From contig NZ_CP009961.1 of NCBI RefSeq assembly GCF_000993805.1, forward strand, positions 24,001 through 88,000: a stretch of DNA of 64,000 nt. The letters are read 5' to 3'. The position numbers and the translations under genes were made by a program. The stretch is from Thermofilum uzonense (GTDB taxonomy: Archaea > Thermoproteota > Thermoprotei > Thermofilales > Thermofilaceae). Shown piece by piece: positions 1 through 64,000 of the stretch. Positions within the stretch are counted from its first letter, which is position 1, and each line of letters starts with the position of its first letter. The notes under the pieces are model-generated. The model worked only from the letters and a program-made list of their open reading frames with translations, made no database searches and was not told where the DNA came from.

Positions 1-179
1 CTTCAGCTATACGTACAGCTATTGCTAGGGCTATCCTAGAATGGAGCGGAAATGAGGAGTTGAAGAAAATCTACCTACAATACGATAGGCGTCTTCTCGT
101 CGAGGATCCAAGACAGACCGAGCCCAAGAAACCGCATGGGCGCTCTGCACGGGCTAAGAGGCAGAAGAGTTATAGGTAA
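1..179 (+). CDS. rps9: Ribosomal protein S9 (uS9), 3' part only
   Basis: Only the last 58 codons lie in the window; the reading frame enters at base 3 and stops with TAA at 177-179. The protein ends in the basic tail GRSARAKRQKSYR, the hallmark C-terminus of uS9, which reaches into the P site of the small subunit and contacts the tRNA anticodon loop. The upstream LEWSGNEELKKIYLQYDRRLL segment is also typical of archaeal S9. In most archaea rpoN follows on the same strand; here rpoN is convergent, so this junction is rearranged. Confidence 0.93.
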   Translation, partial: SAIRTAIARAILEWSGNEELKKIYLQYDRRLLVEDPRQTEPKKPHGRSARAKRQKSYR

Positions 180-186
180 ACTTAGA

Positions 187-411
187 TCATCTAGTATAAG
201 TCAGGTATATCTCTTCAATTCTTTCATATTCTAGGATTCGGTCGACCAGGTCTACGTGGGATAGAAACATTCTACGGCAGCAATACCTCTTTACTCCTAG
301 GTCGTTTAAAACTTTCTCGGGATCTTCCCCATTTTTGACACGTGAAGCAAATTCGTACCATTTATCACCAATCAAGCTGCCACATGTAAAGCATCGTACC
401 GGAAACAACAC
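187..411 (-). CDS. rpoN: DNA-directed RNA polymerase subunit N (Rpb10 homologue)
   Basis: A 74-residue protein matching the small zinc-binding subunit N of archaeal RNA polymerase, which helps assemble the Rpo3/Rpo11/Rpo10 platform. The N-terminal motif [15 protein letters not shown] and the later [17 protein letters not shown] supply the atypical zinc site (CxxC plus paired cysteines), exactly as in the family. Length is normal. The start is GTG at 411 (TTG at 408 is an alternative). It is convergent with rps9, ending 8 bases from it, whereas rps9-rpoN are co-directional in most archaea. Confidence 0.95.
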
Positions 412-541
412 TAAGTTTCCACCAAAACTTCACATGGAGGAGTAGTTAAAAAGTTTACTCACTACAGATGTTACTCCTTCTCTATTCAAAAATTACACTG
501 TTTTTTATACTTCTTTTTATTTTATTAAAATAAAGAGATAT

Positions 542-1147
542 ATGAGGCATAGAAGTAAGCTCTTGTCCACACTTTATGAAGCCACCCAAAGGCCTACTAT
601 TCTTGTTATCACGTCCCATGAAGACAGGGCCAAGTTACGCGCAGAGATCTTTGGATTTGCCTACAAAAGAGGACTAGCCTTATTAGTTTTTTCAGATGAG
701 CTAGAATCAAATACCTCTCTCCAACTTTCAGAAGAAGCTATTGCTAAGGCTTTTAGGGGGATTCTTACGGAAATTGATCCGCTTCTCGAAAAAATAATTA
801 GCCATGTCAAACAAGAGAACAAAGCTACAGGCTTATCGGAAATGTATTATACTCTAACTATGGAGATTCCCGACAAGCAAAGAGCGACAGTATACAAGGC
901 TGTTGATTATGTTTTGAGAAACTACCGAGGCTTGAGTAAATCTGGGGAGAGTATGGTCAATGTTATTTCTTGTCCCCCAGACGATATAACGGCCGCTCTA
1001 TTACTTCAAGCGATTCATATAGAATACTATACGAGAAGACCTGTTCTAGTATTATTCGATTGTCCAAGTCAACGGTTCAACGCAAACATGATAAGTAAAG
1101 TTTTGGGTTTCCCTAGATCCGTGCTTTCAATAATATTTCTGGAGTGA
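542..1147 (+). CDS. Conserved hypothetical protein, 201 aa
   Basis: I do not recognise a family. The protein is soluble-looking, without a signal peptide or membrane segment. The first third (PTILVITSHEDRAKLRAEIFGFAYKRGLALLVFSDE) and last third (RPVLVLFDCPSQRFNANMISKVLG, then SVLSIIFLE) read as alternating beta strands and helices, suggestive of an alpha/beta fold. An AT-rich tract with a TATA-like TTTTATTAAAATAA lies at about 510-530, right before the ATG, so the gene is probably leaderless. It is monocistronic between rpoN and a tRNA gene. Confidence 0.6.
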   Translation: MRHRSKLLSTLYEATQRPTILVITSHEDRAKLRAEIFGFAYKRGLALLVFSDELESNTSLQLSEEAIAKAFRGILTEIDPLLEKIISHVKQENKATGLSEMYYTLTMEIPDKQRATVYKAVDYVLRNYRGLSKSGESMVNVISCPPDDITAALLLQAIHIEYYTRRPVLVLFDCPSQRFNANMISKVLGFPRSVLSIIFLE

Positions 1148-1214
1148 AATTTTATTCCTCCTTATTCTCTTTGTATTATCTCGGTGCTCAGCGTATACTC
1201 GCTAAAACTCCGAG

Positions 1215-1328
1215 TGGGCCCGCCGGGATTTGAACCCGGGACCACCACCGCTCTGAAGGATCTCCCCCATGTCAGGGTGGCATCGAAGCTACAGGTTAAC
1301 CCTGTACTAGCCACTAGACGACGGGCCC
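1215..1328 (-). tRNA. tRNA-Val(GAC) with two introns, one in the D-loop
   Basis: Acceptor arms GGGCCCG/CGGGCCC, a T-arm CCGGG-TTCAAAT-CCCGG and discriminator A are complete. The anticodon stem CCACC pairs with GGTGG only after removing a 19-nt intron (1251-1269) at the canonical 37/38 site. Its bulge-helix-bulge is good: CTGA pairs with TCAG, with bulges CAT and AGC. The D-arm closes only after removing a 22-nt insert (1285-1306), which forms its own motif (GGCT/AGCT helix, bulges AGT and TCG, inner stem ACAGG/CCTGT). The spliced product is 73 nt with GAC at plus-strand 1271-1273. Multi-intron tRNAs are known from Thermoproteales. RtcB in this window is the expected ligase. Confidence 0.88.
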
Positions 1329-1536
1329 TGCACCCATAAGAGTTACTGGTGAATATTTATTTTTTACCTTATCTGGGAACATAAATCATCCAGCTGTTTG
1401 CTAACTACCTTCCCGAATGGTCAAAGTCCTTCATTTTTGATCGCTGAAAGCTCCCGTCAAACCGTACGATAAGTGCAAAACCTTTAAAAATTAACAGTAC
1501 GTTAAGATTTAGCTTTCGGAGTGGGAGGTGTAGACT

Positions 1537-2181
1537 TTGAGCCTAGACGAGTTGAAAATATCCGAGGGGGAACTACTAATCCCTCTTGAGATGTACTTAA
1601 CGGCAGGCGTGCGTATAGGTACTAGGATGAAGAGCAAGTTCATGGAGCCGTATATATACGCAGCTAGACCCGATGGCTTATATCTCCTAGACGTCAAAAA
1701 GACCGATGAAAGGATAAGAATTGCAGCGCGTTTTATTGCACGATATGAACCCAGCAGGGTTGTGGCCGTATCCGGGAGACAATACGGTTTTAGACCTGTA
1801 CGCAAGTTCTGTGGAGTCACTGGCTGTAAACCTATCGTGGGGAGAGTTTTACCCGGAACCTTTACGAATCCAGCATTGGATCACTACACTGAAGCCGACT
1901 TAATGATCGTGACAGACCCAAGGGTAGATGAGCAGGCCATAATTGAAGCCGGTATGGTGGGCATTCCCGTCATTGCTCTATGTGATAGCGACTCACCTAT
2001 AACTAACGTTGACCTCGTTATACCAACAAACAATAGAGGGAGGAAAGCTCTCGCCCTCATTTATTGGCTACTTGCGCGAGAGGTTCTAAGGGCACGCGGA
2101 GACATTCCTCCCACTGGCGAGCTAGCAGTTCCTCTGTCTGATTTCGAGGCTAGGATTCTTACAACCGGCGAAGTAGTGTAG
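1537..2181 (+). CDS. rps2: Ribosomal protein S2 (uS2)
   Basis: A 214-residue archaeal/eukaryotic-type S2 (SA/RPSA family) of the small subunit. The conserved block SGRQYGFRPVRKFCGVTGC and the later VTDPRVDEQAIIEAGMVGIPVIALCDSDSP are diagnostic. The start is TTG at 1537; there is no in-frame ATG near, and GGGAGGTG lies a few bases upstream as ribosome binding site. A TATA-like CTTTAAAAATTAAC at about 1480 precedes it. In many archaea S2 heads the cluster that contains MEMO and mevalonate-pathway genes, and the next two genes here fit that pattern. Confidence 0.96.
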   Translation: MSLDELKISEGELLIPLEMYLTAGVRIGTRMKSKFMEPYIYAARPDGLYLLDVKKTDERIRIAARFIARYEPSRVVAVSGRQYGFRPVRKFCGVTGCKPIVGRVLPGTFTNPALDHYTEADLMIVTDPRVDEQAIIEAGMVGIPVIALCDSDSPITNVDLVIPTNNRGRKALALIYWLLAREVLRARGDIPPTGELAVPLSDFEARILTTGEVV

Positions 2182-2253
2182 CCGGAGGCTGCGTCACGGG
2201 GGCCGGCTCATTAACATTTTTATATTCTCATCCACTCCTCATATCAGATACAA

Positions 2254-3111
2254 ATGGCTTCCAGGAGATATCCGGCGCACTCGGGCTATTTTTATCCTAA
2301 GGATCCTGAAGAATTAAAGGAGGCAATAAGGCAATCTTTTCTGCATCATCTTGGCCCCCAGAGGCTCCCCTCGAAGCCATCCGGGTTTTCCGGGAATATT
2401 ATAGGAGTCATATCGCCACACGCGGGCTATGTGTATTCAGGCCACGTAGCAGCGCATTCATACCTAGCTCTAGCCGAGGGCGGGGCTCCTGACGTTATCG
2501 TTGTGATTGGTCCAAATCATCATGCTCTCGGTGCACCTGTTGCTTTTGATGAAAACGAGTATTGGCTAACGCCGCTCGGAGAAATTGCGCTGGACATGGA
2601 GCTGATGAAAGAGTTGACAAGCATAGAGCCGCTCTTCCGGTTTGATCTTGCAGCGCACATGTATGAACATTCAATTGAAGTACAGATACCTTTTCTACAG
2701 TTTGTATTCGGGAACGAGTTTAAGCTAGTGCCGATCTCTATGATGCTTCAAACCCCAGAGGCTGCGCGCAGGATTGCAAACGCCATAGTGAAAGTAAAGC
2801 GTGACCATGGGCTTAGACTCTACCTGGTAGCAAGCTCTGACATGAGCCACTATGTAGACTCAAAAGTAGCCTCTAAGAAAGACGCGTTAGCCATAGAGAA
2901 GATAAAGACGCTGGACTCAGAGGGACTCTATTCAGTCATTATCGAAGAAGATATATCGATGTGCGGTTATGGCCCAGTTATGACCCTTATGGAAACGGCT
3001 AAGCTTACAGGGCACAGAAGAGTAGATGTTTTGAAGTATGCCGACAGTGGAGACATAACAGGAGACAAAAGCGAAGTCGTAGCCTATCTTTCAGTGGCTT
3101 TCAGATCATAG
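2254..3111 (+). CDS. MEMO1 family protein
   Basis: A 285-residue member of the MEMO family (AmmeMemoRadiSam protein B), structurally related to class III nonheme-iron dioxygenases. Visible landmarks are the opening RYPAHSGYFYPKDPEEL, the histidine of SPHAGYVYSG near residue 54, GPNHHALG near residue 88, EHSIEVQIPFLQ and SSDMSHY; these carry the family's metal-site histidines and the catalytic cysteine region MCGYGP. The cellular role in archaea is unknown. It sits between rps2 and the isopentenyl-diphosphate isomerase gene and abuts the latter directly, so the two are very likely co-transcribed. Confidence 0.9.
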   Translation: MASRRYPAHSGYFYPKDPEELKEAIRQSFLHHLGPQRLPSKPSGFSGNIIGVISPHAGYVYSGHVAAHSYLALAEGGAPDVIVVIGPNHHALGAPVAFDENEYWLTPLGEIALDMELMKELTSIEPLFRFDLAAHMYEHSIEVQIPFLQFVFGNEFKLVPISMMLQTPEAARRIANAIVKVKRDHGLRLYLVASSDMSHYVDSKVASKKDALAIEKIKTLDSEGLYSVIIEEDISMCGYGPVMTLMETAKLTGHRRVDVLKYADSGDITGDKSEVVAYLSVAFRS

Positions 3112-4224
3112 GTGGTATGCTTGGATTTCAAGATCACTTCTAGGAAGGATAGCCATATAATACTCTCTGTTCTCGAAGACGTCTCAGCACGGGAAACGAC
3201 ATGGTTTGAACATGTAAAGCTCATCCATCAAACAATACTCGATTCTTCCCTAAGCGACGTATCCCTTGAGACAAAGTTTTTCGGGGTAATCGTCGACGCG
3301 CCTATTATTATAAGCGGTATGACCGGAGGCACTGAGCTTGCAAAAAAGGTCAACTCAGCCCTCGCCCAGATTGCCCATAAGTTTAACATACCTATTGGCG
3401 TCGGTAGTCAGCGCGCAGCTCTTGAAGACCGCTCATTGGCCCACACCTATACTGTCGTAAGAGAAAACGCCCCGGAAGTCCCGGTGATTGCAAACATAGG
3501 TATGAGTCAGATAACTACAGGCCTTAATCAGGAGGACATACTCTACCTGGTAGAGATGATAGATGCAAACGCAATCGCGGTGCATTTAAATCCGCTCCAG
3601 GAGTCCCTTCAGCCCGAAGGAGAGCCTGACTTCAAGGGTTTCCTTGAAAAGCTAAGGTATTTTGTGCGTGAGGCTCCTGTACCAGTAATAGTGAAACAGA
3701 CTGGTGAAGGGGTTTCACGCGAATCAGCATCTAAACTAAAGGATACAGGCGTGAAAGGAATAGATGTCGGTGGACTTGGAGGAACGTCCTTTGCGGTGAT
3801 AGAGGGTTTACGTGCAAGGTCGGCCGGCCTCGCTGAGCTATTCGAGGCAGCCGGCACATTCTCGAACTGGGGGATCCCAACAGCAGCCAGCATACTAGAG
3901 GTTAGAGAGGTCTTGCCCGACATCTTATTGATAGCAACAGGGGGGATTAGAACGGGCGTTGACGTTGCCAAATCCCTCAGGTTAGGCGCAGACTTCGCGG
4001 GTATTGCTAGATTAGTTCTCAAGGAGCTATACAACGGAGGGGTTGAGAAAGCTGAGAGGTTTATAAGCAGAATCTTGAGGGAGCTTAGAACAGCCATATT
4101 TCTAACAGGTGGAGTTACGTTAGAAGACCTCAAAAACTCTCCGATTTTTATAGATGGGAGGCTCCTGGAATGGATTCGTCAGAGAAAGTTGAAGGTTCCA
4201 GGGTGGCAGGATGGGAGAGTTTGA
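3112..4224 (+). CDS. fni: Type 2 isopentenyl-diphosphate delta-isomerase
   Basis: A 370-residue FMN- and NAD(P)H-dependent isomerase that interconverts isopentenyl and dimethylallyl diphosphate, feeding archaeal ether-lipid synthesis. The TIM-barrel signature includes SGMTGGTELAKKVN, GVGSQRAALED, VKQTGEGVSRESASKL with GIDVGGLGGTSF, and the C-terminal phosphate-binding TGGIRTGVDVAKSLRLGAD. The start is GTG at 3112, immediately after the stop of the MEMO gene, indicating translational coupling. Its 3' end overlaps the archease gene by 14 bases. Confidence 0.95.
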   Translation: MVCLDFKITSRKDSHIILSVLEDVSARETTWFEHVKLIHQTILDSSLSDVSLETKFFGVIVDAPIIISGMTGGTELAKKVNSALAQIAHKFNIPIGVGSQRAALEDRSLAHTYTVVRENAPEVPVIANIGMSQITTGLNQEDILYLVEMIDANAIAVHLNPLQESLQPEGEPDFKGFLEKLRYFVREAPVPVIVKQTGEGVSRESASKLKDTGVKGIDVGGLGGTSFAVIEGLRARSAGLAELFEAAGTFSNWGIPTAASILEVREVLPDILLIATGGIRTGVDVAKSLRLGADFAGIARLVLKELYNGGVEKAERFISRILRELRTAIFLTGGVTLEDLKNSPIFIDGRLLEWIRQRKLKVPGWQDGRV

Positions 4225-4639
4225 AATCCTGCCTCACACTGCTGACGTTTTGATAAAAGCCAGCGGTTACACCTTCGAAGATGCCCTTGCAGCGGCCATA
4301 ATGGGCTTCTACGAGGTGATGACGGATACCTCGAAAGTACAGCCTCTCCAGAACCAGACCGTAACGGCGTCGGGTTTCGACCTTGAAAGCCTTCTCTACA
4401 ACCTGATCGAAGCACTCATAATACTATTCGATGAAACATCCTTTCTAGCCTCGAGGGTTGACAAGATTGTTTTGAGTGAAACCGGTGATTCAAAGCAGGT
4501 TCTTGTATCACTGCTAGGCGAGACTTATAATCCTGAGAAACATGAATCAAGGGTTCTCATAAAGGCGGCTACATATCACCTTATGAGAATATGGACGGAA
4601 AATGGCAAGTGGTTTATTCAATACGTCGTAGATATCTAA
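4211..4639 (+). CDS. Archease, RtcB activation protein
   Basis: A 142-residue archease. The family signature is seen at both ends: FEILPHTADVLIKASG at the N-terminus with the metal-binding aspartate, and the C-terminal IKAATYHLMRI...WFIQYVVDI. Archease accelerates guanylylation and turnover of the tRNA ligase RtcB. The rtcB gene begins 480 bases downstream, separated only by an oppositely oriented regulator gene, which supports this role. It starts inside the end of the isomerase gene (14-base overlap), so it belongs to the MEMO-isomerase transcript. Confidence 0.95.
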   Translation: MGEFEILPHTADVLIKASGYTFEDALAAAIMGFYEVMTDTSKVQPLQNQTVTASGFDLESLLYNLIEALIILFDETSFLASRVDKIVLSETGDSKQVLVSLLGETYNPEKHESRVLIKAATYHLMRIWTENGKWFIQYVVDI

Positions 4640-4653
4640 TTCACGGCTATAGG

Positions 4654-5046
4654 TTACTTGTTCTTCTCCATATGAAACTCGACTATAATTTTACGGGCAA
4701 GGAAGACTGGGATTTTCTTCCTTCCCTTATCTAAGTAGGTTATAAGCCCGTAGCGTTCTAAGAAAGAAAGGTCTCGATAAACGTTTGGGACAGATCTATG
4801 TAGGTTTTTTGCTAACTCTGAAATGCTATACTCTTTTCTTTCGAGAAGGACATACAAGAGCTCCATCATCTTATTACTTAAAATTCTTCTAGCAGCCGTA
4901 ATCGGAATCTCGACTCTGGTCCAGGCCTCGATCTCGTCTCCCTCCTCCTCATAGGCTAGGTATGCTTTTTTCAGCTGTCCATTTGTCTCCTTCATCCTGA
5001 TAAGTTCCTCTGTTGTAAGGTATTTCTCTGCGATTATTTTTATCAT
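4654..5046 (-). CDS. Winged-helix transcriptional regulator next to rtcB
   Basis: A 130-residue protein with an N-terminal helical/strand segment and a clear winged helix at about residues 55-120: ILSNKMMELLYVLLERKEYSISELAKNLHRS, recognition helix VPNVYRDLSFLERYG and wing LITYLDKGRKKIPVFL. The ATG at 5046 is preferred to a TTG one codon upstream. It is divergent from rtcB and convergent with archease. The start codon lies inside a tandem operator (5039-5076), so self-repression and control of rtcB are plausible. Analogous control of rtcB in bacteria uses the unrelated RtcR. The function is inferred from context. Confidence 0.8.
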   Translation of the reverse strand: MIKIIAEKYLTTEELIRMKETNGQLKKAYLAYEEEGDEIEAWTRVEIPITAARRILSNKMMELLYVLLERKEYSISELAKNLHRSVPNVYRDLSFLERYGLITYLDKGRKKIPVFLARKIIVEFHMEKNK

Positions 5047-5076
5047 CAAAAGATAAATTTATCATGAATGGATAAA
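5039..5076. promoter_or_regulatory. Tandem 19-bp operator between the wHTH gene and rtcB
   Basis: Two identical dyads lie end to end: TTTATC-N7-GATAAA at 5039-5057 and again at 5058-5076. At the junction they also form the perfect palindrome GATAAATTTATC (5052-5063). The first copy covers the start codon of the regulator, the second lies 44 bases ahead of the rtcB ATG. This spacing is what a dimeric winged-helix repressor controlling both divergent genes would use. The symmetry is seen directly; the binding protein is inferred. Confidence 0.75.
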
Positions 5077-5119
5077 AAGGTTTATTACAAACTTTTGATT
5101 TTTTCTCACACGGATCTCT

Positions 5120-6568
5120 ATGGTTCCTCCATTAAGGAAGATAACAGAATATCTCTGGGAAATACCCCCCACTTACAAGCATGGGATGCGTGTCCCAGGG
5201 CTTGTCATCGCGGATGAAGTTCTGATTGCAAAAATGAAGGAGGATTTAACCCTAGAACAGGTAGCAAATGTTGCGTTTCTCCCTGGCATCTACAAATATT
5301 CTATTGTACTGCCTGACGGCCATCAGGGATATGGATTTCCCATCGGTGGTGTTGCCGCTTTTGACTCTGAAGAAGGAGTGTTAAGTCCGGGAGGCGTTGG
5401 CTACGACATAAACTGTGGTGTTCGCGTACTTAGAACAGATTTAAGTGAGCAAGAAGTCAGGCCTAGACTTAGAGAGTTAGCTGAGACTCTCTTCAGAAAG
5501 GTTCCATCAGGTCTCGGAAGCACAAGTGGTCTAGAATTAAGCTTCTCCGAGTTAGATAAAGTCCTGGAGGAAGGAGTATCGTGGGCTATCTCACACGGCT
5601 ATGGCTGGAAAGACGATCCATTACATATAGAAGAGCGGGGCCATATGGAAGGAGCCGATGCAAATGCTGTTTCACGGGAAGCCAAACAAAGAGGCAGGAA
5701 CCAACTTGGAACTCTAGGAAGCGGTAATCATTTCCTAGAGGTACAAAAGGTCGATAAGATCTACGACCCTGATATCGCCAAGGTTTTAGGGATAGAGCGA
5801 GAGGGCCAAATAACAGTCATGATACACACCGGTAGCAGGGGATTAGGACACCAAGTTGCCAGCGATTACCTCAAGATTATGGAGAGGCTTATCCCCAAGT
5901 ATAAGCTTCCTCTCCCAGACCGGGAGTTAGTGTCCGTTCCTGCCACCAGCGATGAAGCCCAAAGATATTTCTCTGCGATGAAGGCAGCTGCCAATTTTGC
6001 ATGGACGAATAGACAAATAATTACTCACCAGGTTCGCGAGAGTTTTCGCTCAGTGTTTAAGAGAGACCCTGATGCACTAGGTCTAAGAATAATTTATGAC
6101 GTAGCTCATAACATTGCGAAGTTGGAAGAACACGTAGTGGATGGAAAGAGAGTGAAGGTCTACGTGCATAGAAAAGGGGCGACCAGGGCTTTTCCGCCGG
6201 GGCACCCTGAGATACCTGCAGACTATAAATCGATCGGTCAGCCCGTGCTTATACCTGGATCGATGGGGACCGCCAGCTACATTCTGGTGGGTACAACCAA
6301 GGCTATGGAGATGACTTTCGGGTCTTCACCGCATGGGGCAGGCCGTATGCAGAGCAGGGCTGAGGCGCGCCGAAGCGTGCGCGGGCAGGAAATAAAAAAC
6401 GAGCTCGAAAACAGGGGGATAGTGGTAAGAGCTGCCAGTCTTGCGGTTGTGGCTGAGGAGGCTCCAGACGCATACAAAGATGTGGATCGAGTCGTGCTCG
6501 TGGCAGATGCTGTGGGAATAGCAAAGAAAGTTGTACGAATGGTTCCAATAGCAGTTGTTAAGGGCTAG
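5120..6568 (+). CDS. rtcB: RNA-splicing ligase RtcB
   Basis: A 482-residue RtcB, which joins 2',3'-cyclic phosphate and 5'-OH RNA ends using GTP and Mn2+ and seals archaeal tRNA exons. Metal and active-site motifs are all present: GYDINCGVRVLRT, GTLGSGNHFLEVQ, HTGSRGLGHQVASDY, YDVAHNIAKLE, and SPHGAGRMQSR, whose histidine is the guanylylation site in the family. No intein is present, unlike several euryarchaeal RtcB genes. It is divergent from the wHTH regulator, with archease just beyond. The intron-bearing tRNA genes in this window are its expected substrates. Confidence 0.97.
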   Translation: MVPPLRKITEYLWEIPPTYKHGMRVPGLVIADEVLIAKMKEDLTLEQVANVAFLPGIYKYSIVLPDGHQGYGFPIGGVAAFDSEEGVLSPGGVGYDINCGVRVLRTDLSEQEVRPRLRELAETLFRKVPSGLGSTSGLELSFSELDKVLEEGVSWAISHGYGWKDDPLHIEERGHMEGADANAVSREAKQRGRNQLGTLGSGNHFLEVQKVDKIYDPDIAKVLGIEREGQITVMIHTGSRGLGHQVASDYLKIMERLIPKYKLPLPDRELVSVPATSDEAQRYFSAMKAAANFAWTNRQIITHQVRESFRSVFKRDPDALGLRIIYDVAHNIAKLEEHVVDGKRVKVYVHRKGATRAFPPGHPEIPADYKSIGQPVLIPGSMGTASYILVGTTKAMEMTFGSSPHGAGRMQSRAEARRSVRGQEIKNELENRGIVVRAASLAVVAEEAPDAYKDVDRVVLVADAVGIAKKVVRMVPIAVVKG

Positions 6569-6621
6569 GTGTTGCTGTAAAAAGAAATATTTATTAAGAG
6601 TTTCTGCAAGGTGATCGAAGT

Positions 6622-7230
6622 ATGTCAGAGGGAAGTGGTGAAGCTACTCTAAAGACACTCAGCGGTGAGGAGATCAAAGTCTTTGGGAAGTGGAGTTTAC
6701 AGGAAGTCGAGATAAGGGATCAAAGTCTTCGAAGGTATATCTCATTGAAGCCTGTTCTTATTCCTCACTCCGAGGGGCGTCACGCCAAGAAAAGGTTTGG
6801 CAAGGCTAATGTGTCGATCGTAGAGCGTTTGATAAACGAGATGATGCGGCCCGGCCGTAACGCTGGGAAAAAAATGCTGGCAATTAATATCGTGAAAAGG
6901 GCATTTCAGATCGTTGAGCTAAAGACTGGAAAGAATCCTATACAGGTTCTCGTCTGGGCTATCGAAAATGCTTCCCCCCGCGAAGAGACTACAAGAGTTA
7001 TCTATGGTGGTATCTTATACCATGTTTCAGTAGATGTTTCTCCTCAAAGACGTGTGGATTTGGCGTTAAGGTTTATAACAGAAGGGGCTCGCCAATGCTC
7101 AATGAACAATCCCAAAACAATCGAGGAATGTCTTGCCGACGAGATTGTAGCAGCCGCTTATGGAGATGCGAACAGTTATGCGCTTAGAAAGAAGGAAGAG
7201 ATCGAGAGAATAGCGTTGGCTTCCAGATAG
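6622..7230 (+). CDS. rps7: Ribosomal protein S7 (uS7)
   Basis: A 202-residue archaeal S7, the head-nucleating small-subunit protein. The pattern [27 protein letters not shown] is characteristic, as is the C-terminal region with [44 protein letters not shown] motif lies about 10 bases ahead of the ATG. In many archaea S7 follows S12 and precedes EF-1A; here it stands alone ahead of the clamp-loader genes, another sign of shuffled ribosomal clusters. Confidence 0.96.
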
Positions 7231-7294
7231 ACGCTAGAATATTCTTGTCCGCTACGCTTAATTGCGTGTTTATCCTCAAATAAAGGGTATTAAG

Positions 7295-8284
7295 ATGTCT
7301 TCCACTGAGTTATGGGTTGAAAAGTATAGACCCCGCTCCTTGGATGAGATAGTAGATCAAGAAGAGATCGTTAAGCGTTTAAAGGAATTCGTCAAGACTA
7401 AAAGCCTACCGCATCTCTTATTCGGTGGTCCACCTGGTACAGGTAAGACTACCGCGGCATTGGCATTAGCGCATGACCTTTATGGGGAGAATTGGCGGGA
7501 GAACACGCTAGAGTTGAACGCATCAGACGAGAGGGGAATCGATGTAATAAGAAGTCGAATAAAGGATTATGCGAGAACGCTTCCAATAGGAGAAATACCG
7601 TTTAAATTGGTTATTCTGGACGAGGCAGACAATATGACTAGTGATGCCCAACAGGCTTTGAGGAGAACTATGGAGCTGTTCAGCCGTAATACAAGATTCA
7701 TTCTAATAGCGAATTATGTTTCAAAGATAATAGAACCGATCCAATCACGCTGTGCAGTTTTCCGTTTTCAGCCACTGCCTAAAGGGTCTGCCATCGATAG
7801 GTTGAAATTTATCGCGTCCAAGGAAGGGATTAAGGTCGATGAGGAAGCTTTAGATGTAATATGGGAGGAAAGTCAGGGAGACCTCCGAAAGGCTATAAAC
7901 ACCCTCCAGGCTGCTAGCGCAATAGCAAAGAATGTCACTGCCGAGGTCGTTTATGAAGCACTTGGAAAGGTTAGGCCTAAGGAGGTTGAAGAGATGATTC
8001 AAAGTGCACTCAAAGGAGACCTTCTAACGTCTCGTGAAAAGCTAAGGGTTCTACTGTACAATTATGGGCTTTCAGGCTTAGATATAGTGAGATACATACA
8101 TCGTGATATTTTCTCACTTGGAAAAACCATCAAGCCGGACAACGCCACGATGGCTGAACTCATAGCACTTGTCGCCGAGGCCAATTATCGCATCGTGGAG
8201 GGGGCTGATGACGAGATACAGCTAATGGCGTTGCTCTCGAAGCTTGCACTTTACTCTCAAGGTAAGGGATCGGGAGGAAAGTAA
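7295..8284 (+). CDS. rfcS: Replication factor C small subunit
   Basis: A AAA+ clamp-loader subunit of about 329 residues that loads PCNA with RfcL. Motifs in order: WVEKYRPRSLDEIV (RFC box II), Walker A GGPPGTGKTT, LELNASDERGIDVIR, Walker B LVILDEADNMT, sensor 1 FILIANY, and the arginine-finger SRC in IQSRCAVFRF. The ATG at 7295 is chosen over a start 11 codons upstream because it begins right at the conserved MSSTELWVEKYRP. Its stop overlaps the rfcL start (TAATG), so the pair is translationally coupled. Confidence 0.96.
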   Translation: MSSTELWVEKYRPRSLDEIVDQEEIVKRLKEFVKTKSLPHLLFGGPPGTGKTTAALALAHDLYGENWRENTLELNASDERGIDVIRSRIKDYARTLPIGEIPFKLVILDEADNMTSDAQQALRRTMELFSRNTRFILIANYVSKIIEPIQSRCAVFRFQPLPKGSAIDRLKFIASKEGIKVDEEALDVIWEESQGDLRKAINTLQAASAIAKNVTAEVVYEALGKVRPKEVEEMIQSALKGDLLTSREKLRVLLYNYGLSGLDIVRYIHRDIFSLGKTIKPDNATMAELIALVAEANYRIVEGADDEIQLMALLSKLALYSQGKGSGGK

Positions 8285-9522
8285 TGTCTTCTTCTCGACA
8301 ACTACCCTGGGTTGAAAAATACAGGCCTAAGAGGATAGTTGACGTAGTGGGCAATGAGGAGGCGAAAAAAGAGTATATAGCCTGGATTAACTCGTGGGTT
8401 AGGGGATCTCCTTCTCGAAAGGCTGCGCTTCTCTATGGTCCTCCTGGGAGTGGGAAAACCAGCATTGTTCATGCTACAGCATCTGAGTTCAACTGGGAAC
8501 TTATCGAGATAAATGCCAGCGACGTTAGGTCTCGTGAAGCTATCTTTAGCAGGGTCTATCCAGCACTACAAACCCGCTCCGTATACGGTCATACCGGTAA
8601 AATAATATTGATTGACGAGGTAGACGGCGTTTGGACTAAAGAGGACGTTGGAGGGCTAGATGCACTTATAGAGCTCATTAACACGACTACATATCCTCTG
8701 GTTCTAACAGCTAATGACCCCTGGGATCCAAAGCTTAGGGATCTTCGGGATCTATGCAAGTTGATCGAGTTTAAAAAAATAGGCAAGAGAGATATCATGC
8801 GGGTCTTAGGGGATATATGTTCAAAGGAAGGGATAACATGTGATAGAGATGTTTTATCTGCTATAGCTGAAAACGCTAAAGGGGATCTACGGGCAGCCAT
8901 AAACGATTTGCAATCCGTAGCGATGGGAAAAGACACTATAACTCTTGCAGATCTCCAGGTTTTAGGCGAGAGAGCAGCCCAAGAAAACATGTTCGAGGTA
9001 GTTAGGATTGTCTTAACATCTAAGACTCCTGAGGGAGCTTTGTCAGTCACAAGATTGCCCTCTCTTGATTATGAGATGCTTATAGAGTGGCTCAACGAGA
9101 ACATTATAGCACAGTATTCACCTAGTCTTAGAGCAATTGCAGATGCATATGATGCTTTATCGCTAGCTGATGTCAACCTCTCCAGGATGAAGCGGAAACA
9201 GATGTGGGCTCTTCTGCCCTACGTAATGGAACTAATAACTGCCGGTGTTTCTGGTGTTCGGGAGAAACCTCCGTTTAAATTTGTTAAATATAGTTTCCCC
9301 GAGAAACTTAGGCTTCTATCCCGTTTAAAAACAAAGCGTGAGAAGTTTATCCAGGCTAGTAAGAGAGCAGCAACTCTTTTGCATGTCTCAACCTCCATGT
9401 TCAGGTCGGAGATACTTCCATACATCCGTCTGATATACACATACGATAAAGACTACGCAATGAAGATACTCTCATCGCTGGGTATAGAGGACGAAAACGC
9501 GAAATATGTTCTCGAATATTAA
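8284..9522 (+). CDS. rfcL: Replication factor C large subunit
   Basis: A 412-residue RfcL. It has WVEKYRPKRIVDVVGNEEAK, Walker A YGPPGSGKTS, IEINASDVRSREAI, Walker B IILIDEVDG and sensor 1 PLVLTANDPW, followed by the lid and a helical collar domain. It lacks the SRC arginine finger of the small subunit, as expected. A C-terminal PIP box for PCNA is not obvious in the closing residues, which end in ENAKYVLEY. Start and stop couple it to rfcS upstream. Its 3' end overlaps convergent orc1/cdc6 by 4 bases. Confidence 0.95.
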   Translation: MSSSRQLPWVEKYRPKRIVDVVGNEEAKKEYIAWINSWVRGSPSRKAALLYGPPGSGKTSIVHATASEFNWELIEINASDVRSREAIFSRVYPALQTRSVYGHTGKIILIDEVDGVWTKEDVGGLDALIELINTTTYPLVLTANDPWDPKLRDLRDLCKLIEFKKIGKRDIMRVLGDICSKEGITCDRDVLSAIAENAKGDLRAAINDLQSVAMGKDTITLADLQVLGERAAQENMFEVVRIVLTSKTPEGALSVTRLPSLDYEMLIEWLNENIIAQYSPSLRAIADAYDALSLADVNLSRMKRKQMWALLPYVMELITAGVSGVREKPPFKFVKYSFPEKLRLLSRLKTKREKFIQASKRAATLLHVSTSMFRSEILPYIRLIYTYDKDYAMKILSSLGIEDENAKYVLEY

Positions 9523-10805
9523 AGGGATTTAGAGGCTTCAATATCCCTCTTGATAGCCTCTCGTAAAACCTTTTGCAGTATTTCAAGGGGGATTCTATTA
9601 ATTCCTATGTACCTGGTTTCTGGTACTTGAGGCATAGCTATCTGGGTTGTTCTACCTTTCCCGCTTTTAGTGCTGACACGAGTGTCTATGAGTCCCTTGC
9701 TTTCCAGTATCTGGATTTTTTCCCAGATACTCGTATGCTTTAAAGGCTTAACGTCATACTCGTTGCATAAATCTTCGTACTCGAACTCTACATCGCCCGT
9801 GCTCACGTATGCCTTGTCACGTTCAAGCATTAAGATGTTCGTGATTGCAAGCAGCAGAAGCTTTTCATGTAATTGTAAACGTGTGATCTCTTCCTCATCA
9901 AAAGGTGTCGGCAGGATACCCTGGTTTAATACTTCGCGAACATCCTCAGGAATTATATGGTCGCGGTCATTACTTTCGGCACGTAGAGCTGCATAATATA
10001 GAGTCTTTAGAGCCATCCTTGCATCACCCCAACCCCGTCCATCCTCATAACCGAAAATATCGGATATCATTCCAATCACTTCCTCGCTAACAGCTTCCTC
10101 TCTTATGGCACCCTCCTTTTCAACACGGTACCAGAGTATATCCCTAAGCTGTTTAGATGAATATGGGTTAAACCTCACAACCTTTGAAGATAGAGAGCTC
10201 CTAACACCGGCGTTAGCAATATTTTCCACGCTTACACGGAAGTTTTTGAAGATCGCTATAATTCCAATGCTGATGTTGGATTCTGGAAGCACTTCCTGGA
10301 GACGAGTGAGCGTATATAGAACATCTTCACCTTCCTCCTGTCGTATAAGAACATCCGTTTCGTCTACCACTAGTAATAAATTAGCATCAACTCTCTGAAG
10401 CGATTGAATAGTATACTGTATTATTTCATGGGTTGAAAAACCTTTTCTTGGAAATTTTAAGCCAGCATCCTCTCCTATCTTTCTGAAAATCATGAACTTG
10501 GTTCTAAGCTCATAAGCGTTCACGTAACTGGTGATTATCGGAGGTATCTTTCCAACTGAGGCCTGTTCTTTAAGAACCAGCGAAATCCTCCTTGCAAGTG
10601 CTGTCTTTCCGGTTCCTGTTGGCCCATCGAAAATCAAGATTCTCGTTAAGCCCTTCTCCCCCCTTATTATCGTCTGAAAATAACTCAGTGTTTCCCTCAA
10701 CTCTTCCTCGCGATGAGGTAGAAATAATGGTACATACTCGCTGCTCATCTTACGGTGATCTAGCACTATCCTGCGCAGAGGAAACTTAGAGCCCTCTAAC
10801 TCCAT
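9519..10805 (-). CDS. cdc6: Origin recognition protein Orc1/Cdc6
   Basis: A 428-residue archaeal initiator. The AAA+ part shows Walker A DGPTGTGKTALARR at about residue 60, Walker B LLLVVDETDVL at about 140 and the RFNPYSSKQLRDIL lid region. The C-terminal 100 residues form a winged helix (LLLAITNILML..YEDLCNEYDVKPLKHTSIWEKIQILESKGLIDTR) for origin DNA binding. It is convergent with rfcL and monocistronic. A TATA-containing dyad (10842-10858) lies 37 bases upstream. Archaeal origins often lie beside such genes, but no ORB-type repeat is evident here. Confidence 0.95.
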   Translation of the reverse strand: MELEGSKFPLRRIVLDHRKMSSEYVPLFLPHREEELRETLSYFQTIIRGEKGLTRILIFDGPTGTGKTALARRISLVLKEQASVGKIPPIITSYVNAYELRTKFMIFRKIGEDAGLKFPRKGFSTHEIIQYTIQSLQRVDANLLLVVDETDVLIRQEEGEDVLYTLTRLQEVLPESNISIGIIAIFKNFRVSVENIANAGVRSSLSSKVVRFNPYSSKQLRDILWYRVEKEGAIREEAVSEEVIGMISDIFGYEDGRGWGDARMALKTLYYAALRAESNDRDHIIPEDVREVLNQGILPTPFDEEEITRLQLHEKLLLLAITNILMLERDKAYVSTGDVEFEYEDLCNEYDVKPLKHTSIWEKIQILESKGLIDTRVSTKSGKGRTTQIAMPQVPETRYIGINRIPLEILQKVLREAIKRDIEASKSL

Positions 10806-10841
10806 GAAGATACCTCTAAATCGAGAGTACTAGTATGATCG

Positions 10842-10858
10842 CTTATCTATAAGATAAG
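10842..10858 (-). promoter_or_regulatory. TATA-containing dyad upstream of orc1/cdc6
   Basis: CTTATC-TATAA-GATAAG is a 6-bp inverted repeat with a 5-nt centre. Read on the minus strand it holds CTTATAGATAAG, a plausible TATA box placed to start transcription about 20 bases before the cdc6 ATG. A factor binding this dyad would occlude the promoter. The arms recall those of the rtcB operators but the spacer is 5 rather than 7. Confidence 0.45.
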
Positions 10859-10890
10859 TGTTACTTTTCAGGGTAATAGGCTACATTTCC

Positions 10891-11364
10891 TCACTTTAAA
10901 GGGATTTTTATCTCTAAAAGTAGAAGGGAACCTTCTTTCTCGATAACCCCCTCAAAATACCCTCCGTAACACTCTCTTAAGGTTTCAGCAATACGGGCAA
11001 AGTACTCCTGTCTCCACCCCTCGCTGGCTCTGATTTTTATCGTAATTCTGCGAAACCTTACTGCATCCTTGCACGTCTGCTTTAGAAGTTCCCTTATACC
11101 AGTTATTATGTCGCCTGGAAACTCTATGCTTCTTATAACTGCACGAATAGATAATAAGTTTCTGATAGGATACTGGCGAAAGAGCTTCCCGAGACTCTTT
11201 AAGTCTAGTGTTGTCTCAACGCAAAGCTTCCCGCTTGATAGAATACTTCCCCTAACCTTTGGATCACTTGGAAATAATAGGTCCATCACATCCCTCAATA
11301 CTGCTTTCTCATGTCCTTTTCTACATGCTATAATCAAGTTGCAATTTATTTCACTGTGCTCCAT
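10891..11364 (-). CDS. THUMP-domain-like RNA-binding protein
   Basis: A 157-residue protein resembling a free-standing THUMP domain, the RNA-binding module of tRNA-modifying enzymes. Supporting features are the opening NLIIACRKGHEKAVLRDVMDLLF, the VETTLDLKSLGKLFRQYPI strand-helix, and the closing KIRASEGWRQEYFARIAETLRECYGG..LLLEIKIPLK. No catalytic domain is attached. It overlaps the 3' end of the racemase gene by 19 bases on the same strand, so it is the last gene of a three-gene unit. The assignment is moderate; a specific tRNA target cannot be given. Confidence 0.6.
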   Translation of the reverse strand: MEHSEINCNLIIACRKGHEKAVLRDVMDLLFPSDPKVRGSILSSGKLCVETTLDLKSLGKLFRQYPIRNLLSIRAVIRSIEFPGDIITGIRELLKQTCKDAVRFRRITIKIRASEGWRQEYFARIAETLRECYGGYFEGVIEKEGSLLLLEIKIPLK

Positions 11365-12458
11365 CTCTCCCGGCTGTATCTCTCAATCTTATCAAATAAA
11401 ACTTCTACTCCTATTCCTTTCTTATCAGGGACATACATTGTCCCCTTGGACGTTATTGTCCAGGGGGGCTCAACAATATCTTCTAACCAGTATCTGTTGC
11501 TGGCCGAGATATCGTTAGGATATTTCACGGACTCGTGTGAGGCCAGAGCCACCAGGAAGGATCTACCTATACCGGTTTCCAGCATCCCCCCTATCCATGC
11601 ACCGATTCCAAGCTTTTCTGAAAGCTCGAGCATCTCCTTAGCATTCCAGACACCTCCCACTCTAGCAGGCTTCACGTTTACTACTTCTAGTGAGCCCAGT
11701 CTCCAGCCTAAAACTAGATCTTGCATGTTCGTGATGCTCTCATCTAAACATATGGGGGTTGAGATCTTCCTAGAGAGTATACTATGTTCTATTAGGTCGT
11801 CCCAATGCAAGGGCTGCTCTATCATCAAGAGCTGAAATTTGTCGAGTTCCTGAAACGTCCTTAGGGAGCTCAGATCATATGCTCCATTCGCGTCTACCTG
11901 TAAAGGTATATCTCCAAGCTCATTCCTAATTCTTTCGACGGGCCTAACATCGAATCCTGGCTCGACTTTTATCTTTATACGAGCATATCCTTCCTCTAGT
12001 CTCAAGTGAATCTCTCTCAAGAGCTCATCTATAGTAGGCTTGATTCCTATGCTAACACCCGAAACAATTTCTCTTTTAGCCCCTCCTAGTAGTTTATAAA
12101 CTGAGACGCCGTTTAAACGAGCATATAAGTCGGTTAATGCCTCCTCTAACGCTGTTTTCGCCATCGGGTAACCTCTAACCCGTGCAACTATTTTCCTGAA
12201 ATCATGTGGTTTCTCTAGCTTGGACTCTAAGAGCATCGGTATGAGAAACTTTTTCAACATCAGAAGTGATACCTCGTATGTTTCATAACTATACCAGGGA
12301 CCCCATTCTGCGACAAGTTCACCCCATCCCTCCTCGCCTCCTTTTTCTTCAACGCGAACGAGCACCACGGGTCTAGCCTGTAATGAGCCGAAACTTGTTC
12401 TGAACTCTTCAGAAAGCCTCAATTCTAAGAAGAAAAGATCAATTTTCCTTATTTCCAA
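11346..12458 (-). CDS. Enolase-superfamily N-acylamino acid racemase / o-succinylbenzoate synthase-like
   Basis: A 370-residue muconate-lactonizing-subgroup enzyme. The barrel residues are all present: KxK in ARIKIKVEPG near residue 165, Mg ligands in QVDANGAY, MIEQPLHWDD and CLDESITN, and the second catalytic lysine in VVNVKPARVGG. These match the OSBS/NSAR family, which interconverts D- and L-N-acylamino acids or makes o-succinylbenzoate. No other menaquinone genes are here, so racemase is preferred. It overlaps the upstream GNAT gene by 10 bases, a pairing known from bacterial NSAR operons. Confidence 0.82.
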   Translation of the reverse strand: MEIRKIDLFFLELRLSEEFRTSFGSLQARPVVLVRVEEKGGEEGWGELVAEWGPWYSYETYEVSLLMLKKFLIPMLLESKLEKPHDFRKIVARVRGYPMAKTALEEALTDLYARLNGVSVYKLLGGAKREIVSGVSIGIKPTIDELLREIHLRLEEGYARIKIKVEPGFDVRPVERIRNELGDIPLQVDANGAYDLSSLRTFQELDKFQLLMIEQPLHWDDLIEHSILSRKISTPICLDESITNMQDLVLGWRLGSLEVVNVKPARVGGVWNAKEMLELSEKLGIGAWIGGMLETGIGRSFLVALASHESVKYPNDISASNRYWLEDIVEPPWTITSKGTMYVPDKKGIGVEVLFDKIERYSRERWSTVK

Positions 12459-13330
12459 GGATACTCGCCCTCCAGCAAGTCATCAATGTTACTCTTTACC
12501 ACGAGGTAGAAATTTCTTCTTTCTTCTTCTATCAAGGGAATATGTTCAACAATAATGTACCCCTTCGCCAGTAGGTCTTTAATTACGTCTCTGAACATGA
12601 GCTTCCAGGTCAAAGCGCTTTCTGGACACGACGCGCGTAGTACGTTTATATCTCCTGGGAACTCGACAAGTACGAGTTCATTAGAATTTTCTAGAGAGTG
12701 TCTTATGGGGATCCTGCATCCCCTTTCAGCCTTTGACTCCAGGGCCAATGTTGCCTCATCCTTTATATCATCAAAACTTGGAGGTTTATCACGACCATTG
12801 AGACGGTCCTCAACTCGCTTGCTTAGAACCCACCATTCAACCTTGAATCTGTCAGTTGGAAGCCCAGTATTCAACTCATCCCGAATCTCCCCATAATAGT
12901 TTTCGTGGAATTGTCTAGAGATAACCCCTAGCTTACCGAAATTAAACCTTGCATTTAAGCCTTGATGCGGGTCGTACGTCCAAACAACGAGTCTATAACC
13001 TCTTCTAATACTCCAGTCTCGCTGGCTTAGTTTAATCATGAGAGCAACATCTTTACCCCTGTACTCTCTCCTGACTCCAAGCATATGGGAGTATAAATAG
13101 TAGCCATAATCAAGGGAATAACCAATAAACCCTACCGCGAATCCTATTACTCTCCCGTTCAGAATTGCAACCTCTAGGAAGCCACCGTTATCCATTATCG
13201 CTTTCATGACATGTACAGGTAGCGTTTCACCGTAGTCTTGCATACCCCAGGCTTCCCGCATAACTTCTCGGATCTCTGATAATTGTTCAAAATTCTCAGG
13301 AGCAGTAAAGAGAACATCTTTCAGCTTCAT
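12449..13330 (-). CDS. GNAT-family acyltransferase (COG3375-like)
   Basis: A 293-residue protein with an N-terminal GNAT fold: FLEVAILNGRVIGFAVGFIG, then YSHMLGVRREYRGKDVALMIKLSQRDW, where the RxxxGKDVA loop would hold acyl-CoA pyrophosphate, and LVVWTYDPHQGLNARFNFGKLG. The domain order and the WTYDPHQGLNARFN signature fit the COG3375 group found beside N-succinylamino acid racemases. There it is thought to supply the N-acyl group for a D-to-L amino acid conversion route. It overlaps the racemase gene start, so the two are coupled. The acyl donor is unknown. Confidence 0.75.
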   Translation of the reverse strand: MKLKDVLFTAPENFEQLSEIREVMREAWGMQDYGETLPVHVMKAIMDNGGFLEVAILNGRVIGFAVGFIGYSLDYGYYLYSHMLGVRREYRGKDVALMIKLSQRDWSIRRGYRLVVWTYDPHQGLNARFNFGKLGVISRQFHENYYGEIRDELNTGLPTDRFKVEWWVLSKRVEDRLNGRDKPPSFDDIKDEATLALESKAERGCRIPIRHSLENSNELVLVEFPGDINVLRASCPESALTWKLMFRDVIKDLLAKGYIIVEHIPLIEEERRNFYLVVKSNIDDLLEGEYPWK

Positions 13331-13430
13331 GAATTTTTCCGTTATGTACTCTCTAATTCCTCTATTAATAGTTACTCGGCTCCTTTACAGGCGAAGCTTT
13401 TATATTCACATGAGCTTTTTAGCATCATGA

Positions 13431-13544
13431 GCCGGGGTGGCCGAGTGGACCAAGGCGGCGGACACAATCGTGCCGCAATTGAGCCTTTGCAGGAAATCCG
13501 TTGCCCGCAAGGGCGCCCGGGTTCAAATCCCGGCCCCGGCGCCA
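13431..13544 (+). tRNA. tRNA-Ser(TGA) with two introns around a 5-nt mini-exon, CCA encoded
   Basis: Acceptor GCCGGGG/CCCCGGC, discriminator G, D-arm GCC...GGC, long variable arm GCCC-GCAA-GGGC and T-arm CCGGG-TTCAAAT-CCCGG identify a class II serine tRNA; CCA is encoded at 13542-13544. The anticodon loop needs two introns. Intron 1 (13464-13478, 15 nt) lies between positions 32 and 33, with GCGG/CCGC helix and bulges ACA and AAT. Intron 2 (13484-13495, 12 nt) lies at 37/38, with CTTG/CAGG helix and bulges AGC and AAA. The mini-exon TTGAG (13479-13483) carries U33, anticodon TGA and G37. A TATA-like CTTTTATATTC lies near 13398-13408. Confidence 0.82.
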
Positions 13545-13598
13545 ACATATCTCTGCGAAAAAGATATTTATTGGGTTTTTCTTTAGGCTTCAGGCAAT

Positions 13599-14075
13599 AT
13601 GTCTAGCGAGTTTCAATATATAGTGAGAATAGCGGGAGTAGACTTACCAGGCGACAAAGCCTTAGCGTATGCTTTGGCTGAGATAAAGGGAATCGGCGTC
13701 AATACAGCTTACGTTATTCTAAGGAAGCTAGGCTACGATCCGCATAGACTGTTGGGGACGTTGACGGAGGAAGATGTGGAAAAAATATCTACGGCTTTGA
13801 GGAACATTGAGTCTCTTGGCTTGCCATCCTGGATTCTCAATAGACGCAAAGAGCCTGCAACGGGGGCTGACAAGCACCTAATAACCTCTGACCTCTTATT
13901 AGCTGTGCGTGGAGACATTGAAAATGAGAAAAAGATCAAAAGCTACAGGGGTGTCAGACACATGTACGGACTTAAAGTTAGAGGGCAGAGAACCAGGACA
14001 ACAGGCCGTACAGGCCTCACCTTAGGCGTTAAGAGGGGTGCCGCAAAACAACAGGAAGCTAAAAAAGGTGGTTAA
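13599..14075 (+). CDS. rps13: Ribosomal protein S13 (uS13)
   Basis: A 158-residue archaeal S13 of the small-subunit head. It shows VRIAGVDLPGDKALAYALAEIKGIG with the helix-hairpin-helix, and the C-terminal basic region YRGVRHMYGLKVRGQRTRTTGRTG that enters the decoding area. The length and C-terminus are normal for archaea. It heads the S13-S4-S11 cluster directly after the tRNA-Ser gene, and its TAA abuts the S4 ATG. Confidence 0.97.
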   Translation: MSSEFQYIVRIAGVDLPGDKALAYALAEIKGIGVNTAYVILRKLGYDPHRLLGTLTEEDVEKISTALRNIESLGLPSWILNRRKEPATGADKHLITSDLLLAVRGDIENEKKIKSYRGVRHMYGLKVRGQRTRTTGRTGLTLGVKRGAAKQQEAKKGG

Positions 14076-14594
14076 ATGGGAGATCCCAAGAAATCTCGTA
14101 GAAAATGGCAAGGTCCGGGTCATCCCTGGAGGAAAGATGTTCTAGAAGAGGAAATGAGACTTCTAGGAGAGTATGGCCTAAGGAATAAACGCGAATTATG
14201 GATTGCGGAGTCCCTCCTTAGGGATATAAGAGCCAGGGCTAGAAGGCTTTTAGCCTTACCAGAAGAAGAAAGGTTACCTCTGGAGAAGCCTCTTGTTTCC
14301 AGGCTATACAAGCTCGGTATCCTCCCGAGTGAACAATCCACTCTGGACGAGATTTTAAGCCTTACAGTTCGTCAAATTCTTGAACGAAGGCTACAAACCA
14401 TTGTTTATAGGAAAGGACTTGCTTCAAGCATGTATCACGCCAGACAACTCATCACTCATGGACATATCGCAATAGGAGGCAGACGTGTTAATAGCCCTGG
14501 CTATCTCGTCCAAAGGCACGAGGAGGATCTCGTAGGATATTACCCGTTGTCTCCTCTTGTAAAGGCTTCTCAAGTTGCAGAAAAGGGTGAGTGA
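14076..14594 (+). CDS. rps4: Ribosomal protein S4 (uS4)
   Basis: A 172-residue archaeal S4. The opening [20 protein letters not shown] is typical, and the S4 RNA-binding domain is seen as [47 protein letters not shown] near residues 105-150. It begins on the base after the S13 stop and overlaps the S11 start region by its last bases, so the three genes form one translationally linked unit. In many archaea rpoD and L18e follow; here the series ends with S11. Confidence 0.97.
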
Positions 14595-14596
14595 AT

Positions 14597-15031
14597 ATGG
14601 CAGAGGAAGCTAAACCGAAAGAACAGCAACAAAAGGAGGCAAAGGCTAAGAGCGACGTAGGGATAGCATGGATATATGCAAGCTACAATAACACTATTAT
14701 CCATATAACGGACATCTCTGGCGCCGAGACTATTGCCATAGCATCAGGTGGACAAATAGCAAAAGCGGATCGCGACAAACCTTCTCCCTGGGCGGCCATG
14801 CAAGCCGCCGTTAAAGCTGCAAAAATAGCTCTTGACAAGGGAATTAGGGTGGTACACGTTAAGGTCAAAGCCCCAGGAGGCTACGGTGCAAAGACTCCTG
14901 GTCCGGGAGCTGGACCTGCTATAAGAGCTCTCGTTAGAGCTGGACTCATGGTTGATCGCATCGAGGATGTCACTCCACTACCCACGGACTCTATAAGAAA
15001 GCCTGGAGGCCGCAGAGGTCGAAGAGTATAA
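14597..15031 (+). CDS. rps11: Ribosomal protein S11 (uS11)
   Basis: A roughly 144-residue S11 of the platform. Conserved blocks are [42 protein letters not shown] and the C-terminal [16 protein letters not shown]...[24 protein letters not shown] at 14597 is chosen because GGGTGAG at 14585-14591 gives correct spacing; a GTG at 14591 is in frame. The gene is normally followed by rpoD in archaea, but here a C/D sRNA on the other strand begins 7 bases after the stop. Confidence 0.96.
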
Positions 15032-15037
15032 GCCGGA

Positions 15038-15086
15038 TCAGACCGGAAACCTTCTCTTCATTTTTCCGAGCTGCAATGGGTCATCA
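15038..15086 (-). ncRNA. C/D box sRNA, core from box C to box D
   Basis: Read on the minus strand the order is C box TGATGA (15081-15086), 12-nt guide CCCATTGCAGCT, D' box CGGA (15065-15068), 4-nt spacer AAAA, C' box TGAAGA (15055-15060), 13-nt guide GAAGGTTTCCGGT, D box CTGA (15038-15041). This is the compact geometry of archaeal 2'-O-methylation guide RNAs; D' and C' each deviate by one base from consensus. Ends are probably a few bases beyond. A TATA-like TTTATAAAATC lies about 45 bases upstream. It lies just downstream of rps11 on the opposite strand. Targets are not established. Confidence 0.68.
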
Positions 15087-15241
15087 TTTCAATTTCTTTA
15101 TTGAGTCAACCCTTTAGAATTTTTTGTAAGATTTTATAAATCACATACTAATATTGCTTCAACTGATAAGCAATAAGCACACGCTATATTTTTTATCTGG
15201 GATTAACCCTAATTTCATAGAATAAACTAGGTGGGTATATA

Positions 15242-16078
15242 TTGCCTTGGATTGGACTAGAATCCTCATGTTCCTCAGAGGGGGTCGAAAGTCTACTAAA
15301 AGAGTATGGATACACTGTTGCAAGAAAGTTTGCTATTGAATTATTCGTAAAGGAGTCATGGATGAAGTTTATTATATATGAAGTCATCGGATTTGCAGAA
15401 GGAGTAGCAGAGCTTCTCTCCGAGACCTTTAATTGCCCCGCCCTTGAAGCTGGCCCTCACCTAGTTCTCGGTGAAGTGTCTGCAAAACTATGGGACGAAG
15501 CCGCTAAAGTGGTCATGCCCACGGGGGAATCATATATTGTTCCCATCTATACCTATGATGGTTTTCTTGATGTGAAGATGCCAACATCAAAAGTTAGGGG
15601 TTTGAAGGGACAGATTATTATAGGTGGGCGTGCGTTCGACTTGCCGTTAAAAGAAGAAGATATTCTCAACCTTATGATTATCGATAAAAGAGTAAAGGAA
15701 AAAATAGAGAAAGCCATAGCCGTGTATGGAGAAAAAAGAATTCTGAGCGAGGAGCTTCGAGAAAGACTAGGGAAGAAAACACGAGATGAAGGCAGAAAAA
15801 GCACTCGGATAGAGTATGAGATTGACCCTGAAACCAAGATAGTTTTTTGTCTTTACGACGGAAAATTAACGTCTATGAGCCTGTCAAGGTTTACGGTCTT
15901 TCTTGCAGAGAATCAGATGTTTGATGAGTTGAAGGAATTCTTGAACAAACTACCTCCTTCCCAGTTAAGAGAGATATACAACACTCTTAAAGAATATTTG
16001 GAGGTCTATAAGAGCACTGCAGGTTCTCGAACTGAGCTAAAGAATATTCTTGAGGATCTTGAGAAAAAACTAAAATAA
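15242..16078 (+). CDS. Hypothetical protein with C-terminal helical region, 278 aa
   Basis: Not recognised. Residues 40-130 read as an alpha/beta domain (MKFIIYEVIGFAEGVAELL, EAGPHLVLGEVSAKLWDEAAKVV, YIVPIYTYDGFLDVKM, GQIIIGGRAFDLPL). The last 80 residues are charged and helical, with likely coiled-coil character (FDELKEFLNKLPPSQLREIYNTLKEYLEVY...LKNILEDLEKKLK). The start is TTG at 15242, supported by GGTGGG at 15231-15236; an in-frame ATG at 15362 is the alternative. It has no signal peptide. It is followed by an inverted repeat and then the aminotransferase gene. Confidence 0.55.
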   Translation: MPWIGLESSCSSEGVESLLKEYGYTVARKFAIELFVKESWMKFIIYEVIGFAEGVAELLSETFNCPALEAGPHLVLGEVSAKLWDEAAKVVMPTGESYIVPIYTYDGFLDVKMPTSKVRGLKGQIIIGGRAFDLPLKEEDILNLMIIDKRVKEKIEKAIAVYGEKRILSEELRERLGKKTRDEGRKSTRIEYEIDPETKIVFCLYDGKLTSMSLSRFTVFLAENQMFDELKEFLNKLPPSQLREIYNTLKEYLEVYKSTAGSRTELKNILEDLEKKLK

Positions 16079-16106
16079 TAATCAACTTGCATAATTGATA
16101 ATTATT
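16074..16106. repeat. AT-rich inverted repeat between two plus-strand genes
   Basis: Arms AATAATAATCAA (16074-16085) and TTGATAATTATT (16095-16106) pair at 11 of 12 positions around a 9-nt loop. The left arm overlaps the stop of the preceding gene, and the right arm runs into the AT-rich promoter of the aminotransferase gene. It could be a regulator site or a transcript 3'-end hairpin; the AT content favours a DNA site. Confidence 0.4.
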
Positions 16107-16156
16107 AAAAAACATTAGGATAAGAATAAATATATGAAAGGGAGGAATATTTCTCG

Positions 16157-17362
16157 ATGCCTAGACTATCTTCAAGAACTCAAGCGATTGTTGGCTCTCC
16201 TATTCGAAGAATTGCAACCTTACTCGATGAGGCTCGACGAAAAGGAGATATTATTAGCTTCGGAGGAGGGGCTCCCAGTCTTCCACCACCTCAAGAAGTA
16301 GTAGATTACCTAGCAGATTTTCTCAGGAAAGCCCCCCAGAAAACAGTTGCTTACGGTGCCACGAGAGGAATGATAGAGCTAAGAGAATTAATTGCCGAGG
16401 ATCTTAAGAAATATTGGAACGTGTCATATGATCCTAAAGAAGAGATAATGATTGTCAACGGAGGTACTGAGGGCATTTACCTCGCCCTGGGTGCCATACT
16501 TGAGCCGGGAGACGAGGTCGTCTTAATTGATCCCACTTATGTCGGATACGCTGAACCCGTTCGGCTTCTTGGAGGCAGGGTTCGTTATGTGCCTGTTAAA
16601 GTCGAGGAAGACTATCAGCCTAATATAGAGGATGTTAAGAAGGTTGTATCTCCTTTGACTAAAGCCTTCGTACTTTTGTCTCCAGACAACCCTACGGGAC
16701 GGATTGTTACAGAGGAGTTTGTCCGTGATCTCGTCAAATTGGCCCGAGAATATGATTTCTGGATAATCTTTGATGCCGTCTACAAACACATTAGTTATGG
16801 ACGTCCGACTCCCTGGGTGGACGCCTTTCCAGGAGCTAGGGAGAGGACAATAACAATCAACAGTTTCAGCAAAGAGGCCTCTATACCGGGTTTCCGGCTA
16901 GGATACGTGACGGGACCAGCGGAGGTTATAGAAAGTATGGAGAAAATTAAACAATATGTCTCGCTTGCTCCGGACACGCCTGGACAAATAGCTATGATCA
17001 AATTCTATGAGAGCGGAATAAAGGAACGATACCTGAACGAGATAGTCATCCCCACTTACCGGAAAAGGAGAGATCTAATGTATAAGCTTATAAAGGAATA
17101 CCTACCAGAAGCAAGAACCACTCTCCCCGAGGGTGCATTTTACTTCTTCGTGGACATGCGTAGATATCTCGAAGCGATGGGAAGAGACGACGAGGAGTTC
17201 TCGAACAGACTCCTTTACCGGAAAAGTGTCGTTGTTATACCGGGTAAATATTTCGGCGAAATGGGTTTGGGACACGTAAGAATGACTTTTGTAAGCGAAC
17301 CCGAAGAAAGAATAGAGGAGGGTATGAAGAGGATAAGTGCTTATATTTCCAGCTATCTCTAA
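16157..17362 (+). CDS. PLP-dependent aminotransferase, class I/II
   Basis: A 401-residue fold-type I aminotransferase. It shows ISFGGGAPSLPPPQEV, YGATRGMIELRELIA, NGGTEGIYLALGAILEPGDEVVLIDPTY, SPDNPTGR, IIFDAVYKHISYG and the PLP lysine in INSFSKEASIPGFRLGYV, with the carboxylate-binding arginine in GHVRMTF near the end. This set resembles the archaeal LysN/aromatic/2-aminoadipate aminotransferase group, but substrate cannot be read from sequence. A GGGAGG lies 10 bases before the ATG. Its 3' end overlaps the convergent roadblock gene by 4 bases. Confidence 0.9.
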   Translation: MPRLSSRTQAIVGSPIRRIATLLDEARRKGDIISFGGGAPSLPPPQEVVDYLADFLRKAPQKTVAYGATRGMIELRELIAEDLKKYWNVSYDPKEEIMIVNGGTEGIYLALGAILEPGDEVVLIDPTYVGYAEPVRLLGGRVRYVPVKVEEDYQPNIEDVKKVVSPLTKAFVLLSPDNPTGRIVTEEFVRDLVKLAREYDFWIIFDAVYKHISYGRPTPWVDAFPGARERTITINSFSKEASIPGFRLGYVTGPAEVIESMEKIKQYVSLAPDTPGQIAMIKFYESGIKERYLNEIVIPTYRKRRDLMYKLIKEYLPEARTTLPEGAFYFFVDMRRYLEAMGRDDEEFSNRLLYRKSVVVIPGKYFGEMGLGHVRMTFVSEPEERIEEGMKRISAYISSYL

Positions 17363-17736
17363 GGCGTTATCCTAGACTCTAATATTTTCTTTTTTATGTC
17401 TCTCAAGGTATAAAGCAGTACACCAAGCCTTGTATCCTTACTGAACAGTACAGCCATATAGCCTATATCGCCTAGCTTAATGTAAATTATTCCAGACCCG
17501 TCAGGAGCGTTTACAGTAATCCAGTCAGCCTCGCCTTTACCCAATTCTGTGCTAGCCCTATTTCCAACCTCTGAAAGTACGGCTGTTAAAGCAGCAACCT
17601 TTTCTTCTAAATCCTTGTCAGTGATACTGCTAACAAGTGGAAGTCCGTCACTAGTTGCGACTACGAAGCCTTCAAAGCCAGCTACCTTTGTTACGGGCTC
17701 TATGAGACGTCTCAAAGCCTCTAGATTCAGACTCAT
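17359..17736 (-). CDS. Roadblock/LC7-domain protein
   Basis: A 125-residue single-domain roadblock protein, the fold used as GTPase partner in MglB and in eukaryotic Ragulator subunits. The pattern LIEPVTKVAGFEGFVVATSDGLPLVSS, the central helix EEKVAALTAVLSEVGNRASTELG, then DWITVNAPDGSGIIYIKLGDIGYMAVLFSK and the C-terminal helix is typical. A TATA-like ATATATTTTAG about 35 bases upstream suggests its own promoter. It is separated by 160 bases from the small GTPase gene on the same strand and probably binds it; that partnership is inference from context. Confidence 0.85.
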   Translation of the reverse strand: MSLNLEALRRLIEPVTKVAGFEGFVVATSDGLPLVSSITDKDLEEKVAALTAVLSEVGNRASTELGKGEADWITVNAPDGSGIIYIKLGDIGYMAVLFSKDTRLGVLLYTLRDIKKKILESRITP

Positions 17737-17896
17737 CCTAACACCAGTTTTAATTGAGGTATCTAAAATATATTTTTAACATTTTTAATTATACCATTAA
17801 CTAGTTATTAAGATTGAAAAATCTACAAGACAGCCAATGTAAGGGTCGAAGATGGTAGTGTAAAATAGCACGCCGGTTAGTATAAGTGGTACAAGC

Positions 17897-18442
17897 CTAT
17901 TCTGCTCTATATTTAGGCTTTTGAGCTCGAATAAGTTCAACGGCGCGTTGTAGGACGCTAATTGCAGACTCTTTCTTTAACGCTACTAAAGGGACAACGA
18001 TGTCGTTATTCACTCCAAAAACCTGAGCCACGGTAGATGGCTTAATACTATTTGGGAGGTCCTGTTTGTTCACAGCTATCACGTGAGGATAATCCCCAAG
18101 ATTTTTCATGTACTCATACACCGTCCGAGAACGCATGACGTTAAGCATCGATGAACCATCCACGATAAAGATATAACCATGCATGCCAACCGCGAGTACA
18201 CGCCACATAAACTGTAGCCTTGTCTGACCAGGAGTACCAAAAACGTACACGTCTGTTCCATCCAGGTTGACTCTACAGTAATCAAAAGCTACAGTGGTAT
18301 ATTGTTTTATCTGGGATTCATACAGTGTCGACACTGGAACTTCTGTAGTCAAAACTTTACCAGAAGAAATTGTTTTCACAAACGTCGTTTTACCACTAGC
18401 GTAGGGGCCACTAACCAGTATTTTTAGGTAGTCTCTTTGCAT
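17897..18442 (-). CDS. Small Ras-like GTPase (MglA/COG2229-like)
   Basis: A 181-residue GTPase. G1 is SGPYASGKTTFVK near residue 12, the switch II motif is FGTPGQTRLQF (TPG in place of the Ras DTAG, as in MglA and COG2229 proteins), G4 is AVNKQDLPN and the G5 region is PLVALKKESAISVL. No lipidation motif or membrane segment is seen. It overlaps the second roadblock gene by 32 bases, so the two are surely co-expressed. In bacteria this GTPase class works with roadblock activators in MglA/MglB polarity control and in Streptomyces conservons. The archaeal role is unknown. Confidence 0.88.
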   Translation of the reverse strand: MQRDYLKILVSGPYASGKTTFVKTISSGKVLTTEVPVSTLYESQIKQYTTVAFDYCRVNLDGTDVYVFGTPGQTRLQFMWRVLAVGMHGYIFIVDGSSMLNVMRSRTVYEYMKNLGDYPHVIAVNKQDLPNSIKPSTVAQVFGVNNDIVVPLVALKKESAISVLQRAVELIRAQKPKYRAE

Positions 18443-18836
18443 CTACCTGTCCCACCCCTGCGATCTTTATTACTTCGTCTTCGTATTTTCTCAACACGAG
18501 GTGGATCAACCCAAGGTTGGGACGTGGAGTTGAAGACAAAGCGATGAACGAGCCGTCGATCGTCGAGATAATAACATGCTCACCGTTCTCGAATTCTACA
18601 TCAACTCTCTTTACGCGGCTACCAAATATATCTCCCAAAGCATCAAGCGAGCCGAGTGCTGCAGCTGAAGCTACAGCAAGAAACTCTGCTTGTGGTTGTT
18701 CTGAGGAAATATAGGATACTGGGATTCCGTCTCGCCAGGCGAAGACGATAGAGGATACCATATCGTGCGTTTCTTTTATTATCTTCGCAAGGACCCCTCT
18801 AAGCTCGACTTCCTTCTCGGAACTCAACTTTAACAC
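18411..18836 (-). CDS. Second roadblock/LC7-like protein
   Basis: A 141-residue protein with the roadblock plan: an N-terminal helix (EVELRGVLAKIIKETHDMVSSI), strand-turn-strand VFAWRDGIPVSYISS, a long helix AEFLAVASAAALGSLDALGDIF, then VDVEFENGEHVIISTIDGSFIALSSTPRPNLGLIHLVLRK. It differs enough from the 17359-17736 protein to be a separate paralogue, allowing a heterodimer. It overlaps the GTPase start by 32 bases and lies 9 bases after the membrane coiled-coil gene. A GTPase-activating or scaffold role is inferred. Confidence 0.75.
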   Translation of the reverse strand: MLKLSSEKEVELRGVLAKIIKETHDMVSSIVFAWRDGIPVSYISSEQPQAEFLAVASAAALGSLDALGDIFGSRVKRVDVEFENGEHVIISTIDGSFIALSSTPRPNLGLIHLVLRKYEDEVIKIAGVGQVDAKRLPKNTG

Positions 18837-18845
18837 CTCAAATAC

Positions 18846-19595
18846 TTACATTGTTTTAGCTATCACGTCTCTATAATATTTGCTTATCGTTTCCCTAATT
18901 TCTCCGATGCGATTCTCGTCCACTTCAAGAAGATTATCGACTTCTATAATACCAAAAACAGTCAAATCTTTCACCTCCCCTAGCCTAAAGAGATCGATAC
19001 GCCTGTTACCTTTAATAAGCGATGTTTTATCCATGTTTGACAGTCTCAGGATCTCTAGAAGCTTTGGTGGCTCCTCACTGCACTGGCCGTATTGTTTCAC
19101 TATATACCCTTGTGATGTTATTATTCCTGCATAACGTACCTCAGGAAAGTAGAGAGCGATTTCTCCAATGTCTTTAAGGGCCGCTACCTCTTTGAGAGTT
19201 TCACGAGTAGGCTTCGGATAAACGCCTGTGCGAACAGCCTCGGCAGGCCTCCTCCTCTCCAGGGTTAGCATTCTACCCTCTAAGCTTGTAATCTTGGCTT
19301 CTAAACGCAGGGTGTTATCTTGAATCATCTTCAAAGAGTTTCTTAACTCCTCGATACTGGCTGACAGGCTCTGCTGGGCAGATTCAATGGTATTAATTTT
19401 TTCCCTAGTAGTACTAAGACTCTCTGTCTGAGGAGGCTTTAGCAAATCTCTCCTAAACACATGTAGAAAATACATGAAGGCTATCAGCACTCCAAGGGAT
19501 ATTCCAAGCGCTAAAAACGCCAGGAAGACAAGGGGGGTTATAATATCAACAGCTGATAACTGTGCTAATGTGTTTGTCAAAGTATAATAAAACAT
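18846..19595 (-). CDS. Membrane-anchored coiled-coil protein with C-terminal roadblock-like domain
   Basis: A 249-residue protein. Residues about 15-47 form one transmembrane anchor (DIITPLVFLAFLALGISLGV onward), residues about 60-112 are a strong coiled coil with heptads (INTIESAQQSLSASIEELRNSLKMIQ and onward), and residues about 135-249 look like a third roadblock unit (EIALYFPEVRYAGIITSQGYIVKQYG...). This arrangement would tether a roadblock domain to the membrane and present it to the cytoplasmic GTPase. A TATA-like TTTTTATATTGG about 35 bases upstream suggests a promoter. The domain call at the C-terminus is by pattern, not by alignment. Confidence 0.6.
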   Translation of the reverse strand: MFYYTLTNTLAQLSAVDIITPLVFLAFLALGISLGVLIAFMYFLHVFRRDLLKPPQTESLSTTREKINTIESAQQSLSASIEELRNSLKMIQDNTLRLEAKITSLEGRMLTLERRRPAEAVRTGVYPKPTRETLKEVAALKDIGEIALYFPEVRYAGIITSQGYIVKQYGQCSEEPPKLLEILRLSNMDKTSLIKGNRRIDLFRLGEVKDLTVFGIIEVDNLLEVDENRIGEIRETISKYYRDVIAKTM

Positions 19596-19646
19596 GTCTG
19601 CTCTAATTCAAGTCTCCATTGCACACCAATATAAAAATATTCGATA

Positions 19647-20846
19647 CTATCCGTCGCTCATTGCTGACCTGAGTATTCTAGCCACCTCCTCCGGAGCTAT
19701 ACGGGCAACCCTTACTGAATCGAGCACCTCTATGCCTCCTATTTTTTCAAAGGGCACGAAATCTATAAACAGGTGAAAGAATGAGTTATAGCCAAATGGG
19801 TTACTATAAATTAAAACATACCTATCATGTGCTACCCCAGCCTTGTCCATGCCCCTAGATATCCTAATTAGTGTTTCAGCAAGACCCGTAATTTCAATTC
19901 TATCTAGCTCTGTGATGCGCTCTACGTGTCTCTTAGGAGCAATTCTCACGTGAAAGTTTCTCCGAGGAGCAGATGTAGCCCACGAAATCCAAGTATTATT
20001 TTCGAAGATTATTCTGTTATCGTGTCTCGAAGTGCATATGTGGCACTTCCCCTTCATCGTATCAAAAGCCTGTAATACGTTCTCCATGTATGCTCCATGA
20101 CCATCTTGGTTCAGGTCGATGTATGTTTGCGCGTGGAGACGTGGCTGTGTACCACCTGCCAGGGATCCAATGTTGAAGAACACGTATGTGGGTATTAAAG
20201 AAAAACCCCTTTTTCGAGCATCGTCCACACCAGTTTTGATAGCTTCAATTAGAGAGAGGAACAACCATGTTAGTGATTCAACGCTGGCCTCACTGAATGT
20301 CTCATAGTACTTAGATACAGGGAAAGTGACAAGATTTATACCATGGGCGATTCGGGTATACTCGTCTTCAATTCGCATCCTAAGAGTTCTCTCTAGTTCG
20401 CTATCAATAACTCTAACCATAGCAGGGTATCTGTTAACAATTGTAGCGGCATATGCATCTTTAATCTCGTTCATAACTGGTTCAGTACTGAATACTCCAT
20501 CAAATCGATTAGCATCAACAGTTACAAATATTGCGTAGTCTCTCCCTTCGATGATTTCTCTAAAGACATCACTGGTGCTACCTTCTCTTCTTTCTTCTCC
20601 ACCCGGTCTAGATCCCCTTATTGGACTAATATACGAGAAATGACCCTTCCATTTACCTATAGGTACAAGTCTCCCAGAAGCATCTTGAAGCATTATTGGC
20701 GCGGCAGATAACGGGTCCCATTTTTTTCGAGGGATGAGGTGGATCTTGTCCTCTGAGAAGTTGTACCGAGAAATCACTCCCCAATGCATGAAAGGTATTT
20801 CCTCCAACCTCATGTAGGCTTTGACACCTTGCGACAACTTTTTCAC
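19647..20846 (-). CDS. GalT/HIT-superfamily nucleotidyltransferase-like protein
   Basis: A 399-residue protein resembling galactose-1-phosphate uridylyltransferase. The segment FNIGSLAGGTQPRLHAQTYID aligns with the GalT active site, where the family HPHxQ appears as RLHAQ, keeping the nucleophilic histidine and glutamine but replacing the first histidine by arginine. A CHIC pair near residue 271 and histidines in FHVRIAPKRHVERIT may form the structural metal site. Leloir genes are not nearby. It overlaps the upstream membrane-protein gene by 4 bases, and the GTPase block follows, so it may serve envelope sugar or nucleotide metabolism. Substrate is unknown. Confidence 0.6.
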   Translation of the reverse strand: MKKLSQGVKAYMRLEEIPFMHWGVISRYNFSEDKIHLIPRKKWDPLSAAPIMLQDASGRLVPIGKWKGHFSYISPIRGSRPGGEERREGSTSDVFREIIEGRDYAIFVTVDANRFDGVFSTEPVMNEIKDAYAATIVNRYPAMVRVIDSELERTLRMRIEDEYTRIAHGINLVTFPVSKYYETFSEASVESLTWLFLSLIEAIKTGVDDARKRGFSLIPTYVFFNIGSLAGGTQPRLHAQTYIDLNQDGHGAYMENVLQAFDTMKGKCHICTSRHDNRIIFENNTWISWATSAPRRNFHVRIAPKRHVERITELDRIEITGLAETLIRISRGMDKAGVAHDRYVLIYSNPFGYNSFFHLFIDFVPFEKIGGIEVLDSVRVARIAPEEVARILRSAMSDG

Positions 20847-22222
20847 CGCGTAAAGCCTATAACCTCAAAATCCATAAAAACTTGCTCAAGAGTCTTGATA
20901 TGATCTTCGTTTAATTCTGGGACTGCACGTCTAAATGTTGAGTCAAAGGCCTTCCGAGCCGAAGCTCCTTGTCTAATTTTCTCATCAATCGTTCTGCCTA
21001 ATCGAAGGAGAGTTGTCCTGCTGAGACGTGTTAGAATTTTACGGTAAGGTAATGATAGCTTCTCAAGTGTTTCTATATCGAAACCTGTTATCTTTGATAG
21101 TATCGCTAGTGCTGATGCTATATCTATAACCCTTATGTACACTATTAGAGTATCGCTTGGATTAAGGGATCGGAGTCCATCCAAACCTAACCTGTGGTAT
21201 AAGAGAATCTTTGCTTTACACTTTCTTCCTAGCATTAAATATCGGAGGAACGACTCTTCCTCGTCATATGTTAAACCCAGTATTACTATCTTCTTATTTG
21301 GATTCGACTCATTGCATAAGAGGATAATCTGAGAAATTATTTCGTTCAAATCAGAGAATATTATCTGTAAGTCATCTAGTTCGCGCCTACTTCTGTTTTC
21401 TCTGAGAAAGCCTCTTTTTAGTTTAAAAAATAAAGAAGGAATTTTAAAGCTTATCCTGTCAAGATAGTATGCCGAGGTCGTTGTACTGAGGGAGGCTAGA
21501 ATAGCGAGAAGATCACGCTGGGTAATACTTACATTTGCGAGGATGGGTATTAGTATCAGTAAAAGTTGTGGCATCACAATTTTTATGAGTCTAGGCTCCT
21601 CCGACAAAGAGGACACTATCATACTCAGAACAAATACAAAGAACTCCACCAAGAATACTATGTTGGACCAGAAGAGGTTAACAAGGCTAGAATAAAATGA
21701 AACCGCGTCTACGATTTCCCCCCTGCTGCTCCTAGGGAACCCGCCGGGGAAAACCAAAGGCGGGCTCCAAAAAATGGATGATCTAACGAAAAGTAAAGAC
21801 ATAACAGTCAGGTTGATGAGAAAAATAGCAGCCGAGAAAAACGACTCATGAACCTTTTCCTTAGATGACAAGTAATACAAGAGCCCTAATACAACTCCCA
21901 TACTCCAAGGAAATAGAATAACAATGGGTGGAAACATTAGGAGGGCAAGCGCACTCCTCCAATCGTGCACGTTTTTTACGAGGTACAGGAGCATAAAGGG
22001 GAGCACAGCCAAGAGAAGAAAGAGTTTACTGGATCTGTAGAGTTCGAGAAAAAACACTAAGAGGAATGCCGGAAGCGCTGAGGCCGGATTAACGACACTA
22101 GCTAGCAACGGAATAATCCACAAATAGCTTTCACCCATTATCGATGGAAAAAGGTTCGCGTAAGCAAAAATAGTGACCGCAACACTAGAGAGGGCCAGGA
22201 GTCGTTGTTTTATTGCAGCCAC
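20843..22222 (-). CDS. Polytopic membrane protein with soluble C-terminal domain
   Basis: A 459-residue unrecognised protein. About the first 270 residues hold seven to nine hydrophobic segments (for example LFLLLAVLPFMLLYLV and LIKIVMPQLLLILIPILANV). The remaining 190 are soluble: an alpha/beta part with KKIVILGLTYDEEESFLRYLM and SDTLIVYIRVIDIASALAIL, then a helical bundle rich in arginine. This order resembles a P-loop domain plus lid that has lost its Walker A motif, but that is speculation. The start is GTG at 22222. It is the first gene of the minus-strand block ending in the GTPase genes. Confidence 0.55.
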   Translation of the reverse strand: MAAIKQRLLALSSVAVTIFAYANLFPSIMGESYLWIIPLLASVVNPASALPAFLLVFFLELYRSSKLFLLLAVLPFMLLYLVKNVHDWRSALALLMFPPIVILFPWSMGVVLGLLYYLSSKEKVHESFFSAAIFLINLTVMSLLFVRSSIFWSPPLVFPGGFPRSSRGEIVDAVSFYSSLVNLFWSNIVFLVEFFVFVLSMIVSSLSEEPRLIKIVMPQLLLILIPILANVSITQRDLLAILASLSTTTSAYYLDRISFKIPSLFFKLKRGFLRENRSRRELDDLQIIFSDLNEIISQIILLCNESNPNKKIVILGLTYDEEESFLRYLMLGRKCKAKILLYHRLGLDGLRSLNPSDTLIVYIRVIDIASALAILSKITGFDIETLEKLSLPYRKILTRLSRTTLLRLGRTIDEKIRQGASARKAFDSTFRRAVPELNEDHIKTLEQVFMDFEVIGFTR

Positions 22223-22259
22223 TATAGACGCCTATCCACCACCATCACTGTCGTAATAA

Positions 22260-24050
22260 AAAAGTGTTTCACAAGCATCCTGCCACCCGGCCTGTCCCCC
22301 TCAACACCGCTGCGCGTCGTGAAGCCCGCAGTAAAGCTTTTTTCGCCGCTTTGAGTGTTCCAGTTGATGGGCTGGAGGCTGGCAGCCCTCGTGGCGGCTG
22401 TCCTGGCAGTGCTAGCCGTGTTGCTCGTCTTCCCGCCGTCGAGGCAGAGCGGTGGGCAACACGGCCTGCAGGGCGGTGGAGTGGAGGCGCCCAGGCAGGT
22501 CCTCGTCTCGGCCACCGTGCTGGGGCAGGGTAGCCTTGCCCTCAACGGCACGCCAGTCTCGAACAGCACCCTGCTCCTGAGGCCCGGCGTCGTCAGCTTG
22601 GAGGCCAGGCCTGCAAGCGGGTGGAGGCTCAAGCAGCTCCTCGTCAACGGCTCGCCCGGGGTGGCTGACTGGCTAAGGATCAGGGGCAACACGAGCATCG
22701 CTGTTGTCTTCGAGCACGTGCCGGTAAAGGTCGTGGTCTACTCGGATTTAGAGGGTGCTAGAGCGGTGGTCAACGGGTCCAGCGTAGCGTTGCCCGCTGA
22801 GCTTGAGGTCCCGTGGGGAAGCGTGCTGGTGGTGGAGCAGGCCCCCGTGGAGGGCTACGAGGCGCTCAACGGCACGGTGACGCTCAGGGCTCTGGGAGAC
22901 GTGGAGGTTAGGCTCGCCTACAGGAAGGTCAGGTTCGTGGCCCGCTTCCTCAACGTCCTCGTCCCCGTCAAGGTGAACGCCACGGGCAGGGTCTACGCGG
23001 GCAACTTCACCCTAGCCTTCAACCGGTCCCACACCGTCGCCGTGGAGCCCTACGGCGTCGACGACGCGGGCTGCGCGCCGTTCAACCAGACGCATAAGGT
23101 GTGCCTCCACGGCTGGCTGAGGAGGTCCACCAACGAGACGCTGAGGGTGAGGTACCTCTACGTGAACTTGACGGGCGACGAGGTCTTCGATCAGCTCCAA
23201 GTCTACACGAAGGCAAGCTACGACGCCGCCGTGATAGAGGTCCTCGTCGGCAACACCACGGTGAAGACGATTGCTTGGCCGGCCGCCTCGCTGATGGTCG
23301 TGCCCTTCAGGGCGGAGTACGAGTACGTGGGCAACGGCTGGTTCCACGTGAAGGGGGACGACTGGGGCTTCTACATCAAGATGCCGCCTTGGAGGAGGAT
23401 AAGGGTCTACGTGAACTACACCGCGGTGCAGAGGGGGGGAGGAGAGATAGTAGGCCGCATCGCGGTGGTGGTCTGCAACGGCCCTGTCTACCTGGACATC
23501 GGCACGGCTTACGGCTCGATCCCGCTCACCGCCTTCACGATCGACAGGAGGATAGTGGAGGTGTACGACGCCGCGCTGAAGCAGTACAACTATGACAGGA
23601 GGGCCATGGACGTGTTCTTCGGGTACGAGCGGGAGTTCCAAAAGTACTTCCTCTGCTACAACCTCGTCGAGAACTACCAGTGCAGCCCCGGCAAGACGAT
23701 GGCCGGCCCGAGCACGAAAATCAGGCCCAGCTGGGTCTCCCAGGGAGACCTGGAATTCGATGGTAGCGGGGAGGCCTGGATAAAGATCGAGATACTGGAG
23801 TAGCACGGTATATTAACCCCTTTTTTCCACAATTATTACCGTGAAGCCTAGGGCCTTGCTAGCGCTAGCAGTGCTAGTACTCGCGTTGGCCGCGGCGCAG
23901 GCGCCGGCGCTCAGCGCTGAAGACACCAGGAAAAGCGAGAAGGCCGCCGTGGACAAGTACGGCGATGGGACGGGATACACCTTCAGCGCGGAGGTGAAGA
24001 ACGACCCCTACCACATCACGCGTCTCCTCGAGGATTGGAAGCAGAGAAGA
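22260..24050. mobile_element. GC-rich island of foreign appearance
   Basis: Base composition shifts sharply at about 22260 from AT-rich to strongly GC-rich and back at about 24045, with third positions dominated by G and C, unlike flanking genes. It holds one complete surface-protein gene and one cut-off secreted-protein gene. The right edge falls at the 3' end of a tRNA-Trp gene whose acceptor stem is damaged, a usual integration point. No integrase, transposase or flanking repeat was found, so the element type is unknown and the boundaries are approximate. Confidence 0.6.
22367..23803 (+). CDS. Putative cell-surface glycoprotein in GC-rich island
   Basis: A roughly 478-residue exported protein. 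Residues 1-25 (GWRLAALVAAVLAVLAVLLV) are a signal peptide or N-terminal anchor. About a dozen N-x-S/T sequons (NGT, NST, NGS, NTS, NAT, NFT, NQT, NLT, NYT) imply heavy N-glycosylation outside the cell. The N-terminal third has repeats of the type GQGSLALNGTPV...PASGWRLKQLLVNG, similar to PEGA or InlB B-repeat-like beta modules; the remainder is beta-rich and unrecognised. ATG at 22367 is preferred to GTG at 22355. Codon use is far more GC-rich than in neighbours, suggesting transfer. Confidence 0.7.
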   Translation: MGWRLAALVAAVLAVLAVLLVFPPSRQSGGQHGLQGGGVEAPRQVLVSATVLGQGSLALNGTPVSNSTLLLRPGVVSLEARPASGWRLKQLLVNGSPGVADWLRIRGNTSIAVVFEHVPVKVVVYSDLEGARAVVNGSSVALPAELEVPWGSVLVVEQAPVEGYEALNGTVTLRALGDVEVRLAYRKVRFVARFLNVLVPVKVNATGRVYAGNFTLAFNRSHTVAVEPYGVDDAGCAPFNQTHKVCLHGWLRRSTNETLRVRYLYVNLTGDEVFDQLQVYTKASYDAAVIEVLVGNTTVKTIAWPAASLMVVPFRAEYEYVGNGWFHVKGDDWGFYIKMPPWRRIRVYVNYTAVQRGGGEIVGRIAVVVCNGPVYLDIGTAYGSIPLTAFTIDRRIVEVYDAALKQYNYDRRAMDVFFGYEREFQKYFLCYNLVENYQCSPGKTMAGPSTKIRPSWVSQGDLEFDGSGEAWIKIEILE

Positions 24051-24107
24051 CATGCTAGAACCCCCTCTGAGACTATAGAGAGTGGGCTGGGGGATTTGAA
24101 CCCCTGA
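23841..24107 (+). pseudogene. Truncated secreted protein gene at island edge
   Basis: The frame opens with GTG at 23841 and encodes a clean signal peptide (RALLALAVLVLALAAAQAPALSA) followed by charged sequence with FSAEVKNDPYHITRLLEDW. GC-rich coding character ends near codon 66; the last 20 codons run through AT-richer DNA and stop inside the tRNA-Trp gene at 24107. This is best read as a gene whose 3' part was lost when the island boundary formed. A TATA-like GGTATATTAAC at about 23807 suggests it may still be transcribed. The original function is unknown. Confidence 0.6.
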
Positions 24108-24173
24108 CTTACGCGTCTGGAGCCTCAGCCTCTCACTAGAGACCGCCGCTTTATCTGGTTGAGCTACCAGTGG
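24081..24173 (-). tRNA. tRNA-Trp(CCA)-like gene with a 19-nt intron and a damaged acceptor stem
   Basis: The minus strand has D-arm TAGCTC...AAGC, loop CTCCAGA with anticodon CCA (plus-strand 24118-24120) and T-arm GGGG-TTCAAAT-CCCC. A 19-nt intron (24124-24142) at the unusual 30/31 site fits a bulge-helix-bulge: CGGC/GCTG helix, bulges GGT and AGG, inner stem CTCT/AGAG. After splicing it is 74 nt. The acceptor ends do not pair: CCACTGG at the 5' side faces AGCCCAC, with three internal mismatches in any register. There are also a G-G mismatch in the anticodon stem and an A-C in the T stem. TATAATAAATT lies about 25 bases upstream. It may be a decayed or recombined gene. Confidence 0.6.
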
Positions 24174-24217
24174 ACGTAAAGGAAAACAATTTATTATAGT
24201 CTAAATTTAGCTCTCCC

Positions 24218-25318
24218 ATGGAAACTTATAAGAGGCACGTTGAAAAACTCCTGAAAATTCTCACCGATAAAAACCTCAAAGCTGCTTTGGTATTTAATCC
24301 AGCGAATATCTTTTACTTCACTGGGACAGATGCTCCCTCCGCAACTTTGATATTCGAGGATTCGCGTGTTGTTTCTATTTCAAGCAGGCTGGAATATCTC
24401 AGAGCTGTCGAGGAACACTTGATAGGAGAGGTGTATGCCTTTTCCCGAGCTACTGAGGTTGCCGAATACGAAAAGATTATACAGGGTGATCTCTACGAAT
24501 CCATCAAGAAATTATTGGAAGGAATGACGCCTGAGCGAATAGGCGTTGTGGGGGGTAGCGCTGATCTCAGGCAAAAGCTCACCGAGAAGATAGGCCCAGG
24601 CTTTCAAGATCTTTCAAGAGAAGTTTCCCTCCTACGCAGACAAAAAGACTTAGACGAGCTTGAGCGGATCAAGTCGGCTATAAGAATCGGCGAATATGCG
24701 ATGTCTAAGGCTCTTAATGCGCTCGAGAAAGGCGTAACGGAATATGAGGTTGTAGCAGAGGTGCTGTATGCCATTCATAGAAATAATGCAACCCCCTCCT
24801 TTGACCCTATAGTCGCCTTTGGTGAGCATGCATCTCATCCTCACGCAAAGCCAAGTAGGAGAGAACTCCAGGAGGGTGATGTCGTTAAAATCGATCTGGG
24901 GGCACGTGTGCAAGGATACTGTAGCGATATGACAAGAACCGTGATCTTTGGAAGAGTATCTACTAAACAGGAAAGGATAATAAAAGCTGTTCATAGAGCT
25001 CAGGAGAGGGCAATTGAAGCTTTGCGAGCCGGTGTGAGGGCTAGAGAAGTGCACATGGAAGCCTATAGGATCTTGAAAGAGGAGGGGCTTCACAACTATT
25101 TTAATCATGGCTTAGGGCATGGTGTGGGCATTGAGATACATGAAGAGCCTTATCTAAATGCTGAGACTGAGGCTGAGTTGCTTGTAGGAGACATCGTAAC
25201 CGTAGAGCCTGGAGTCTACATGGCTGGTTATCTCGGTGTGCGTATAGAAGACATGATTTTAGTTAAAGAAGAGGGCACCGAACTCTTAACTTATTTCCCG
25301 AAAGATTACATTATTTAG
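24218..25318 (+). CDS. M24-family aminopeptidase, Xaa-Pro dipeptidase-like
   Basis: A 366-residue creatinase/prolidase-fold peptidase. The C-terminal pita-bread domain carries the five metal ligands in order: the aspartates of KIDLGARVQGYCSDMTRTV, the histidine of NHGLGHGVGIEIHEEPYL, and the glutamates of VTVEPGVYM and GVRIEDMILV. The N-terminal 130 residues form the usual creatinase-like domain (ALVFNPANIFYFTGTDAP). The likely role is cleavage of Xaa-Pro dipeptides in cytoplasmic peptide recycling. It is divergent from the tRNA-Trp gene and followed 6 bases later by the DUF99 gene. Confidence 0.92.
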   Translation: METYKRHVEKLLKILTDKNLKAALVFNPANIFYFTGTDAPSATLIFEDSRVVSISSRLEYLRAVEEHLIGEVYAFSRATEVAEYEKIIQGDLYESIKKLLEGMTPERIGVVGGSADLRQKLTEKIGPGFQDLSREVSLLRRQKDLDELERIKSAIRIGEYAMSKALNALEKGVTEYEVVAEVLYAIHRNNATPSFDPIVAFGEHASHPHAKPSRRELQEGDVVKIDLGARVQGYCSDMTRTVIFGRVSTKQERIIKAVHRAQERAIEALRAGVRAREVHMEAYRILKEEGLHNYFNHGLGHGVGIEIHEEPYLNAETEAELLVGDIVTVEPGVYMAGYLGVRIEDMILVKEEGTELLTYFPKDYII

Positions 25319-25324
25319 GGCTAT

Positions 25325-25921
25325 ATGATTCATCTGACCAAACCAGCTTTTCGGGTTCTCGGTGTTGCCGAGTGCTTCAATAAAAGGCAGAAGAAGTCTG
25401 TTCAGGCTGCCGTATCGTACAGGCGTGACGGAATAATCGACGGGTTCTATCTAACATGGACTAGGGTAGGTGGTCTTGATGCAACCGAGAAGATAATTCA
25501 ACTTGTTAAAAGCACAGGAAGAAGGGACTTTAACCTTATAATGCTTAATGGTTGCATTATAAGTTGGTTCAACATCGTTGACATATATCGCGTTTACGAG
25601 GAACTGAGCTTACCCGTTCTATGCCTCAGTTATGAAGAATCTGAGGGTTTAGAACGGTATCTGAGAGATTATTTCCCAGGAGACGAAGAAAGGCTACAGA
25701 TGTATTATAAACTTGGTGAAAGAAAACTAGTCTATATTCGAAGGACTAGAAGCTACGTGTATGTCCGGTCAGTAGGCCTAGATGAGAGCGAGACAAGAGA
25801 AGTACTAAACCTGGTTACTCTGCACGGCAAAATACCTGAACCTTTGCGATTAGCTCAGAGTCTAGCACGTACTGTTCACGAGTTTTTGAATTCCAACGAC
25901 CCCTCGTTTTTAAACGAATAA
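25325..25921 (+). CDS. DUF99 (UPF0215) family protein
   Basis: A 198-residue protein of the archaeal DUF99 family, whose fold is related to endonuclease V. Family landmarks are FRVLGVAECFNKRQKKSVQAAVSYRRDGIIDGF, FNLIMLNGCIISWFNIVDI, LPVLCLSYEESEGL and the C-terminal RLAQSLARTVHEFL. The biochemical function is not established. It starts 6 bases after the peptidase stop, so co-transcription is likely. Confidence 0.85.
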   Translation: MIHLTKPAFRVLGVAECFNKRQKKSVQAAVSYRRDGIIDGFYLTWTRVGGLDATEKIIQLVKSTGRRDFNLIMLNGCIISWFNIVDIYRVYEELSLPVLCLSYEESEGLERYLRDYFPGDEERLQMYYKLGERKLVYIRRTRSYVYVRSVGLDESETREVLNLVTLHGKIPEPLRLAQSLARTVHEFLNSNDPSFLNE

Positions 25922-25972
25922 ATCTTTACGTAAACTGAAGGAATATATTTTGGTGCCTCATAAAATTTCTCA

Positions 25973-27016
25973 ATGCTAAGACTCCCAAGAACTATTGAGT
26001 GGAAAGACGGTATAGTGAGACTAATAAACCAAAAGGAATTACCGGATAGGCTCATCTATATCGAGACCTCTGACTGGAGAAGGGTTGCCAAAGCTATAAA
26101 GGACATGGAAATACGAGGTGCACCAGCAATAGGTGTTGCTGCAGGCTACGCACTGGCTCTTTTTGCATACCACTGGCGGGGAGAGTCCCTCGAATCTTTC
26201 AAACGTGAGCTATTCCAGGCGGCTGAGGAAGTTAAGAAAACCCGTCCTACAGCTGTTAATCTCTTCTGGGCTGTGGAGCGAATATTAAGTAAGGCAAGCC
26301 AGGTCTCGAGCATTGACGAGGCTAGAAGATCAATCATCGAGGAGGCGATAAACATCCATAAAGAGGATGAGCGGGCCAACCGACGTATAGGCGAGATAGG
26401 AGCGGAGCTAATAGAGGATGGAGACACCATTATTACGGTTTGCAATGCTGGATCGCTTGCTACCAGTTACTGGGGTACCGCTACAGCTCCGATGTACGTT
26501 GCTAGAGAGCAAGGTAAAAATATAAGGGTAATTGCGCTTGAGACGCGTCCCTATCTCCAGGGAGCTAGATTAACCGCATGGGAACTTAGCCAGGCAGGAA
26601 TCGACGTTGTCATAGCTACGGATAATAGCATTGGGATTCTTGCCATGAGGGAAAAGATTTCCCTAGCCATCGTTGGAGCAGACAGGGTGACACGCATAGG
26701 ATGGGTCGCCAACAAGCTGGGAACATATCCTCTAGCACTAGTATCCCGTGTTCACAATATTCCGTTCTACGTAGCAGCGCCTACAAGTACCCTGGACTTA
26801 AAGTCAAAGGATCCTACGGACTTCGAGATCGAAAAACGCGACCCGTCTGAGGTATTATACTGGAAGGGGACCAGAATAGCGCCCGAGGGCGTAAATGCTA
26901 TATACTATGCCTTTGATCTAACGCCACCACAGCTTATAACCGGGATAATAACGGAAGCCGGTATAATCTATCCTCCTTACGAGAAAAATATACCAAGGAC
27001 TCTCCAACGCGTTTAA
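25973..27016 (+). CDS. mtnA: Methylthioribose-1-phosphate isomerase-like protein (aIF2B family)
   Basis: A 347-residue member of the MtnA/eIF2B-alpha superfamily. It has the N-terminal MEIRGAPAIGVAAGYALAL, the catalytic cysteine in ITVCNAGSLATSYWGTA at about residue 160, RPYLQGARLTAWEL, and the catalytic aspartate in IVGADRVTRIGWVANKLGTY. These support isomerisation of 5-methylthioribose 1-phosphate in methionine salvage, although archaeal homologues can also act on ribose 1,5-bisphosphate or related substrates. No other salvage gene is adjacent. The SAM hydrolase gene in this window is another enzyme of SAM metabolism. Confidence 0.87.
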   Translation: MLRLPRTIEWKDGIVRLINQKELPDRLIYIETSDWRRVAKAIKDMEIRGAPAIGVAAGYALALFAYHWRGESLESFKRELFQAAEEVKKTRPTAVNLFWAVERILSKASQVSSIDEARRSIIEEAINIHKEDERANRRIGEIGAELIEDGDTIITVCNAGSLATSYWGTATAPMYVAREQGKNIRVIALETRPYLQGARLTAWELSQAGIDVVIATDNSIGILAMREKISLAIVGADRVTRIGWVANKLGTYPLALVSRVHNIPFYVAAPTSTLDLKSKDPTDFEIEKRDPSEVLYWKGTRIAPEGVNAIYYAFDLTPPQLITGIITEAGIIYPPYEKNIPRTLQRV

Positions 27017-27121
27017 CCTTTGTTTTGTGATCTAGATTTAAGTATAAGAGGGTTATCTTTTCTATTTTTCTGAAAACCGTGGGTCTTTTTAACCACAGCT
27101 TATTCTTAACAATGAAAGTCG

Positions 27122-27529
27122 ATGTCTGCAAAGCTCATACGACTCAAGCGCCTGATAGATCTGGTGCACGTCCTAAACGTGAGCCCGTTACCCTTAATTC
27201 ACCACTACACGCTAGAGTCGATGCACATATACTTTGTCCCGGTTAATCTCGGAGGAGAACCTAGCGTAATTTATTACTATGAGTCCCCCCAGCCATTGCA
27301 AGGAGTCTATATACTCTTCAATAATTTTTCAGGCGAGATAATCCTTTCCAATAAGTGGGTCTCGGATAGCAAATTCCTCATCATCCCCATAGTGGAAGTC
27401 GAGGCTCAAAGCTTCTTCTCTCCCAAAGAATTTCTCCAGGAAGTCAGGAAAAATAACCTCAAGAACAGAGAAAAGGATAAACATGCTAAAGTAGCCACAA
27501 CCGAGGAATTACTAGTTACACAACCCTAA
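27122..27529 (+). CDS. Hypothetical protein, 135 aa
   Basis: Not recognised. The first 100 residues look like a small beta-rich domain (MHIYFVPVNLGGEPSVIYYYE, GVYILFNNFSGEIILSNKWV, KFLIIPIVEVEAQ), and the C-terminal 30 are hydrophilic and basic, probably disordered (KNNLKNREKDKHAKV). There is no signal peptide or membrane segment. A TATA-like CTTTTTAACC at 27089-27098 lies about 28 bases before the ATG, so the message is likely leaderless. It stands alone ahead of the ribosomal operon. Confidence 0.5.
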   Translation: MSAKLIRLKRLIDLVHVLNVSPLPLIHHYTLESMHIYFVPVNLGGEPSVIYYYESPQPLQGVYILFNNFSGEIILSNKWVSDSKFLIIPIVEVEAQSFFSPKEFLQEVRKNNLKNREKDKHAKVATTEELLVTQP

Positions 27530-27708
27530 GGCTATTCATTTGGGCAGTCCCCCAAAAGCCAGGAATAATTCTCGCTATCAACTTCTAGCCATGCATTCCC
27601 CCTTAACACTCCATCTTATATATAGTGATTAGTACTTACTCCCCGCATCGAACTGGTCTGCTAACGCAGAGTTTATAAACAAATTAAACAAAGGCTAGCA
27701 GGGTTGAT

Positions 27709-28092
27709 ATGCAACGTGCAGTCTCGTCAAAACCAACTAAGGTGCGGAAGAGAGAAGTCTATACTGCTCCACTGCATGTACGGTCTAAACGTATTATAGC
27801 ACCTCTCTCTAAGGAGTTACGTGAGAAACTAGGTGTTCGAAGAGTACGTGTTAGAAAGGGAGACAGGGTTTTGATAGTTCGTGGGTCTTTTAAAGGACAT
27901 GAAGGGAAGGTTGTACGGGTTAACATAAAAAAAGAACGTATTTACGTCGAAGGCGCGGTTCTGCGGAAAGCCGACGGCACAGAGGTTCCGTTTCCTATTC
28001 ATCCCTCCAAGGTCATTATAATCGAGCTTGACCTGTCCGACAAACGTAGAAAGGAGCTTTTCGGCAAAGGTGCCTCTGGTGGTGGCTCATGA
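27709..28092 (+). CDS. rpl24: Ribosomal protein L24 (uL24)
   Basis: A 127-residue archaeal L24 with the KOW motif ([34 protein letters not shown]) that initiates large-subunit assembly. The start ATG follows GGGTTGAT; a strong TATA box (GTTTATAAACAAATTAAAC) at about 27671 drives the operon. L24 is first here, while in the canonical archaeal order S17 and L14 come before it; those genes are absent from the window. It overlaps S4e by 4 bases. Confidence 0.96.
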
Positions 28093-28829
28093 CGAGGAAG
28101 ATAAAGAGTAGCTTGAGACATTTGAGAAGGTCGGTTGCACCGCCTTTTTGGCCAATTAAGAGAAAAGAGTATGTCTGGACTGTGAAGCCTAAGCCGGGCC
28201 CTCATGCTATTAATAAGAGCATTCCTCTGGGAATCGTATTGAGGGATTTCCTTGGCTATGTAACTACAATGAAAGAGGCTAGGAGGGTTCTGGGGGAAAG
28301 GAAAATATCTGTCGATGGGAGGATTGTTACGGATTATAAGTTCCCTATAGGATTAATGGATTTGATACATATTATCCCGGAGGACAAATACTATAGGGTT
28401 GTTCCCGATAAGACAAACATGTTCAAGCTCGTTGAGGTTTCCAAGGATGAGGCTGGGCACAAGTTGGCCCGGATTATTAGAAAGCAAACAGTAAAAGGTG
28501 GGGGGATACAGATCACACTTCACGATGGCAGGAACCTCTTGCTGGCAAACAACGATCAATCTAGAAGCCTGAGGGTCCTAGATTCCGTCCTGATTACCGT
28601 TCCTAACCAATCTCTAGTTAGTCATATCCCATTAAAAGAGGGTGTGATGGCAGTTGTAACGGAGGGAAGACATACCGGCTTTATCGGCAGGGTTCAGACA
28701 ATTCAGCAGGTGTTCAAAAGGAGGAAGTCCATAGTGGTTCTGAAAGGCGAGAATGGGGAAGAAATTAGGACTATTCTTGAATACATCCTACCTGTAGGTC
28801 AAGACAAGCCTTTGATCACGATAAGGTGA
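28089..28829 (+). CDS. rps4e: Ribosomal protein S4e (eS4)
   Basis: A 246-residue S4e, specific to archaea and eukaryotes. It has the N-terminal [21 protein letters not shown], an S4-type RNA-binding segment ([36 protein letters not shown]), the central RS4 domain and a C-terminal KOW-like part ([17 protein letters not shown]). It overlaps L24 by 4 bases and L5 follows 7 bases after the stop, all on one transcript. Confidence 0.97.
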
Positions 28830-28836
28830 ATGGAGG

Positions 28837-29382
28837 ATGAAAGGAGTCCCAGTTATGGAAACGGGTCACCCAATGCGCAGGATTTTCATAGCTAAAGTAG
28901 TTGTCAACATAGGAGTTGGAGAAGGTGGAGAGAGGCTTGCTAAGGCAGCTAAGCTCCTAGAAGAGCTCACGGGACAAAAGCCCTCGCTACGTCGGGCCAG
29001 AAAAAGCATAAAGGATTTCGGTGTCAGGAAAGGCGAGAATATAGCCGCGATGGTTACGCTAAGAGGTGAAAAAGCGATAAGTTTCTTGAAGAAGGCTTTT
29101 GCGGCTGTTGAGAACAGGATAAGCGAGTCAAGCATTGATCGTCACGGTAATTTCGCCTTTGGTGTTCGAGAGCACATACTTGTCCCTGGCGTGAAGTATG
29201 ATCCTGAAGTAGGAATATTCGGATTCGACGTCATTGTTGGAATGGAGCGCCCCGGTTATCGTGTAAAGCGGAGAAGAAGAAAGAAATCCAAAATTGGAAG
29301 AAACCATTACGTCACAAAGGAAGAGACGATAGCCTTTTTAGAAAAAGTTTTAGGCGTTCAGGTTATACGAACAAAGAGGTGA
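28837..29382 (+). CDS. rpl5: Ribosomal protein L5 (uL5)
   Basis: A 181-residue L5, the 5S rRNA-binding protein at the central protuberance. It carries NPMRR-like [57 protein letters not shown] and the C-terminal [26 protein letters not shown]. The ATG at 28837 sits behind GGAGG; another ATG at 28855 would also retain the whole domain. Its stop overlaps the S14 region. Confidence 0.95.
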
Positions 29383-29387
29383 TGCAA

Positions 29388-29552
29388 TTGGCGAAACTAC
29401 ATCCACCTAAGAAGCGCAAATATGGAAAGGGTAGCAGGATGTGCGTGCGCTGCGGAACACACGAAGCAGTGATACGCATGTACGGTCTTAACCTGTGTCG
29501 ACGTTGTTTCCGGGAAGTAGCAGAAGAAATCGGCTTTAAGAAGTACTCTTAG
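29388..29552 (+). CDS. rps14: Ribosomal protein S14 (uS14), zinc-binding form
   Basis: A 54-residue S14, too short for most gene calls. Translation begins [22 protein letters not shown] and continues with [20 protein letters not shown]. Both CxxC pairs (CVRC and CRRC) are present, so this is the zinc-ribbon form. TTG at 29388 is the preferred start because GAGGTGAT lies 5 bases upstream and the protein then begins with the typical MAK; an ATG at 29382 adds two residues. It lies between L5 and S8, its conserved position. Confidence 0.95.
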
Positions 29553-29564
29553 GGGTGATTACAC

Positions 29565-29954
29565 ATGATAATGGATACGCTGGCTAATGCTCTTGCAACA
29601 ATACAAAACAATGAAGCTAGAGGTCATAAGGAATGCGTTATATATCCTTCATCCAAACTTATTGCACGAGTTTTAAATGTTTTGAAGCAGAACGGCTATA
29701 TCGAGGACTTCGAATACATTAATGATGGTCGCGGAGGAAAGTTCATTGTTAAACTCAATGGTCGTATAAACAAGTGTGGAGCAATCAAACCCAGGTTCTC
29801 TGTTAAAAAGGACGAGTACACGAAATGGGAGCAGGAGTATTTACCCTCGAGAGACATTGGAATTCTCGTCGTGTCCACACCCTACGGCGTCATGAGTCAT
29901 CGAGAAGCACAAGCTAAGAATCTTGGAGGGATCTTATTAGCTTTCGTCTATTAG
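29565..29954 (+). CDS. rps8: Ribosomal protein S8 (uS8)
   Basis: A 129-residue S8. It shows [60 protein letters not shown] and the C-terminal [29 protein letters not shown]8 binds helix 21 of 16S rRNA. In the canonical archaeal order L6 follows S8; here the next gene is L32e, 15 bases on, and L6 is missing. Confidence 0.97.
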
Positions 29955-29968
29955 GTGGTGGGTTCAAA

Positions 29969-30424
29969 ATGAGCAGTGAAAATGTCGAAGGGAAAGAGAA
30001 GAAAAAAGAGAAAACCAGGATTAAACCAAGGCTAGATAAAGAAACAATAAAGAGCTTAAAGCTTAGGTCGATACTATCGGCCAAAAGACCTCGTTTCATC
30101 AGGATGAACTCTTGGATAATTAAAAGGCTAGACGACTCATGGAGAAGCCCCCGCAGGAGTCTAGACAACAAAATAAGACTTCAAAGGAAGGGCTTCCCTC
30201 CACTTGTTAAAATCGGATATAGGGGGCCCTTCTCTGTACGGAACCTTCATCCTTCGGGCTTCAAGGAGATCATAGTCCATAATCCTCAGGAACTCGAAGG
30301 GATAGATCCTAGTACCCAAGCTGTAAGAATCGCATCCACAGTAGGTAGACGTAAACGAATCGAAATAATTAAAAAGGCTGAAGAGAAGGGAATCCGTATA
30401 CTCAACGCAGGAGGTGTTGAATAA
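29969..30424 (+). CDS. rpl32e: Ribosomal protein L32e (eL32)
   Basis: A 151-residue L32e with a lysine-rich N-terminal extension of about 30 residues. The conserved core is RPRFIRMNSWIIKRLDDSWRSPRRSLDNKIRLQRKGFPPLVKIGYRGP, followed by LHPSGFKEIIVHNPQELEGIDP. It occupies the slot after S8 normally held by L6. GGTGGG lies ahead of the ATG, and the stop overlaps the L19e start (TAATG). Confidence 0.96.
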   Translation: MSSENVEGKEKKKEKTRIKPRLDKETIKSLKLRSILSAKRPRFIRMNSWIIKRLDDSWRSPRRSLDNKIRLQRKGFPPLVKIGYRGPFSVRNLHPSGFKEIIVHNPQELEGIDPSTQAVRIASTVGRRKRIEIIKKAEEKGIRILNAGGVE

Positions 30425-30867
30425 TGGATGTAAGTGTGGCTCGAAGGTTAGCCGCTTCAGTTCTCAAAGTAGGGGAAAGCAGGGTATGGATTGACCCAGA
30501 GAGGTTAGAGGAAGTTTCAGCGGCTATAACTCGAGAAGATGTTCGTCGGCTAATAAAAGACGGAGTTATAAAGGCTCTACCGCCATCAACTCCTTCTAGA
30601 GGACGCTTGAGAATCCGCAAATCAAAGAAAAGAGGAAAGGGTCCTGGAAGCAAAAAGGGTCCACGCATAGATGAAAAGGCTGTTTGGATAGCGCGTGTAC
30701 GATCGCAGAGAAGGTATCTCAAGGCGTTAAAAGCTAAAGGACTAATAGATAGGAAGAGTTTTTGGAGGGTTTACAAGCTAGTAAAGGGTGGAACTTTCAG
30801 GAGTCTATCCCATCTTAAGCTCTACCTTTCTGAGCATAAATTGGTAAAGGTGAAAGAAAGTGCCTAA
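30424..30867 (+). CDS. rpl19e: Ribosomal protein L19e (eL19)
   Basis: A 147-residue L19e of the large subunit. The opening [43 protein letters not shown] and the [22 protein letters not shown] basic loop are typical, followed by the long C-terminal helix region. It overlaps L32e by 1 base and L18 by 8 bases, so it is translationally linked on both sides. Confidence 0.96.
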
Positions 30868-31465
30868 AACCTCAACATACAGGTTACCATTGAAAAGACG
30901 TAGGCTGGGAATTACAAATTACTATAAACGTAGAAAGTTAATACTTTCCAAGAAGCCACGGTTGGTTGTAAGAGTTTTGTCGAGGACTATAATCGTCCAA
31001 CTGGTAAAGGTGCATCCGAAAGGTGATATAACGCTTGTATCATCTCACTCGAAAGAACTGTTAAGGTACGGGTGGAAGGGAGGCTCAAAGAACACTCCTG
31101 CAGCTTATCTTTTAGGTTTCCTTGCGGCCCTAAAGGCCCAGCAAAAAGGCATCAAAGAGGCAGTCCTCGACATAGGACTACATAGACCTGTTAAAGGTGC
31201 GCGTGTTTTCGCCGTCGCGAAGGGAGCGATCGATGGCGGGCTGAAGATCCCCGCAGACAACGAAATTTTCCCTGACGAGAGTCGTATAAAAGGAGAGCAC
31301 ATAGCAAGCTATGCCAAAGATCTCAAAGAAAAGAATCCAGAGCTCTACAAGGCACGCTTTTCGGAATACCTCTCCCAAGGCCTCGAACCTGAGAACATTC
31401 CAGAGCACTTCGAGGAAATCAAAAACAGCATCTTGAAGACGTTCAAAGAGGGTAAAAGTATTTAA
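30860..31465 (+). CDS. rpl18: Ribosomal protein L18 (uL18)
   Basis: A 201-residue archaeal L18, the other major 5S rRNA binder. Motifs include [93 protein letters not shown] and [11 protein letters not shown]. The start is GTG at 30860 inside the end of L19e. It is followed 32 bases later by S5. Confidence 0.96.
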
Positions 31466-31497
31466 TGCACATATGGTAGCATGGAAGGGTGGATGCT

Positions 31498-32109
31498 ATG
31501 TCGCTAGGGAGTTGGGTTCCTCGAACCTATGTTGGAAGACTCGTAGCGGAGGGTAAAATAAAATCCATAGATGAGATTTTTTCAAGGAATCTACCTATAA
31601 GGGAAGTTGAAATAATTGACGCTCTACTACCTGATCTAAAGTTTGAAGTACTAAATGTCAACTTCGTCCAACGCCAGACAGACTCGGGTGAGGTTAGCCA
31701 GTACCAGGTTACAGTAGCGGTGGGAAACGAGAATGGTTATGTTGGTATTGGAATGGGCAAATCTAAGCATATAGGCACTGCCATAGACAAGGCGGTAAAA
31801 AGGGCCAAGCTCAACCTAATTCCAGTAAGAAGGGGCTGTGGGAGCTGGGAGTGTCTTTGCGGTCAGCCCCATAGCGTGCCCTTCAAGGTTGAGGGTAAGA
31901 GTGGGAGTGTCAGAGTTGTGCTATTACCTGCACCTAAGGGTGTAGGTATAGTTGCCTCTGACGTGGCGAAGACGGTTTTAAGGCTAGCCGGTATAAACGA
32001 TGTATGGTCAAGGTCCTTCGGCGAGACGCGAACAACTCACAACATGGCAAAGGCGGTATATGAGGCTCTCAAGGCAACCTATAAGGTTCACACCCCTGAT
32101 ATGTGGTGA
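31498..32109 (+). CDS. rps5: Ribosomal protein S5 (uS5)
   Basis: An approximately 203-residue S5. The start ATG at 31498 is chosen because GGGTGG lies 6 bases before it; GTG at 31489 is in frame. Conserved parts are SWVPRTYVGRLVAEGKI, VTVAVGNENGYVGIGMGKSKHIGTAIDKAVKRAKLNLIPVRRGCGSWEC and SVPFKVEGKSGSVRVVLLPAPKGVGIVASD, covering both the double-stranded RNA-binding-like and ribosomal-fold halves. L30 begins just after its stop. Confidence 0.96.
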   Translation: MSLGSWVPRTYVGRLVAEGKIKSIDEIFSRNLPIREVEIIDALLPDLKFEVLNVNFVQRQTDSGEVSQYQVTVAVGNENGYVGIGMGKSKHIGTAIDKAVKRAKLNLIPVRRGCGSWECLCGQPHSVPFKVEGKSGSVRVVLLPAPKGVGIVASDVAKTVLRLAGINDVWSRSFGETRTTHNMAKAVYEALKATYKVHTPDMW

Positions 32110-32114
32110 ATACA

Positions 32115-32585
32115 ATGACCCTGCTGTTCGTCTTGAGAATTAGGGGCAAACCTGATAGAACTCCGGACGAGGAGAAGGCACTGGAACTATTAAGGCTTCA
32201 CAAAACATGGCATGCAACACTTGTCCAGGATACTCCTTCAATTAGAGGCATGCTTGAAAAAAGTCTCAACAGCGTGGTTACGTATGGAGAGATCCGCCAC
32301 GAGGTTCTAGCTCAGTTACTGAAGAAATACGGAAGACTCGAAGGCAATAAAAGGCTTACAGAGGAATACCTCAAATCAATAGGCTACGACAGCTTTGAGA
32401 CGCTTGCCAGTGCACTAATAGAGGGTAAGGTTAAGTTCGAGGAAATACCAGGTCTTAAACCCGTCTTCAGGCTACATCCACCCTCAGGTGGCTTCCGAGG
32501 AACTATTAAAAAGAATTTCAAAGCTAGGGGAGTAACGGGCTACATGGGGGAAGAGATAAACAACCTTCTCCTGAAAATTTTATAA
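32115..32585 (+). CDS. rpl30: Ribosomal protein L30 (uL30)
   Basis: A roughly 156-residue archaeal L30, longer than the bacterial form. It has TLLFVLRIRGKPDRTPDEEKALELLRLHKTWHATLVQDTPSIRGMLEKSLNSVVTYGEI and the C-terminal KPVFRLHPPSGGFRGTIKKNFKARGVTGYMG. ATG at 32115 follows GGTGAAT; an upstream GTG at 32103 overlaps S5. A 330-base gap then separates it from L15, unusual for this operon. Confidence 0.94.
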   Translation: MTLLFVLRIRGKPDRTPDEEKALELLRLHKTWHATLVQDTPSIRGMLEKSLNSVVTYGEIRHEVLAQLLKKYGRLEGNKRLTEEYLKSIGYDSFETLASALIEGKVKFEEIPGLKPVFRLHPPSGGFRGTIKKNFKARGVTGYMGEEINNLLLKIL

Positions 32586-32919
32586 ACAATTTTGTTCTCC
32601 TCTCCTTTAAAATCCCTTGCTCTCTCCAGGTGAAAATCCAAGGAGCATTCATTATTTCAATAATGAAGAGTATATACGTTTTATTCCTTACGTGGACAGA
32701 CAGGTGTAACACTAAAGTGCTTTTCTTGAATATATTTTAGCTTATTCTTTGAAAAGGATAATTCAGGGTACTGTAGTGAACAATACAAGGCTGTTAAACT
32801 TTACACCATGGTATTGGTTCCTAGCTTTATTGCCTTATTAGTGTAAAGGCCGTCTCTTCCTACTCCTAACCCGGCAAAATTTTAAAAGCTCTTAGACTTT
32901 TGCTATGAGGTGCGTTAAA
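32586..32919 (+). other. Intergenic stretch between L30 and L15 with an inverted repeat and a promoter
   Basis: About 330 AT-rich bases without a convincing gene. CTTTACAC at about 32800 and GTGTAAAG at about 32840 form an 8-bp inverted repeat around roughly 36 bases, and an AATTTTAAAAGC TATA-like box at 32878-32889 suggests that L15-secY has its own promoter. T-rich runs after L30 (AATTTTGTTCTCCTCTCC) could end the upstream transcript. Confidence 0.45.
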
Positions 32920-33372
32920 TTGGTCAGACGAAAAGAGAGGAAAAGCAAGTATTTCCGTGGAAGCCGAACTCACGGATGGGGTAGGGTGGCCCAGCACCGT
33001 CGTAGTGGAAGAAAGGGTGGGCGTGGCTTCGTCGGGTATCACAAACATAAGTGGAGTTGGACTGTGAAGTATGCTCCAGACCTTTACGGGTCTTATGGCT
33101 TCAAGCGCCACCCTTCGATCGTTGTCCAATACGCTACGATTAACGTTGGCGTTTTGGATGAGCGGCTAGAAAAGTTGGTTGAAGCAGGTTTAGCCTCAAA
33201 AAGTGGAGATAAATACTTTGTTGATCTGTCAAAGCTGGGGATAAACAAGCTAACAGGCTCCGGGAGGATCAGCAAAAAAGTTGTCGTAACTGTCGCGAAG
33301 GCTACTGATAAGGCTTTACAGAAGATAAAAGAAGCCGGTGGAGATGTTTTAATTCCAGGTGACGAAAATTGA
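32920..33372 (+). CDS. rpl15: Ribosomal protein L15 (uL15)
   Basis: A roughly 150-residue L15. It has VRRKERKSKYFRGSRTHGWGRVAQHRRSGRKGGRGFVGYHKHKWSW near the N-terminus and the C-terminal VTVAKATDKALQKIKEAGGDVLIPG. TTG at 32920 is preferred as start because AGGTGCG lies 7 bases upstream and the product then begins MVRR as in relatives. An ATG at 32905 would add five residues and could be leaderless given the TATA box at about 32884. Its stop overlaps the secY start. Confidence 0.92.
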   Translation: MVRRKERKSKYFRGSRTHGWGRVAQHRRSGRKGGRGFVGYHKHKWSWTVKYAPDLYGSYGFKRHPSIVVQYATINVGVLDERLEKLVEAGLASKSGDKYFVDLSKLGINKLTGSGRISKKVVVTVAKATDKALQKIKEAGGDVLIPGDEN

Positions 33373-34811
33373 GCGTATACGACAGGCTTTCAACGATCTT
33401 CAGAATACTTCCCGAGGTTGAACGTCCGCCTAGGCGTCCCGGGCTAAGTGAAAGGCTTTTTTGGACCGCCCTGATACTCATAGCTTATTTTCTGATGGGT
33501 CAAATACCGCTATACGGGATACCTAGACAGACAGGTGGAACAATTGGCGCACTAGAGTTCCTCCGTATAGTGATGGCTTCTAAGCGTGGAACCTTGATCG
33601 AGTTAGGAATAGGCCCAATAGTGACCGCCGGCATTATATGGGAGCTTCTTGTAGGAAGTAAAATCGTTAATCTTGACCTTACGTCTGCTGAGGGTAGAAA
33701 AACCTTTGCAGGGCTACAAAAGCTTACATCTATACTGTTCGCTGCCCTTGAGGCATTCGCCTACATCTACGGTGGCGTTTACGGTCCTTTAAGCGTACAG
33801 CAGCAATACCTAGTTTTTATACAGCTTTTCATTGCAAGCATATTTGTCATCCTAATGAACGATATGCTTGAGAAGGGCTGGGGTATCGGGAGCGCAGTCA
33901 GTCTCTTCATTGCTGCAGGGGTGGCCCAGCAGATATTCTGGGAGATGTTTGCACCCATAGGTCCCCTAGCTGATGGTTTGTACTATGGCTTTATCCCCTC
34001 CCTAGCCATTGGCATATCAACATTTGTAACAACCGGTAACTCAACGCTACTCAGATACTCAATTCTAAGGCCGACTGGTTACCCTGATCTTGTTAGCTTT
34101 ATTTCAATGTTATTCCTTTTACTAATCCTTGCCTACATGGAGAGTACAAAAGTTACAATTCCAGTTTCAAGCGCCAGGTTTAGTGGTATGCGGACGAGAA
34201 TACCCTTAAAACTACTCTATGTGTCCGTTATGCCTGTTATCCTTGTGGGAGCTTTATATGCTAACTTCTACATGATTACACAGGCCTTATGGCCTCGAGT
34301 AAACCCTGGGAACACTAACCCGTATCTGAACGTTATTGCTAAATTTAACTATACGCCTAATGGGCCTGTTCCAATGCCGGGCAGTCTTATTTACTATATA
34401 ACGCCGCCCCGATCATTGTACTCAATATTGATTGATCCCGTACACGTGGCTGTGTATGCTTTGCTCTACATAGTATTAGCTGTGCTCTTCGGTGTTGCCT
34501 GGATAATAACCTCGGGAATGGATCCTGAAAGCCAGGCGGAGCAACTGGTAAAGGCACAGCTACAAATACCGGGTTTCAGGAAAAGCGAAAAGATAATCGC
34601 TAATATGCTTAGAAGATATATATGGAGCCTCACAATACTGAGCAGTATCCTAATAGGTATTATCGCGGTTATAAGCGACTTACTAAGAGCCATGGGAGGA
34701 GGCACGGGTATACTTTTACTTGTAGGAATAACAATACAATACTACTCTATACTTGCCAGTGAGCGTGCACTTGAAATGTATCCATCTCTATCAAAGCTCC
34801 TCGGCGAGTAG
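33369..34811 (+). CDS. secY: Protein translocase subunit SecY
   Basis: A 480-residue SecY/Sec61-alpha with ten transmembrane segments, the channel of the Sec translocon. Recognisable parts are the N-terminal ERPPRRPGLSERLFWTALILIAYFLMGQIPLYGI, the plug-bearing region after TM1, GWGIGSAVSLFIAAGVAQQIFWEMF, and the C-terminal cytoplasmic loop PESQAEQLVKAQLQIPGFRKSEKI before TM9-10. The start is TTG at 33369 overlapping the L15 stop, with AGGTGAC in place. It ends the operon as in other archaea; adenylate kinase, which often follows, is absent. Confidence 0.97.
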   Translation: MSVYDRLSTIFRILPEVERPPRRPGLSERLFWTALILIAYFLMGQIPLYGIPRQTGGTIGALEFLRIVMASKRGTLIELGIGPIVTAGIIWELLVGSKIVNLDLTSAEGRKTFAGLQKLTSILFAALEAFAYIYGGVYGPLSVQQQYLVFIQLFIASIFVILMNDMLEKGWGIGSAVSLFIAAGVAQQIFWEMFAPIGPLADGLYYGFIPSLAIGISTFVTTGNSTLLRYSILRPTGYPDLVSFISMLFLLLILAYMESTKVTIPVSSARFSGMRTRIPLKLLYVSVMPVILVGALYANFYMITQALWPRVNPGNTNPYLNVIAKFNYTPNGPVPMPGSLIYYITPPRSLYSILIDPVHVAVYALLYIVLAVLFGVAWIITSGMDPESQAEQLVKAQLQIPGFRKSEKIIANMLRRYIWSLTILSSILIGIIAVISDLLRAMGGGTGILLLVGITIQYYSILASERALEMYPSLSKLLGE

Positions 34812-34942
34812 CTTTCTTTTCTCTCAAGTCTTGTTCCTTGTGAAAAATCTCCAAATGGTTATTAGAAAATAAAAAAATTTATAAATTGTATGTTAAAATA
34901 AAATTTTAATACTTAAACAAAAATTAAAGTTGGTGAGGCTGA

Positions 34943-35155
34943 ATGCCGCGAAAGATAACCGACAAAATAATAGAACGTAAAAAGCTTATTCATGAGTATC
35001 TTAAAAAGCATGGACCAATACCTACTGTTGAGATCGTCAAGGATTTAGGCCTCTCCCACAGCCAAGTGTTTTACATTCTTCGCCTGCTTCTCCGCGAGGG
35101 CAAGGTTCGCGAGGAGAGAAGAGGTAAAATGGCTTACTGGGTTGCCGTTGAATAA
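34943..35155 (+). CDS. Small winged-helix DNA-binding protein
   Basis: A 70-residue protein that is essentially one helix-turn-helix with a wing: ERKKLIHEYLKKHGPIPTVEIVKDLGLSHSQVFYILRLLLREGKVREERRGKMAYWVAVE. The recognition helix is LSHSQVFYILRLLL and the wing is KVREERRGKMAYWV. GGTGAGG lies ahead of the ATG, and a very AT-rich tract with AATTTATAAATTG precedes it. It could be a local transcription regulator; the target is unknown. It lies alone between secY and a tiny basic ORF. Confidence 0.75.
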   Translation: MPRKITDKIIERKKLIHEYLKKHGPIPTVEIVKDLGLSHSQVFYILRLLLREGKVREERRGKMAYWVAVE

Positions 35156-35237
35156 TATTCCTTGAGTCGAGCACAGCGGCTCAACATGCGTAGCCTTTAA
35201 ATACTCACAGTTACATTTCCATTCGGGTGCGCAACGG

Positions 35238-35342
35238 ATGGGTGGAAGACAGAGAACCTCTCTTTTCATTGAAAGAAAGAGAGAGTTAACAAAAGAGAAG
35301 TCACAAGCAGCAAAATCAAAGGAGAAATCCAGTGGGAAGTAA
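35238..35342 (+). CDS. Tiny basic protein, 34 aa, resembling the N-terminal tail of S25e
   Basis: A short frame from ATG 35238 to TAA 35340-35342 encodes MGGRQRTSLFIERKRELTK followed by EKSQAAKSKEKSSGK. The MGG start, basic serine/lysine pattern and EKSQAAK run recall the N-terminal tail of ribosomal protein S25e, but the winged-helix body of S25e is absent. CCTTTAAATAC at about 35197 is a good TATA box about 40 bases upstream, and GGGTG precedes the ATG, so expression is plausible. It could be a new small protein, a broken S25e, or chance. Confidence 0.4.
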   Translation: MGGRQRTSLFIERKRELTKEKSQAAKSKEKSSGK

Positions 35343-35361
35343 AGAGATAACGGAATTTTAA

Positions 35362-36204
35362 ATGAGTGAATGTACATTTCCGCCGCCTAAACCTTTTATT
35401 AAGCGTGTTGTTGCCCTCCCCTCTTCAAACTTTTCGAATTTATCGGAGCCTGCTCGTACCTTTCATATAGCATTCCTGGCAAGGACTCTAGGGATATTTC
35501 GCGTGGAGGAAGTCGCGATTTTCAGACATGAAGGCCATCCGTGTGGAAAGGTAGCCGAAGTTTTAAAGGCTCTTGAAACTCCTCAGTACCTTAGGAGGAG
35601 GTTAATACCGATTAAAAAAGAGTTAAAGTACATAGGGTTAGTCCCTCCGCTCGCAATCCCACCCCATCAGCTTAGAAGGGATGACTATGATTTAAGAGAG
35701 GGAGTAGTCATAGCAAGACATGGAAAGTCACTTCTTATTGATGCGGGTCTTGAGAAGCCTCTTTTGGTAGAGGGAAATGCCGCAGTAGGTAAACGAGTAA
35801 CAATTAGAAGAGAATTAAACGGATGGTCTCTTGTTCAGCCGAGTGATTTAAACATCTACTGGAATTTTCGAATTAGTTGTTTCAAGGATCTATTGTCCGT
35901 GGTCGAGACGTATAGGAAAAAAGATTTCTTGATTGTAGCGACTTCTAGGAGGGGGGAGGGATTAACCTATGAAAAGCTTAACTCGATAAAGGGGGAATTG
36001 ATAAAGAGAGGGTCGAAGGGAGTTCTTTTCCTTTTTGGGAGTTGGAGGAAAGGCCTCTTCGAGATAGCGAGTGAGCATAACCAGTCGCTTCAAGAGTTAT
36101 CCGACTATATTCTGAATACGCTTCCCTGTCAGGGTACACGGAGCGTCAGAACCGAGGAAGCCGTTCTTGCCACTCTCTCGGTCTTCAACATTTTCTTGGA
36201 TTAA
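35362..36204 (+). CDS. SPOUT-fold RNA methyltransferase (DUF171/SPOUT1 family)
   Basis: A 280-residue protein of the archaeal/eukaryal SPOUT1 (C9orf114) family. Signs are VVALPSSNFSNLSEPARTFHIAFLARTLGIFRVEEVAIF, then ALETPQYLRRRLIPIKKELKYIGLVPPLAIPPHQ, an inserted OB-like segment (DDYDLREGVVIARHGKSLLIDAG), and the knot region KGVLFLFGSWRKGLFEIA...DYILNTLPCQGTRSVRTEEAVLATLSVFN. The trefoil-knot end binds SAM. Archaeal members are regularly found upstream of L3, as here. The RNA target is not known to me. Confidence 0.85.
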   Translation: MSECTFPPPKPFIKRVVALPSSNFSNLSEPARTFHIAFLARTLGIFRVEEVAIFRHEGHPCGKVAEVLKALETPQYLRRRLIPIKKELKYIGLVPPLAIPPHQLRRDDYDLREGVVIARHGKSLLIDAGLEKPLLVEGNAAVGKRVTIRRELNGWSLVQPSDLNIYWNFRISCFKDLLSVVETYRKKDFLIVATSRRGEGLTYEKLNSIKGELIKRGSKGVLFLFGSWRKGLFEIASEHNQSLQELSDYILNTLPCQGTRSVRTEEAVLATLSVFNIFLD

Positions 36205-36301
36205 CGATTATTCCTGTATGCCTTTGATCATGCCGTAAATTTAATAAGCTCTATCATTGTTGAATCGAACCGGTGCATCCTAGAAGTAGTGGTGGCGTTG
36301 A

Positions 36302-37306
36302 ATGGCTAAAGGTCACAAACCTCGTAGAGGGTCTAGAGCCTATTATCCCAGAAAGCGTGCTCGAAGCATCGTAGCTAGGATTCGACGGTGGCCCAAAGTA
36401 GACAAGGTTGTCCCTTTAGGCTTTGCCGGCTACAAGGTTGGAATGTTGCATATTGTGGGCATCGAGATGAATAAAAACAGTCCATTCTATGGTCAGGAAA
36501 GGATATACGCGGCTACGGTTCTTGAGGTGCCACCTTTACTAGTTGTTGGAGTCCGACTGTACTCCTCGGGTGTTTATGGTCTGAAAACCTTAAGCGAGAT
36601 ATGGAGTCCTCAGCTGCCGGAAGACCTTAAAAGGGTCTTCACGATACCAAAGAAGGAAAACTATTCTGAAGAGCAGAAGAAAATCCTCGAGAAAATTGAA
36701 AAAGTTAAAGAAGTTAGGCTCATAGTTGCTACACAGCCCCGGAAGAGCGGTCTAGGGAAGAAAAAGCCTGAAGTATTCGAGATCGCAATTGGTGGTTCTC
36801 CAAAAGAAGCTCTAGAGTATGCCCTTGGGAAGCTTGGTAAAGAGATCGATATAAGCGAGGTCTTCAAAGAAGGAGACTATGTCGACGTCATCTCTGTGAC
36901 TAAAGGAAAGGGATTCCAGGGCGTAGTAAAGAGATATGGTGTAAAGGAGATGCCGCGATGGCACAAGCATCGTAAGGGTCACCGTAGAATAGGAAGCGTC
37001 GGACCTCAAGGCCCCTCCATAATGTTTTACACTCCCTTCGCTGGACAAACGGGATTCCATCAGAGAACAGAATACAATAAAAGAATTATAAAGATTGGAG
37101 AAGTGGCAAAGGAGAACATTAACCCTGCGGGCGGCTGGCCTCACTATGGTCTAGTCCGTACGAAATTTATACTTATAGAAGGCAGTGTACCTGGAGCCAT
37201 TAAGAGGCTTGTGAAGCTCAGATACCCGATAAGGTTGCTAAAACCCTTAGAAGCCCCCAAAGTAGTTTATATTAGCACACAACAATTCTCTCAAGTTAGT
37301 GGGTGA
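36302..37306 (+). CDS. rpl3: Ribosomal protein L3 (uL3)
   Basis: A 334-residue archaeal L3 that shapes the peptidyl-transferase surroundings. It has AKGHKPRRGSRAYYPRKRARSI at the N-terminus, FAGYKVGMLHIVGIEMN, the loop VTKGKGFQGVVKRYGVKEMPRWHKHRKGHRRIGSVGPQGPS and QTGFHQRTEYNKRIIKIG. It starts the L3-L4-L23-L2 group, the head of the S10-type cluster, which in this genome segment lies downstream of the spc-type genes rather than upstream. It overlaps the L4 start region. Confidence 0.97.
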   Translation: MAKGHKPRRGSRAYYPRKRARSIVARIRRWPKVDKVVPLGFAGYKVGMLHIVGIEMNKNSPFYGQERIYAATVLEVPPLLVVGVRLYSSGVYGLKTLSEIWSPQLPEDLKRVFTIPKKENYSEEQKKILEKIEKVKEVRLIVATQPRKSGLGKKKPEVFEIAIGGSPKEALEYALGKLGKEIDISEVFKEGDYVDVISVTKGKGFQGVVKRYGVKEMPRWHKHRKGHRRIGSVGPQGPSIMFYTPFAGQTGFHQRTEYNKRIIKIGEVAKENINPAGGWPHYGLVRTKFILIEGSVPGAIKRLVKLRYPIRLLKPLEAPKVVYISTQQFSQVSG

Positions 37307-37311
37307 GCTTG

Positions 37312-38118
37312 ATGAGCAGCATCGAGACAGTTGTTAAGGAAATAACCGTTTACGACATGGATGGAAACGAACAGAAGAAGATACCCCTACCAGTGTTCTT
37401 CAAGGCCCCTATAAGAACAGACCTCATACGTAGAGCCTACCTGGCAGCATTCACAGCCAGACTACAACCAAAGGGGACAGACGTTCTGGCAGGCCTGAGG
37501 ACAACGGCTGAGAGCCTGGGTGTAGGACTCGGTATTGCCCGAGTTGCAAGGATCAAAGGAGGAATGCGTGCAGCTAGAGTGCCTCAAGCCGTTAAAGGTA
37601 GGCGCGCTCATCCTCCTAAAGTTGAGAAGATACTGGTTGAGAGAATAAACAAGAAGGAGAGATTACTTGCCCTTGCCTCCGCTATCAGCGCTACGGCTAT
37701 TCTCGATCTTGTAAAACGTAGAGGCCACAAGGTTCCTGAGAAGCCGTTGCCTCTCGTTACCTTGGATGATATCGAGAAGGTGAACACAGCTTCAAAGCTT
37801 CGCGAGATACTTAAGAAGCTAGGAGTATGGCCTGACGTGGAGCGGGCTGCAGAAGGGATTAGGGTCAGGGCAGGCAGGGGAAAGACTAGAGGTAGGAAGT
37901 ATAAAAAGCCTAAGAGTGTTCTAATAGTAGTCAATGATCACAGGGAAATTTCCAAGGCTGCTAGAAACATCCCAGGAGTCGAAGTTGTCAATGCGATGCA
38001 ACTTTCAGTGCTTCATCTAGCCCCGGGAGGAGTTCCTGGCCGGCTCACAATATATACGGAAGGTGCACTTAAAACACTAGAGACTAGACTTTCTAAGCTA
38101 AAGGTGATGCGTGGATGA
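37312..38118 (+). CDS. rpl4: Ribosomal protein L4 (uL4)
   Basis: An approximately 268-residue archaeal/eukaryal L4. The extended loop [36 protein letters not shown], which lines the exit tunnel, and the globular C-terminal part with [50 protein letters not shown] are characteristic. ATG at 37312 follows GGGTGAG; a GTG at 37303 is in frame. Its stop overlaps L23 (GGATGAGC). Confidence 0.96.
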
Positions 38119-38381
38119 GCGGAAAAAATAGTAGTGTCATCATAAGGCCCCATCTAACAGAAAAGACGTTAAGGCTTATCGAGGAGGCAAATACATTGAC
38201 ATTCATAGTTGATCGTCGGGCAACGAAGAAACAAATCAAGGAAGAAGTGGAGAAAACGTTCAACGTGAAAGTGGAAAAGGTTAATACTCTTAACACAATG
38301 GACGGCAACAAAAAAGCTTATGTAAGACTATCTAAGGAGTATTCCGCTTCAGATGTGGCTACCAGGATGGGTCTTGTATAA
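38115..38381 (+). CDS. rpl23: Ribosomal protein L23 (uL23)
   Basis: An 88-residue L23, located at the tunnel exit where SRP and NAC dock. The family pattern is [82 protein letters not shown]. It overlaps the L4 stop by 4 bases and is followed 11 bases later by L2. Confidence 0.97.
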
Positions 38382-38392
38382 GGGTGAGCTAG

Positions 38393-39136
38393 ATGGGAAA
38401 AAGATTACTGGTTCAGAGAAGAGGTCGTGGAGGATCAGTATTTAGGAACCCAAAGTGGAAGAAGATAGGCCCGGCACGCTACATAGAATATAACGCCGAG
38501 GAATTCAAAAACAAGGTACTTGAAGGGTATGTCAAGGAGCTTGTACATGAACCTGGCCGCGGTACCCCCCTCGCTATCGTGCGATTTGAAGATGGCCGGG
38601 AAATGATAATGATACCGCCTGAAGGTCTCGCAGTCGGCCAGAAAATCTACTACGGCGCTAAGGCGCCTATTGCTCTTGGAAGCATCATTGAACTAGGTAG
38701 TGCTCCTGAGGGAACAATTGTATCCAACATCGAATTACGGCCCGGAGACGGTGGCAAGCTTGCAAGGAGTAGTGGAGCCTACGCTATAATACTGGCACAC
38801 TCGAGGAACAAGACTCTCATACAGCTTCCCTCAAAAAAGGTAAAGGAAATAGATGGCAATGCTCGGGCGACTGTCGGAATAGTAGCGGCAGGAGGTAGAA
38901 CTGAGAAACCTTTTCTCAAGGCTGGGAAAAAGTATTACTGGTCTAGAGCCAAGTCATTCAAGTATCCAACGGTTCGTGGCAAAGCAATGTCGCCATATGC
39001 ACATCCAGCCGGTGGAGGACAACACCCCAAAGGGCTTACTCCAGCTCCCCGTAACGCACCCCCCGGGAGGAAAGTTGGACACATAGCGGCTAGGAGAACA
39101 GGAAGAAAGAAAGGCGCGTCTAAGACTCAAAGGTAG
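38393..39136 (+). CDS. rpl2: Ribosomal protein L2 (uL2)
   Basis: A 247-residue L2, essential for subunit association and peptidyl transfer. Diagnostic parts are RLLVQRRGRGGSVFRNPKWKKIGPARYIEYNA, VSNIELRPGDGGKLARSSGAYAIILAHSRNKTLIQLPSKKVKEI and the C-terminal RGKAMSPYAHPAGGGQHPKGLTPAPRNAPPGRKVGHIAARRTGRKKG with the functional histidine of AHPAGGG. In archaea S19 normally follows at once; here an oxidoreductase gene has come between. Confidence 0.97.
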   Translation: MGKRLLVQRRGRGGSVFRNPKWKKIGPARYIEYNAEEFKNKVLEGYVKELVHEPGRGTPLAIVRFEDGREMIMIPPEGLAVGQKIYYGAKAPIALGSIIELGSAPEGTIVSNIELRPGDGGKLARSSGAYAIILAHSRNKTLIQLPSKKVKEIDGNARATVGIVAAGGRTEKPFLKAGKKYYWSRAKSFKYPTVRGKAMSPYAHPAGGGQHPKGLTPAPRNAPPGRKVGHIAARRTGRKKGASKTQR

Positions 39137-39297
39137 TACTAGTTTACTCTAAAGAATTCTCTCCTCAAATATTGAACTTTAACATCATCATATAGTGATA
39201 AACTTCTTGTTTGTTCCTATTCCGCTGGTACTCCTACATAAATAACAACAATGTTTACTTACAAAATTATAAGTTATCAAAGTTATTATATATTCTG

Positions 39298-40467
39298 ATG
39301 GCTAAGAAAATTGTTGTAGCAGGAGGAGGCTTCGGAGGTTTTTACGCACTCAAAACTCTGAGTGGAGCCGAGCTAGGATCACAACATGAGATAGTACTAC
39401 TCGACAGTAGCGATAAATTCGTTTACCTGCCTTCGCTCCCATACTTACTTTCTGGAAAGAAGACTGTGGAAGACATAACAGAGCCCTTCGACAAAATATC
39501 TAAGAGACTAGGGATAGAATTCAGGAAGGGTGAAGTCACAGGAATTTCCTTTAAAGATAAACAGATTTTCCTAAGGGATAATGATGTTATAGAATACGAC
39601 TATCTCATCATTGCTATAGGGGCCCAAATAGAGTATTTCGGGATTCCGGGTGCCGAGAACACGATACCTTCATGGAGGCTTGAACATTATCTTGAGATGC
39701 AAAAAATAATAGCATCAAAAAACGACATCAAAATAGGCATCGTTGGAGGTGGACTAACAGGGGTTGAGATCGCCGGTGAGCTAGCTGAGAGACTAGGCGG
39801 TGAAAAAATCACCATTATAGAAAAGATGCCGTATCTTCTACCGACACTCAACCACCAAAAAGCCTCTTTAGCGGTAGAGAATTTCCTCAAATCTATCGGA
39901 GTTAACATTGTCAAAGGGGATGGCGTCAAGAAGGTGGAAGGAAGCACTGTTACGCTTGAAAGCGGGCAAAGTCTAGAATTTGACGCCGTCATATGGTCTG
40001 TAGGCATTCGAGCTCCGAGGTTAAAGTTCGATTTGCCCGTTGAGACTTCGGGTAGAGGTTGGATAGCTGTGAATCCAAATCTAACCGTGAAGGGGGTAGA
40101 CAACGTGTATGCAGTGGGAGACATTACGTATTTCGCATGGAACTCTGACTGCGCAATGAAAATGGCTGAGGAAGCAATACTCCAAGGCAAGACAGCTGCG
40201 AAAAATATTATGAGACAGCTTCAGGGGCTCGAGCCCTCTTATGTACACAGGCCTATTTTCTTAAACTCGAGACCTAAATCACTCTGCTCCGTAGGGTTCA
40301 ACAAGGCCGTGATGGTTTGGGAAAGCAAGATCCTATTCGGTAGGACAGCATATATAAGTAAAATGCTCATAGAAAATATTGTTATGCGTGACATTAAAGG
40401 TAAAGTTGGAGGAGGGATAGCCACAAGTCTCGAGAGTACTATTCTGAAGACGATAAGCAGAGTATAG
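39298..40467 (+). CDS. FAD-dependent NADH dehydrogenase-like oxidoreductase
   Basis: A roughly 389-residue two-dinucleotide-binding flavoprotein. The first Rossmann motif AKKIVVAGGGFGGFYALKTL begins at residue 2, the second is IGIVGGGLTGVEIAGELAERLGG near 145, and the FAD-binding aspartate motif is GVDNVYAVGDITYF near 280. This matches type II NADH dehydrogenase / sulfide:quinone reductase relatives at the inner membrane face; the quinone-reductase cysteines cannot be assigned, so the substrate is open. ATG 39298 is chosen over a long upstream extension, because a TATA-like AAAATTATAAG lies about 30 bases ahead, implying a leaderless message. It interrupts the ribosomal cluster. Confidence 0.85.
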   Translation: MAKKIVVAGGGFGGFYALKTLSGAELGSQHEIVLLDSSDKFVYLPSLPYLLSGKKTVEDITEPFDKISKRLGIEFRKGEVTGISFKDKQIFLRDNDVIEYDYLIIAIGAQIEYFGIPGAENTIPSWRLEHYLEMQKIIASKNDIKIGIVGGGLTGVEIAGELAERLGGEKITIIEKMPYLLPTLNHQKASLAVENFLKSIGVNIVKGDGVKKVEGSTVTLESGQSLEFDAVIWSVGIRAPRLKFDLPVETSGRGWIAVNPNLTVKGVDNVYAVGDITYFAWNSDCAMKMAEEAILQGKTAAKNIMRQLQGLEPSYVHRPIFLNSRPKSLCSVGFNKAVMVWESKILFGRTAYISKMLIENIVMRDIKGKVGGGIATSLESTILKTISRV

Positions 40468-40651
40468 TTTAATATCCTTTCAGATTCTTTACTATGATTA
40501 GGTTTTACCCCTAACTATAATTCTCGACTAACATTTTTCCAGACCATTCAGTTAAGTCCTAATGTAGAAAAGGGCCAAAAAGAATAAAAACGCTGATAGG
40601 TGAGTGAAAAAGCTTAAATCTATGGGAGAGTATGGAAGCCAGGTGTACTAG

Positions 40652-41077
40652 ATGGAGTCAGCGAGTAAGTTCACCTACAGGGGGTATACTCTAGAGGAAC
40701 TTGAAAAAATGCCTCTAGAGAAGTTCATCGAACTACTGCCCTCTCGCCAGCGTAGATCCTTGTATAGAGTTCTAAAGAGAGGGACTAGTGAAGAGCACTT
40801 AAAGCTATTGGAGAAGATCCGCCGCGCCAAGAGGCTTGTTGTCCAGGGAAAGAAACAACCCGTCATACGTACCCATCTTAGAGACTTCATAATCCTCCCT
40901 GAGATGATAGGTTTAACTATCCACGTGCATAACGGCAAAGAATTCGTTCCAGTCGAAATAACACCGGACCGAATAGGACATTACCTTGGGGAATTCGTCC
41001 CAACAACCAAGAAGGTTGAACATGGAGAGCCTGGCTTAAAGGCTACGAGATCCTCCATGTTTGTAGCTCTCAAGTAG
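40652..41077 (+). CDS. rps19: Ribosomal protein S19 (uS19)
   Basis: A 141-residue archaeal S19 with its usual N-terminal extension. It shows [33 protein letters not shown], then [65 protein letters not shown]. It binds the head of the small subunit. It precedes L11 by 10 bases instead of the canonical L22, so a new ribosomal transcript S19-L11-L1-L10 has formed. Confidence 0.97.
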
Positions 41078-41087
41078 GTGGGATGTC

Positions 41088-41594
41088 TTGTCTCAAAACA
41101 TTAAGACTCTTAGTTTTCTTGTTGAAGGAGGTAAAGCAACGGCAGGCCCCCCGATAGGTCCAGCCCTCGGACCATTAGGTTTAAACGTGATGCAAGTTGT
41201 CAAGAAAATAAACGAGCTTACCCAAGAGTATGCCGGAATGCGCGTTCCGGTTAAGGTGATAGTTAATACTGAGAACAAGACCTTCGAAGTAGAGGTTGGG
41301 ACGCCTACCACTGCCGCACTCATAGTGAAGGAACTAAAATTGGAGAAGGGGGCTCACCAAAGTACCAAAGAATGGGTTGGGAACCTTACTGTTGAACAGG
41401 TGGTTAAGATTGCTAAAATCAAGATAAAGGAGATGGGGGCAAAGAGTCTGAAGGCAGCCGTGAAAACTGTGGCTGGGACCTGTCAGAGCATGGGTATAAC
41501 AATTGATGGTAAGCAACCCAAACAGTTTATTGAAGATGTTAATAGAGGGGTTTACGACGAGATTATCAGAAAATATGAGGGTGAAGCTGCATGA
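41088..41594 (+). CDS. rpl11: Ribosomal protein L11 (uL11)
   Basis: A 168-residue L11 of the GTPase-associated centre. It carries KTLSFLVEGGKATAGPPIGPALGPLGLNVMQVVKKINELTQEYAGMRVPVKVIV and the C-terminal rRNA-binding domain (TVEQVVKIAKIKIKEMGAKSLKAAVKTVAGTCQSMGITIDGK). The TTG-type start at 41088 follows GGTGGGATG. It overlaps L1 by 4 bases. SecE and Spt5, which normally precede L11, are replaced by S19. Confidence 0.96.
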   Translation: MSQNIKTLSFLVEGGKATAGPPIGPALGPLGLNVMQVVKKINELTQEYAGMRVPVKVIVNTENKTFEVEVGTPTTAALIVKELKLEKGAHQSTKEWVGNLTVEQVVKIAKIKIKEMGAKSLKAAVKTVAGTCQSMGITIDGKQPKQFIEDVNRGVYDEIIRKYEGEAA

Positions 41595-42268
41595 GCCAAG
41601 TAGCCACAAGTGCCTTTGGGAACATTACGGAAGCCATTGAAAAAGCTCTTAAGGCTTCTAACAAGAAACGCCGCTTTGTTCAAAGTGTAGAAATGATAAT
41701 AACCTTAAAGGATGTTGACTTGAAAAAGCCCGAAAACAGGATAAACACTGTGGTGGCTCTACCGAACCCTCCACCCAAAAAACTTTCAAAGATAGTTGTC
41801 ATAGCCTCGGGAGACACTCTTCTCAAGGCCAGGGAGGCGGGCGTAGACCTGGTAATTGATAGGGACGAGCTACAGAAGATGGCTAACGAGAAGAAAACAC
41901 TAAAGAAACTTGCTAAGAGATATGATTTCTTCCTAGCCCAGACAGATCTAATGGTACAAGTAGGACGTGTTCTTGGAAAGTATTTGGGTCCAAGGGGTAA
42001 GATGCCTCAACCCCTACCGCCCAATGCCCCTATAGCTCCCATAGTGGAAAGGTTGAGAAGATCGATAAGGATACGTATTAGGGAAGACCCCGTTGTTATG
42101 TGCAGGATAGGCACAGAAGATCAGCCTGTTGAGCAGCTTGCTGCAAATGCTAAGGCAGTTCTAGACGAGATTCTCAAGAAGTTCACTATCAATAATATTA
42201 AGAACATATACATTAAGCTAACAATGGGTAGTCCTGTCAAGGTTGAAAAGGCAGGTGTTGAGAAGTGA
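41591..42268 (+). CDS. rpl1: Ribosomal protein L1 (uL1)
   Basis: A 225-residue L1, which forms the mobile stalk near the E site and in archaea can repress its own message. The pattern RRFVQSVEMIITLKDVDLKKPENRINTVVALPNPP, then KYLGPRGKMPQPLPPNAPIAPIVERLRRSIRIRIREDPVV and the final FTINNIKNIYIKLTMGSPVKV are typical. It overlaps L11 and L10 by 4 bases each. Confidence 0.96.
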   Translation: MSQVATSAFGNITEAIEKALKASNKKRRFVQSVEMIITLKDVDLKKPENRINTVVALPNPPPKKLSKIVVIASGDTLLKAREAGVDLVIDRDELQKMANEKKTLKKLAKRYDFFLAQTDLMVQVGRVLGKYLGPRGKMPQPLPPNAPIAPIVERLRRSIRIRIREDPVVMCRIGTEDQPVEQLAANAKAVLDEILKKFTINNIKNIYIKLTMGSPVKVEKAGVEK

Positions 42269-43155
42269 GCAGTCTAGCTGTTGTTTCCACTGGGAGAATG
42301 AATCCGGCGCGAATGCGTAAAGCCAAAGCTGTTGAAGAGCTGGTAGAATACCTGAAAAGGTATAAATACTTCATGGTTGCCGGGATTACCGGACTCCCCT
42401 CTTCCGTCGTAAAGGGTAGTCGAGATCTGCTAAGGCAAAAAGACTCTGTACTAAAAGTAGTGAAGAACACCCTCTTCCTGATTGCTTTAAGACAGGCTGG
42501 AAGATATTCCGATGAATTTAAACAGGCTTTAAGAGGACAAAACGCTGTAGTGTTCACCAACTCTAATCCTTTCGAAGTGCTAATCTTCCTGGACAAGCAG
42601 AAGATCATGAGGCCAGCACGCCCGGGTGACGTGGCAACAAGTGAAATAGTTGTTCCTGCTGGTAATACAGGAATACCTCCGGGTCCCGCTATAAGTCTGT
42701 TTAACAAACTTAACATCCCCATGCGAGTTCAGGAGGGAAGTATATGGATCGCCAAGGATACAGTAGTGGCAAAGCCCGGAGATACAATATCCCCCGAGCT
42801 AGCAGACCTTTTAAGCAAGCTTGGAATGAAGCCCATTGAGAGCAAGCTAAACGTTAAGCTAATCTTCATTGACGGACGAATGGTGAAGCCTGAAGACGTT
42901 GAGCTGAGCCCGCAATTATACATTGATAGAATCAAGAGTGCGCACTCCCAGGCCTTCAACTTGTCTGTTAACGCGGCCTTACCGCTCCCAGAAGTGATGA
43001 GTATACTTGTAGCTAAGGCTTACAGGGAGGCTTTGTCGGTAGCGGTAGAGGCAGGTATTCCAGACAAAGAAGTCCTACCCTACGCTATATCCAAGGCGGT
43101 TGCTGAGGCACAAGCACTTTATAACTTACTAAAATCTAAGAACCCAAACATCTAA
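42265..43155 (+). CDS. rpl10: Ribosomal protein L10 (uL10/P0), short form without acidic tail
   Basis: A 296-residue P0. The N-terminal rRNA-binding domain (RMRKAKAVEELVEYLKRYKYFMVAGITGLPSSVVKGSRDLLRQ, KNTLFLIALRQAG), the inserted domain (PAGNTGIPPGPAISLFNKLNIPMRVQEGSIWIAKDTVVAKPGDTISPELADLLSKL) and part of the helical L12-binding spine are present. It ends with EAQALYNLLKSKNPNI, and the glutamate-rich tail with the GLSSLF-like end found in most archaeal P0 proteins is missing. L12 does not follow, contrary to the usual order. There is no nearby frameshift to explain it. Confidence 0.93.
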   Translation: MSSLAVVSTGRMNPARMRKAKAVEELVEYLKRYKYFMVAGITGLPSSVVKGSRDLLRQKDSVLKVVKNTLFLIALRQAGRYSDEFKQALRGQNAVVFTNSNPFEVLIFLDKQKIMRPARPGDVATSEIVVPAGNTGIPPGPAISLFNKLNIPMRVQEGSIWIAKDTVVAKPGDTISPELADLLSKLGMKPIESKLNVKLIFIDGRMVKPEDVELSPQLYIDRIKSAHSQAFNLSVNAALPLPEVMSILVAKAYREALSVAVEAGIPDKEVLPYAISKAVAEAQALYNLLKSKNPNI

Positions 43156-43226
43156 AACTTACAGTATAAGCATGGTCCATTTTTTGATTATTACCGAGCA
43201 GCCTAGTTTATTTCACCATTAAAGCA

Positions 43227-43276
43227 TCGCTGTTAAAGCCCTCTGATGCTCAAACTCACCTGTTTTTGAACAGCGA
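43227..43276 (+). repeat. Inverted repeat between L10 and alaS
   Basis: TCGCTGTT (43227-43234) and AACAGCGA (43269-43276) are perfect 8-bp arms around a 34-base loop that ends in TGTTTTTG. It lies upstream of the alaS TATA-like ACTAAATATTATCC and downstream of L10, so a transcript 3'-end hairpin of the L10 message is the simplest reading. Confidence 0.4.
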
Positions 43277-43316
43277 AGACTAAATATTATCCCAAGCCTG
43301 CTTATTATGAGGCGTC

Positions 43317-46025
43317 ATGGAGGACTTTGAGAATCTTCCATTCTTCCTCGAGAATGGATGGATTAAAAAGAAGTGTCCCTACTGCGGCAGAGTTTTCTGG
43401 ACCTTAAACCCAAATCGAGAAACATGCGGGGATCAACCTTGTGAACCCTACTCTTTCATAGGCGAGAAGGTAGGAAAACATGTGGAAAGCATCACCGAGG
43501 TACGAAGCAGTTTTATAAGATTTTTCGAAGAAAGGGGTCACACGCCGGTCAAAAGATATCCTGTGGTAGCTAGGTGGCGCGAGGACGTCTACCTTGTAGG
43601 AGCCTCGATCTATGATTTTCAGCCATGGGTCACCGAGGGGTTAGTCTCTCCCCCAGCTAACCCACTCGTAATCTCTCAGCCGAGCATCAGGCTGACAGAC
43701 GTGGATAACGTAGGAAAGACTAGCAGACACCTAACCGGCTTCGAAATGATGGCGCATCACGCGTTCAACTTTCCCGGGAAAAGTGTTTATTGGGCTAACG
43801 AGACCGTAGAATATGCCTTTAATCTTTTCACCAGGGTATACGGTATAAGGCCAGATGAGATAACATTTGTATATGATATGTGGAGTGGGGGAGGGAACGC
43901 TGGAGAAGACTACGAGGTTCTTGTTCGAGGCTTGGAGGTGGCAACCCTAGTATTTATGCATTACAAGACACGAGAAAACGGAGAGCTCGTCCCGATACAG
44001 AATAGAATTGTAGACACGGGCTATGGTTTGGAAAGAATATATTGGCTCTTGACAGGCAAATACAACGTTTATGAGGCTGTTTTCCCTGAAATAATAGAAT
44101 ACCTTAGAAACCAGTCAGGGGTAGGCCTCCCTGACCCCCATATCATGGCTCAAATCGCCAGATTAAGCGGCAGGCTCGACTACAAAAAACCAATAGAGGC
44201 CTATGAGACCCTCACAGCAATTTCAAAATCACTAGGCATGAGCTTAGAAGAGCTCAGAAAACACGTCGAGCCACACGAATCCATCTATGCTATAGCAGAC
44301 CACACCCGTTCGCTTCTATGGATGATTGGTGACGGTATAGTACCAAGCAACACTGGTGCAGGCTACCTTGCAAGACTCCTGATCCGCCGCAGCCTCAGAT
44401 ATATGTGGAGGCTTGGGCTTCAAGTGAGGCTCGCCGAGGTCATCTCGAAACAGATAGAGAAGTGGAAGTCGGATTTCCCAGAATACTTCGAGATACAAGA
44501 CGAGATACTAGACATTATAGACGAGGAGGAAAACAGATTCCGAGAAACCCTCCAGAGAGGTGATAAGATAATATCTGAAGTGATAAGTAATGTTTTAAGC
44601 AGTGGAGCAAGCGAGATTCCCAGCGATACGCTTGTAACATTGTACGAATCCCATGGAATACCGCCAGAAGTTCTAGAGGAAAAAGCTGCTAAATATAACC
44701 TCAAAGTAAACACTGTTGGATTTTATTCTCGCTTAGCAGAACTCAGAAGCAGATCGCAACAAGGCCAGAAAGAAGCCCTAAGTATAGCGATAGATCCAAA
44801 CCAAGTCAAGGACTTCCCGCCAACTCGAAAATTATATTACGAGGACGAAAAACTAGCGAATTTCACAGCAACGGTTCTGGGCGTCCTAGACGGGAAATAC
44901 GTTATACTCGACAAAACAGCGTTTTATCCAGAGGGGGGTGGACAGCTAACAGACGTAGGTAGATTGGAATTCAACGGCCAGACTTGTGAGGTTGAAAGAG
45001 TTATAAAGGTGGGCGACGTGATTCTCCACCAATGCCGCGGGAAAATACCCGAGAAAGGATTGACCGTCAACGGATACATCGATATCAAAAGACGACTCAA
45101 CCTTATGAGGCATCACACAGCCACTCACGTCGTCCTGGGAGCCCTTAGGCGAGTTCTTGGAAGACACGTATGGCAGGCGGGGGCTCTTAAAACGGAGGAA
45201 TATGTACGGTTTGATTTCACGCACCACAAGTCCATCACTCCGGAACAGGCGCGTATGATTGAATACTTAGCGAACAGTGTAGTGTGGTCAAACAGGCCCG
45301 TCCGCAAATATCTACTAGAGAGAACCCAGGCTGAGCAGAAGTATGGCTTTACACTCTATCAGGGTGGCGCTGTCCCCGAGAAAATCCTTAGAATAGTGGA
45401 GATAGAGGGTTGGGACGCCGAAGCCTGCGGGGGAACCCATGTAGACAACACTGGAGAAATAGGAATAATTAAGATATTAGGCTTTGAGAAGATACAAGAC
45501 GGCGTTGTAAGGGTCGTCTTTAAAGCAGGTGAACCCGCTCTAAAGCACATTCAGGAACAAGAAGCAAAAATACAATCTCTAAAGGAAATCCTGCAAGCTA
45601 CAGATGAGTTGGTTGTCGAGAAGGCTCGAGAACTGGTAAGGAATGTGGAAGTCCTTGAGAAAGAGGTCAAACGCCTACGAGAACAGATCCTAACAGGTTC
45701 ATACCAACAAACAATCTCACCCGTCTACAGGAAGGGTGATGTCGAGGTATATCTCGTCGAGTCATCAGATATGGATCCAAGAGAGGTTGCGACCACCCTA
45801 GGAAAGTCAAAAAGCAACGCCATAGTTTTAGCCTATAGCTCAGACGGGCGGGTTGCACTGAAAGTAAACGACAAATTACTCGACAAGTACGATGCGCGTG
45901 AAATAGGTCGAAGGCTTTGTGACAAGCTAGGCGGGCGTGGTGGAGGCGTGAAAGATCTTTTCCAGGGACGAATATCGAACACCAAGGATCTCAAGGAGGC
46001 CTTGATTCACGCTTTGGAGGCTTAA
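43317..46025 (+). CDS. alaS: Alanyl-tRNA synthetase
   Basis: A 902-residue archaeal AlaRS. The archaea-specific N-terminal zinc segment KKCPYCGRVFWTLNPNRETCGDQPCEP comes first, then the class II core (RSSFIRFFEERGHTPVKRYPVVARWREDVYLVGASIYDFQPWVTEG, FEMMAHHAFNFPGKSVYWANETVEYAFNLF, GGGNAGEDYEVLVRGLEVATLVFMHY). The editing domain carries HHTATHVVLGALRRVLG and CGGTHVDNTGEIG, whose histidines and cysteine bind zinc and clear Ser-tRNA and Gly-tRNA. The C-Ala-like end has GGRGGGVKDLFQGRI. It is monocistronic with its own promoter. Confidence 0.97.
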   Translation: MEDFENLPFFLENGWIKKKCPYCGRVFWTLNPNRETCGDQPCEPYSFIGEKVGKHVESITEVRSSFIRFFEERGHTPVKRYPVVARWREDVYLVGASIYDFQPWVTEGLVSPPANPLVISQPSIRLTDVDNVGKTSRHLTGFEMMAHHAFNFPGKSVYWANETVEYAFNLFTRVYGIRPDEITFVYDMWSGGGNAGEDYEVLVRGLEVATLVFMHYKTRENGELVPIQNRIVDTGYGLERIYWLLTGKYNVYEAVFPEIIEYLRNQSGVGLPDPHIMAQIARLSGRLDYKKPIEAYETLTAISKSLGMSLEELRKHVEPHESIYAIADHTRSLLWMIGDGIVPSNTGAGYLARLLIRRSLRYMWRLGLQVRLAEVISKQIEKWKSDFPEYFEIQDEILDIIDEEENRFRETLQRGDKIISEVISNVLSSGASEIPSDTLVTLYESHGIPPEVLEEKAAKYNLKVNTVGFYSRLAELRSRSQQGQKEALSIAIDPNQVKDFPPTRKLYYEDEKLANFTATVLGVLDGKYVILDKTAFYPEGGGQLTDVGRLEFNGQTCEVERVIKVGDVILHQCRGKIPEKGLTVNGYIDIKRRLNLMRHHTATHVVLGALRRVLGRHVWQAGALKTEEYVRFDFTHHKSITPEQARMIEYLANSVVWSNRPVRKYLLERTQAEQKYGFTLYQGGAVPEKILRIVEIEGWDAEACGGTHVDNTGEIGIIKILGFEKIQDGVVRVVFKAGEPALKHIQEQEAKIQSLKEILQATDELVVEKARELVRNVEVLEKEVKRLREQILTGSYQQTISPVYRKGDVEVYLVESSDMDPREVATTLGKSKSNAIVLAYSSDGRVALKVNDKLLDKYDAREIGRRLCDKLGGRGGGVKDLFQGRISNTKDLKEALIHALEA

Positions 46026-46138
46026 TGAATAGATGGCTAGAAGCCAGTCGACCCACCCCCGGACTAAGCGTATTACACATATACCTGTTCTCCCTTGAGA
46101 GATAGTTTTAAAGCAATATATGGCAAAGGGTATAACAT

Positions 46139-46504
46139 ATGAAAAGGCTAAGCCCACGCGAGCAGCGAAGACTACTCGAAAGAATGGGTTTGAGCTTAAA
46201 GGATATAGAAGGAGTAGAGGAAGTTCAGATAAAACTAAGGGACAAGATCATCACGATTAAAAACCCGGTTGTACAAGTGCTTGAGGTTAAAGGAAGCGGC
46301 AAAATCTATCAGATCAGCGGTGTTGAGGAGGAAAGCCCACTAACAGTGGCACCCAGCTCCCAACAGCTCGAGGTCTCAGAGGAGGACATTGATCTTATAG
46401 TCGCTCAGACAGGAGCAACACGCGAGGAGGCTAAGAAGGCTCTAATTGAGAGCGGAGGCGACATAGCCAAGGCGATACTCTCGTTACGCTCCAGCAAGGT
46501 ATAA
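46139..46504 (+). CDS. nac: Nascent polypeptide-associated complex protein
   Basis: A 121-residue archaeal NAC. The NAC domain occupies residues about 10-75 (LLERMGLSLKDIEGVEEVQIKLRDKIITIKNPVVQVLEVKGSGKIYQISG), and a UBA domain ends the protein (SEEDIDLIVAQTGATREEAKKALIESGGDIAKAILSL). It forms a homodimer that binds nascent chains at the ribosome exit. The TATA-like GTTTTAAAG is about 30 bases upstream of the ATG. Confidence 0.95.
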   Translation: MKRLSPREQRRLLERMGLSLKDIEGVEEVQIKLRDKIITIKNPVVQVLEVKGSGKIYQISGVEEESPLTVAPSSQQLEVSEEDIDLIVAQTGATREEAKKALIESGGDIAKAILSLRSSKV

Positions 46505-46648
46505 TGCCCGGGGGCTCACTTAACTCCAGGCGTGTCCTACCGCGGGAAATTTGGTTGGGTTTATACCGATTTAATTGGTAGAGGAAATCTGAACCAATGA
46601 TAGGTTTCTTAAACTTATAATCTCTATATGAAAGGGGATGAGGAGTCA

Positions 46649-47224
46649 ATGCTTAACAGGATTCGCGCAAAGCTACAAGTATATTTAAGGTATATAGCTG
46701 CCCCCCTCGTCTACTTACGCATTGATCCAAACCTGATAACCCTTACAGGGCTGCTCTTCGGGTTTCTATCAGTGCTAGCCTACGCTCATTATCCATTAAT
46801 GATTCTGTTTTTTATTTTAATGATACTAAGCGACGCTATCGACGGCCAAGTTGCCCGTGCCATTGGGAAGGTTACAAAATTTGGGGCTTTTCTTGACTCG
46901 ACAATAGACCGTGTTGAAGATGCCTTATCATACTACCTGCTCTATTTACTCCGCATCGTAGGTGTCGAGGAGTTACTTATAGCTATGATTGGAGCTTTCC
47001 TGGTGAGTTATACTCGCTCGCGAGCCGAGTCTCTTGGTGTTGAAATGATGGGCATCGGTGTTGCTGAGCGAGCCGAAAGGCTAATTCTCACCTTTCTGGC
47101 GCTAATTACAGCGCCCCTTAGTTTGACTGTAGCAAGGATAATCTTCGCTGGACTGCTGGTTCTCACATATCTAACTGTCCTCCAACGAGCACTACATGTC
47201 TACAAGATGTTAGGTGATGCATGA
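46649..47224 (+). CDS. CDP-alcohol phosphatidyltransferase family protein
   Basis: An integral membrane enzyme of roughly 191 residues with about six hydrophobic segments. The defining motif D-x2-D-G-x2-A-R-x8-G-x3-D-x3-D is complete in DAIDGQVARAIGKVTKFGAF followed by LDSTIDR. In archaea such proteins make archaetidyl-inositol-phosphate or archaetidyl-glycerol-phosphate; length and the SDAIDGQVARA form favour archaetidylinositol phosphate synthase, but this is not certain. ATG at 46649 is preferred to one at 46628 because GGGGATGAGG lies just before it. It overlaps the rtcA start by 4 bases. Confidence 0.85.
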   Translation: MLNRIRAKLQVYLRYIAAPLVYLRIDPNLITLTGLLFGFLSVLAYAHYPLMILFFILMILSDAIDGQVARAIGKVTKFGAFLDSTIDRVEDALSYYLLYLLRIVGVEELLIAMIGAFLVSYTRSRAESLGVEMMGIGVAERAERLILTFLALITAPLSLTVARIIFAGLLVLTYLTVLQRALHVYKMLGDA

Positions 47225-48279
47225 TGATAGAGATAGATGGCTCTTTCGGCGAGGGTGGAGGTCAACTTTTAAGGTACAGTGTAGCGCTCGCGGCTCTAAC
47301 GGGGGAGCCTCTCCGTATATATAACATTAGGGCAAAAAGGGATAACCCTGGACTAAGACCACAACACCTCGCAGCGGTGAAGTTCATTGCGGATCTTGTT
47401 CGCGCGGAGGTGGAGGGTCTAAGAGTGGGGTCGACCGAAATTATTTTCAAGCCAACGCTCAAGCAACTACCTAGTGGGACCTACAGTGTAGATATAGGGA
47501 CAGCTGGATCAGTAACCCTCTTTCTACAGGCAACTCTTCCTGTGCTTATAGCGGCGAGCGGTAGCCTAAGTATGCAGGTAAAGGGCGGTACGAGTGTTCG
47601 CTGGAGCCCCCCTTACCACTACTTCGAGAATATCCTACTACGATTGTTTAGTAAAATAGGTGTAAAAGCATCATCAAGACTCATAAGGCACGGCTTCTAC
47701 CCCGAGGGAGGAGGTATTGTAGCTGTAAAGACGGAACCGTCCTACCCTCTTAAAAGTATAAAACTCACCGGGGGGCCTAGAGCTACACCTGTAGAAGGCA
47801 TATCTTACTCTGCGAATCTCCCATGCAATATCGCCAAGCGACAAGCAGTATCCGCTACTCAGCTCCTGTCTCAGAGAGGCTACCAAGTTTCGCAAATACG
47901 ACTGGACTGTGAAACGCCAGCGATTGGCAAGGGAACAGGTATCGTCCTATGGTCGTTTGTTGGAGATGGGATAGTGGGAGGGGATTCCATTGGTGAAAAG
48001 GGCAAGCCTGCCGAGGTCGTTGGTAGGGAGGCAGCGGAGAATATTCTAAAAAGCCTGGAGGCCCAGGTTCCTGTGGATCCCCATGCAGCCGATAACCTTG
48101 TAATCTATTTGTCGTTAGCGGAGGGAGAATCAATGTTCTATACTTCACAGCTAACCTTGCATCTTGAAACAGCGCTTGAGCTGTGTAAGAATATACTAGG
48201 CGCTCATTATAAGATTGATGAGGAAGAAAACAAATTTAAGATAACCGTGAGGGGTATAGGTTTCACTCCAAAGAGATAG
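47221..48279 (+). CDS. rtcA: RNA 3'-terminal phosphate cyclase
   Basis: A 352-residue RtcA, which converts RNA 3'-phosphates to 2',3'-cyclic phosphates using ATP. It begins EIDGSFGEGGGQLLRYSVALAALTGEPLRIYNIRAKRDNPGLRPQHLAA, includes HGFYPEGGGIVAVKTEP, and has DPHAADNLVIYLSLAEG with the later LTLHLETALELCKNILG that carries the nucleophilic histidine. It is convergent with the SAM hydrolase gene, 6 bases apart. Together with rtcB and archease it gives a complete end-healing and ligation kit in the window, though not in one operon. Confidence 0.95.
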   Translation: MMIEIDGSFGEGGGQLLRYSVALAALTGEPLRIYNIRAKRDNPGLRPQHLAAVKFIADLVRAEVEGLRVGSTEIIFKPTLKQLPSGTYSVDIGTAGSVTLFLQATLPVLIAASGSLSMQVKGGTSVRWSPPYHYFENILLRLFSKIGVKASSRLIRHGFYPEGGGIVAVKTEPSYPLKSIKLTGGPRATPVEGISYSANLPCNIAKRQAVSATQLLSQRGYQVSQIRLDCETPAIGKGTGIVLWSFVGDGIVGGDSIGEKGKPAEVVGREAAENILKSLEAQVPVDPHAADNLVIYLSLAEGESMFYTSQLTLHLETALELCKNILGAHYKIDEEENKFKITVRGIGFTPKR

Positions 48280-48285
48280 AGACTT

Positions 48286-49077
48286 CTACAATCGTTTTAC
48301 TCTCAGAGTGTCGCCAACTCTCACTGATAGCTTATCGGATGCTCTTCCCTTATTAACAGCAAACTCAAGTTTCTCACAACTATTGATCAAAGCGAAAAGC
48401 TCGCCTTCACCTGCCTCTCCGAATGTCCTTAACACACTCAGCTCGAAGTAACGGTTTCCAACCCAAACCCCAACCATCGAGCCGGCCTCTATACCAGCGT
48501 CCTCAAGGAGTCCCTTATCTATGCTCGTAGCAACGTTTCCAAACCTGTCAATATGGGCGACATACCCGGTAAGTATATCACCTTCTAATCTAGTTGGAGG
48601 TTTATTGAGACGCACATAGTCAGTTACTCGCTCACCAACATCTTCTACTCTACCCCCGCAGGAGATATGCGCTGCGACAGGTGCGAAAACATCCCGTCCG
48701 TGAAACGTCGTAGAGCTTTTATGTTTATGGGGGACACTACGGATACTCCACAATTCTAGGTTTGAACTCTTTTCCAAAACCCCTGAAAAGACGCCATTAT
48801 CTGGCCCAATAAACCAATAATCCCTGGTCTTAGCTATCAGGGCTCTGCGAGACGTACCCACTCCAGGATCAACAACGACGAGGAAAATTGTGCCAGAAGG
48901 AAAATCATCGTAGCAGCATGACAATAAGTAATCCGCTTCGAGAAGCGACCACGGGGCTACCGCGTGAGTAATATCAATCACTTCACTTGAGGGGCAGACC
49001 CTCTTAATCACAGCTTTAACAGCCCCAACATAGTAATCCTCTAAGCCGAAATCCGACATGAAGGCGATAATACCCAT
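48286..49077 (-). CDS. SAM hydrolase / SAM hydroxide adenosyltransferase (DUF62)
   Basis: An approximately 263-residue DUF62 protein that splits SAM to adenosine and methionine using activated water. Conserved elements are GIIAFMSDFGLEDYYVGAVKAVIKRVCPSSEVIDITHAV, VVDPGVGTSRRALI, GPDNGVFSGVLE and TTFHGRDVFAPVAAHIS, followed by the C-terminal beta domain (GYVAHIDRFGNVATSI). ATG at 49077 is chosen since GGGTGAAC lies upstream; GTG at 49086 is in frame. The promoter region overlaps the inverted repeats at 49117-49221. Confidence 0.93.
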   Translation of the reverse strand: MGIIAFMSDFGLEDYYVGAVKAVIKRVCPSSEVIDITHAVAPWSLLEADYLLSCCYDDFPSGTIFLVVVDPGVGTSRRALIAKTRDYWFIGPDNGVFSGVLEKSSNLELWSIRSVPHKHKSSTTFHGRDVFAPVAAHISCGGRVEDVGERVTDYVRLNKPPTRLEGDILTGYVAHIDRFGNVATSIDKGLLEDAGIEAGSMVGVWVGNRYFELSVLRTFGEAGEGELFALINSCEKLEFAVNKGRASDKLSVRVGDTLRVKRL

Positions 49078-49116
49078 CACGTTCACCCTTAACGAAGGTT
49101 AGTAATCCCATCAACT

Positions 49117-49221
49117 GCCATGCGTTACTGGGGCATGGCCCCCGAGTTACCCTTCATAATGTTATGTTTTTATTTTCAATTCATTCTTTTCTGATACATG
49201 GTTACCCGGGAGCCATGCCCC
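49117..49221. repeat. Three-part inverted repeat with alternative pairing
   Basis: GCCATGC at 49117-49123 pairs with GCATGGC at 49133-49139. The larger arm GGGGCATGGCCCCCGAGTTA (from 49130) also pairs with the segment at 49200-49221, matching 19 of 22 positions. The two hairpins share an arm and exclude each other. The 47 bases between the long arms are AT-rich. The site lies 30-130 bases ahead of the SAM hydrolase start. Function unknown; possible element end, operator, or switch. Confidence 0.55.
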
Positions 49222-49620
49222 GGCGCCCCCGTTTCGCCTCGGGCTACTCCGGGTGGGCGCCCCTCGGGCCAGGCGGCCCACGGGGCCGGCGAGGCCCTCA
49301 CAGGACCCTCCACCCCCTCACAAGGGGGCGCCACCACTAAAGGTGGAGGCGGAGGATTAAAAAAGGCTTATGTTTTGAGGGGGTCTGGTTTCGGCCCATG
49401 GTATTTGCTGTGCTTTGTGCGTGCTGTGCTTTGCCCCTCTCCCGCCCTGCCTGCTTTCTTTTCCCCGAGAGTGCAGGGGCGTGTGTGCCCCAGTTTTCTC
49501 GGGGAAGCACTGTGTAGCCGTCGAGGCCGTGTGCCCGCTCATCCCCCCTTGTCGGGGGTTGAGGGCCATTGTTGAGGGCCTTGCGGCGGCCGGTATGATT
49601 AATATTATTATTCAGGTATA
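49222..49620. other. GC-rich, hairpin-dense tract without convincing gene
   Basis: In about 370 bases at least five strong hairpins can be seen: GGGCC-AGGC-GGCCC at 49266-49279, CCCCC-TCACAA-GGGGG at 49313-49328, CCACC-ACTAAA-GGTGG at 49331-49346, nested CCCCGAGA/TCTCGGGG (49463-49504) enclosing GGGGC-GTGTGT-GCCCC, and CCCCC-TTGTC-GGGGG near 49545. Composition is far from the window average. A frame of 125 codons on the plus strand exists but has low-complexity Pro/Gly/Cys content and is not believable. A structured RNA or foreign DNA is possible. Confidence 0.45.
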
Positions 49621-49655
49621 AAAAGACTAATTGTTTACCTTTTTAATGTTCCTGT

Positions 49656-49900
49656 TTAATGCTTTTTAGCGTATGCTTGCCTGCACAGCTCTAGTAATGC
49701 TTCTCCAAGCCTTGTGAGCCTGCCCCCCTCCCTTGCCTTGAGCTGTGCTAGGAGTGCCCTGTCCTCAGGCGTGCTTTTCCCCGCCGTGAAGCGTGCCAGT
49801 GCTAGGCAATTCGTCCTGCTTAGCAGGCAACACGGGCTGGAGGGGGGCAGTATGGGGATCTGCGTGTAGTCCTTGACAGGCTTGCAAGGGGTGATTGGAG
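49656..49900 (-). pseudogene. GC-rich gene fragment, 3' end on minus strand
   Basis: A minus-strand frame runs from about 49900 to TAA at 49656-49658 with coding-like composition: KDYTQIPILPPSSPCCLLS, RTNCLALARFTAGKSTPEDR, ALLAQLKAREGGRLTRLGEA and LLELCRQAYAKKH. No ATG, GTG or TTG opens it in a sensible place, so it looks like the remaining C-terminal part of a lost gene. It overlaps a second coding-like frame on the plus strand; in GC-rich DNA one of the two may be an antisense shadow. No family recognised. Confidence 0.35.
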
Positions 49901-50281
49901 GGCTGTCAGGGACGCGGAGGACCTGCTACGAGTCCTTCAACGGGTCGGCGACGGGAGGCTCGCCAGGATACTCGAGGGCGGGCCGCACCGGGGGGGGGCG
50001 TTGGACGCTTACAGCCGGGCGTTGTCCCTCGCCGGTGGCCTCAACATTAACCCGGGGGAGTCCAGGGCTATGCAGGCTTTTCAGGTTGACCATGCAGGGA
50101 GGGCGTATCACGCCCTGACGGAGGCGGTCGAGGAGGTAAACATTCGACGCACACGCATCGCCTCCCACAGGATCTACGCTGACATCCTCCAGACTGCAGG
50201 GTAGTGCTTGACAGCATCGATGCGACACTTGGGGAGCAGGGGGAGCATAGGAACATGCTTGAAAGTCTCCTCGATGAATAG
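49824..50281 (+). pseudogene. GC-rich decayed gene with in-frame loss of start and a frameshift
   Basis: From 49824 a plus-strand frame without a start codon reads LRVVLDRLARGDWRAVRDAE, DLLRVLQRVGDGRLARILEG and, from a TTG at 50001, LDAYSRALSLAGGLNINPG, AYHALTEAVEEVNIRRTRIA, stopping at TAG 50202-50204. Shifting frame there continues VLDSIDATLGEQGEHRNMLE to a TAG at 50279-50281. The product would be a soluble helical protein. The missing start and shifted end mark decay, or two tiny overlapping genes (TAGTG). GC content matches the island at 22-24 kb. Confidence 0.4.
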
Positions 50282-50347
50282 GAGGTCTCTTTCTTTAGGA
50301 TCTTGGAAAAACCCTTTATAAAAGAGCGTCTTTGAAGCCATATAAAC

Positions 50348-50884
50348 ATGATAAGAGAGCAGCTACAGGTCTCAGGCTCTAAAGCTGAAATAATCCTAGC
50401 GTGCCTAGAACGGAGTCAGGGGTCTGGCCTCCAAGAACTAATTAGATGGGTTAAGGAAAATACAAGTGAAGGCTTATGGCTCATATTAACCAATGATTGC
50501 TGTAAGCTCCCGTCATGGAAAGTCCTAAAAACAGGTCTGCTATACTCCATTAAAAACTACCTGGAGAATAAAATGATTTCAAGAACCCTTGTGCTTGAAC
50601 TGTTACTTTACCTGATAGGGGATAGAAACATAAAAAATCTTCAAGGCTTCTTCTTCGAAGGAAACAGTAAACAAATAGGACTAATAGGAATCTCGTTGAA
50701 AGGTGAAACAGTGCTCTATGATACCTTCAAGAGATTTAGAGAAGCTCACCAGCTCGAGGAGGCATCATACGACGAGGACTGCTGGGTTCCAGTATATTCC
50801 GATTTTCTCAAGGCACCCGCTGATAAGGATGTCTTAACCAAGATCTTGAGGGCCAGAGCCGCTCTTCTCGAGCTCTCCGCCTGA
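50348..50884 (+). CDS. Cgi121-like KEOPS complex subunit
   Basis: A 178-residue protein whose centre matches Cgi121/TPRKB: LLYSIKNYLENKMISRTLVLELLLYLIGDRNIKNLQGFF is the signature helix-turn region, followed by KQIGLIGISLKGETVLYDTF. In the KEOPS complex Cgi121 recruits tRNA for N6-threonylcarbamoyl-adenosine formation at A37. TATA box CCTTTATAAAAGAG about 28 bases upstream makes the ATG leaderless. It overlaps the convergent THUMP gene by 51 bases at the 3' end. Other KEOPS genes are not in the window. The C-terminal 45 residues are less typical. Confidence 0.72.
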   Translation: MIREQLQVSGSKAEIILACLERSQGSGLQELIRWVKENTSEGLWLILTNDCCKLPSWKVLKTGLLYSIKNYLENKMISRTLVLELLLYLIGDRNIKNLQGFFFEGNSKQIGLIGISLKGETVLYDTFKRFREAHQLEEASYDEDCWVPVYSDFLKAPADKDVLTKILRARAALLELSA

Positions 50885-51436
50885 GGAAGGCCTTCTCCTC
50901 ATCGCTCTAGCCTCTCGCCTAAGTTTTTCGACAGATATTATACTCGAGGGCTTCAGGATGCTGATACCAGCTTTATCACCTATAATTTCGACCACGATCA
51001 CCTTGTCAGGGGTCTCAAGGTTTACCTTATTCTTTATGTTCCCTGCAATAGCCTCAATTATGTCCTCGCGTTTTAGATCGGATAAGCGTACGCGTACTTC
51101 AACCTTGAAACTCTCATTGGGCTCCAGACCAGCATTAGCTAGCTTTAGTGCCGTGTCTCTTATGTCCTGTAAGGAGGCAGGGACAACAACCTGAATGGGG
51201 ACAACTTTTAGAATGTATCGGAAATAGTAGGGATTCTCTAATATTTTTTCACGCATCTTACTTACAAACTCTTCAGGATCTTTCTGTGTCTTTGCTACAA
51301 TCAGGGATGGTAGTCCCGTCTTACTAGCATCCAAGCCCCTATCGCCTAGCTCGCTAGCGAAAAACCACAGCTCAGAGATACAATCGTTTTCACGTGCTCG
51401 GTAGGTTGAAACTATAAGATTGAAGTCATCGAGCAT
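50834..51436 (-). CDS. THUMP-domain protein (COG1818-like)
   Basis: A 200-residue predicted RNA-binding protein. The domain covers residues about 5-150 (DFNLIVSTYRARENDCISELWFFASELGD, FVSKMREKILENPYYFRYILKVVPIQVVVPASLQDIRDTALKLA, SFKVEVRVRLSDLKREDIIEAIAGNI, VVVEIIGDKAGISIL), matching the archaeal free-standing THUMP group. The last 35 residues are basic and disordered (RREARAMRRRPSSGGELEK), and they lie where the gene overlaps convergent Cgi121-like DNA. It is divergent from the zinc-ribbon gene. Confidence 0.85.
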   Translation of the reverse strand: MLDDFNLIVSTYRARENDCISELWFFASELGDRGLDASKTGLPSLIVAKTQKDPEEFVSKMREKILENPYYFRYILKVVPIQVVVPASLQDIRDTALKLANAGLEPNESFKVEVRVRLSDLKREDIIEAIAGNIKNKVNLETPDKVIVVEIIGDKAGISILKPSSIISVEKLRREARAMRRRPSSGGELEKSGSGPQDLG

Positions 51437-51534
51437 TTTCAGCTACCTCTAACCAAAGCGTGTAATCCGAAAAGGGGACAATCTATATATACATGTTGTG
51501 GGGGGTTAGCGTTTAGCTTGAATCGGTGAATATA

Positions 51535-51810
51535 ATGGAGTTTTGCCCTAAATGCGGTACCCTCATGGTTCCAAAGAAGAAAAAAGATGGTGTCTACCTA
51601 GTTTGCCCTAATTGCGGTTACGAAGTGAAAGCAAAGGACACAAAGGGCTATTCTACGCGTGAAAGTGTCTCGGAGGAAAAGAAGACAAAGGTTTCAGTCT
51701 TCGATGTGAAGGGGGCCAGAGCGGATGAGGAGGAGCGTAGCCAGCTTCGAGAGATATATGAGGTATTTCTCGAGACGCTAGCAGAGGAAGAAGAGACTGG
51801 TGAAGAGTAG
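51535..51810 (+). CDS. Zinc-ribbon protein related to RNA polymerase subunit M / TFS N-terminus
   Basis: An approximately 91-residue protein with one N-terminal zinc ribbon, EFCPKCGTLMVPKKKKDGVYLVCPNCGYE, as in RPA12/Rpb9/TFS. After a linker (EEKKTKVSVFDVKGARADEE) it ends in an acidic helix REIYEVFLETLAEEEETGEE. The C-terminal zinc ribbon with the RSADE-type catalytic acidic pair of TFS is absent, so it cannot be a normal transcript-cleavage factor. ATG at 51535 follows GGTGAAT. It is divergent from the THUMP gene across a TATA-rich spacer. Confidence 0.75.
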   Translation: MEFCPKCGTLMVPKKKKDGVYLVCPNCGYEVKAKDTKGYSTRESVSEEKKTKVSVFDVKGARADEEERSQLREIYEVFLETLAEEEETGEE

Positions 51811-51830
51811 ACTGTTCAAGGCTGGCTTGG

Positions 51831-53651
51831 ATGAGGGTAGCCGTCGTAGACAAGGCTCTTTGCAGGCCAAGCAAGTGCAGCCTCGAGTGCGTCCGGTTCT
51901 GCCCGGTAAACAGGTCGGGATCGAAGTGTGTATGGATAGATGAAACGGAGAAGAAGGCTAGAATATCGGAGGAGCTCTGTGTCGGCTGCGGCATATGTAT
52001 TAAAAAGTGTCCCTACTCTGCGATATCGATCATTAATCTTCCAGAAAAACTGTCTAAAAGCCTGGTACACAGGTATGGTCCAAACGCCTTCGAACTCTTC
52101 CGCCTCCCAACCCCCAAGGAGGGGCGCTCGCTAGGCATACTTGGAAGCAACGGTGTAGGCAAGTCAACATCTTTAAAAATCCTTGCTGGGGTTCTCAAGC
52201 CCAACCTGGGAAGATTTGAGAGTCCACCCGACTGGGACGAAATAATAGACTTCTTCAAGGGTTCAGAGCTACAACCATATTTCGAAAAAATGGCTAATGG
52301 AAGGCTCAGGGTTTCCTATAAGCCTCAAGCCGTCGACTCTCTTCGAAAATACGATCTAAGGGTTGGGGAAGCACTGCAAAGAGCTGACGAGAGAAATGTT
52401 TCAAGAGAGCTTGCTGATTACCTTAATTTATCAAGCCTCAAAGATAGACTGCTCAAACAATTAAGCGGGGGCGAGCTTCAGAAAGTAGCTATTGCGGCTG
52501 CTCTCTCCAAGGACGCCGACGTCTATCTCCTCGACGAGCCTTCAAGCTACCTGGACATAAGGGAAAGGCTTCGCGTTGCAAACCTAATAAAAGAACAGGT
52601 AAGGCCGGGAAAATACGTAATAATAGTTGAGCACGACCTTGCGGTTCTAGACTACGTAAGCGACCTGGTCTCCATTATCTACGGCGAGCCAGGCGTGTAT
52701 GGAATTGTAGGCATAGTTAAGGGTGTAAGGGCAGGCATAAACTCCTACATCCAAGGGTACATCAGGGAGGAAAACATACGATTCCGAGAGTACCCGATAG
52801 AGTTTCACGAGAGGCCCCCACCTGTAGAGTGGCCTAGCGAAAGCGTTCTGGTCAAATGGGGCACAATTCATAAAAGCCTTGGTGAATTCACTCTGCGAGT
52901 TGAAGAGGGAAGGGTTCACCGCGGGGAAGTCGTAGGGGTTCTCGGTCCGAATGGAATAGGTAAGACAACCTTTGTTAGGATTCTAGCGGGGGAGATCGAG
53001 CCCGACGAGGGCTGGGTTGAGAGGGTACAGAATGTCCGGTTAAGCTACAAGCCCCAGTTTCTCGGCGAGGTCAAGTTTGAGGGAACGGTAAGAGAGTTTT
53101 TACGGTCATCCGAGGTCGATACATCTTCTCCTACGATTCAGGCCGAGCTCATGAAGCCTCTCCGGGTTCACTCTCTGCTAGACCATTACATGCAAGACCT
53201 GAGTGGTGGTGAACTACAAAGAGTCCTTATCGTGGCTGCCCTGGGAAGGGAGGCTGACATCTATCTCCTCGACGAGCCTATGGCTTACCTGGACGTGGAG
53301 CAGAGATACGCTGTAGCGAAAGTTATCAAGAGGCTCACTGCAGAGAAGGGTGTTTCAACCATAGTTGTCGAGCACGACATCGTAGCGATAGATTTCCTTG
53401 CAATGACGCTTATGGTGTTCCGAGGCATTCCAGGCAAACAAGGAGAGGCGTCGTCTCCAATGGATATGAGGAAAGGCATGAACCTATTCCTTAAAGATAT
53501 GTCATTAACATTCAGGCGTGATCCTGACACGAAGAGGCCCAGGATAAATAAGCCGGGCTCTTGGATGGATAGATACCAAAAAGAAGTTCTCAAAGAGTAC
53601 TATTACGTTGTAATGCAGGAGAAGGAATCTGAGAACTCCCAAGAAAAATGA
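51831..53651 (+). CDS. Ribosome recycling ATPase ABCE1 / Rli1
   Basis: A 606-residue ABCE1 that splits ribosomes after termination. Two [4Fe-4S] sites come first (CRPSKCSLECVRFCPVNRSG with SKC; CVGCGICIKKCPYSAISI). The first ATPase has Walker A GSNGVGKST, LSGGELQKVAIAAAL and DVYLLDEPSSYLD; a hinge follows; the second has GPNGIGKTT, LSGGELQRVLIVAAL and DIYLLDEPMAYLD, then a C-terminal hinge half. Length and motif order are normal. It starts 20 bases after the zinc-ribbon gene and may share its transcript. Confidence 0.97.
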   Translation: MRVAVVDKALCRPSKCSLECVRFCPVNRSGSKCVWIDETEKKARISEELCVGCGICIKKCPYSAISIINLPEKLSKSLVHRYGPNAFELFRLPTPKEGRSLGILGSNGVGKSTSLKILAGVLKPNLGRFESPPDWDEIIDFFKGSELQPYFEKMANGRLRVSYKPQAVDSLRKYDLRVGEALQRADERNVSRELADYLNLSSLKDRLLKQLSGGELQKVAIAAALSKDADVYLLDEPSSYLDIRERLRVANLIKEQVRPGKYVIIVEHDLAVLDYVSDLVSIIYGEPGVYGIVGIVKGVRAGINSYIQGYIREENIRFREYPIEFHERPPPVEWPSESVLVKWGTIHKSLGEFTLRVEEGRVHRGEVVGVLGPNGIGKTTFVRILAGEIEPDEGWVERVQNVRLSYKPQFLGEVKFEGTVREFLRSSEVDTSSPTIQAELMKPLRVHSLLDHYMQDLSGGELQRVLIVAALGREADIYLLDEPMAYLDVEQRYAVAKVIKRLTAEKGVSTIVVEHDIVAIDFLAMTLMVFRGIPGKQGEASSPMDMRKGMNLFLKDMSLTFRRDPDTKRPRINKPGSWMDRYQKEVLKEYYYVVMQEKESENSQEK

Positions 53652-53763
53652 AACATCAACGAAGAGTATCACTTTTTTTTGTAATCAAGAAAGCAGTAGA
53701 AAAGAAAGAAAAGATTTATAAACTATCCAGTAATTGTTCATTCTGCGTAAAAACCCTAAGGCG

Positions 53764-54045
53764 ATGAGTATGGCTGAGGCAGGAGTTATCTTTGTAGGCA
53801 ACAAGCCAGTAAGCAGCTACGTCCTAGCAGCAGTTACACAGTTCAGCAGTGGAAGCAAGCGCGTAGTCCTAAAGGCGAGAGGCCGAGCAATCTCCAGGGC
53901 TGTAGACGCTGCCGAGCTTGTAAAGCGCTTTCTAGGCGGCAACGTCAGCTATGGAAACATAAAGATTGGCAGCGAGAAAGTCGGAGAGCCCGGCAAGGAG
54001 CGCACCGTGTCAACTATAGAGATTGAGATTGTGAAAACCGCTTAA
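53764..54045 (+). CDS. albA: DNA/RNA-binding protein Alba
   Basis: A 93-residue chromatin protein of the Alba family. The body reads GVIFVGNKPVSSYVLAAVTQFSSGSKRVVLKARGRAISRAVDAAELVKRFLGG, with the KARGRAISRAVD motif that forms the dimer and DNA face. The lysine pair acetylated in Sulfolobus Alba is here NK, so only one lysine remains. ATG at 53764 is chosen because a TATA box (GATTTATAAACTA) at about 53715 places the transcription start between it and an upstream in-frame TTG. Confidence 0.94.
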   Translation: MSMAEAGVIFVGNKPVSSYVLAAVTQFSSGSKRVVLKARGRAISRAVDAAELVKRFLGGNVSYGNIKIGSEKVGEPGKERTVSTIEIEIVKTA

Positions 54046-54101
54046 AACGCTGGGCATCCAAGTTTTTCTTTCTCTAACTCTATATTTAAAAAGTGTTTGA
54101 C

Positions 54102-55919
54102 ATGATTCGAATAAAAGCGAACATAGACAAAGTTGTCATTCTTGAAGGTGAAAATCTTCAAATAACTTTTAATTTAACAAATGAGGCTTCAAGTGAAATT
54201 ACAGGTAAGCCGTACATTCTACTCAGAGTGAAGGGAAAGGAGGAGATATACATTGTCTTCGACAGCTTAAAGCTCCAACCAGGACAGACGAACGAGTTTA
54301 AAGCGGAAATAAAAGTCCCCACGTCCTGGGGAGAGGGAATTTTAGGTGTATATTTCGAAGTAGAGGGAAAAGTAATCTCATCCCTGGAGTACCCCATCTA
54401 CGTTGCTAGAAAGGGAGACGCTATATACGTTGCCTTCGTGTGGCATCATCATCAAGCCCCACAGTTTTACCCTGACGGAACATTCAAGGATCTCTGGGCC
54501 TACAAACACGTACTGGAAGGCAGCTTCTATTCTTTCAAGGGAGGTCCTTATGCGATTCACATGAACATTCACGAACGACACCCCACCTTTAAAGACGTGG
54601 ATCATTTCTCCCCTTCACTCCTCGAGCAATGGGAGTACGCAATTACCCGAGGGGAAAACCTCCCAGGCGAGGTGAACACAAGAAAAAATGAGTTCGAGAA
54701 CCTGCTTGCGCAAATTCGGTCTCTAGCCCAGAAGGGTGTGATTGAGATCCTTGGAAGCGTATACGCGCATACAATCCTAGGTTTTATACTGCGAAAGGCA
54801 TACGAGAAGGGACTCGTAGAGGAGGCCAAGACTCTAATAAAATGGGAGATCGCTCGGGGCCTGGAAATAGTTGAGCGTGTCACGGGCATTCGTCCTATAG
54901 GCTTCTGGACCCCCGAGATGTTCTGGAGCATGGAGCTCGTAAACATATACAGCCAGATGGGCATCAAGTACACCGTCCTTTGCGAGCAACACTTCTCAAG
55001 GTCCGGTGGGGATAAAAACTCCATATACGACCCTTACCTCGTAGTAGATCCAGTCTCATCCAGCCAACTCATTGTCTTTTTCCGAGACCTCACACTTAGC
55101 AACTGGATAAGCTTTAATGTGGACTTTAAGGACGAGCAGGATGCAGACCAGGCAGCCAGGAGATTTGTCGTTGAACTAGCAAAGAGGCGGGAAAATGCTC
55201 CCGGAGGAGTAGTAGTTATTGCACTCGACGGTGAAAACTGGATGATTATGCCCTCTTATCGAACCTATGCACCCTATTTCCTCTCCCAGATAGTAAAATA
55301 CATCGAGAACAGTACCGTGATAAAAATGACTACATTGAAGGACTATCTAGAGTCACATACCCCCACGAGAATCCTCACATATATTCCATACGGCTCCTGG
55401 ATAAACCTTAGTGATCGCCAATGGACGGGTCCTGTTAAGGACAAGTTGTGGGAAAAGGCTTTCACAGCTCTCGCAAAAGTTCTATCATTATACTTTTCGA
55501 TCGGGGAGGACGCCTGGAAAATATCCCACGACCCCAGCTCCGAACTCTACAAGGCCATGAGAGCAGTTTCAATAGCCTTCGACAGTGATTTCTACTGGTA
55601 CGGCGAGATCGAAAGAGAAGCTAGGTTCGTGGAGACATGGGCCGACGAGGCCATGAGGATAGTCGACACGTTCCTGAGTAACAACCTCAAGGTTGTGGTT
55701 GTTGAGCGTGGGAAGAGTCACGTCATAATACAGTTGGAGAATCACGGATCCCTCCCTCTGAACATTACCTTGACTTTGGAAGCAAGGAACTACAGGAACG
55801 AGTCGAGAATCACTCTTAAGCCTAAAACACTCAGAAAGATACCTGTATACACTCCGCACGGAGATTCTACTCGATTAGAAGTGAAGATCGGATCAATAAC
55901 TATAGCAACCCTTACCTAG
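54102..55919 (+). CDS. GH57 family glycoside hydrolase with N-terminal beta domain
   Basis: A roughly 605-residue enzyme. Residues 1-110 form an immunoglobulin-like beta domain (LEGENLQITFNLTNEASSEITGKPYILLRVKG). The GH57 barrel starts with YVAFVWHHHQAPQF, then HPTFKDVDHFSPSLLEQW, the nucleophile region GFWTPEMFW, and the acid in VVIALDGENW. The end is again beta-rich. This resembles archaeal cytoplasmic GH57 amylase/pullulanase-type enzymes for alpha-glucans. There is no signal peptide, so glycogen turnover is likelier than external starch use. The ATG at 54102 is probably leaderless behind TATATTTAAAAAG. Confidence 0.9.
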   Translation: MIRIKANIDKVVILEGENLQITFNLTNEASSEITGKPYILLRVKGKEEIYIVFDSLKLQPGQTNEFKAEIKVPTSWGEGILGVYFEVEGKVISSLEYPIYVARKGDAIYVAFVWHHHQAPQFYPDGTFKDLWAYKHVLEGSFYSFKGGPYAIHMNIHERHPTFKDVDHFSPSLLEQWEYAITRGENLPGEVNTRKNEFENLLAQIRSLAQKGVIEILGSVYAHTILGFILRKAYEKGLVEEAKTLIKWEIARGLEIVERVTGIRPIGFWTPEMFWSMELVNIYSQMGIKYTVLCEQHFSRSGGDKNSIYDPYLVVDPVSSSQLIVFFRDLTLSNWISFNVDFKDEQDADQAARRFVVELAKRRENAPGGVVVIALDGENWMIMPSYRTYAPYFLSQIVKYIENSTVIKMTTLKDYLESHTPTRILTYIPYGSWINLSDRQWTGPVKDKLWEKAFTALAKVLSLYFSIGEDAWKISHDPSSELYKAMRAVSIAFDSDFYWYGEIEREARFVETWADEAMRIVDTFLSNNLKVVVVERGKSHVIIQLENHGSLPLNITLTLEARNYRNESRITLKPKTLRKIPVYTPHGDSTRLEVKIGSITIATLT

Positions 55920-55972
55920 GCCTTATTACAGGAATAGATTTAATCCTATCCAATTTCATACTACATGAGATT

Positions 55973-57319
55973 ATGGAAAACGAGAACGAAAAACCTAGAA
56001 TAGATGCACTGACGATAGCACTAGAGGGAATCAATGCCGCTGACCCTGAAAAAGCTGTAAAGCAATGGATTTCCCTCGAAGGGGACACCCTCCTTCTAAA
56101 GGATGGGCATGCCATTAATGTAGCAGGAAATGTGTATGTCGTCGGTGCTGGGAAAGCCTCTGGTGGAATGGCGCTAGGATTAGAGTCCGTTCTAGGTGAG
56201 AAAATAAAGGAGGGAGTAGTCTCGGTTCCCGAAGAGATAGTTGACCGTTACAAGCTTAAAAGAATAAAACTGGTGGGTGCTACTCATCCTAAAGCCTCTG
56301 AGAAGAGCGTTAACGCTGGCCGTCTAGTGCTTGAGACTATATCTAATCTTAAACCCGAAGATCTTGTCGTGGCTTTGTTTTCTGGGGGAGGCTCCGCATT
56401 ACTCGAATATCCTGTCCAGGGAGTCAGTATCGAGGAGATAAGCGATATCAGCTTAAAGCTTATGAGGCGCGGAGCAGACATCTTCGAGCTTAATACTGTT
56501 AGAAAACATCTTTCCATGATCAAGGGCGGCTGGCTTGCACGCCACGCCCAGCCTGCGCGTCTAGTAGCTCTAATGATATCAGACGTTATTGGTGACCGAA
56601 TGGACACTATAGCCTCTGGTCCAACAGTACCCGACCCCACAACATTCAAGGATGCACGCGACATCCTGGTCAAATACAGGCTATGGGAAGAGGTCCCCGA
56701 ATCTATAAAGGATCACATTGAGAGGGGCTTAAAAGGCGAGGTTCCTGAAACTCCAAAGCCGGGGGATCCTCTTTTCTCGAAGGTGAAAAACGTGATCATA
56801 GCCAGTAACATGATATCGCTGGAAGCGATGGCGAGGAAAGCTGGAGAGCTGGGCTACAACCCATTAATCCTCACGTCTATGCTTGAAGGCGAAGCGCGTG
56901 AAGTTGGAAGAGTCATAGTCTCGCTAATAAAAGAGGTTAAAAGGTCAGGGATTCCCGTCAAACCACCAGCTGTACTTCTTCTCGGAGGCGAGACAACGGT
57001 CACAGTTAGGGGCAACGGAATAGGCGGCAGGAATCAAGAAATGGCATTAAGCATAGCGATAGGAATAAGGGGGTTAAAGGGCGTAGCCGTAGCATGTATA
57101 GGCAGCGACGGGAGAGACGGACCAACAGATGCCGCCGGGGCGGTTGTCGACGGAAACACATACGAGCTGGCTCTCCGGCAAGGCCTAAAGCCGGAAGACT
57201 TCCTCACGAACAATGATAGTTACAACTTCTTCAAAGCGTTGGGAGGTCATGTTAAAACAGGCTACACAGGGACAAATGTCAACGACTTCGTGATAGCAGT
57301 CATAAATCAAGTAGACTAG
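55973..57319 (+). CDS. gck: Glycerate 2-kinase
   Basis: A 448-residue GCK of the MOFRL family, phosphorylating D-glycerate to 2-phosphoglycerate in the non-phosphorylative Entner-Doudoroff route of archaea. It has VYVVGAGKASGGMALGLE, GATHPKASEKSVNAGR, VALFSGGGSALLEYP, FELNTVRKHLSMIKGGWLAR, SDVIGDRMDTIASGPTVPDPTTF, LLLGGETTVTVRGNGIGGRNQEMAL and the MOFRL end IGSDGRDGPTDAAGAVVD. It lies after the GH57 gene, 53 bases away and co-directional, so both may serve sugar catabolism. Confidence 0.93.
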   Translation: MENENEKPRIDALTIALEGINAADPEKAVKQWISLEGDTLLLKDGHAINVAGNVYVVGAGKASGGMALGLESVLGEKIKEGVVSVPEEIVDRYKLKRIKLVGATHPKASEKSVNAGRLVLETISNLKPEDLVVALFSGGGSALLEYPVQGVSIEEISDISLKLMRRGADIFELNTVRKHLSMIKGGWLARHAQPARLVALMISDVIGDRMDTIASGPTVPDPTTFKDARDILVKYRLWEEVPESIKDHIERGLKGEVPETPKPGDPLFSKVKNVIIASNMISLEAMARKAGELGYNPLILTSMLEGEAREVGRVIVSLIKEVKRSGIPVKPPAVLLLGGETTVTVRGNGIGGRNQEMALSIAIGIRGLKGVAVACIGSDGRDGPTDAAGAVVDGNTYELALRQGLKPEDFLTNNDSYNFFKALGGHVKTGYTGTNVNDFVIAVINQVD

Positions 57320-57390
57320 TCACTATCAATACTTTTTCTCAGAACAAATTAAGAGAAAAAATTTAGAGTAAAAAGATAGTAATAGATGGC

Positions 57391-57813
57391 TTAGAAGCGG
57401 CGTCTACCGCCCCTTCTTCCTCTGAATCCAGTATCTTCAAACTCTTTTTCAGAAATATTCATCTCAGAATTTACTTCCTCGATTTTTTCCTCAGAAGGTT
57501 TTATAGATCCAAAGCGCCCGAGCCCTAGTCTTAGCTTACCCTGATACAGCGAGACATAACCGTTGTTAAGCGTCACTGTTTCGCCAACCATCCCTTTAAA
57601 CTGGTCGATCTCGTTGTCCCACGCAGTCAATACTGCAACGCCTGTCTCGTCGCCGACCAGTACATCAGCCACTCGGTGCTCGGAACCATCACGTCTCGAG
57701 GTAATCTGTTTTTCCTCTCCAACGTTAAGAACCTTGAAGGTCACGGAGAACCTTCTAGTACTAGGAGTTATGTCTGCAATTTTTACTTCTCTTGTTTCTC
57801 CTACATTATACAT
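57391..57813 (-). CDS. ssb: Single-stranded DNA-binding protein, single OB fold
   Basis: A 140-residue protein with one OB fold (residues about 8-105: REVKIADITPSTRRFSVTFKVLNVG, SEHRVADVLVGDETGVAVLTAWDNEIDQFKGMVGETVTLNNGYVSLYQGKLRLGLGRFGSI) followed by an acidic linker and a C-terminal tail FRGRRGGRRRF. This is the Sulfolobus-type SSB architecture, though its tail is basic rather than acidic. Most Thermoproteales lack such a gene and use ThermoDBP, so its presence is informative. It lies downstream of the glycosyltransferase gene on the same strand, with an own TATA-like ATATATAACTG. Confidence 0.9.
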   Translation of the reverse strand: MYNVGETREVKIADITPSTRRFSVTFKVLNVGEEKQITSRRDGSEHRVADVLVGDETGVAVLTAWDNEIDQFKGMVGETVTLNNGYVSLYQGKLRLGLGRFGSIKPSEEKIEEVNSEMNISEKEFEDTGFRGRRGGRRRF

Positions 57814-57887
57814 TTGTCTCTCTCGAGTCGCCTTTTTAGGCGCAATGCCAGAAGGTTACGCCCAGTTATATATGTGTTGGTTTTCCT

Positions 57888-58934
57888 CTATTTTTCCCGG
57901 AGACTGTGATAATATCTAATTAGGAGTTCCCGCATCATAACTATAGTTCCCAGTAGATCTCTTCGAAGGAACCCTCTACGGTAGAAGAAGCTGTCCTTGA
58001 CTTTTCTTCGTCTTTGAATAATTTTTCTATGAATGCTTCGCAGAGGAAGTGTCTTAACCACGTTGATGCTGGCCTTAGCGTATGCGAGAACCTCCCTGCC
58101 TTTAAACGCAAGTGCTAGCAGAACAACGTTAAGGTATCCAAGGTAAAGGGTAATAATCATGCTTAGAGCCAGGTTTTCGGCCTCCATGTTCTTGAAAATG
58201 TTTAGTAAGCGGTTCCGAAACCCGAAGTAAAGTTTGTCGTGTCTAAGCCTGACGGAAAACTTATCCCCATGGTAAACAACCGCTCTGGGCTCAAATCCTA
58301 TACTATAGCCTAAAAGTCTTACCCTCCAACTATAATCCGTGTCATCGTCATAAATGAAATAAGTGTCGTCGAAGCCTAAGGCCTCAAAATACAGATCCCT
58401 TCTCGTAATCATCATCGATGAGGAGGCGGCAAAGATCTCCATGGAAGTGTTTAGAATCTCAGCCCTCTGGCCATACGTTGTGAGCCAGGTTCCAGCTAGG
58501 TCGAGTCCTAGTCCCATATGATCCATCCTGCCCTTATTGCTTAGCGAGACTACCTTGGCTTGGATAACGCCCATCTGTGGATCTCGCTCCATAGAATCTA
58601 CCAGTGCTCGCAAGGAGTCTTTGGTAACGAGTACGTCGTTATCCATAAAAACCAGGTATTTCGACGAAGGGTCGCTCGCGATAGCGCCTATGTTATGGGA
58701 TGCCGCGGCGCCAATGTTCGAATCGAAGTGAATGACCTTTATTCTGTTGTCCTTGAAGTCCTTCTCTATGTTTTCGCGAATATGTGGGGTTAAACTATCG
58801 ACGACGATTACTTCGAATGAGGGATAATCACTCTCCAGCAAACTGCTCAGACATTCTCGGAGCAAGTCATAGGATTTATAGTTTACAACGATTACGCTTA
58901 CCTTGGGGTAACTCCCGTCAAGAGACATACCCAA
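57888..58934 (-). CDS. Family 2 glycosyltransferase
   Basis: A 348-residue GT-A enzyme. It opens KVSVIVVNYKSYDLLRECLSSLLESDYPSFEVIVVDSLTPH, has the metal-binding DxD as VFMDNDVLV, then MMITRRDLYFEALGFDDTYFIYDDDTDYSWRVRLLGYSIGFEP. The C-terminal 90 residues carry hydrophobic segments and basic runs, suggesting membrane association. It resembles rhamnosyl/glucosyl transferases that build envelope glycans. The divergent neighbour is a flippase/AglD-like membrane protein, which fits a lipid-linked sugar pathway. Donor and acceptor are unknown. Confidence 0.87.
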   Translation of the reverse strand: MGMSLDGSYPKVSVIVVNYKSYDLLRECLSSLLESDYPSFEVIVVDSLTPHIRENIEKDFKDNRIKVIHFDSNIGAAASHNIGAIASDPSSKYLVFMDNDVLVTKDSLRALVDSMERDPQMGVIQAKVVSLSNKGRMDHMGLGLDLAGTWLTTYGQRAEILNTSMEIFAASSSMMITRRDLYFEALGFDDTYFIYDDDTDYSWRVRLLGYSIGFEPRAVVYHGDKFSVRLRHDKLYFGFRNRLLNIFKNMEAENLALSMIITLYLGYLNVVLLALAFKGREVLAYAKASINVVKTLPLRSIHRKIIQRRRKVKDSFFYRRGFLRRDLLGTIVMMRELLIRYYHSLREK

Positions 58935-59038
58935 AGACCTTTAAAGCCACTAATATTTTTTCACATTTCCGTTTCTTCAGGCTTAACGCTTGGGAAAATA
59001 TAAAATACAGAGGCTCTCAATCCCTTTGTGTCTTGATT

Positions 59039-60130
59039 ATGAATGATGTCGCAAAACGATGGATCAGAAAACACGTCATATATGTTGTCCAGGCGATTTT
59101 CATAATCGCACTTGGGCTATACATTATCCAAGACTTTAAGCTAGGCGAGTTTATCCAAACTTTAACTCAGATAGATAAACAGTTCATATTATACCTGGTC
59201 ATCTTCGAGATCCTATACTACTTCTTACACGCCCTATCCTATTGGTTCCTCACGTACAAGAGGTTCAGGCTAAAGCTGAGAGAAGCGGTAGGAGGAACAA
59301 TGCTTGCATGGCTAGTAGACCTGATTCTACCATCTGCATTCATCGAGGGAGACATAGTTAGAATCGTTTTCCTGAGGCAGTACGGAGACTGGGCTTCGGC
59401 TATAAGCTATAACCTATTCTTCAGGTTTCTACTCAACACTACACTAGCCTTATTTATAATGATAACCGCGGTCTTGGCCGTGAACCTCAGCACGTCCATT
59501 ATGAACTATCTCCTCATATACGGCATAACTGTTCTACTCGCATTTCTCAGCGCAGCCCTGATAGCCGTTTTTATATTTGATGCTAACAGGACGCTGCGCT
59601 TCGCGCGGTGGCTCATAGAGAAGCTACCAGTTAAGAGGAAAGAAGCCCTTGAGAGAGAGACAGAAAAGTTTCTCCAATATGTCTCTGATACCGCGCGGGA
59701 CTTCTCACCGTACAGCCCGAACCTCTGGGCGGCGGTCCTTTCCCTAATGGGCCAGTGGATAAGTGGTGTGCTTACACCGTATTACTCGCTGAGAAGCATA
59801 GGCGTAAAAATAAACCCCATTCTCATAGCGCCTGGATACACTATTCTCACGATTTTCTCGCTAGCATCTATAGGCGTCCCATTCATGGTTGGCAGCGTAG
59901 ACGTAGCACTGATAACTCTATACTTACTACTCGGGGTTCCAAAGGAGAAGGCTGTCGCAGCAGCATTCCTAGGACGAGGTATAACAATACTAGTAACCTT
60001 GTCCATGATTTACCCGATAGGTCTTTACTACGGGAAGAAACTGTTTTCAAAAAAGAACTTTGAGGAACTGAAAGAAACCATAAGGAGTATCGTGAAACAG
60101 TATGGTTTCTCACTGCCGCTATTCTCCTAG
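59039..60130 (+). CDS. UPF0104 / LPG-synthase-type transmembrane protein
   Basis: A 363-residue polytopic protein with about eight membrane segments (HVIYVVQAIFIIALGLYII, FILYLVIFEILYYFLHALSYWF, LLIYGITVLLAFLSAALIAVFIF). The family signature is GTMLAWLVDLILPSAFIEGDIVRIVFLRQYG and the later SLASIGVPFMVGSVDVALITLYLLLGVPKEKAVAAAFLGRGITI. Such proteins include the lysyl-phosphatidylglycerol synthase membrane domain and the archaeal AglD C-terminal part, so lipid-linked sugar handling is plausible. ATG at 59039 follows TATAAAATAC by about 35 bases; the open frame upstream, antisense to the glycosyltransferase, is not counted. Confidence 0.8.
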   Translation: MNDVAKRWIRKHVIYVVQAIFIIALGLYIIQDFKLGEFIQTLTQIDKQFILYLVIFEILYYFLHALSYWFLTYKRFRLKLREAVGGTMLAWLVDLILPSAFIEGDIVRIVFLRQYGDWASAISYNLFFRFLLNTTLALFIMITAVLAVNLSTSIMNYLLIYGITVLLAFLSAALIAVFIFDANRTLRFARWLIEKLPVKRKEALERETEKFLQYVSDTARDFSPYSPNLWAAVLSLMGQWISGVLTPYYSLRSIGVKINPILIAPGYTILTIFSLASIGVPFMVGSVDVALITLYLLLGVPKEKAVAAAFLGRGITILVTLSMIYPIGLYYGKKLFSKKNFEELKETIRSIVKQYGFSLPLFS

Positions 60131-60144
60131 CCAATACGATTTTT

Positions 60145-60486
60145 CTATGTCTTGTTAAACCTCTCCCTTAACTCTCTCCTAACCCTCTCCCTCACTCGTT
60201 CATCTAGAAAGGCGTCAACGTCTTTCAACTCCAGTAAAGTCGACACAGCAACAACGTGAGAACATATACCCTTCTCCTGGAAGCCTTTACACGTACACGT
60301 AAGCTTTCCACCCTCAACCCTTACCAGGTGCTTCCCAACGCGACCCATGACGTAGTAAAGGTAGGGACTCACCTTTACCACGCGCCCCTCGGCTAGAAGC
60401 CATGCTGCCCTGGCTATAATACTGTCCATTGGTATCTCTTTCTGTCGCACTACACCATCGATTTTCGAAGCATTACTCCCTGACAT
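60145..60486 (-). CDS. SWIM zinc-finger protein
   Basis: A roughly 113-residue protein with a SWIM motif near the middle: LTCTCKGFQEKGICSHVVAV gives the CxC...CxH ligand set. N-terminal strands (GRVVKVSPYLYYVMGRVGKHLVRVEGGK) lead into it and the end is a charged helix (RVRERVRRELRERFNK). Archaeal single SWIM proteins are implicated in DNA repair through Rad55/Shu-type partners, but this one has no such context. ATG at 60486 is chosen over a longer frame that would run through the divergent phosphodiesterase gene. Confidence 0.8.
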   Translation of the reverse strand: MSGSNASKIDGVVRQKEIPMDSIIARAAWLLAEGRVVKVSPYLYYVMGRVGKHLVRVEGGKLTCTCKGFQEKGICSHVVAVSTLLELKDVDAFLDERVRERVRRELRERFNKT

Positions 60487-60531
60487 TACGCTAAATTTTA
60501 ATGTACTCTCGTTTATTAATCTTGATGCTAT

Positions 60532-61032
60532 ATGCATGTAGCAATAATCTCCGACACGCATGACAACCTGGAAGCTCTTCAAGCATTTATCGGAAAAATA
60601 AGGGGGAGAGTAGACACTATAATACATGCGGGCGACATAGTCTCCCCATTCACTCTTAGAGCCCTCAACGGCTACAAGGTATATGCTGTCTACGGAAACA
60701 ACGATGGTGAAAAACTTTTACTAAAGAAGGTCGCTGACGACATCGGTATAGTACTAGAGGAGCCACCACTGTTCACGACGATCAGTAATAAGCGATTAGC
60801 AGTCATTCACGGGGCTTCCACGCCCGAGAAGACCGAGCGTTTAGTCCAAGCCCTCGCCAAGAGCGGAGACTTCGACATAGTAGTCTACGGGCATACACAT
60901 AAAGCCGACGTCAGGAAGATCGGAAACACACTCGTAGTAAACCCCGGCACACTTTCAGGCTACCTCGCAGGCACGAGAACGTTTGCCCTCATAGACCTGG
61001 AGCGGTTCAGCGTGGATCTTGTAGAGGTGTAG
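60532..61032 (+). CDS. Metallophosphoesterase of the YfcE/MJ0936 family
   Basis: A 166-residue calcineurin-like phosphodiesterase. All metal-site motifs are in order: VAIISDTHDNLEAL, IIHAGDIVSP, VYGNNDGEK, AVIHGAST and VVYGHTHKADVR, followed by NPGTLSGYLAGTRTFALIDLE. Relatives cleave phosphodiester bonds in small molecules such as cyclic nucleotides; the natural substrate is unknown. ATG at 60532 is probably leaderless behind GTTTATTAATC. It heads an operon with the inositol-phosphatase-like and TatD-like genes. Confidence 0.93.
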   Translation: MHVAIISDTHDNLEALQAFIGKIRGRVDTIIHAGDIVSPFTLRALNGYKVYAVYGNNDGEKLLLKKVADDIGIVLEEPPLFTTISNKRLAVIHGASTPEKTERLVQALAKSGDFDIVVYGHTHKADVRKIGNTLVVNPGTLSGYLAGTRTFALIDLERFSVDLVEV

Positions 61033-61037
61033 CTTGA

Positions 61038-61898
61038 TTGGATCCTAGCCTACTTCTCGAAGCCGCACGGAAGGCCGCCAGGCGCGGAGGAGAGGCAGCC
61101 GTCAAGGCGATAAGGGAAGGAGTGGGTTCCAGCGTCGTTGGTAGAGGAGAGGGAGGCGACTACTCTCTCAGAGGCGACGTCGAGTCCGAGAAAATGATAC
61201 TGGATTCTCTCTTAGAGGATCTAGGAACCATAAGGATAGTCAGCGAGGAAATGGGTGAAAGACGGCATAACGGTGAAGCCGAGTTAACAGCCATAATAGA
61301 CCCTATAGATGGGAGCCGAAACTATAAACGGGGTCTTCCATTCTTTGCGGTCTCGGTGGCCATAGCAAGGGGAGAAACCCTAGAGGACGTCGTTGCGGCA
61401 GCCATATACGCGCCCCTCCTAAACCTAGAGTTCACAGCCCTTAAAGGCAAAGGAGCATTCCTCAACGGCAACCTCATACACGTGACCACGCACACCACGC
61501 TAAAGGACGGCATAGTATTCGTGGGCTCCTCCCCAAAGGCCGTCTTCCTACCCCACACATACACCCTAAACCTTGTCTCAAGGGGAGCCATCGTTAGAAG
61601 CCTGGGTAGCGCGAGTCTAGAGCTGTCCTTTGTCGCCTCCGGCGGGGCAGACGCGTACATAGACTACTGGGGCACAATGAGGGTCATAGACATAGCCGCA
61701 GCATACCTTATCGCAAGAGAAGCCGGCGCCTGGGTAAAGACAAGAGGGTCCAAAAACGAGAAGGTAGCCCTATCCCTCCGAGAAAGACTCCTAATATTAG
61801 CCTCCTCCACACATCAACTCGGAGCCGAACTCCATGGGCTCTTCAAGGAAACCTTCGGCTTTAACCCCGAAGAGATACTCTTGGTGAAGCAGCCTTGA
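61038..61898 (+). CDS. Inositol monophosphatase / fructose-bisphosphatase family protein
   Basis: A 286-residue Mg2+-dependent, Li+-sensitive-type phosphatase. Metal ligands appear in IVSEEMGERR (glutamate pair), AIIDPIDGSRNY (two aspartates and the DGS motif) and YWGTMRVIDIAAAYLIAREAGAWV (the distal aspartate). In hyperthermophiles this family hydrolyses inositol-1-phosphate and often fructose-1,6-bisphosphate. Inositol phosphate is also a precursor of the polar lipid made by the CDP-alcohol transferase type found here. The start is TTG at 61038, 5 bases after the upstream stop; its own stop overlaps the TatD start. Confidence 0.9.
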   Translation: MDPSLLLEAARKAARRGGEAAVKAIREGVGSSVVGRGEGGDYSLRGDVESEKMILDSLLEDLGTIRIVSEEMGERRHNGEAELTAIIDPIDGSRNYKRGLPFFAVSVAIARGETLEDVVAAAIYAPLLNLEFTALKGKGAFLNGNLIHVTTHTTLKDGIVFVGSSPKAVFLPHTYTLNLVSRGAIVRSLGSASLELSFVASGGADAYIDYWGTMRVIDIAAAYLIAREAGAWVKTRGSKNEKVALSLRERLLILASSTHQLGAELHGLFKETFGFNPEEILLVKQP

Positions 61899-62629
61899 CG
61901 TCACTCGTAGACGCACACGTGCATCTCTACGAGTTCAACCGCAAGGAAATAGAGGATTTCATAAGCTCAAACATGCTACTAGTCGCAGTCGCCGAGGACT
62001 ACGACTCCTCTATACGAAACCTCGAGCTACGCGATGAATTCCCCGAGAACGTAAGGGCGTGCGTCGGCCTACATCCCTGGAATGTGAAACAGGAAGCCGA
62101 CGCTCTCAGACAACTAGAACAGATCAACGGGCTTCTCAAAGAAGCTGACTGCGTAGGCGAGGTAGGGCTAGACTTAAAGTTCACCCCAACCACATTCAAC
62201 CTCCAAAAGCAGGTATTCCAAGCCCTACTCGACATGGCTGTAAGCCACTCCCTACCACTAAACCTGCACGCCGCCGGCGCTTGGAGCCAAGTCTTCGAGA
62301 TGCTCGTCCAGAGAGGGGCCAAGAAGGCAATATTTCACTGGTACACGGGGCCGATTAGCTTACTACAGGAGATAACCGAGAAGGGCTTATACATAAGCAT
62401 CAATGCCTCTGCAAGCATCCAAGAAAAGTCTAAAAACATAGCCCGCAACACACCACTACACCTACTCCTCACGGAAAGCGACGGTCCATACTCATACAGA
62501 GGGCTCAACCTATCACCACTCCTAATACCAGGACTAGTAAAACTCATCTCAAACCTCAAGAGAATAGAGGAAGGAAAACTCACACAGGAAATCCACAAGA
62601 ATATCACAACTCTATTCCAGAAACACTAA
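61895..62629 (+). CDS. TatD-like metal-dependent hydrolase
   Basis: A 244-residue amidohydrolase-fold protein. It has the HxH pair in LVDAHVHLYEF, the glutamate in DCVGEVGLDLKF, histidines in LPLNLHAAGAW and AIFHWYTGP, and the aspartate in LLTESDGPYSY, matching the TatD nuclease family. Relatives degrade DNA or RNA ends. The start is TTG at 61895, within the stop of the phosphatase gene, so translation is coupled. It is the last gene of the three-gene operon. Confidence 0.9.
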   Translation: MTSLVDAHVHLYEFNRKEIEDFISSNMLLVAVAEDYDSSIRNLELRDEFPENVRACVGLHPWNVKQEADALRQLEQINGLLKEADCVGEVGLDLKFTPTTFNLQKQVFQALLDMAVSHSLPLNLHAAGAWSQVFEMLVQRGAKKAIFHWYTGPISLLQEITEKGLYISINASASIQEKSKNIARNTPLHLLLTESDGPYSYRGLNLSPLLIPGLVKLISNLKRIEEGKLTQEIHKNITTLFQKH

Positions 62630-62849
62630 ACCCTTTTCGTCAACACGTAACCAGCCCCCATCATTCCTTTAAACAGGCAAACTTCCCAAGCCTAACTTCA
62701 TTCCTGGTTTTCAAGGCATTATAATAATAACGGGTAACGGTCATATGCTGTTCTAGTTTAACTATTGACGTTTTTCCGGCTAGAGGTTCTCATGTGATGT
62801 GAAGATGGGAGCGTTAAGGTTATATTAGGGGTCCGTCTTGCATGAGCGT

Positions 62850-62897
62850 TGATGAGTGCTCCCGGCCCTGAGGGGTGAGGAAAACTTACCCTGCTGA
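62850..62897 (+). ncRNA. C/D box sRNA 1 of a convergent pair
   Basis: Boxes in order: C TGATGA (62850-62855), 12-nt guide GTGCTCCCGGCC, D' CTGA (62868-62871), 4-nt spacer GGGG, C' TGAGGA (62876-62881), 12-nt guide AAACTTACCCTG, D CTGA (62894-62897). Guide lengths and spacer match archaeal guide RNAs for 2'-O-methylation; C' has one deviation. A TATA box lies about 30 bases before box C. Real ends likely extend a few bases past the boxes. Targets not determined. Confidence 0.8.
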
Positions 62898-62901
62898 ATT
62901 T

Positions 62902-62949
62902 TCAGCCGGTTTGGTACTCATCACTTTTCAGAGTCGCAGATGCTCATCA
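62902..62949 (-). ncRNA. C/D box sRNA 2 of a convergent pair
   Basis: On the minus strand all four boxes are perfect: C TGATGA (62944-62949), 12-nt guide GCATCTGCGACT, D' CTGA (62928-62931), 4-nt spacer AAAG, C' TGATGA (62918-62923), 12-nt guide GTACCAAACCGG, D CTGA (62902-62905). Its D box and that of sRNA 1 form the two ends of one palindromic sequence (CTGAATTTTCAG), only 4 bases apart, so the genes meet tail to tail. TATA-like GATATAGTAC lies about 30 bases upstream. Targets not determined. Confidence 0.88.
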
Positions 62950-63002
62950 ACTCTGTATGAGAGTCTGATGCTGGTACTATATCTCTTTCTGTTAGGGTAG
63001 CG

Positions 63003-63833
63003 GTGGGTGTTGAGGCTGGCAAGAAATTTAACCCGCGCTGGATTACAAGACTTGTGAAAACGTTAGAGTACGGGAGTTATAAGCTCTTCCTTTACAAGGA
63101 GTTTAAGACACGTGAGGGTATCCTCGTCCAGGGGCTACCAGGCATAGGGCTCGTGGGGAAGATAGCGGTGGACTACCTCGTGAGTACCCTTAAGCTTGAG
63201 AAGGTCGCCGAGCTTATAGGTCCGGGACTACTTCTACCTGTCGGTAACGCAGGGGTATTCGTAGACCAGACAGGTCAAATGCAGCTTCCATCCTATAAGT
63301 TTTACTTGTTCCAGGGAGCCTCTAGAGACATAGTCTTCCTGACGAGCGAGGTTCAGCCAGCAGTCTGGGCCCAGTATGAGGTCGCGGAGGTGGTTCTAGA
63401 GTTCTTTAGGTCAGTGGGAGGCTCGTCCGTGATCAGCTTATGTGGCACTAGCTCGGAGACCCCTGAGATAGAGGTGGTCTATGCTGTAGCCAAGTCCATG
63501 AGACTGGGCGAGCTTGAGTCGCTCGGGCTGAGGAGGAGCATTGGGGGTACAATAACCGGGGCTTGCGGTCTCCTCCCAACGCTGGCATCTCTCAACGGGC
63601 TTGAGGGCATCGTCATAATGGGGAGTACTACTACACCCGAGCCTAACTTTGAGTCTTCAAGAGAAGTAATAAGGATAGTCTCAAAGCTTCTTGGGATAGA
63701 GATCAGCCTTGAAAGCCTAGACAAGATGATAGAGGAGGAGCGGGCAAAGAGACGTGAACTTGAGAGAGAGCTTAGCGGCGTTGAGGAGAAAGTGAGGGAG
63801 AAGAGCGAGGGCCTGCCGAGCTGGTATGTTTAA
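63003..63833 (+). CDS. PAC2-family (proteasome assembly chaperone-like) protein
   Basis: A 276-residue protein of the archaeal PAC2/COG1938-2047 group. It shows REGILVQGLPGIGLVGKIAVDYLVSTLKLEKVAELIGPGLLLP, then IVFLTSEVQPAVWAQYEVAEVVLEFFRSVGGSSVISLCGTSS and the GTITGACGLLPTLASLNGLEGIVIMGSTT segment, ending in a charged coiled coil (EEERAKRRELERELSGVEEKVREK). Relatives bind proteasome alpha subunits in archaea, but a direct role here is inference. The GTG start at 63003 lies about 25 bases after ACTATATC and is probably leaderless. Confidence 0.85.
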   Translation: MGVEAGKKFNPRWITRLVKTLEYGSYKLFLYKEFKTREGILVQGLPGIGLVGKIAVDYLVSTLKLEKVAELIGPGLLLPVGNAGVFVDQTGQMQLPSYKFYLFQGASRDIVFLTSEVQPAVWAQYEVAEVVLEFFRSVGGSSVISLCGTSSETPEIEVVYAVAKSMRLGELESLGLRRSIGGTITGACGLLPTLASLNGLEGIVIMGSTTTPEPNFESSREVIRIVSKLLGIEISLESLDKMIEEERAKRRELERELSGVEEKVREKSEGLPSWYV

Positions 63834-63837
63834 GGCT

Positions 63838-64000
63838 TTACTCTAAGAGCTCCCAGTCCTCCTCGGAGACCTCGCCCTCTATAAGCCTTTCAAAGTTTTC
63901 CCATAGCTCCTCGAGCCTTGAATCGCTTGAGGTTTTCTCCATTAGGCGGCGCCAGCTGTCCCAGTCCTCGAAGAAGTATAGTTCCAGTATTTCTAAGTGA
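63838..64000 (-). CDS. 3' end of an unrecognised acidic protein gene
   Basis: A minus-strand frame enters from beyond the window and stops with TAA at 63838-63840, four bases from the PAC2 stop. The 53 visible residues are acidic and helical: HLEILELYFFEDWDSWRRLM, EKTSSDSRLEELWENFERLI and EGEVSEEDWELLE. There is no recognised domain. The codon use fits the neighbours. The rest of the gene is outside the window. Confidence 0.6.
   Translation of the reverse strand, partial: HLEILELYFFEDWDSWRRLMEKTSSDSRLEELWENFERLIEGEVSEEDWELLE

Follow-up and report, generated by a model that had tools for sequence, protein, structure and literature searches.

GTPase-roadblock switches act in cell polarity in bacteria and at internal membranes in eukaryotes. 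In rod-shaped bacteria, such as Myxococcus xanthus and Thermus, the MglA/MglB pair serves in the control of polarity and pili, and in eukaryotes the Ragulator, with two roadblock heterodimers wrapped by the lipid-anchored p18, binds the Rag GTPases. To our knowledge, archaeal switches of this type have hardly been described outside Asgard.

The window, i.e. the whole 64,000-nucleotide stretch of Thermofilum uzonense DNA that was analysed, contains at 17359-22222 six ORFs in the order M-H-C-R2-G-R1, all on the minus strand (as are all features below) and, from M to G, with short or overlapping junctions. The cluster is an archaeal relative of the bacterial cell-polarity switch, and its anchoring resembles the eukaryotic Rag GTPase scaffold; no description of an M-H-C-R2-G-R1 cluster was found in the literature searches. 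A sequence-only reading of the window had placed a small GTPase with a TPGQ motif, two separate roadblock proteins and a membrane-anchored coiled-coil protein on one strand, with a polytopic protein and a GalT-like enzyme upstream, and all six ORFs were recovered where that reading had located them.

The small GTPase G (181 aa, 17897..18442) was classified as MglA/CvnD-like on the basis of its motifs, closest solved structures and Pfam matches to ATP_bind_1 and Arf-type GTPases (E 5.5e-12 and 1.4e-10). Motifs G1 (GPYASGKT), G3 (FGTPGQ, without the usual Asp of DxxG) and G4 (NKQD) are kept in 10 orthologues. The best solved relative was MglA (3t12, E 9.4e-11), followed by Arf proteins from E 4e-9, which is a narrow margin of E-values, and G could be aligned with switch I of MglA, the site of the intrinsic Arg finger, in more than one register. 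No membrane anchor was seen in G itself. It is the sole G-type GTPase of the window genome, in which Pfam detected no roadblock beyond those of the cluster. The MglA family has been delimited as single-domain GTPases of 150-240 aa encoded at most four genes from an MglB/roadblock homologue (PMC4316618); G, of 181 aa, has both R2 and R1 adjacent. The locus is similar to MglA/MglB in having a GTPase with PGQ-type G3 and its roadblock partners in one neighbourhood, with MglA nearest to G and MglB nearest to the domain of C, but it differs in carrying several roadblocks, one of them tethered by a transmembrane helix and a coiled coil, in the absence of RomR/RomX or Frz-type genes from the cluster, and in the linkage to a pseudo-AAA+ membrane protein.

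The free roadblock/LC7 protein R1 (125 aa, 17359..17736) matched Pfam Robl_LC7 above the cut-off (E 2.9e-9; 37 bits against 23). Its closest solved chains were the Asgard roadblocks 7f8m (5.9e-13) and 9jue (5.3e-10), with Streptomyces CvnB5 (3leq) further down. In the cluster the GTPase and the roadblocks share an operon, unlike in Asgard strain MK-D1, where small GTPase genes are generally not in operons with roadblock genes (PMC10933270). A gap of 160 bases separates R1 from G, and a TATA-like AAAAATATATTTTA is located about 40 bases 5′ of the R1 ATG; as judged from these sequence features, R1 probably has its own promoter and is transcribed separately. The second free roadblock protein, R2 (141 aa, 18411..18836), overlaps G by 32 bases. 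It was assigned from its conserved position beside C and G and from a weak Robl_LC7 match (E 1e-3, 19.2 bits) below the same cut-off of 23, and its orthologue in family f5 (L043) scored above it (E 1.2e-8, 35 bits).

The CvnB5 match of R1 and the presence of a membrane component recall the Streptomyces conservons, which combine a GTPase, a roadblock and a membrane component with a histidine-kinase-type sensor. The cluster contains neither a histidine kinase nor a CvnC-type gene according to Pfam, M is a pseudo-AAA+ protein and not a kinase, and the membrane component C bears a roadblock domain of its own. Conservon membership (CvnA-D) was rejected as contradicted by this gene content, and it is an extremely improbable explanation of the module. 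Of the parallels drawn in the sequence-only reading, the one to MglA/MglB stood, and the one to conservons held for the GTPase-roadblock half, with kinase and CvnC absent.

The membrane tether C (249 aa, 18846..19595) runs from a transmembrane helix through a coiled coil to a roadblock domain, as read from the AF2 model, Foldseek and the orthologues A1 and A8. The transmembrane helix covers residues 22-40 (19476..19532; hydropathy 2.76) within an AF2 helix of residues 16-52, and it is followed by a basic RRDLLK stretch, which indicates that the rest of C is probably cytoplasmic. The coiled coil (residues 57-115, 19251..19427) corresponds to another AF2 helix of the same extent and to coiled-coil family matches. 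The C-terminal domain (residues 143-249, 18849..19169) has the topology a-bb-a-bbb-a and mostly reached pLDDT values of 79-92, the mean of the whole model being 78. Foldseek returned 49 matches for this domain at E<=0.001, including MglB, LAMTOR/MP1-p14, and Asgard and Streptomyces roadblocks, with MglB best (6izw_B, E 2.6e-5). In the comparison of a profile restricted to the domain, the sole matches outside its own family were R1 roadblocks, from E 2.6e-5 down. Pfam detected the coiled coil only, with no Robl_LC7 match in C, and profile-profile comparison (hhalign) of full-length C against R1 or R2 gave nothing, so the homology to roadblocks rests on the fold and the domain-only profile. NCBIfam matches of C (IcmG/DotF, MakB, SMC) were discarded as coiled-coil artefacts. 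By predicted structure and profile, the C-terminal domain is confirmed as a true roadblock domain, as the sequence-only reading had suspected for 18846-19595.

In this respect the cluster is comparable to Ragulator/LAMTOR-Rag, since a membrane-anchored assembly of several roadblocks would hold a soluble GTPase, and the domain of C matches the LAMTOR2/MP1-p14 fold. The anchor is, however, fused to the roadblock through a coiled coil instead of being a lipidated p18 wrapper, and G is MglA-like and without the C-terminal roadblock of the Rags. Membership of the Ragulator was rejected on the latter ground and as no p18-like gene was found. The cluster is a compact, single-copy, operon-encoded archaeal version of such a switch, and its membrane tether is missed by domain libraries.

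The order M-(H)-C-R2-G and its strand are common to 11 Thermofilaceae genomes, and a chance arrangement was rejected for this reason. Apart from those in these 11 genomes, matches of the C profile within the class were mostly coiled-coil noise, confined to profile positions of about 8-155, and were left uncounted. Outside the family, C-R2-G is contiguous in f5 (L043, L045), in f4 (L041, L042) G-C is preceded upstream by R2, R1 and another, third roadblock-like gene, a C-R2 pair is present in f11 (L142), and in f13 a roadblock-like gene lies immediately upstream of G. The clustering of C, R2 and G in a further two families led us to take these three as the core. The synteny and the C-terminal fold of C, both of which the sequence-only reading had proposed as checks, lend support to its view of a membrane-tethered GTPase-roadblock module.

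The membrane protein M (459 aa, 20843..22222) was annotated from profiles, locus orthology and intermediates as a reduced, membrane-anchored ATPase of Cdc48-type AAA+ ancestry. Its membrane domain (residues 2-256, 21455..22219; profile and AF2) has several hydrophobic helices, and the M profile matched the membrane domain of L119, an intact AAA+ membrane protein, at E 3.5e-12. Residues about 285-459 (20846..21370) form a pseudo-AAA+ domain, in which both Walker A and Walker B are absent. Pfam gave no match for M. In profile searches the pseudo-AAA+ domain matched the AAA domains of L119 and, in the majority of the order's genomes, Cdc48-like ATPases. The top Foldseek matches were p97, Vps4 and katanin, with a probability of up to 0.99 but an E-value of 0.06, which is not significant alone; the AAA assignment was based on intermediate sequences and on the orthology of the locus. 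In sister families, an intact protein of 837-880 aa with a transmembrane domain and tandem AAA domains is encoded immediately upstream of H. These Cdc48/VCP-type relatives (L118-L121) have two AAA domains with AAA_lid_3, of which M retains one remnant beside the membrane domain. The L119 gene sits exactly in the place of M, between a Xaa-Pro peptidase and H, and its second AAA domain is already without Walker B. A further intermediate, L040, has one AAA domain with Walker A only, and it is the sole Thermofilaceae form retaining Walker A. Decayed and intact forms never occurred together across 27 genomes. By these comparisons M is a decayed descendant of an AAA+ ATPase, not an active member, so that its earlier description as polytopic was right about the hydrophobic membrane domain and incomplete in overlooking the degenerate AAA+ domain of the C-terminal third.

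The adjoining H (399 aa, 19647..20846), which overlaps M by 4 bases, belongs to the GalT-like branch III of the HIT superfamily (Pfam HIT, E 7.7e-5). In sequence-profile searches its closest solved structures were GalT 6k5z (E 7e-13) and next 1z84, of the GalT/ADP-glucose phosphorylase branch, and the label GalT-like given in the sequence-only reading was correct as to fold, as was the 4-base overlap that it noted. H shares with this branch the fold, CxxC and the catalytic His-x-Gln, and KRH is also retained. Unlike the branch, it is confined to one order (10/398 genomes of the phylum), and its active-site motif PRLHAQ (20127..20144; PRLH[AS]Q, invariant in 12 proteins) carries Arg where HPH has its first His. 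With RLH[AS]Q replacing the HPH-type motif and the NCBIfam GalT model reaching 20 bits against a cut-off of 448, H was rejected as a standard GalT. The retained catalytic residues and the shared gene row would be in keeping with a switch governing envelope sugar activation through H, the coupling that the sequence-only reading had put forward. In families f4 and f7, however, H is immediately downstream of the intact membrane AAA+ protein and separate from any G gene, and it is missing in four genomes that retain the other genes (G023-G026); comparison of the loci thus indicates that H is inherited with M or the intact AAA+ ancestor of M, not with the GTPase. No glycosyltransferase was found in the cluster and no glycosylation genes beside it, and most of these genomes, that of the window among them, have further GalT-type proteins at other loci. 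Together with the altered HPH motif, these findings make the link to envelope sugar chemistry very unlikely.

The separate inheritance of M/AAA-H and C-R2-G outside Thermofilaceae is also what would be expected of two unrelated units, a signalling C-R2-G(-R1) and a metabolic or quality-control M-H, co-expressed in one operon and physically uncoupled. The loss of H, which left the remaining genes undisturbed, and the mobility of R1 are in line with this. On the other hand, M-H-C-R2-G remained intact in genus g6, where R1 has left the cluster and DUF99/mtnA have moved, and in g4, where the aminotransferase is distant; the junctions are tight as described; and fusion with the GTPase core is accompanied by decay of the AAA+ motor in 11/11 genomes. 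Two uncoupled units are a possibility that we hold with clearly less than even confidence. The joining of M-H with the core probably had a single origin and has been repeated by descent.

The reading we consider rather probable is that a membrane-tethered roadblock platform both docks and regulates the MglA-like G, and that an older AAA+/GalT-like unit was fused to it, its motor having lost the ATPase. C, with its single membrane helix, would present the roadblock domain in the cytoplasm on a stalk formed by the coiled coil and would most likely dimerise with the adjacent R2, as MglB or LAMTOR subunits do, into a platform on which the anchorless G may dock. R1, a canonical roadblock, could act as a second dimer and promote the hydrolysis of GTP or its exchange. 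M and H would derive from a separate unit of a membrane-anchored Cdc48-like AAA+ machine and a GalT-fold enzyme, which the GTPase core joined in Thermofilaceae; with the ATPase lost, M would now probably be inert, a receptor or scaffold in the membrane which the switch reads or controls. For the output, control of polarity or of surface structures is favoured. The more specific proposal by analogy, in which the output of the module is control over cell polarity or over a surface structure akin to a type IV pilus, is compatible with the tethered-platform reading and can be put forward tentatively. It draws on MglA as the best solved relative of G and on the C-R2-G copy of L043 in genome G008, which is preceded upstream by genes whose products have prepilin-like N-termini. 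The prepilin reading concerns the N-termini only, with no Pfam match, and pilus genes were seen neither in the window cluster nor adjoining it in the Thermofilaceae loci that were read.

A bolder and rather doubtful extension is that a Cdc48-like motor was turned into a GTPase-controlled receptor, GTP switching through the tethered platform having replaced ATP-driven unfolding. In such a conversion one whole AAA domain and both Walker motifs of the other would have been lost after the roadblock-GTPase core had entered the operon of the motor, and the membrane domain and, mostly, H were kept. If true, this would provide a non-Asgard archaeal roadblock scaffold holding a GTPase at the membrane. 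The loci compared show in evolutionary steps how an active AAA+ motor of the membrane was reduced to an inert remnant. With the cluster it can be tested by what means archaea tether a switch of this kind if its GTPase has no anchor, and whether a GTPase switch can have a dead AAA+ protein as its receptor.

In the complete 1.61 Mb archaeal genome of Thermofilum uzonense, the cluster lies on the minus strand of the window and comprises genes for the membrane protein with an AAA+ remnant (M, 22222-20843), the GalT-like protein (H, 20846-19647), the transmembrane-coiled-coil-roadblock protein (C, 19595-18846), a free roadblock protein (R2, 18836-18411), the small MglA-like GTPase (G, 18442-17897) and a second free roadblock protein (R1, 17736-17359). 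M shares 4 bases with H, and R2 shares 32 with G; the gaps are 51 bases between H and C (stop to start), 9 bases between C and R2, and 160 bases between G and R1. A TATA-like AAAAATATATTTTA was located about 40 bases upstream of R1, which is probably transcribed separately from the rest of the cluster. The region 22355-24107, between M and the Xaa-Pro peptidase gene, contains a small ORF and a divergent secreted-looking protein that matches PEGA weakly. This region looks like an insertion, since M directly adjoins the peptidase gene in relatives.

G was 73% identical to the GTPase of Thermofilum sp. NZ13, and its motifs GPYASGKT, TTVAFDY (switch), FGTPGQ and NKQD were (nearly) invariant across orthologues. 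Among solved structures, the G profile was closest to MglA (3t12, E 9.4e-11), followed by Arfs. By Pfam, R1 is a canonical Robl_LC7 protein, most similar to Asgard roadblocks, and R2 a weaker match, an R2 orthologue in another family reaching E 1.2e-8. R1 and R2 were the only Pfam-detectable roadblocks of the whole genome, and G its single GTPase of this type. Coupling of GTPases with roadblocks is long established (PMC4316618), and Asgard roadblocks have been described (PMC10933270).

For C, Pfam returned a coiled coil only. The AlphaFold model (mean pLDDT 78, last 110 residues mostly 79-92) consisted of helices 16-52 and 57-115 followed by a-bb-a-bbb-a, and all 49 Foldseek matches at E≤0.001 were roadblock proteins or roadblock-bearing Rag-like GTPases, including MglB 6izw_B (2.6e-5), LAMTOR/MP1-p14, Streptomyces and Asgard proteins. 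Independently of Foldseek, all ORFs of the collected loci were searched with a profile of just the roadblock domain; beyond members of its own family, R1-type roadblocks were the sole matches (E 2.6e-5 downward); the full-length C profile gave no match with R1 or R2. The roadblock-like C-terminal domain proposed in the sequence-only reading is thus supported by fold and profile. The single hydrophobic helix (residues 22-40) is followed by Arg-Arg, which suggests that coiled coil and roadblock domain are cytoplasmic.

Conservation of gene order, one of the checks proposed for this cluster, was found as M-(H)-C-R2-G in 11 Thermofilaceae genomes. Among these, H was absent from G023, G024, G025 and G026; G025 is only 81% complete, yet M directly adjoins C there. 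The core order has been held against rearrangement, since in genus g6 DUF99-mtnA have been relocated and R1 lies beyond M, and in g4 the aminotransferase gene is distant. On the gene orders collected, C-R2-G is the minimal conserved unit, because these genes also group beyond the 11 genomes: in family f5 (L043, L045) C-R2-G lie together; in f4 (L041, L042) the row is R2, R1, a third roadblock-like gene, G, C; in f11 (L142) a C-like gene adjoins R2; and in f13 (L135, L136, L138 and others) a roadblock-like gene lies immediately upstream of G. The third f4 roadblock-like protein, R3 (148-149 aa; L041:957-1403, L042:8234-8683), lies between R1 and G. In G035 (L142:6130-8109), a genome that yielded no G-type GTPase, a KaiC-like ATPase gene follows the R2-C pair. 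In two genera of one family, g3 and g7 (L051:1661-3329, L055:10998-12684), a true Ras-type GTPase (Pfam Ras 1.3e-41) forms a pair with an R1-type roadblock; nearby is a separate G gene, accompanied by an R2 of its own and by a small TM protein, possibly a tether that lacks the coiled coil.

In f4 and f7, the gene immediately upstream of H encodes a protein of 837-880 aa in which a membrane domain is combined with two AAA domains (Pfam AAA 1.1e-86 to 1.2e-53, plus AAA_lid_3). Membrane-anchored tandem-AAA (Cdc48-like) genes with H directly downstream were located at L118:10076-12718, L119:6193-8706, L120:6075-8699 and L121:642-3266. The genes of L119, mtnA-DUF99-XaaPro(-)-AAA(+)-H(+), match the Thermofilaceae order exactly, the AAA protein standing at the position of M; H and the aminotransferase gene are not separated by C-R2-G there. 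The M profile, with L040 left out, matched the L119 membrane domain (E 3.5e-12) and both AAA modules (1e-4 and 4.7e-6), and the 11-row profile matched Cdc48-like ATPases through the order. Both AAA domains are intact in L118, L120 and L121, the second lacks Walker B in L119, L040 retains a single AAA with Walker A only (Pfam AAA_14 3.2e-5), and M of the window and the other Thermofilaceae forms have neither Walker A nor Walker B. Intact and decayed forms were mutually exclusive across 27 genomes. Foldseek with the AlphaFold model of M (pLDDT 85) gave p97, Vps4 and katanin as top matches (probability up to 0.99, E about 0.06), which is consistent with AAA+ descent, short of proof. By these comparisons M is a decayed AAA+ protein, the steps of decay being readable from L118, L120 and L121 to the window form.

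H has the GalT fold (closest 6k5z, E 7e-13) and retains the catalytic His-x-Gln, CxxC and KRH; whereas GalTs carry HPH-type motifs, H has an invariant PRLH[AS]Q at that site. H was present in 10 of 398 genomes sampled across the phylum, all 10 within this order. M or the intact AAA protein occurred in 16 of the 27 genomes of the order (P 1e-4 for co-occurrence with H by simple counting, a significance inflated by relatedness of the genomes). Because all 12 H-bearing genomes were among the 16, H belongs with M; the earlier proposal of a GTPase switch tied to envelope sugar chemistry found no support.

In the mechanism that we propose, C would hold its roadblock domain at the membrane, pair with R2 and recruit G, R1 would tune the nucleotide cycle, and M, its ATPase lost, would serve as a membrane receptor or scaffold beside the switch. 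In G008 (L043:2608-6281), genes with prepilin-like N-termini, NRRGQIKLLEAVFCVILIVVVF and NGKGQFMTLAVIIVSIIVL, precede C-R2-G and had no Pfam match; the second C-R2-G copy of G008 (L045:1-1857) also lies downstream of a large ORF, which is truncated at the contig end. The module may be connected with a type IV pilus-like structure, and a polarity or pilus role is hinted at by these prepilin-like genes together with the roadblock genes known in archaeal pilus loci (PMC4858521). In the open-access literature searched, we found no description of the M-H-C-R2-G-R1 cluster, of a GTPase operon with a TM-coiled-coil-roadblock tether, or of the decayed membrane AAA+ protein. With GTPase-roadblock coupling itself already known, the unexpected element of the cluster is M, the apparently dead motor.

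Follow-up and report, generated by a model that had tools for sequence, protein, structure and literature searches.

Two convergent C/D box sRNA genes in Thermofilum uzonense as probable guides of 23S rRNA methylation

The closest described systems are the archaeal C/D box sRNAs, 489 of which were analysed in one study (PMC4644070). The two sites of a double guide usually lie within 100 nt of each other (PMC4644070; PMC7994747), the prediction of double-guide targets has tolerated G:U pairs (PMC4644070), and methylation hotspots occur in domain IV (helices 68, 69 and 71) as well as in the peptidyl transferase region (PMC4644070). Clustered or overlapping archaeal C/D genes commonly sit compactly beside or over other genes (Tripp et al. 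2017, as cited in PMC7994747), a placement that the locus described here shares; however, the arrangements treated in PMC7994747 are polycistronic clusters and overlaps with ORFs or tRNAs, and tail-to-tail sRNA pairs go unmentioned there. Likewise, tail-to-tail pairs are not described in the C/D sRNA literature that was searched, which excluded Tripp et al. 2017 and Lui et al. 2018 on gene organisation. The chromosome of Thermofilum uzonense 1807-2 comprises 1,611,988 bp, and its genome paper reported 50 RNA genes in all (PMC4673724).

The window examined in this study, a 64-kb stretch of DNA (bases 24001-88000 of the single 1,611,988-bp contig), carries a complete 49-nt C-guide-D'-C'-guide-D array on each strand, and the two arrays meet tail to tail between a gene for a TatD-related DNase and a PAC2-family gene (Table 1). 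Direct reading and pattern matching agree exactly with the first-pass annotation on this arrangement. The boxes of both arrays follow the order C, D', C', D, the C and D boxes are at consensus or near it, and all four guides are 12 nt long, within a range of 10-14 nt. The D'-C' spacer measures 3 nt in both sRNAs, and the 4 nt given in the first-pass annotation holds if C' is counted from TGA. Reading positions 62894-62905 also bore out that the D boxes form the two ends of a palindrome and stand 4 nt apart. In their boxes, guide length and spacer, as well as in 23S targets assigned by the D+5 rule with two sites within 100 nt, the T. uzonense sRNAs resemble archaeal C/D box sRNAs, and nothing essential sets them apart.

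Table 1. Coordinates of the two arrays, their guides and the flanking features (window positions; rRNA positions are those of the organism's own 23S)
Feature	Position	Strand	Details
TatD-related DNase gene, flank	61895..62629	+	Pfam PF01026, 1.6e-47
TATA-like TTATATTA	62820..62827	+	Upstream of left sRNA; putative, read by eye
Left C/D box sRNA	62849..62897	+	TTGATGA-GTGCTCCCGGCC-CTGA-GGG-GTGAGGA-AAACTTACCCTG-CTGA; C TTGATGA 62849-62855, D' guide 62856-62867, D' CTGA 62868-62871, C' GTGAGGA 62875-62881, D guide 62882-62893, D CTGA 62894-62897
Left D' guide GTGCTCCCGGCC	62856..62867	+	Predicted pairing with 23S 2059-2070, 11 contiguous-or-near pairs, one G:U
Left D guide AAACTTACCCTG	62882..62893	+	Predicted pairing with 23S 2103-2114, 9 contiguous Watson-Crick pairs
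D-D junction CTGAATTTTCAG	62894..62905		Both D boxes with the 4 nt between them, ATTT
Right C/D box sRNA	62902..62950	-	TTGATGA-GCATCTGCGACT-CTGA-AAA-GTGATGA-GTACCAAACCGG-CTGA (62950 down to 62902); C 62944-62950, D' guide 62932-62943, D' 62928-62931, C' 62918-62924, D guide 62906-62917, D 62902-62905
Right D guide GTACCAAACCGG	62906..62917	-	Predicted pairing with 23S 2640-2651, 11 contiguous Watson-Crick pairs
Right D' guide GCATCTGCGACT	62932..62943	-	Candidate pairing with 23S 2611-2622, weak: 8 contiguous pairs, 2 G:U
TATA-like GATATAG	62977..62983	-	Upstream of right sRNA; putative, read by eye
PAC2-family gene, flank	63003..63833	+	Pfam PF09754, 1.3e-32

A relaxed array pattern found only these two arrays in the whole window, whereas 60 order-2 Markov simulations averaged 0.0 matches, and a stricter pattern gave four matches in the whole genome and none in the reversed control; the layout is real and beyond chance. 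Outside the window, further C/D arrays were seen at 11213-11265 (-) and 188460-188508 (-), the latter with guides GAAGAGACGG and ACTAGAGG and with clear orthologues in four related genomes (G001, G003, G005 and G006). Rfam returned no match at or above the gathering score anywhere in the 64-kb window. RNA folding was unremarkable (z = -1.6 and 0.3), as is expected of C/D sRNAs. The genome encodes fibrillarin (2.5e-100) and two L7Ae-family proteins (2.8e-33 and 9.3e-20). Taken together, the box anatomy, the orthologues, the conserved complementarity to rRNA and the fibrillarin and L7Ae-family genes provide good support for both arrays as C/D box sRNA genes, most likely ones whose products guide methylation of 23S rRNA.

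For target prediction, the methylated nucleotide was taken as the one opposite guide position five, counted upstream from D or D', and the guides were compared with the organism's own 16S and 23S sequences. The D' guide of the left sRNA is predicted to direct methylation of 23S G2063 (E. coli G1906) and its D guide that of G2107 (E. coli G1950), with base 2 from the D box unpaired at the latter site. Taken alone and against both rRNAs, the left guides pair only moderately better than shuffled ones, 14 and 20 of 400 of which do as well, so that these targets rest on conservation and spacing. The D guide keeps 9-10 contiguous Watson-Crick pairs to one 23S site in five Thermofilum genomes, in each of which the D' site is exactly 44 nt away from it, and the local D' match (within 100 nt) is equalled by only 2-17 of 1000 shuffles across the same genomes. 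The left sRNA is well supported as a double guide whose two sites, both in domain IV, are separated by 44 nt. By E. coli numbering these sites would lie in helices 68-71, which places both within the domain IV hotspot. The left D' guide pairs equally well with 16S 628-639 (12 pairs, 2 of them G:U; site G632, E. coli G670), and since this match is also kept in relatives, 16S G632 is a possible second target.

The D guide of the right sRNA gives the clearest single prediction, 23S U2644 (E. coli U2491): only 2 of 400 shuffled guides reach an equal score, and 10-12 contiguous pairs to the same site are present in eight Thermofilaceae genomes. This site lies in domain V, near the hotspot of the peptidyl transferase region. 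The D' guide found no strong target in the 16S, 23S or tRNAs of its own genome. Its candidate site, 23S G2615, is 29 nt from U2644, and the best match within 100 nt of the D site is equalled by 18% of shuffles. The same stretch, 23S 2611-2622, is nevertheless the best local site for the right D' guides of most relatives: the match is strong only in G003 (11 contiguous pairs, one G:U; 2 of 1000 shuffles), followed by G012 (9 contiguous pairs; 21 of 1000), while it is weaker in G001, G005 and G006 (50-71 of 1000) and G004 shows no signal there in the local shuffle comparison. G2615 may therefore tentatively be regarded as a second site, which would make the right sRNA a double guide as well. An orphan D' guide would not be odd, given that 28% of Pyrobaculum guides are without a clear target (PMC7994747). 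The threshold of 9-10 contiguous pairs named in the first-pass annotation is reached by three of the four guides (9-11 pairs, all to 23S). Two other candidates for this guide, 23S 1921 and 2256, were dropped with scores no better than those of shuffles (327 of 400). For all four guides, the genome's 40 tRNA-like places offered no target better than the rRNA sites, and the best tRNA match of the right D' guide (L073) was discarded as lying on the antisense strand of that locus.

Among C/D genes in archaea, only some 20% have a TATA-like motif (PMC7994747). In T. uzonense, the left sRNA may have a promoter of its own in TTATATTA. The core of the right-hand TATA-like element, in the stretch 62976-63003, is palindromic (the TATA of ACTATATC), and the element sits about 23 nt ahead of the GTG with which the + strand PAC2 gene begins (63003); it could therefore also serve the PAC2 gene, as a shared bidirectional promoter.

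Orthologues of the left sRNA were found in four other Thermofilum genomes (G001, G004, G005 and G006), and those of the right sRNA across Thermofilaceae and possibly beyond. In the same four genomes the pair stands tail to tail between the tatD and PAC2 genes, with the identity of the flanks judged by reading the sequences. Compared to 4 nt in T. uzonense, however, the D boxes are 20 nt (G001), 43 nt (G004), 92 nt (G005) and 21 nt (G006) apart in these relatives, and therefore conservation extends to neither the 4-nt spacing nor the palindrome. Any close tail-to-tail placement produces such a palindrome (CTGA...TCAG).

There are several potential explanations for the pairing of the two genes. 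In all probability these are two independent and ordinary archaeal C/D box sRNA genes that happen to lie convergently side by side. It is very improbable that they form a coordinated unit, in which overlapping 3' ends or the palindrome between the D boxes would couple the transcription, 3' processing or abundance of both sRNAs. The gap of just 4 nt and the recurrence of close tail-to-tail arrays in the class (see below) speak for such coupling, but the wider gaps in the four Thermofilum relatives argue against it, as do the different 23S domains targeted by the two sRNAs and the finding that sRNA maturation in Sulfolobus acidocaldarius is indifferent to flanking sequence (PMC7994747); the proposal of a coordinated unit in the first-pass annotation is accordingly not supported. 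Less probable still is that only one strand holds a functional sRNA gene and that the other array is degenerate or fortuitous. In five genomes (G002, G003, G007, G012 and G016) the right sRNA was the only one detected at the locus, and in G001, G005 and G006 the left array departs from the consensus at D', C' and D; in T. uzonense, however, the boxes of both arrays are at or near consensus, and complementarity to 23S is kept by both left guides in five genomes and by the right D guide in eight.

For two independent genes, we infer transcription, RNP assembly and methylation in each case. The RNAs, each about 50-60 nt long, would assemble with L7Ae, Nop5 and fibrillarin at both C/D and C'/D' and pair through their guides with 23S rRNA. 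Fibrillarin would methylate the ribose facing guide position five, counted upstream from D or D'; the sites would be G2063 and G2107 for the left sRNA, and U2644 and perhaps G2615 for the right one. If mature RNAs end a few nt beyond D, the two 3' ends would meet or share an overlap of a few nt, and nothing suggests that this is relevant. The gap between the D boxes would then be a matter of packing rather than mechanism, and until shown otherwise the pairing is best treated as compact gene packing. T. uzonense would thus gain two guide RNA genes with named 23S sites beyond the 50 RNA genes of its genome paper (PMC4673724), and the predicted methylations are directly testable.

The first-pass annotation had also called so minimal a convergent pair unusual, whereas equally close or closer tail-to-tail pairs exist in other genera of the class. 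Of 81 genomes of the class, 15 contain a match to a strict tail-to-tail pattern with D boxes 0-30 nt apart, and none matches the reversed control; nine genomes of the genus g26, which have alike guides, were counted as one place, giving 15 places in total. The gap is at most 8 nt at 11 of these 15 places (p 0.0005 compared to a uniform gap), and the corresponding head-to-head pattern found 2 places compared to 15 tail to tail; the p-values (0.0005 and 0.001) are rough, as places were treated as independent yet seven come from one genome (G065). At several of the places both strands carry full arrays, and the gap can be as small as 0-3 nt. Close tail-to-tail C/D layout is thus recurrent in the class and not unique to T. 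uzonense. The arrays of G045, G049, G061, G065, G066, G069 and others resemble the T. uzonense pair in being convergent with D boxes 0-30 nt apart, but differ in their guides and, in several cases, in having smaller gaps. The excess over head-to-head places may only mean that divergent promoters need room; such an excess would be expected wherever promoters rule out head-to-head genes at close range, which counts against coordination. It is unlikely, but less so than a coordinated unit at this locus, that near-abutting tail-to-tail pairs are a favoured layout in the class and the T. uzonense pair one instance of it, perhaps in that a D box tail readily yields an sRNA gene on the opposite strand or that overlapping 3' ends are processed together. 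The recurring pairs raise a small question about the arrangement and origin of guide RNA genes in archaea.

The incomplete genome G065, from another family, has seven tail-to-tail C/D places (L098-L104), five of them with D boxes at most 8 nt apart; in G061 (L105), two tail-to-tail places have fused D boxes, CTGATCAG, and the layout is also present in G066 (L106). Nine genomes of g26 (L088-L096) share a tail-to-tail C/D pair whose guides are alike, with the cores TATCCTAA and TATCCTTG; the two guides of the pair are similar to each other, as if derived from an inverted duplication.
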